Assembly (NCBI GenBank): GCA_015657435.1
Contig: JADLKH010000005.1
Coordinates: 16,516 to 31,706, forward strand
From: Synergistales bacterium
GTDB taxonomy: Bacteria > Synergistota > Synergistia > Synergistales > 79-D21
Length of the DNA stretch: 15,191 bases
Direction: 5' to 3'
In this document: in pieces, positions 1 through 15,191 of the stretch
How the letters are laid out: each line of letters begins with the position of its first letter
Position numbering within the stretch: position 1 is the stretch's first letter
Program-made: the position numbers and the translations under genes
The notes under the pieces: model-generated
Told to the model about the DNA's origin: nothing
Seen by the model: the letters and a program-made list of their open reading frames with translations, nothing else
Database searches by the model: none

Positions 1-1733
<1,733 letters not shown>

Positions 1734-1734
<1 letters not shown>

Positions 1735-2033
1735 TGGCAGTCGGCGAGGAAGAGGTCAGACATATCGCGCTTCTTGCAAGGCTCCATGTCACGGATCAGG
1801 AAACAGAACCCCTTCAAAGGCATCTCAACGATATCCTGGAACATTTCGAGAGACTTAAAGGCTTGGATCTCGTGAATGTCGACCCTTTCGCCAGGGAGGA
1901 TCTGGACGCGACTCCCTGGCGCGAGGATGTTGCCTGCTCCTGGGAGGGCAGGGAAGAAGCCCTGTCCGAGGCCCCTGTGAGGGATGGCGATTTTTTCCGG
2001 GTTCCCCGAATACTGGAGGGAAACGATGAATAG
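1734..2033 (+). CDS. gatC: Asp-tRNA(Asn)/Glu-tRNA(Gln) amidotransferase subunit C
   Basis: GatC is the small subunit of the GatCAB amidotransferase, wrapping around GatA and GatB and stabilising the complex. The 99-residue product has the normal family length. It shows the N-terminal helix motif VRHIALLARL, the following helix with a heptad-like pattern (LNDILEHFERL), the central VDPF segment, the WRED element, and the C-terminal EAPVRDGDFFRVPRIL that packs on GatA. An AAGGAGG Shine-Dalgarno site sits just before the ATG, inside the end of ligA. The gene overlaps ligA by one base at its start and gatA by eight bases at its end, so it belongs to one transcript with both. Confidence 0.95.
2015..2020 (+). 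promoter_or_regulatory. Ribosome-binding site that sets the gatA start
   Basis: GGAGGG lies 5 bases before the ATG at 2026. An earlier in-frame ATG at 1984 has no such site and would add 14 residues (beginning MAIFSGFPEY) unlike any GatA N-terminus, so 2026 is chosen. Confidence 0.75.
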
Positions 2034-3492
2034 GCTGCAAATGTCGGCCGCCGACCTTGCCCGGGCGGTGAAAAACCGGGAAGTTTCCGCGGCGGAAAAT
2101 GTCCAGGCTTCAATTGCAAGGATCGAAGAAGTTGAAGGGCGGGTTCACGCCCTGCTGACGCCGCTTTTCGACCGGGCCCTCGAAAAGGCGGCTCAAATAG
2201 ACCAAAAAGTCGGTAAGGGGGAAGACCCAGGGCCGCTTGCGGGTGTCCCGGTCATCGTCAAGGACAACCTTTGCATGAGGGGATTGAAAACGACATGCGG
2301 GAGCCGGATGCTCGAAAATTGGCGCCCGCCTTACGATGCCAGTACGGTTCGCTTCATGGAAGAAGCGGGTGCGGTGATCCTGGGGAAGGCGAACATGGAC
2401 GAATTCGCCATGGGAAGTTCTACGGAAAATTCCGCTTTCTTTCCGACCCTCAATCCCTGGGACCTCGACCGCGTTCCCGGAGGGAGCTCGGGCGGAAGCG
2501 CGGCTTCCGTGGCCTGTGGCTATGCCCCACTCGCATTGGGGAGCGATACCGGAGGATCGATCCGGCAACCCGCCGCCTTTTGCGGTGTGTACGGCCTGAA
2601 ACCGACCTATGGCCTTATCAGCCGTTATGGGCTCGTGGCGTTTGCGTCTTCCCTCGACCAAGTCGGACCTTTCTCCAGATCAGTCGAGGACCTGGCCCTG
2701 GTCCTCAATGTCCTGGCGAAGCCCGATCCGGCCGATGCGACGTCAAGCCGCAGGGAAAGGCCGGATTTCATGACGTTTCTTGGGAAAGAAAACCTGAAGG
2801 GTTTGAGGGTGGGGGTTGTATCGGAATTCGAAGCGTACCCGGTGCAGCCCGAGATCAAGGAAGCCATGGAGCGGGTACAGAACATACTGAGGGAGGCCGG
2901 CGCCAGGTTTAGCTGCGTGAACCTTCCCACGACCATAGAGGCGGGGCTTCCCTGCTACTACATCATTGCTCCGGCCGAGGCGAGCTCCAACCTTGCACGG
3001 TATGACGGAGTCCGATACGGATTGTCGGTTGAAGCGCGAAACCTCGGTGACCTTTACATGAAAACGAGAGGGCGGGGATTCGGAGCCGAGGTTAAGCGGC
3101 GGATCCTAACGGGGACCTATGTTCTAAGCTCCGGTTACTATGATGCCTATTACCTTGTTGCCCTGAAGGCCCGGACGAAGATATCACGGGAATTCAAAGA
3201 GGCCTTCCAGGATGTCGACATGCTTCTCATGCCCACGACGCCGACCCTGCCGTTCAGGCAGGGAGAAAACGTGGAAGACCCGATTCAGATGTATCTCGGA
3301 GACGTTTTCACCCTTCCGGTAAATCTGGCTTCCTTGCCTGGGTTATCCCTAAACGCGGGCTACAGCAAGACCGGTTTGCCGGTCGGCATCCAGCTTGTGG
3401 GACCGCAGTGGGGAGAAGGAACGCTCCTGGCTGCAGCAGAAGCGGTTGAGCGCGTACTGGGAAAACCGGCATGTGCCTTTGGAGGTGTATAG
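2026..3492 (+). CDS. gatA: Asp-tRNA(Asn)/Glu-tRNA(Gln) amidotransferase subunit A
   Basis: GatA is the glutaminase of GatCAB: it releases ammonia from glutamine, which is channelled to GatB to amidate mischarged Glu-tRNAGln or Asp-tRNAAsn. The 488-residue product has the family length and belongs to the amidase-signature family. Counting from the ATG at 2026, the Ser-cisSer-Lys triad falls at Lys79 (VPVIVKDN), Ser154 (PGGSSGGSAAS) and Ser178 (DTGGSIRQPAAFCG), the same numbers as in characterised GatA proteins, which supports the chosen start. The C-terminal half keeps the expected core strands and the final GLPVGIQLVGP motif. Its 5' end overlaps gatC by 8 bases, and its stop is two bases before the gatB start. 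Nothing unusual is seen; the protein looks active. Confidence 0.97.
   Translation: MNRLQMSAADLARAVKNREVSAAENVQASIARIEEVEGRVHALLTPLFDRALEKAAQIDQKVGKGEDPGPLAGVPVIVKDNLCMRGLKTTCGSRMLENWRPPYDASTVRFMEEAGAVILGKANMDEFAMGSSTENSAFFPTLNPWDLDRVPGGSSGGSAASVACGYAPLALGSDTGGSIRQPAAFCGVYGLKPTYGLISRYGLVAFASSLDQVGPFSRSVEDLALVLNVLAKPDPADATSSRRERPDFMTFLGKENLKGLRVGVVSEFEAYPVQPEIKEAMERVQNILREAGARFSCVNLPTTIEAGLPCYYIIAPAEASSNLARYDGVRYGLSVEARNLGDLYMKTRGRGFGAEVKRRILTGTYVLSSGYYDAYYLVALKARTKISREFKEAFQDVDMLLMPTTPTLPFRQGENVEDPIQMYLGDVFTLPVNLASLPGLSLNAGYSKTGLPVGIQLVGPQWGEGTLLAAAEAVERVLGKPACAFGGV
3481..3486 (+). promoter_or_regulatory. Ribosome-binding site that sets a GTG start for gatB
   Basis: GGAGGT, located within the last codons of gatA, is 8 bases before the in-frame GTG at 3495. 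The upstream ATG at 3471 lies before this site and would give eight extra residues (MCLWRCIG) with no family counterpart. Confidence 0.75.
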
Positions 3493-3494
3493 GC

Positions 3495-4961
3495 GTGAGA
3501 CAACCCGGATCTCCGGTGATCGGCCTGGAAATCCATGTCCAGGTGGCCACCGAAAGCAAACTCTTTTGCGCATGCTCGACGGACTATATCGGGGCGGTCC
3601 CAAACACTCATGTCTGCCCCGTCTGTCTCGGACAACCGGGATCGCTTCCTGTGATCAACGGCCGGGTTGTCGAATATGCCGTGAGGACCGCCCTGGCCCT
3701 TGGAGCACGGGTGGGCAAGTCGACCCGTTTCCACAGGAAAAACTATTTTTACCCCGACTTGCCGAAAGCCTACCAGATCAGCCAGTACGACCGGCCTCTT
3801 GCTGAGGGCGGGGCCCTTCCCATAGGCGAAGGTGAGAACCGCAAAGAGATTCCGATAACCCGCCTCCATCTCGAGGAGGACGCCGGGAAGTTGGTGCACT
3901 CCGCAGCGGATGGCAGACTGGGTCATTCGGAATACTCTCTGGTGGATTATAACCGGGGTGGGGTTCCGCTGATGGAAATCGTATCGGAACCCGAGATCTC
4001 GACCCCAGCGGAAGCGAGGGAATACGTGGCGACCCTGCGTCAACTGGTGCGATACCTCGGCGTTTCCGACGGGGATATGGAAAAGGGATCGCTCAGGGTG
4101 GATGCGAACGTTTCGTTGACCGGTGCCGACGGGAAACTTGGCACAAAGGTCGAGATCAAGAACATGAATTCATTGCGGGCCTTGGAGAGAGCCCTTGATT
4201 ACGAAATTGCCCGGCAGGCGGATCTGATCCGGAAGGGAGAAAGCGTCCGACAGGAGACGAGACACTGGGATGATGGCAACGGCCTGACCTGCGGGACCCG
4301 CGGAAAAGAGGAAGCCCATGATTACCGCTATTTTCCTGAGCCCGACCTGCCCGCGCTTGTCCTTCCCGACGGTTTTGTGGAGAAGCAGAGGGACATTATG
4401 CCTGAAATGCCGTGGATTCTCAAGGAAAGGTTTGTGACGGACTGGGGCCTTTCCCTGCAGGATGCGGCGGTCCTGACGGAACTTCCTGGCCTTTCCCGCT
4501 ACGTGGAGGATTGCGTCAGGGAAGGAGCCGACCCGCAACGTGCGGCCAACTGGATTCGAACCGAGGTTCTGCGAGTCCTCAACGAAAAGCGGATAGGGAT
4601 AGAAGATTTTGGCGTTCCGGCTGAGAACCTATCTCCCTTGTTGGTGAAGATTGATCGTGGAGAACTGTCGACGACCTTGGCAAAAACGGTGTTCGACCGG
4701 ATGGTTGCCGAAGGATTGACTGCTCTGGAAGCACTCGAAAAGATCGGGGCGCCTTCCGGCAGGCTGACTGGAGAAAGGTTGCGGAACGTCATCGAGCGGG
4801 TTCTCGAGAAGGAAAGCTCCGCAGTGGAGGAAATCAAATCGGGGAAAGATCCGAAGGGGAAGAAACGGGGATTCCTTTGCGGCCAAATCATGCGAGAAGC
4901 GAGAGGGCAAGCCGATCCGGAAGAAGTCGCAAAAACCCTTTCTCGATTTCTGGGTTGTTGA
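3495..4961 (+). CDS. gatB: Asp-tRNA(Asn)/Glu-tRNA(Gln) amidotransferase subunit B (GTG start)
   Basis: GatB binds the mischarged tRNA, phosphorylates its Glu or Asp side chain with ATP and transfers the ammonia delivered from GatA. With the GTG start the product is 488 residues (MRQPGSPVIGLEIHVQ...), matching the family. Features seen: a cysteine set at 25, 27, 41 and 44 (CAC...CPVC) as in zinc-binding GatB proteins; FYPDLPKAYQISQYD; the RLHLEEDAGKLVH active-site segment near residues 123-135; the PET112/GatB signature DYNRGGVPLMEIVSEPE at about 151-167; and YFPEPDLPAL. The C-terminal part is the helical YqeY-like tail that recognises the tRNA elbow (end: GQADPEEVAKTLSRFLGC). It closes the ligA-gatCAB unit. 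No terminator follows, so read-through into the EF-G-like gene is possible. Confidence 0.96.
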   Translation: MRQPGSPVIGLEIHVQVATESKLFCACSTDYIGAVPNTHVCPVCLGQPGSLPVINGRVVEYAVRTALALGARVGKSTRFHRKNYFYPDLPKAYQISQYDRPLAEGGALPIGEGENRKEIPITRLHLEEDAGKLVHSAADGRLGHSEYSLVDYNRGGVPLMEIVSEPEISTPAEAREYVATLRQLVRYLGVSDGDMEKGSLRVDANVSLTGADGKLGTKVEIKNMNSLRALERALDYEIARQADLIRKGESVRQETRHWDDGNGLTCGTRGKEEAHDYRYFPEPDLPALVLPDGFVEKQRDIMPEMPWILKERFVTDWGLSLQDAAVLTELPGLSRYVEDCVREGADPQRAANWIRTEVLRVLNEKRIGIEDFGVPAENLSPLLVKIDRGELSTTLAKTVFDRMVAEGLTALEALEKIGAPSGRLTGERLRNVIERVLEKESSAVEEIKSGKDPKGKKRGFLCGQIMREARGQADPEEVAKTLSRFLGC

Positions 4962-4992
4962 AAGAAAGGGTGGCGGAAAAACGCGGCCCTTT

Positions 4993-5001
4993 TGTTAGAA
5001 T
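4993..5001 (+). promoter_or_regulatory. Extended -10 promoter candidate for the EF-G-like gene
   Basis: TGTTAGAAT reads as an extended -10 element (TG, one base, TAGAAT; 5 of 6 to TATAAT). No good -35 hexamer lies 16-18 bases upstream, as is common for extended -10 promoters. The predicted transcript start near 5008 gives a leader of about 55 bases that carries the two hairpins listed next. The prediction is by eye only. Confidence 0.4.
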
Positions 5002-5020
5002 AGCAAGAGTGCGATTCACA

Positions 5021-5037
5021 ACGCGGCAAGGCCGCGT
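5021..5037 (+). promoter_or_regulatory. Perfect 7-bp hairpin or palindrome in the EF-G-like gene leader
   Basis: ACGCGGC-AAG-GCCGCGT is a perfect inverted repeat with a 3-base loop. A second copy of the left arm, ACGCGGC, occurs at 4981-4987, just upstream of the -10 candidate, so the right arm could pair with either copy. There is no T-tract after it, so it is not a standard terminator. It may be an RNA hairpin in the leader or a protein-binding palindrome. Confidence 0.4.
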
Positions 5038-5042
5038 GAAGA

Positions 5043-5057
5043 AACGAGGAGGTCGTT
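5043..5057 (+). promoter_or_regulatory. Ribosome-binding site displayed in the loop of a small hairpin
   Basis: AACGA-GGAGG-TCGTT is a perfect 5-bp stem with the Shine-Dalgarno core GGAGG (5048-5052) as its whole loop, 10 bases before the ATG at 5063. The loop sequence stays accessible, while the stem would clamp its flanks. The stem is short and AT-containing, so stability is modest. Confidence 0.4.
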
Positions 5058-5062
5058 AGGAG

Positions 5063-7147
5063 ATGGGGATGCGCAATCCGGTTGATGTCAGAACCTTTGC
5101 AATCGTGGCCCACGGTGGCGCCGGAAAGACGTCGCTGACGGAGGCCATGCTTTTCGATACAGGGGCCATCGGGCGCCTGGGAAAAGTAGAGGACGGAACG
5201 ACAACCACGGACTTCACGACCGAAGAACAGAAGCGGCAAATTTCAATTAATCTGGCCGTTGCGACGCTCCGCCACAAGGGAAAAACTCTTTTTGCCCTGG
5301 ATGCACCCGGATTTGCCGACTTTATCGGTGATGTCAGATCCTCCATGAGGGTGTCGGATTCCGCTGTTGTGGTCGTCAGCGGAGTGCACGGGGTCGAGGT
5401 CCAAACGGAAAAGGATTGGGAATTTGCCGAAGATTTCCAAATTCCGGTTCTCTTCTTCGTCAGCAAAATGGACCGTGAAAACGCCGATTTCGAGCGTACT
5501 GTGGGTGAACTTCGCAAGTACATGAGCGAAAAGGTCGTTCCCCTCTACCTCCCCATCGGTAAAGAGGCGTCTTTCAAGGGCGTTGTCGATGTTCTCGGAG
5601 GCAAGGCCTATCTCTACAAGGGAGACGGAAGCAAGGAATTCACCGAAGGCGACGTCCCGGCCGAAATGACGGAAGAGGCGCAGTCGGCTCGCGAAGCTCT
5701 GGTCGAGCGCATCGTCGAAGCGGATGACGAGTTGATGATGCGCTATTTGGATGGAGAGCAGATTTCCGGCGAGGAACTTTCCAAAGCCTTGAGGCTGGCT
5801 GTTGCGAAAAGGACCCTGTTCCCGGCGGTCCCCGGTTCAAGCACGGCAAATGTCGGCATCCTTCAGCTGCTGGATGTATTGGCGGACGTCATGCCTTCTC
5901 CGCTTGACATGGCTGCGAGGGAAGCTGGGAAAAACGGTGAAACGGTCAAAATCGAACCCAACCCGGCCGGGGCTTTTTCTGCGCTCTGCTTCAAGGTCAT
6001 GGTCGATCCGTACGTGGGCAAGTTGTCCTTCTTGCGGGTCTTCTCCGGGAGCCTCACAAGCGACCAGACTCTCTTCAACGTCAACAAGGGCGAAGAGGAA
6101 AGAATCAGCGCCTTCAAGTTCATGAAGGGGAAGGACGGCGAAGACCAGAAGGAAGTCGTCTGCGGAGATATCGTCGTTATTCCGAAACTTCACACGACCA
6201 CGGTCGGAGACACGCTTGGCGTTAAGGGGACAAACTTCCAATTCCCCCCCATTCAGTTCCCCCTGCCTATTTACAGCGTGGCCGTCACGCCCAAGAGCCG
6301 CGCTGACGAAGACAAGCTCAGCAACGCGATCCATCGGATGAGGGAAGAAGACGCAACGCTGCACTTCGAAAAGAACCCCGAGACGGGAGACAATGTCCTT
6401 TCCGGTATGGGCGACGTTCATCTCGACATCGTTCTATCGAAGATCAAGGACCGCTACGGGGTTGAGCTCGAAACGGGGACTCCGAAGGTTCCTTATAGGG
6501 AGACGATCAAGAAACCCTCCAAGGCACAGGGGAAATACAAGAAACAGACAGGTGGAAGAGGGCAGTACGGGGATGCGGTCATCGAGTTCTCCCCGCGCGA
6601 TCGTGGTGCCGGTTTTGAGTTCCAGGACAAGGTCGTGGGCGGAGCGGTTCCGAAATCATTTATCCCCGCTGTGGAAAAAGGGTTGCGGGAAGCCCTCGTG
6701 AAAGGCGTCCTTGCCGGGTTCCCGACCGTTGATTTCACGGCAGCCCTTGTGTTCGGTTCCTACCACGATGTCGACTCTTCCGAAATGGCCTTCAAGATCG
6801 CGGCTTCGATGGCTTTCAAGAAAGGGATCGTCGAGGCCTCCCCGATTCTTCTCGAACCGATCATGAACGCTGAAGTCGTCGTTCCCGAGGAATACCTCGG
6901 GGATGTCATGGGGGATTTCAACAGCCGCAGGGGCAGGATTATGGGGATCGACAGCCGGGGACGGCTTCAGGTCGTCAAGGCCCAGGTTCCCCTTGCCGAA
7001 ATGTTCCGTTATGCGATCATCCTCCGATCGATGACCTCCGGCAGGGGATCCTTCACGATGAGTTATTCCCACTATGAAGAAGTGCCGGCAGAAATCGCGA
7101 AAAAAGTCATCGCCGCTCACAAGGTGGAAGAAGAAGAAGAAAACTAG
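5063..7147 (+). CDS. fusA: Elongation factor G-like GTPase (EF-G-2/FusA2 type paralogue)
   Basis: The 694-residue protein has the full five-domain EF-G layout: GTPase domain with insert, domain II, III, IV (GGRGQYGDAVIEF; YHDVDSSEMAFKIAASMAF) and V (DVMGDFNSRRGRIMG). Its GTPase motifs differ from canonical EF-G: P-loop AHGGAGKTS (residues 16-24) instead of AHIDAGKTT; switch I RQISI (58-62) instead of RGITI; switch II DAPGF (80-84) instead of DTPGH, so the histidine that activates water is Phe84; and SKMD (134-137) for NKMD. These are marks of the EF-G-like family typified by Thermus EF-G-2 and mycobacterial FusA2, which binds GTP and the ribosome but has an uncertain role. It is not beside rpsL/rpsG/tuf, so a canonical fusA probably lies elsewhere. 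ATG 5063 is chosen for its Shine-Dalgarno spacing; a second in-frame ATG is at 5069. Confidence 0.93.
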   Translation: MGMRNPVDVRTFAIVAHGGAGKTSLTEAMLFDTGAIGRLGKVEDGTTTTDFTTEEQKRQISINLAVATLRHKGKTLFALDAPGFADFIGDVRSSMRVSDSAVVVVSGVHGVEVQTEKDWEFAEDFQIPVLFFVSKMDRENADFERTVGELRKYMSEKVVPLYLPIGKEASFKGVVDVLGGKAYLYKGDGSKEFTEGDVPAEMTEEAQSAREALVERIVEADDELMMRYLDGEQISGEELSKALRLAVAKRTLFPAVPGSSTANVGILQLLDVLADVMPSPLDMAAREAGKNGETVKIEPNPAGAFSALCFKVMVDPYVGKLSFLRVFSGSLTSDQTLFNVNKGEEERISAFKFMKGKDGEDQKEVVCGDIVVIPKLHTTTVGDTLGVKGTNFQFPPIQFPLPIYSVAVTPKSRADEDKLSNAIHRMREEDATLHFEKNPETGDNVLSGMGDVHLDIVLSKIKDRYGVELETGTPKVPYRETIKKPSKAQGKYKKQTGGRGQYGDAVIEFSPRDRGAGFEFQDKVVGGAVPKSFIPAVEKGLREALVKGVLAGFPTVDFTAALVFGSYHDVDSSEMAFKIAASMAFKKGIVEASPILLEPIMNAEVVVPEEYLGDVMGDFNSRRGRIMGIDSRGRLQVVKAQVPLAEMFRYAIILRSMTSGRGSFTMSYSHYEEVPAEIAKKVIAAHKVEEEEEN

Positions 7148-7165
7148 AAGGGCGAATGAATGGGC

Positions 7166-7212
7166 AAAAGGAAAGAGGCAGGCCGCTTCTGCGGCCTGCC
7201 TCTTTCCTTTTT
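7166..7212. terminator. Strong bidirectional intrinsic terminator
   Basis: A perfect 21-bp stem (7166-7186 pairing with 7191-7211) closes a TTCT loop. The stem is GC-rich near the loop and ends in A4/T4 at the base, continuing into a T5 run on the plus strand and a T4 run on the minus strand. It lies 18 bases past the EF-G-like stop and 31 bases past the stop of the minus-strand operon, so it can end both convergent transcripts. Bases 7213-7243 between it and the minus-strand stop show nothing else. Confidence 0.92.
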
Positions 7213-7243
7213 GAGTCTGTTGGCGCTGTCTTCGCCGGCCTCT

Positions 7244-10200
7244 TTAAGGACGCAGCGCAGCTTCAACGGCCGGAAGATTCGATTTCATTTTGCGGGATAG
7301 GTTCGAGAGAATCCTGACTAGGCTGAGTGCCTTCCCGTAGGGTACAGCCGCCGCCGCCTGATGATGGAGCTGTCCCGTCAGGCTCGAAAAGGAGCCTTCC
7401 CGTTCCGTCCAATAGGCCATGGGGAGAAGGGCTTCCGCCTGCTCGAGCTCGGTTGCCGCCGGTTTTGCGACAAAGCTGGCAAGGAATTCCAGTCCCAACA
7501 GGTCCGTTGAAGAGAGCCCGGTCTTGTCGGGTGAAACCCCGGCAAGCAAAAGGGCTTTGACCTTGCCCGAACGAATGGATACTTGGACGTCTTCAGGCGT
7601 GGTCCCATTCGCGTTGAGAGAGAGAAGCCCATGTGCGTTTGCCGCCTCGTGAAGGATAAGCACACGGCGTTGCTTCAGCATTTCCAGGAGTGGAAGGGTT
7701 TCCGCCGTGAGGTCGGAATGGGCGGCAAAGATTCCCCCGAAAAGCGTCGAGAGGTTCTTGGCCGAGAGCAAGAGCGAGGCGGCGCGGGTGACGGACTCGG
7801 GATCCTCGCCGGTAAGGGACTGAACCTTGGAGGGGGTGTAGTCCGAGAGGATCTCCGGCAAGACAGATCCTTTTGTCCGAAGAACGGCAGCCATGATGCC
7901 CCTAACGAGATGGATCTCGGTCCCGGGACGGGGATGAAGGAAAACGCCGTCTCCGCGGGAAAGCTTTTCGGGCATGTTCCCGATGCTGACGACAGAGGCA
8001 TGGCGTTGACGCATCCCCTTGCGGATGAAGGAGGTTAGAACCGGCTGGCGGTTGTCGGTGTCGGTATCCAGAAGAAGGTAAGCGTCGGAGGAGTTGAGGT
8101 CGCCATAGTCTTCGGGTTTCCAGTCCGTTCCCCATTTTTCCCGGACGGTCGTCCAGGCTCCTGCGGAAGCATCGAGTCCGAGGAAACAAGTTGAAGCGTT
8201 GCACAGACAACCTTCTGAGAAACGGCGAAGCGCCGTGGCCTCTTCATTGCTGAGGCACCCGCTGCCAAGCACCAGGAACGACTCCGGGCCGTAAGCCGCA
8301 AGCAAGGATTCCAGTCTGGAGGAAACATGGTCGACGGCTTTTTCCCAGTCGCAATCGAAACGTTTGCCGTCCACCTGGAGGGAGGGAGACCCGAGGCGTC
8401 CCTCTGTGGTTGTCGACGGGAGCGCTCGGCCGGCCCTGCAGCTGTTGCCCTGAGTGGGTGAGGAAGGAAGGTCGAGATCCGTCGTCACTCGGACGAGCCT
8501 GGAAGAGGCCTTGTCGAGATTCAGGACGAGATCGCATCCGACGGGGCACTCGGAGCAGGCCGTCGGAACGAGGACCGGCTTCTCGCTGTGGGGCCACCGT
8601 GATGTCCTCTTTTCGGTCAGCGCACCGACGGGGCACATTTGCACGCAAAGACCACAGGACGTGCATTCCGATTCGTCGATCGGCTTCCAGAATTCCGTGT
8701 CGATCAAACCCTCGAATCCCCTCTTTGTGAAGTCGATGGCGTGGAAGGCTGCGATCTCGTCGCAGGTACGGACGCAACGACCGCAAAGGATGCATTTGTC
8801 CATGTTCCGGTCGTAGAAGGCATTCGCTTCGACTGACCGCGGCAGGTGTTCTCCAGCGACCCGTTCGGGTTGGACCCCGTAATTTTGCCCGTAACGGCGG
8901 AGTCTGCACTCATGCAGGTCCGAACACCCGCACTCCATGCACCGCTTGGCATCCCGCAAGAGCTGCTCTTCATTGAGGCCGGGGCTGTATTCCCGGAATT
9001 TCATCTCCACTCGAAGCTTCGGATCGACATGAGGAACCTTTTCCTGAGGCTGCTTCTCCTTGTCGGCAAAATCTTCGGGGCCGAGATCGGTCCGGACCAC
9101 GTCGTACTCGAACGGTTTCTTCGGCTTCCCCGTCGTGATGTAGGCATGGATCGACTCGGCAGCGTAATGGCCATTGCCGATGGCACGAACGGCGATGTCC
9201 GGTCCGGTCTGCTGGTCTCCGCTGACGAAAACGCCCGGCAGTGGAGTGGCATAATCATCGTCGACGATCATCTTCTTCCCGTCGTGCAGCGTCCCCGGGA
9301 GGCCGTCAAAGCGAATCTGCTGGCCAATCGCAGCGATAATCGTGTCGACTTCGAGGCGTACGATTTCCCCGGTCGGCAAAGGTTTCCTTCGACCGGAAGC
9401 ATCGGGCTCTCCAAGCATCATTTTCTCGCATTCGAGGGCTTCGACCTTCCCGTTTCCGAGCACGGCTTTGGGAGCCATGAGGAAGAGGAACTCGACGCCT
9501 TCTTCCATGGCTTCCTGGATCTCGATATCCTGTGCCGGCATTTCCTCGCGGCTTCTCCGGTAAACGATGGTGACGGCTTCGGCTCCGAGCCGGAGCGAGC
9601 AGCGGCATGCATCCATTGCGGTGTTGCCGCCGCCGATGACGGCAACCTTTTTGCCGATTTCGGTTGGGAGGTCATTGTTGACCCTGTACAGGAAATCAAT
9701 CCCGCCGATGACTCCGGGCAGGTCCTCTCCGGCGACCCTCATCGGGGAGGATTTCCAGCAGCCCATGGCCAGCAGGACGGCATCGTTTTCGTCCCTGAGC
9801 TGTTCGATCGTGAAATCCCTTCCCAGGGCCATGCCGTGACGGACCTGCACGCCGTGGTCGACGATCCACTGGATCTCTCGGCGGAGAACTTCGCGCGGCA
9901 GTCGGTAGTCGGGGATCCCGTAGCGCATCATGCCACCGAGATCCGCTTCCTTTTCGTAAAGAGTGACGGTGTAGCCTTTCTGCCTGAGGAAATACGCGGC
10001 CGATACGCCGGAAGGACCGCCGCCTACAATGGAAACCTTGCGCCGGTTTTCCTCGATGACCGGGACAGGCGAAAGGGCATCGTTCAAAAGGCACCAGTCT
10101 CCGACAAAACGCTTGATCTCGCGGATGGAGATCGGTTGCTCGTCCACGAAGTTCCGGCGGCATTTCTCCTCGCAGGGAGCGGGGCAGACGCGGCCGATCG

Positions 10201-10633
10201 AGGCGGGCAGGGTGATGTTTTGGTGAAGCGCCGCAAGGGAGGCTTCGTACTTGCCCTGTGCGGCCAAGTTGACATATCCCTGCACGTCGCCGTGCGCCGG
10301 GCAGGTCAGGGTGCAGGGGGGACGGCAATCTCCCACATGGTCGGAGAACAGCAGTTCAAGTGCTAGTTTTCGGGCTTTCCGGACCCGGTCGCTGTCGGTC
10401 TGGATGACCATCCCCGGGGAAATGGTCGAAGCACAGGCTCTGACGAGGCTTTTTGCACCCTTGACGTCAACGAGGCAAACCGAGCAGCCCCCATGCACGG
10501 AAAGGTGCGGGTCATAACAGAGAGTGGGAATTTCGACCGCGCATTCCGCACAAAGATCGAGGATTTTCTGCCCGCCGTATCCGTAGACTTCCTTTCCGTC
10601 AAGGATGACCTTCACGTTGCGTTCCATGGTCAT
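7244..10633 (-). CDS. NuoG/GltD/molybdopterin-domain fusion: multi-cluster iron-sulfur flavoprotein of a NADH-linked complex
   Basis: A 1129-residue soluble electron-transfer protein with no signal peptide or membrane segment. Modules in order: NuoG/HydA-like [2Fe-2S] domain (Cys39, 50, 53, 67); a cysteine set that merges the NuoG His-Cys motif with the GltD N-terminus (His99, Cys103, 107, 111, then Cys150, 154, 158); a GltD/NfnB-like flavoprotein with FAD motif GGGPSG (204-209), second Rossmann motif GGGNTAMDA (334-342) with YRRSREEMPA (358-367), expected to bind NADP(H), and closing FAD motif VFVSGD near 468-473; a linker Cys group (565, 568, 570, 576); two [4Fe-4S] ferredoxin motifs (Cys614-624 and 657-667); a molybdopterin-oxidoreductase Fe4S4 motif (Cys693, 696, 700, 732); and a MopB-like domain to the end lacking the catalytic Cys/Sec. 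It is last in the operon, 9 bases after the NuoF-like gene; GGAGGAG precedes the ATG. An in-frame ATG at 10627 is an alternative start. Proposed role: linking NADH, NADP(H) and ferredoxin (inference). Confidence 0.88.
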   Translation of the reverse strand: MTMERNVKVILDGKEVYGYGGQKILDLCAECAVEIPTLCYDPHLSVHGGCSVCLVDVKGAKSLVRACASTISPGMVIQTDSDRVRKARKLALELLFSDHVGDCRPPCTLTCPAHGDVQGYVNLAAQGKYEASLAALHQNITLPASIGRVCPAPCEEKCRRNFVDEQPISIREIKRFVGDWCLLNDALSPVPVIEENRRKVSIVGGGPSGVSAAYFLRQKGYTVTLYEKEADLGGMMRYGIPDYRLPREVLRREIQWIVDHGVQVRHGMALGRDFTIEQLRDENDAVLLAMGCWKSSPMRVAGEDLPGVIGGIDFLYRVNNDLPTEIGKKVAVIGGGNTAMDACRCSLRLGAEAVTIVYRRSREEMPAQDIEIQEAMEEGVEFLFLMAPKAVLGNGKVEALECEKMMLGEPDASGRRKPLPTGEIVRLEVDTIIAAIGQQIRFDGLPGTLHDGKKMIVDDDYATPLPGVFVSGDQQTGPDIAVRAIGNGHYAAESIHAYITTGKPKKPFEYDVVRTDLGPEDFADKEKQPQEKVPHVDPKLRVEMKFREYSPGLNEEQLLRDAKRCMECGCSDLHECRLRRYGQNYGVQPERVAGEHLPRSVEANAFYDRNMDKCILCGRCVRTCDEIAAFHAIDFTKRGFEGLIDTEFWKPIDESECTSCGLCVQMCPVGALTEKRTSRWPHSEKPVLVPTACSECPVGCDLVLNLDKASSRLVRVTTDLDLPSSPTQGNSCRAGRALPSTTTEGRLGSPSLQVDGKRFDCDWEKAVDHVSSRLESLLAAYGPESFLVLGSGCLSNEEATALRRFSEGCLCNASTCFLGLDASAGAWTTVREKWGTDWKPEDYGDLNSSDAYLLLDTDTDNRQPVLTSFIRKGMRQRHASVVSIGNMPEKLSRGDGVFLHPRPGTEIHLVRGIMAAVLRTKGSVLPEILSDYTPSKVQSLTGEDPESVTRAASLLLSAKNLSTLFGGIFAAHSDLTAETLPLLEMLKQRRVLILHEAANAHGLLSLNANGTTPEDVQVSIRSGKVKALLLAGVSPDKTGLSSTDLLGLEFLASFVAKPAATELEQAEALLPMAYWTEREGSFSSLTGQLHHQAAAAVPYGKALSLVRILSNLSRKMKSNLPAVEAALRP

Positions 10634-10642
10634 CGCTCCTCC

Positions 10643-12394
10643 TTACTCCACGCTGATGGCGCTGACGGGACAGGCCTTCATGCACTGTCCGCAGCGGACG
10701 CAGATGTCGTCGTTGATCAGATGGGGTTTCTTGATTTCCCCGGTTATGGCAGAGACGGGGCAGGCCCGGGCGCACTTCGTGCACCCGATGCATTTCGCCG
10801 GATCGATCGTGTAGTGAATGAGGGCTGAACAGACTTTCGCCGGGCATTTCTTGTCCCGGATATGTGCGATGTATTCGTGCTCGAAATATTTTAGGGTCGT
10901 CAGGACGGGATTGGGAGCCGTCTGTCCGAGGCCGCAAAGGGAACCGTCCTTGATCTGGGGAGCGAGTTCCTTCAGCGTTTCAAGATCTTCCATCTTTCCC
11001 TTGCCTTCGCAGATACGGGTCAGGATTTCAAGCATGCGCTTCGTTCCGATCCTGCAGAAGGGGCATTTCCCGCAGGATTCCTTCTGCGTGAAGGACAGGA
11101 AGAAACGAGCGACGTCGACCATGCAGGTTCCTTCGTCCATGACGACCATCCCGCCGGATCCCATGATGGCTCCGGTAGCGGTGATCGACTCGTAGTCGAC
11201 GGGAGTGTCGATCTTCTCGGCGGGGATGCACCCTCCCGAGGGCCCTCCCATCTGGACGGCCTTGAATGCCTTGTCGTTCTGGATGCCTCCGCCGATTTCA
11301 AAAATGACGTCCCTGATGGGCATTCCCATGGGAACCTCGACAAGGCCGCCCTTCTTGATTTTGCCTGCAAGGGCGAACACTTTCGTCCCCTTGCTTTTTT
11401 CGGTCCCGTACTGAGCGAAGGCCGCATGTCCATTCGCCAGGATCCATGGGATGTTGGCCAGAGTTTCAACGTTGTTGATGTTCGTGGGTTTGCCGAAAAC
11501 TCCTTTGTGCGCCGGGAAGGGCGGCCTGGGGCGCGGCATCCCGCGTTTCCCCTCGATGGAGGCGATAAGGGCGGTTTCCTCGCCGCATACGAAGGCGCCG
11601 GCGCCTTCCTTGATGTAGATGTCGAATGAGAAATCGCTGCCGAGAACCTTCTGTCCGAGGTATCCCTTTGCGCGAGCCTGTTCCAGCGCCTTGTTCAGGT
11701 GCTTGATGGCCAGGGGGTATTCCGCGCGGCAATAGATGATCCCCTGTGCGGCTCCGATGGCGTAGCCACAGATCGCCATTCCTTCGATCACGCTGTGGGG
11801 ATCGCCCTCTAGGACGGACCGGTCCATGAAGGCTCCGGGGTCGCCTTCATCGGCGTTGCAGACGACATATTTCGAGTCGCCCTTGGCGTCGTGCGCGAAC
11901 CGCCACTTCATCCCGGTCGGGAAGCCGGCTCCTCCGCGCCCTCGCAATCCGCTTTTCAGGACCTCGTCGATCACCTCATCCGGGGACATCCCAGACAGGG
12001 CTTTCCGTAGCGAGTCGTACCCGCCTCGCTGCTCGTATTCCTCTATCTTCTGCGGGTCGATCTGCCCGCAGTTCCGGAGAACGATGCGCACCTGTTTTCC
12101 CATCATGGAATTCTCCGGGGCTTCCTGGGCATGGCTGAGGATCGGGGTGAACTGGTCTTTTCCTTCCAGGATGGCTTCAACGGATTCCGGCGTCACCTCG
12201 CCGTAAACCGTGCTTTTTCCGTCCTTCTCGATTTCCACGAGAGGTTCGTGAAAGCAAAGGCCGATGCAGCCCACCTTCTTCAATTCGATATCTGCGCGTT
12301 CCTTAACGAGAGACTCGATCTTCTCATACACCGGGCCGGCGCCGGCCGCGATTCCGCAACTGGACATGCCAACCTTGACGATCATCTTGGACAA
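10643..12394 (-). CDS. nuoF: NuoF/HydB-like NADH-binding FMN iron-sulfur subunit (TTG start)
   Basis: NADH-oxidising (or NAD+-reducing) FMN subunit, 583 residues from the TTG. Modules: N-terminal thioredoxin-like [2Fe-2S] domain (Cys13, 43, 47; only three of the four Cys of the C-x4-C...C-x3-C pattern); NuoF core with the NADH-binding glycine motif GLRGRGGAGFPTG (about 149-161) and the FMN-binding CNADEGDPGAF (179-189); GAFVCGEETALIASIEG; [4Fe-4S] ligands Cys441, 444, 447 and 487; and a C-terminal pair of [4Fe-4S] ferredoxin motifs (Cys535-545 and 565-575). Complex I NuoF lacks both end domains; this long form is the HydB/BfuB form of bifurcating enzymes, so the symbol describes homology, not complex I membership. 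It starts 15 bases after the NuoE-like stop. An ATG at 12385 is too far from the ribosome site to be preferred. Confidence 0.92.
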   Translation of the reverse strand: MSKMIVKVGMSSCGIAAGAGPVYEKIESLVKERADIELKKVGCIGLCFHEPLVEIEKDGKSTVYGEVTPESVEAILEGKDQFTPILSHAQEAPENSMMGKQVRIVLRNCGQIDPQKIEEYEQRGGYDSLRKALSGMSPDEVIDEVLKSGLRGRGGAGFPTGMKWRFAHDAKGDSKYVVCNADEGDPGAFMDRSVLEGDPHSVIEGMAICGYAIGAAQGIIYCRAEYPLAIKHLNKALEQARAKGYLGQKVLGSDFSFDIYIKEGAGAFVCGEETALIASIEGKRGMPRPRPPFPAHKGVFGKPTNINNVETLANIPWILANGHAAFAQYGTEKSKGTKVFALAGKIKKGGLVEVPMGMPIRDVIFEIGGGIQNDKAFKAVQMGGPSGGCIPAEKIDTPVDYESITATGAIMGSGGMVVMDEGTCMVDVARFFLSFTQKESCGKCPFCRIGTKRMLEILTRICEGKGKMEDLETLKELAPQIKDGSLCGLGQTAPNPVLTTLKYFEHEYIAHIRDKKCPAKVCSALIHYTIDPAKCIGCTKCARACPVSAITGEIKKPHLINDDICVRCGQCMKACPVSAISVE

Positions 12395-12401
12395 CTGGGA
12401 C

Positions 12402-12407
12402 ACCTCC
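12402..12407 (-). promoter_or_regulatory. Ribosome-binding site that sets a TTG start for the NuoF-like gene
   Basis: On the minus strand GGAGGT is 7 bases before the in-frame TTG at 12394-12392. An earlier TTG (12409) sits in front of this site, and the ATG at 12385 is 16 bases away, so 12394 has the best spacing. Confidence 0.65.
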
Positions 12408-12409
12408 AA

Positions 12410-12898
12410 TCAGTCGGCTTTGCGATAGGTTTCGAGAATCGCGACTGCTTTTTCCGGGGTAAGACGGCCGTGCACCTCGTCGTCGATCATCATGACCGGT
12501 GCGAGGCTGCAGCAGCCCAAACAGGCGACGAACTGGAGAGTGAACAGGCCGTCTTCGGTCGTCTGCCCCTCTTCAATCTTCAGATGGCGCTGGAGCATCT
12601 CGCCCACCCTGAGCGAACCCTGGACATGACAGGCCGTTCCCCGACAAAGCCGGACGACGTGTTTCCCCTGCGGTTGGAGCCGGAACATCGCGTAGAACGT
12701 CGCGACACCGAACAGTTCCGCCGCGGGAATATCCATTTCCCTCGACAGGAAGTCCAGCGACTCGCCGGAAAGGTACCCGATCTTTTCCTGGACCGCAGCC
12801 AGAAGCGGGATCGTGATTCCCTTGCCACCCTTGTAGCGCTCGATGATCGGTCGCAAGGCCTCTTCGAGCTCGGGTTTACCCATGACCAACGTCGGCAT
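12410..12898 (-). CDS. nuoE: NuoE/HydC-like [2Fe-2S] subunit
   Basis: Thioredoxin-fold [2Fe-2S] protein, partner of the NuoF-like subunit, to which it passes electrons or from which it accepts them. With the ATG at 12898 it has 162 residues, the usual length for NuoE. It shows the N-terminal helical bundle (LLAAVQEKIGYLSGESLDFL) and the cluster motif C-x4-C (LCRGTAC) followed by C-x3-C (ACLGCCSLAPV), with an extra Cys inside the second pair where most homologues have Ala. The ATG is preceded by AAGGAGG at 12912-12906, 7 bases away; a longer frame from 12970 would put this site inside the gene and add 24 unconserved residues. It is the first gene of the minus-strand operon and a subunit of a NADH-linked hydrogenase/dehydrogenase-type complex rather than of complex I. 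Confidence 0.93.
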   Translation of the reverse strand: MPTLVMGKPELEEALRPIIERYKGGKGITIPLLAAVQEKIGYLSGESLDFLSREMDIPAAELFGVATFYAMFRLQPQGKHVVRLCRGTACHVQGSLRVGEMLQRHLKIEEGQTTEDGLFTLQFVACLGCCSLAPVMMIDDEVHGRLTPEKAVAILETYRKAD

Positions 12899-12905
12899 TG
12901 GTTTC

Positions 12906-12912
12906 CCTCCTT
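12906..12912 (-). promoter_or_regulatory. Ribosome-binding site that sets the NuoE-like start
   Basis: AAGGAGG on the minus strand, 7 bases before the ATG at 12898. It decides against the upstream in-frame ATG at 12970, which has no comparable site and coincides with the predicted transcript start. Confidence 0.7.
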
Positions 12913-12978
12913 GCCACTCCACACAAATTCGGGGGGAAGCGTGATGGCTCCCTCCCGTTTCATCCGCCAATCGGCGAC

Positions 12979-12984
12979 ATTATA
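12979..12984 (-). promoter_or_regulatory. -10 element of the promoter for the minus-strand redox operon
   Basis: The minus strand carries a perfect TATAAT. The -35 region 16-18 bases upstream (about 13001-13008) is T-rich but a poor match to TTGACA, which suggests an activated or weak promoter. Transcription would start near 12972, giving a leader of about 75 bases. A small inverted repeat, CGCC-AATC-GGCG (12965-12976), overlaps the predicted start and could be an operator. Confidence 0.5.
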
Positions 12985-13084
12985 ACCTTTAAACGCGTTT
13001 TCGAAAAAACCGAACCACCTGTGAAATAAAGCGAGAAAGGGCCGATCTTTAGGAGGGTAAGAATCAGCGATGGTACGGATAAGA

Positions 13085-13112
13085 TTGACAATCATTTACA
13101 CTGTGATAATAT
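13085..13112 (+). promoter_or_regulatory. Promoter candidate for the glutaredoxin-like gene
   Basis: A consensus -35 TTGACA (13085-13090) is followed by two overlapping -10 candidates: GATAAT (13105-13110, spacing 14) and TAATAT (13107-13112, spacing 16). A further TG-G-TATATA extended -10-like element lies at 13121-13129. The area is AT-rich in contrast to its surroundings. The divergent region 12899-13166 contains this promoter and the minus-strand one and no convincing gene. Confidence 0.55.
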
Positions 13113-13166
13113 CCCCATAGTGGTATATAAATGCGGACCGACCTTTCAATCGGGAGGAGATCAACC

Positions 13167-13415
13167 ATGAGCGTCAAGGTCTATTCAACCCCTACCTGTC
13201 CGTGGTGCACGAAAGTCAAGGATTTCCTAAAACAGATGAACGTTGCCTACGAGGAAGTGGACGTTAGCGCGAACCGCGAGGCGGCCATGGAAATGGTGAA
13301 GAAGACGCGACAGATGGGAGTTCCGGTAACCCAGGTCAACGAACGGTTCATTGTCGGGTTCAATGCCTCCGAAATCGAAGGGGCTTTAAAGGACGCCGGC
13401 ATCATCAAGGGGTAA
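13167..13415 (+). CDS. Glutaredoxin-like / NrdH-type redoxin with CPWC active site
   Basis: An 82-residue single-domain thioredoxin-fold protein beginning MSVKVYSTPTCPWC. The redox pair is Cys11/Cys14 in CPWC, followed by the helix TKVKDFLKQ; the cis-proline is Pro53 in GVPVT; and the C-terminal IVGF is typical. This pattern fits the small NrdH/YruB-like glutaredoxin group common in anaerobes, which reduces protein disulfides with electrons from thioredoxin reductase or a similar donor; the substrate cannot be told from the sequence. The ATG at 13167 is 9 bases after GGAGG (13153-13157); a longer frame from 13131 would place the ribosome site inside the gene. It is transcribed divergently from the redox operon and followed at once by a terminator, so it is probably monocistronic. 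Confidence 0.9.
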   Translation: MSVKVYSTPTCPWCTKVKDFLKQMNVAYEEVDVSANREAAMEMVKKTRQMGVPVTQVNERFIVGFNASEIEGALKDAGIIKG

Positions 13416-13438
13416 GAGGGACATTGCCGATCGAAAAA

Positions 13439-13475
13439 AGAAGGGGCTGGCTTGACCAGCCCCTTCTCGATTTTT
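13439..13475 (+). terminator. Intrinsic terminator after the glutaredoxin-like gene
   Basis: A perfect 12-bp stem (13439-13450 with 13456-13467), GC-rich near the loop, closes a CTTGA loop and is followed, after CGA, by T5 (13471-13475). It starts 23 bases after the redoxin stop and ends 19 bases before the pgi start. Confidence 0.85.
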
Positions 13476-13494
13476 CATACCTGGAGGCGGGATC

Positions 13495-14883
13495 ATGAGC
13501 ACGAATCTTTTCACGATCGGGCTTGGAGGCGTCATCGGAGACGGGACCAGGCTTCCTTTGATCGCTGAAAGCGAGATCATGCTTCTGGAAAAGTCCCTGA
13601 GAAAAGCGGAGTCACACCTGAGGATACATTCCGAACGCGGCACGATGGGGTACGGCTGGATGAAGCTGCCCTATGCGGATATCGAACCGCTCCGTCTCGT
13701 TGCCCGCAAACTGGAGGATTACGATTCCATCGTACAGGTCGGAATCGGGGGGTCGGCTCTTGGGAACCTCATGTTGAACAACGCCTTCCTGCACCCTTTC
13801 CACAACGAACTGACCAGGAAGGAGCGCAAATCCCCACGCTTTTACATGGCGGATAACCCGGACCCGTTGAGTCTGTCCGGAATATGGGATTGTGTAGACC
13901 CGGAAAGGACCGCGTTCGTCGTCGTGAGCAAGTCCGGCTCAACCGCCGAAACAATCGCGATCTTCCTCTGGTTTTTCGAAGCGATGCGCCAGCGGCTTGG
14001 AGAGGAAAAAGCCCTCTCGCATTTTGTTTTCATCACGGATCCGAAGAAGGGAATTCTTCGGGATCTGGCTTCTAGGGGCGCAATGGCGACTTTGCCCGTG
14101 CCAGAGAATGTCGGGGGACGCTTCTCGGTTTTTTCAGAAGTCGGACTTTTATCCGCGAGTGCGATGGGGCTTCCGGTAAAAGATCTGCTGGAAGGAGCGA
14201 AGCTCCTGGACGAGCGGTTGATCCGGGCGGATGGAATATGGGACAACCCTGCGTGGATTCTCGCGGCGCTACATGTTCTTCACTTTCGCAAGGGAAGGCC
14301 GATGGCGGTCATGATGCCCTACGGAGACGGCCTTGAGCGCTTTGCGGAATGGCATGCGCAGCTTTGGGGTGAAAGCCTTGGCAAGGAGGGGAAAGGAAGT
14401 ACCCCTGTGCGGGCTCTTGGAGCGATCGACCAGCACTCTCAGGTTCAACTTTATGTGGCGGGGCCTGACGACAAACTTTTCACGCTGATCGACATCGCTG
14501 AAAAAGGACCGGACCTGAAAATCCCCTCTACAGCCCAAAAAGAGCTTGCAGCCTCACGATATTTGGAGGGACATTCCTTCTCGGAACTCCTTTCCGTGGA
14601 AGCCCGTTCCACCGCGGCCGCTCTCATGAAGGCGCAAAAGCCCGTCATCTGGCTGGAAATCCCAAACCTTGACGGGATACGACTGGGGGCGCTTGTTTTC
14701 CTGTACGAGGTCGTCACGGCTCTGACCGGAATCCTTCTGGAAGTCGATCCTTTTGATCAGCCTGGCGTCGAGCAGGGGAAGCGGTATACTTATGGGCTGA
14801 TGGGTAGGGAAGGGTATGGCGCTGATGCGAAGGAAGCCTCTGAGGCTTTCGGGAAAACCCTTTCCAAAACCCTGTCCGTATAG
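13495..14883 (+). CDS. pgi: Glucose-6-phosphate isomerase
   Basis: Interconverts glucose 6-phosphate and fructose 6-phosphate in the cytoplasm (glycolysis, gluconeogenesis, cell-wall sugar supply). The 462-residue product matches the shorter bacterial Pgi type rather than the roughly 550-residue enterobacterial form. It contains two SIS sugar-phosphate domains with [12 protein letters not shown] (142-153) binding phosphate; PGI signature [11 protein letters not shown] (207-217); catalytic Glu293 in QLWGESLGK; catalytic His314 in [11 protein letters not shown]; and the second signature [10 protein letters not shown] with catalytic Lys429. All key residues are present, so it should be active. 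GGAGG (13483-13487) is 7 bases before the ATG. No clear promoter fits between the preceding terminator and the start. panC follows after 11 bases, so the two are probably co-transcribed. Confidence 0.96.
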
Positions 14884-14888
14884 GAGGG
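14882..14888 (+). promoter_or_regulatory. Ribosome-binding site that sets a TTG start for panC
   Basis: AGGAGGG, overlapping the pgi stop codon TAG, is 6 bases before TTG 14895-14897. No ATG or GTG lies between it and the conserved PanC N-terminal region. Confidence 0.75.
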
Positions 14889-14894
14889 ATCGGT

Positions 14895-15191
14895 TTGCTC
14901 AGGATTGGCGAAAGCACGGACGAACTTCGGAAAGCGATCCGCGCGTTCAGGTTTGGCGGGGGAGAAATCGGTTTTGTCCCGACCATGGGATACCTCCACG
15001 AAGGGCACCTTTCCCTTGTCCGGAAATCGAAATCGGAAAACAAGGCGACGGTCGTTTCAATCTTCGTGAACCCGACACAGTTCGGGCCGAACGAGGATTA
15101 TGAGGCCTATCCCAGGGATGTGGAAAGAGACTGCGCGCTTCTTGAAAGAGAGGGTGTCGATCTCGTTTTCTGCCCGGAACCGAAGGTTCTT
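14895..15191 (+). CDS. panC: Pantothenate synthetase PanC, 3' truncated by the window edge (TTG start)
   Basis: Condenses pantoate with beta-alanine, using ATP, to make pantothenate (vitamin B5, the CoA precursor). Only the first 99 residues are in the window; the family is about 280. The translation from TTG (read as Met-Leu-Arg-Ile-Gly) shows the nucleotidyltransferase HxGH motif in [17 protein letters not shown] and the pantoate/ATP-binding segment [21 protein letters not shown], both diagnostic. The frame stays open to the last base. It starts 11 bases after pgi with a good ribosome-binding site, so it is likely in one transcript with pgi; there is no obvious pathway link between the two. 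Confidence 0.95.

What the first reader, a model, noticed from the sequence alone, without database searches (positions are those of the whole stretch)
7244..12898. Candidate electron-bifurcating NADH / NADP(H) / ferredoxin complex
Seen: a three-gene operon encoding NuoE, a long NuoF with a thioredoxin-like head and two extra ferredoxin clusters, and a fusion carrying a GltD-type FAD/NADP(H) module. Known: the NuoE plus long NuoF pair is the core of bifurcating [FeFe]-hydrogenases (HydABC) and the wider 'Bfu' class, where the third subunit decides the third substrate; GltD-like NfnB is a bifurcating transhydrogenase subunit. Inference: here the hydrogenase domain is replaced by a GltD-like module, so the complex could link NADH, NADPH and ferredoxin without H2. 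No quinone-reactive, membrane or hydrogenase subunit is encoded beside it.
Basis: partly seen in the sequence, partly recalled or inferred. Interest (0 to 1): 0.7.

Follow-up and report, generated by a model that had tools for sequence, protein, structure and literature searches.

The report
Stn-type bifurcating NADP(H)/NADH/ferredoxin transhydrogenase
Three neighbouring bacterial genes encode a known kind of enzyme complex that exchanges electrons between NADPH, NADH and ferredoxin, and in this group of bacteria it often sits in the same chromosomal spot that relatives use for a differently built enzyme known for the same job.

Summary
In detail: window 7244-12898 (minus strand) encodes NuoE-like, long HydB/NuoF-like and GltD-fused proteins. 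For StnB and StnC the closest solved chains are Caldicellulosiruptor NfnABC (9bov) and Sporomusa StnABC (8oh5). The Fe-S ligands I mapped are kept, including StnC's special lysine (K174) and the five-ligand B2 site of bifurcating BfuB; one tuning cysteine of S. ovata is valine here. The genome's hydrogenase, formate and aldehyde clusters have their own BfuB/BfuC-like genes, so this is probably not their diaphorase. New comparative evidence: of 185 genomes of the phylum (Synergistota, inferred), 55 have Stn, 109 NfnA, none both after one partial hit was dropped, 21 neither. Stn and Nfn operons share a slot near pgi/fusA (29 of 34 Stn loci, 26 of 38 Nfn loci examined), with several exchanges on trees of the flanking genes. 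This supports functional equivalence. Side finding: some relatives have StnC with an apparently intact formate site, mostly with UGA. New member of a known kind; no activity was measured.

The parts
12410..12898 (-). stnA (BfuC/HydC/NuoE-like), 162 aa from ATG 12898; ligands of one [2Fe-2S] cluster C109, C114, C150, C154 (numbering of the 186-aa open frame that starts at 12970)
10643..12409 (-). stnB (BfuB/HydB/NuoF-like), up to 588 aa; likely start TTG 12394 (eight bases behind GGAGG) or ATG 12385. FMN/NAD(H) site, B1, B2 and two C-terminal 4Fe-4S clusters
10646..10813 (-). StnB C-terminal ferredoxin-like domain (C540-C580), putative ferredoxin-reducing site
   Evidence: role by homology to PMC10482914
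12164..12388 (-). StnB N-terminal thioredoxin-like domain with only three cysteines (C18, C48, C52)
7244..10633 (-). stnC, 1129 aa (1127 from ATG 10627): N-terminal 2Fe-2S domain, GltD-like FAD/NADP(H) module, NuoG-like dicluster, vestigial FdhF-like domain
9119..10327 (-). GltD-like module of StnC (aa 103-505) with K174, R244 and the stretches GGGNTAMDA and VYRRSREEMPA (reading them as the NADP(H) site is partly recalled)
8615..8809 (-). NuoG-like dicluster of StnC (C614-C624, C657-C667)
7247..8587 (-). vestigial FdhF-like domain of StnC (aa 683-1129): one 4Fe-4S motif kept (C693, C696, C700, C732); catalytic Cys/Sec motif and the Lys two after the last Cys absent
7166..7211 (.). 21-bp perfect inverted repeat with 4-base loop between the convergent fusA and stnC stops, probable two-way terminator
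   Evidence: read by eye; the pattern scan did not list it

Best explanation
The operon stnABC encodes a soluble Stn-family (Nfn-Bfu) electron-bifurcating transhydrogenase, ideally 2 NADPH + NAD+ + 2 Fd(ox) <-> 2 NADP+ + NADH + 2 Fd(red), reversible. By homology with solved complexes, NADPH gives a hydride to the FAD of StnC; electrons pass through Fe-S clusters of StnC to the FMN of StnB; FMN with the B2 and A1 [2Fe-2S] clusters splits them to NAD+ and, after StnA swings, to ferredoxin at the C-terminal clusters of StnB. The net direction in this cell is not known; formation of NADPH from NADH and reduced ferredoxin is my guess. The FdhF-like domain is most likely a catalytically dead scaffold.
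Against: No activity measured. C114, which tunes cluster C7 in S. ovata, is valine here (V117); valine stands in 12 of the 17 rows, cysteine in 5. StnA alone scores best against the NiFe-Bfu C subunit (180 bits; 9n5u_C 162, 9bov_C 155, 8oh5_A 144). Four StnC-linked BfuB rows fall outside the Stn branch. The genome is 85.6% complete, so a missing NfnAB is not fully excluded. The Fisher value ignores shared ancestry, and the loci for the slot were chosen by me.
Confidence: 0.93

Rival explanations
1. A diaphorase arm that serves a separate hydrogenase or formate dehydrogenase encoded elsewhere.
For: The BfuBC core is the same as in HydABC and Fdh-Bfu, and StnC keeps a NuoG/FdhF-like part.
Against: The genome's NiFe hydrogenase, formate dehydrogenase and aldehyde oxidoreductase clusters (read by eye) each have their own BfuB and a BfuC-like frame; StnC has its own NADP(H)/FAD module.
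Confidence: 0.03
2. A formate-linked enzyme: the C-terminal domain oxidises formate, as is likely in the StnC variants of family f10.
For: Same domain order; of nine f10 loci read, six keep an active-site motif with UGA, one with Cys, two have lost it.
Against: In the alignment the window protein lacks the active-site Cys motif, has A734 where P0075 and P0081 have the Lys of CVKGR, and ends about 240 residues earlier.
Confidence: 0.01
3. An NADPH-dependent sulfur oxidoreductase, the activity for which the homologous NsoABC of Thermococcus litoralis was named, without bifurcation in vivo.
For: NsoABC has the same architecture (PMC7483475, section 8).
Against: The B2 and other core residues of bifurcating BfuB are kept; exclusion and slot sharing with NfnAB.
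Confidence: 0.03

Closest known systems
StnABC of Sporomusa ovata (8oh5, 8oh9; PMC7483475, PMC10482914)
   Same: Three subunits and domain order, cluster count of StnC (one 2Fe-2S, six 4Fe-4S), K170/R239 equivalents, E184/D186 equivalents, inactive FdhF-like domain
   Different: V117 in place of C114; StnC 1129 against 1172 aa; host inferred to be a Synergistota bacterium, not an acetogenic Firmicute
NfnABC of Caldicellulosiruptor saccharolyticus (9bov, 9bp5) and of Thermococcus sibiricus (9n5u, 9n5v)
   Same: First and third sequence matches for StnB and StnC, and among the top four fold matches of StnC
   Different: The T. sibiricus A subunit is shorter (963 aa)
NfnAB
   Same: GltD-like NADP(H) module; same overall reaction expected
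   Different: No NfnA subunit here; bifurcation expected at FMN of StnB rather than FAD of NfnB; lysine instead of the glutamate reported near the FAD-proximal cluster
HydABC / NiFe-Bfu hydrogenases
   Same: BfuBC core
   Different: No H-cluster domain (PF02906 not among the 18 Pfam matches of StnC) and no NiFe subunits in the window

Membership tests
Bfu family (bifurcating BfuBC core) | Five-ligand B2 [2Fe-2S] site including His, reported absent in non-bifurcating homologues | tested here: met
   C429, C467, H516, C522, C527 align with C438, C476, H525, C531, C536 of the A. mobile NiFe-Bfu B subunit
Bfu family (bifurcating BfuBC core) | C-terminal 4Fe-4S dicluster and N-terminal thioredoxin-like domain in BfuB; thioredoxin-like BfuC | tested here: met
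   the N-terminal domain has three cysteines, like the StnB chains in the alignment, so the B5 cluster of NiFe-Bfu may be absent
Stn / Nfn-Bfu transhydrogenase | Large subunit = N-terminal 2Fe-2S + GltD-like + NuoG-like/FdhF-like | tested here: met
Stn / Nfn-Bfu transhydrogenase | Lysine (K170) at cluster C7 and Arg239 near FAD | tested here: met
   K174 and R244 by alignment with 8oh5_C; invariant in 64 of 64 rows
Stn / Nfn-Bfu transhydrogenase | B subunit groups with StnC-linked BfuBs | tested here: met
   branch (SH-aLRT 99) of 65 rows holds the window, 62 of 66 Stn-labelled rows (window included) and 3 labelled other; 4 Stn-labelled f10 rows fall outside; about 12 genes enter twice through overlapping loci
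Stn / Nfn-Bfu transhydrogenase | NADPH-dependent, NAD+-coupled ferredoxin reduction | not testable with these tools
   needs purified enzyme
NfnAB | NfnA (NF004862) partner | tested here: not met
   no NfnA over the cut-off in the own (85.6% complete) genome; the only hit (96.6 bits against 220) lies among pyrimidine genes and reads as PyrK
[FeFe]-HydABC hydrogenase | H-cluster domain in subunit A | tested here: not met
   no PF02906 among the 18 families matched by StnC
Formate dehydrogenase | Active-site Cys/Sec motif and the Lys two after the last Cys of the 4Fe-4S motif (roles recalled) | tested here: not met
   alignment: both absent in the window protein

The most novel reading that the evidence does not exclude
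StnABC and NfnAB, two bifurcating transhydrogenases with different mechanisms, behave like alternative alleles of one chromosomal slot (ligA-gatA-gatB-fusA | slot | pgi) in Synergistota: no genome examined has both, and they were swapped at the slot at least four times on the tree of the flanking pgi, perhaps by recombination in the conserved flanks. The phylum would thus hold a natural set of replacement experiments showing that the two enzymes substitute for each other in vivo.
Probability: 0.7. Interest if true: 0.5.

Novelty: new member of a known kind. Interest (0 to 1): 0.4.

Why it matters
The enzyme extends a characterised family and needs no new mechanism. The exchange pattern matters more: two structurally different solutions to the same energy-coupling problem share a locus and seem to replace one another, which is genetic support that Stn works as an Nfn substitute outside acetogens, and offers close relatives (genus g11) in which the two mechanisms can be compared. 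The relatives whose StnC keeps a formate site suggest how the dead FdhF domain arose and predict a four-substrate hub (formate, NADPH, NADH, ferredoxin).

Tried and rejected
Rejected: a new enzyme class (searches give direct structural homologues); a diaphorase for hydrogenase or formate dehydrogenase; an active formate site; a real operon duplication (one search shows an inverted contig-end repeat). The single UGA reported in StnC of three family-f9 genomes (L176-L178) proved to be the C-terminal stop. G148 was dropped from the Stn count because its match covers only residues 105-576 at 42% in a 1649-aa frame. Rfam found nothing in the window, ARAGORN no tRNA; one search found one promoter-like site against 1.6 expected and six terminator-like sites against 7.3. 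Rfam showed no match near the UGA codons, but the library need not hold bacterial SECIS elements. Paper searches for 9BOV/9BP5 and for 9N5U/NfnABC gave only PMC12954380 as relevant; the NfnABC structure paper (PMC11829005) is not held, so I know only its title through that paper's reference list. Searches for Stn/Nfn in Synergistes or Synergistota and for a shared locus or gene displacement listed no paper whose title or abstract start reports the shared slot; only listings were read there. Not done: a prediction of the three-chain complex; a species tree independent of the flanking genes; family searches on the other Bfu clusters.
Full report
What is there. The three minus-strand genes are as described. 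I call them stnA (12898-12410), stnB (12409-10643, longest frame) and stnC (10633-7244). They are at most about 25 bases apart, and a GGAGG lies 4-10 bases before a possible start of each. Pfam gives a thioredoxin-like [2Fe-2S] ferredoxin for StnA; the same fold, the 51-kDa FMN domain, NADH_4Fe-4S and two 4Fe-4S motifs for StnB; and Fer2_4, Fer4_20, Pyr_redox_2, a 4Fe-4S dicluster and Molybdopterin (PF00384) for StnC. Neighbours read as ligA-gatA-gatB-fusA on the left, fusA convergent with stnC, and pgi on the right, divergent from stnA (my reading). A 21-bp inverted repeat separates fusA and stnC (by eye).

Cofactor audit. StnC keeps 28 residues that I assign to one [2Fe-2S] and six [4Fe-4S] clusters: C39 C50 C53 C67; H99 C103 C107 C111; C150 C154 C158 with K174; C565 C568 C570 C576; C614 C617 C620 C624 and C657 C660 C663 C667; C693 C696 C700 C732. 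All are invariant in the 64-row alignment. The number of clusters equals that of S. ovata StnC (PMC10482914: abstract, the whole Results and the Discussion read). K174 aligns with K170, which that paper calls strictly conserved in StnC; R244 with R239; V117 stands where S. ovata has C114. In StnB, C429, C467, H516, C522 and C527 align with the five B2 ligands of A. mobile NiFe-Bfu (PMC9304861: abstract, passages and section 6 part 1 read; alignment), and E188/D190 with E184/D186 of S. ovata. StnA keeps C109, C114, C150, C154 (numbered on the 186-aa open frame).

The dead formate domain. In the window's StnC the residue two after C732 is alanine (A734); in P0075 and P0081, and in five of the seven f10 loci with an active-site motif (where the pattern was printed), this is the lysine of CVKGR. 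The DHC-x-x-L-C/U-H motif is missing in the window and the protein ends about 240 residues earlier. So formate activity is not expected. The S. ovata domain is reported as catalytically inactive too.

Mechanism. I take the scheme of PMC10482914: NADPH to FAD in StnC, through C7-C6-C5-C4-C3 to B1 and FMN in StnB, then NAD+ and, through B2 and A1, the C-terminal clusters and ferredoxin. Shown here: conservation of the sites. Inferred: electron path, reversibility, net direction. That the FAD is not the bifurcating flavin is the paper's finding, not mine.

Family placement. A quick IQ-TREE of 83 BfuB rows (open frames from the loci then in hand with at least 430 residues matched; every other StnC-linked genome contigs row left out; about 12 genes present twice through overlapping loci; Wor-linked row chosen as outgroup) puts the window in a branch (SH-aLRT 99) of 65 rows: 62 of the 66 labelled Stn and 3 labelled other. 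Four Stn-labelled rows of family f10 fall outside, and the label needs 5 changes. The genome's own NiFe- and Fdh-linked BfuBs lie together in another branch. Those with both include Firmicutes, Bacteroidota, Cloacimonadota and a Heimdallarchaeota MAG.

Host. I take its phylum to be Synergistota from the names of the nearest named homologues (Synergistaceae MAGs, Aminiphilus, Aminivibrio, Dethiosulfovibrio, Acetomicrobium). G000 has 2.68 Mb in 6 contigs, 85.6% complete. Read by eye from open frames, without family searches, it also encodes a NiFe-Bfu cluster (L011 5276-12012), an Fdh-Bfu cluster with an in-frame TGA in DHCAHL-TGA-HS and a FocA-like gene (L011 13156-19603), and a Wor-Bfu cluster (L012 3112-9459); their BfuBs are found (61, 62 and 51% identity), while some BfuC-like frames look broken. 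SelB is present. Two PF14691 hits besides StnC read as old-yellow-enzyme/GltD fusions. The only NfnA-like hit reads as PyrK. The only PF02906 hit is a 437-aa protein beside a PHP-like gene.

Exclusion with Nfn. Among 185 genomes of the phylum StnC matched at E <= 1e-100 in 56, some as fragments; one, G148, matches only residues 105-576 at 42% and was dropped, leaving 55. NfnA (NF004862 over its cut-off) was found in 109. G148 was the only genome in both lists; without it none has both and 21 have neither. A Fisher test gives 6e-30, which ignores shared ancestry and incomplete genomes. In the first 31 genomes: 16 Stn, 13 Nfn, 0 both, 2 neither. Near-exclusion was already reported for 48 acetogens, with exceptions such as Clostridium magnum (PMC7483475: abstract, section 8, the whole Discussion with tables, and passages read), and exclusion for Thermococcaceae (PMC9304861, passages).

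Shared slot. In 34 Stn loci from other genomes, 25 have pgi, 21 fusA, 29 either and 17 both within the fetched stretch; in 38 Nfn loci, 25 have pgi, 9 fusA, 26 either and 8 both. Stretches were 6-19.5 kb and often cut by contig ends; loci were chosen by me across families and genera, not at random; two Stn loci fetched twice count once; three Stn loci had no StnB hit over my threshold but stay in the count. The 12 Nfn loci without either flank include both taken from outside the order (G032, G034). Where pgi is found it is divergent from the operon, as in the window, in the Stn loci whose core was placed and in 23 of 25 Nfn loci; G005 and G014 are arranged otherwise (read by eye). On a tree of the flanking pgi (50 rows, 24 Nfn) the most parsimonious number of changes between Stn and Nfn is 7, of which starred branches force 4; on fusA (29 rows) 4 and 2. 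Smaller careful trees gave 6 and 4 for pgi (22 rows), 4 and 3 for fusA (18 rows). In genus g11, G119 has nfnAB beside pgi while G118, G120 and G122 have stnABC there; G119 shows no fusA within the fetched stretch. Flanking genes may themselves have moved, so these counts are not a species-tree result. I found no report of the shared slot in the searches (listings read only).

Side finding. In seven of nine family-f10 loci read (L167-L173) StnC has a formate-dehydrogenase active-site motif, six with UGA and one with Cys; where the stretch allows, the frame runs on to 1367-1368 codons; L174 and L175 have lost the motif. Hairpins could be drawn behind the UGA in each of the three of six that I folded, and all ten genomes tested encode SelB. 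This suggests a formate-coupled StnABC; it is a lead, not tested further. One paper search on this combination (listing only) showed no such fusion in titles or abstract starts.

Verdict. Interest comes from the exchange pattern and the formate-competent relatives.

Noticed in passing
G000 contig C5:1-30665 (window 1-14148 within it): The contig begins with a 15.15-kb inverted copy of the following 15 kb (no mismatches and 3 gaps over the 14.15 kb compared with the window), about 355 bases apart: most likely a fold-back read or assembly artefact that creates a false second operon copy.
   Followed up: partly
L167-L173 (family f10 genomes G178-G184): StnC homologues with a formate-dehydrogenase active-site motif, six with an in-frame UGA (probable selenocysteine) and one with Cys: possible formate/NADPH/NADH/ferredoxin hub.
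   Followed up: partly
L011 5276-12012 and 13156-19603; L012 3112-9459: Own genome appears to have three further Bfu complexes: NiFe-Bfu, Fdh-Bfu (FdhA with in-frame TGA, FocA-like gene behind) and Wor-Bfu (read by eye).
   Followed up: partly
L011 4996-5115: Molybdenum/tungsten (Moco) riboswitch match (63.7 bits, gathering 36) just upstream of the NiFe-Bfu cluster, not directly before the formate dehydrogenase.
   Followed up: no
G005, G012, G013, G014, G019, G021, G028: Open frames of about 1050 aa that match StnB (without its C-terminal ferredoxin part) and the GltD part of StnC: probable BfuB-GltD fusions, in both Stn and Nfn genomes.
   Followed up: no
G000 C2:640366 and C2:653222 (L014, L015): Two nearby old-yellow-enzyme/GltD-like fusion genes with very similar first halves; one frame is shorter (675 against 831 aa).
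   Followed up: no
window 13438-13468: Strong two-way terminator-like hairpin just before pgi in the roughly 600-base gap between stnA and pgi; I saw no gene there that explains it.
   Followed up: no
family f3 genomes G103-G116: StnC alignments stop near residue 770-820 in most of these genomes, so the FdhF-like domain is diverged or shortened there.
   Followed up: no
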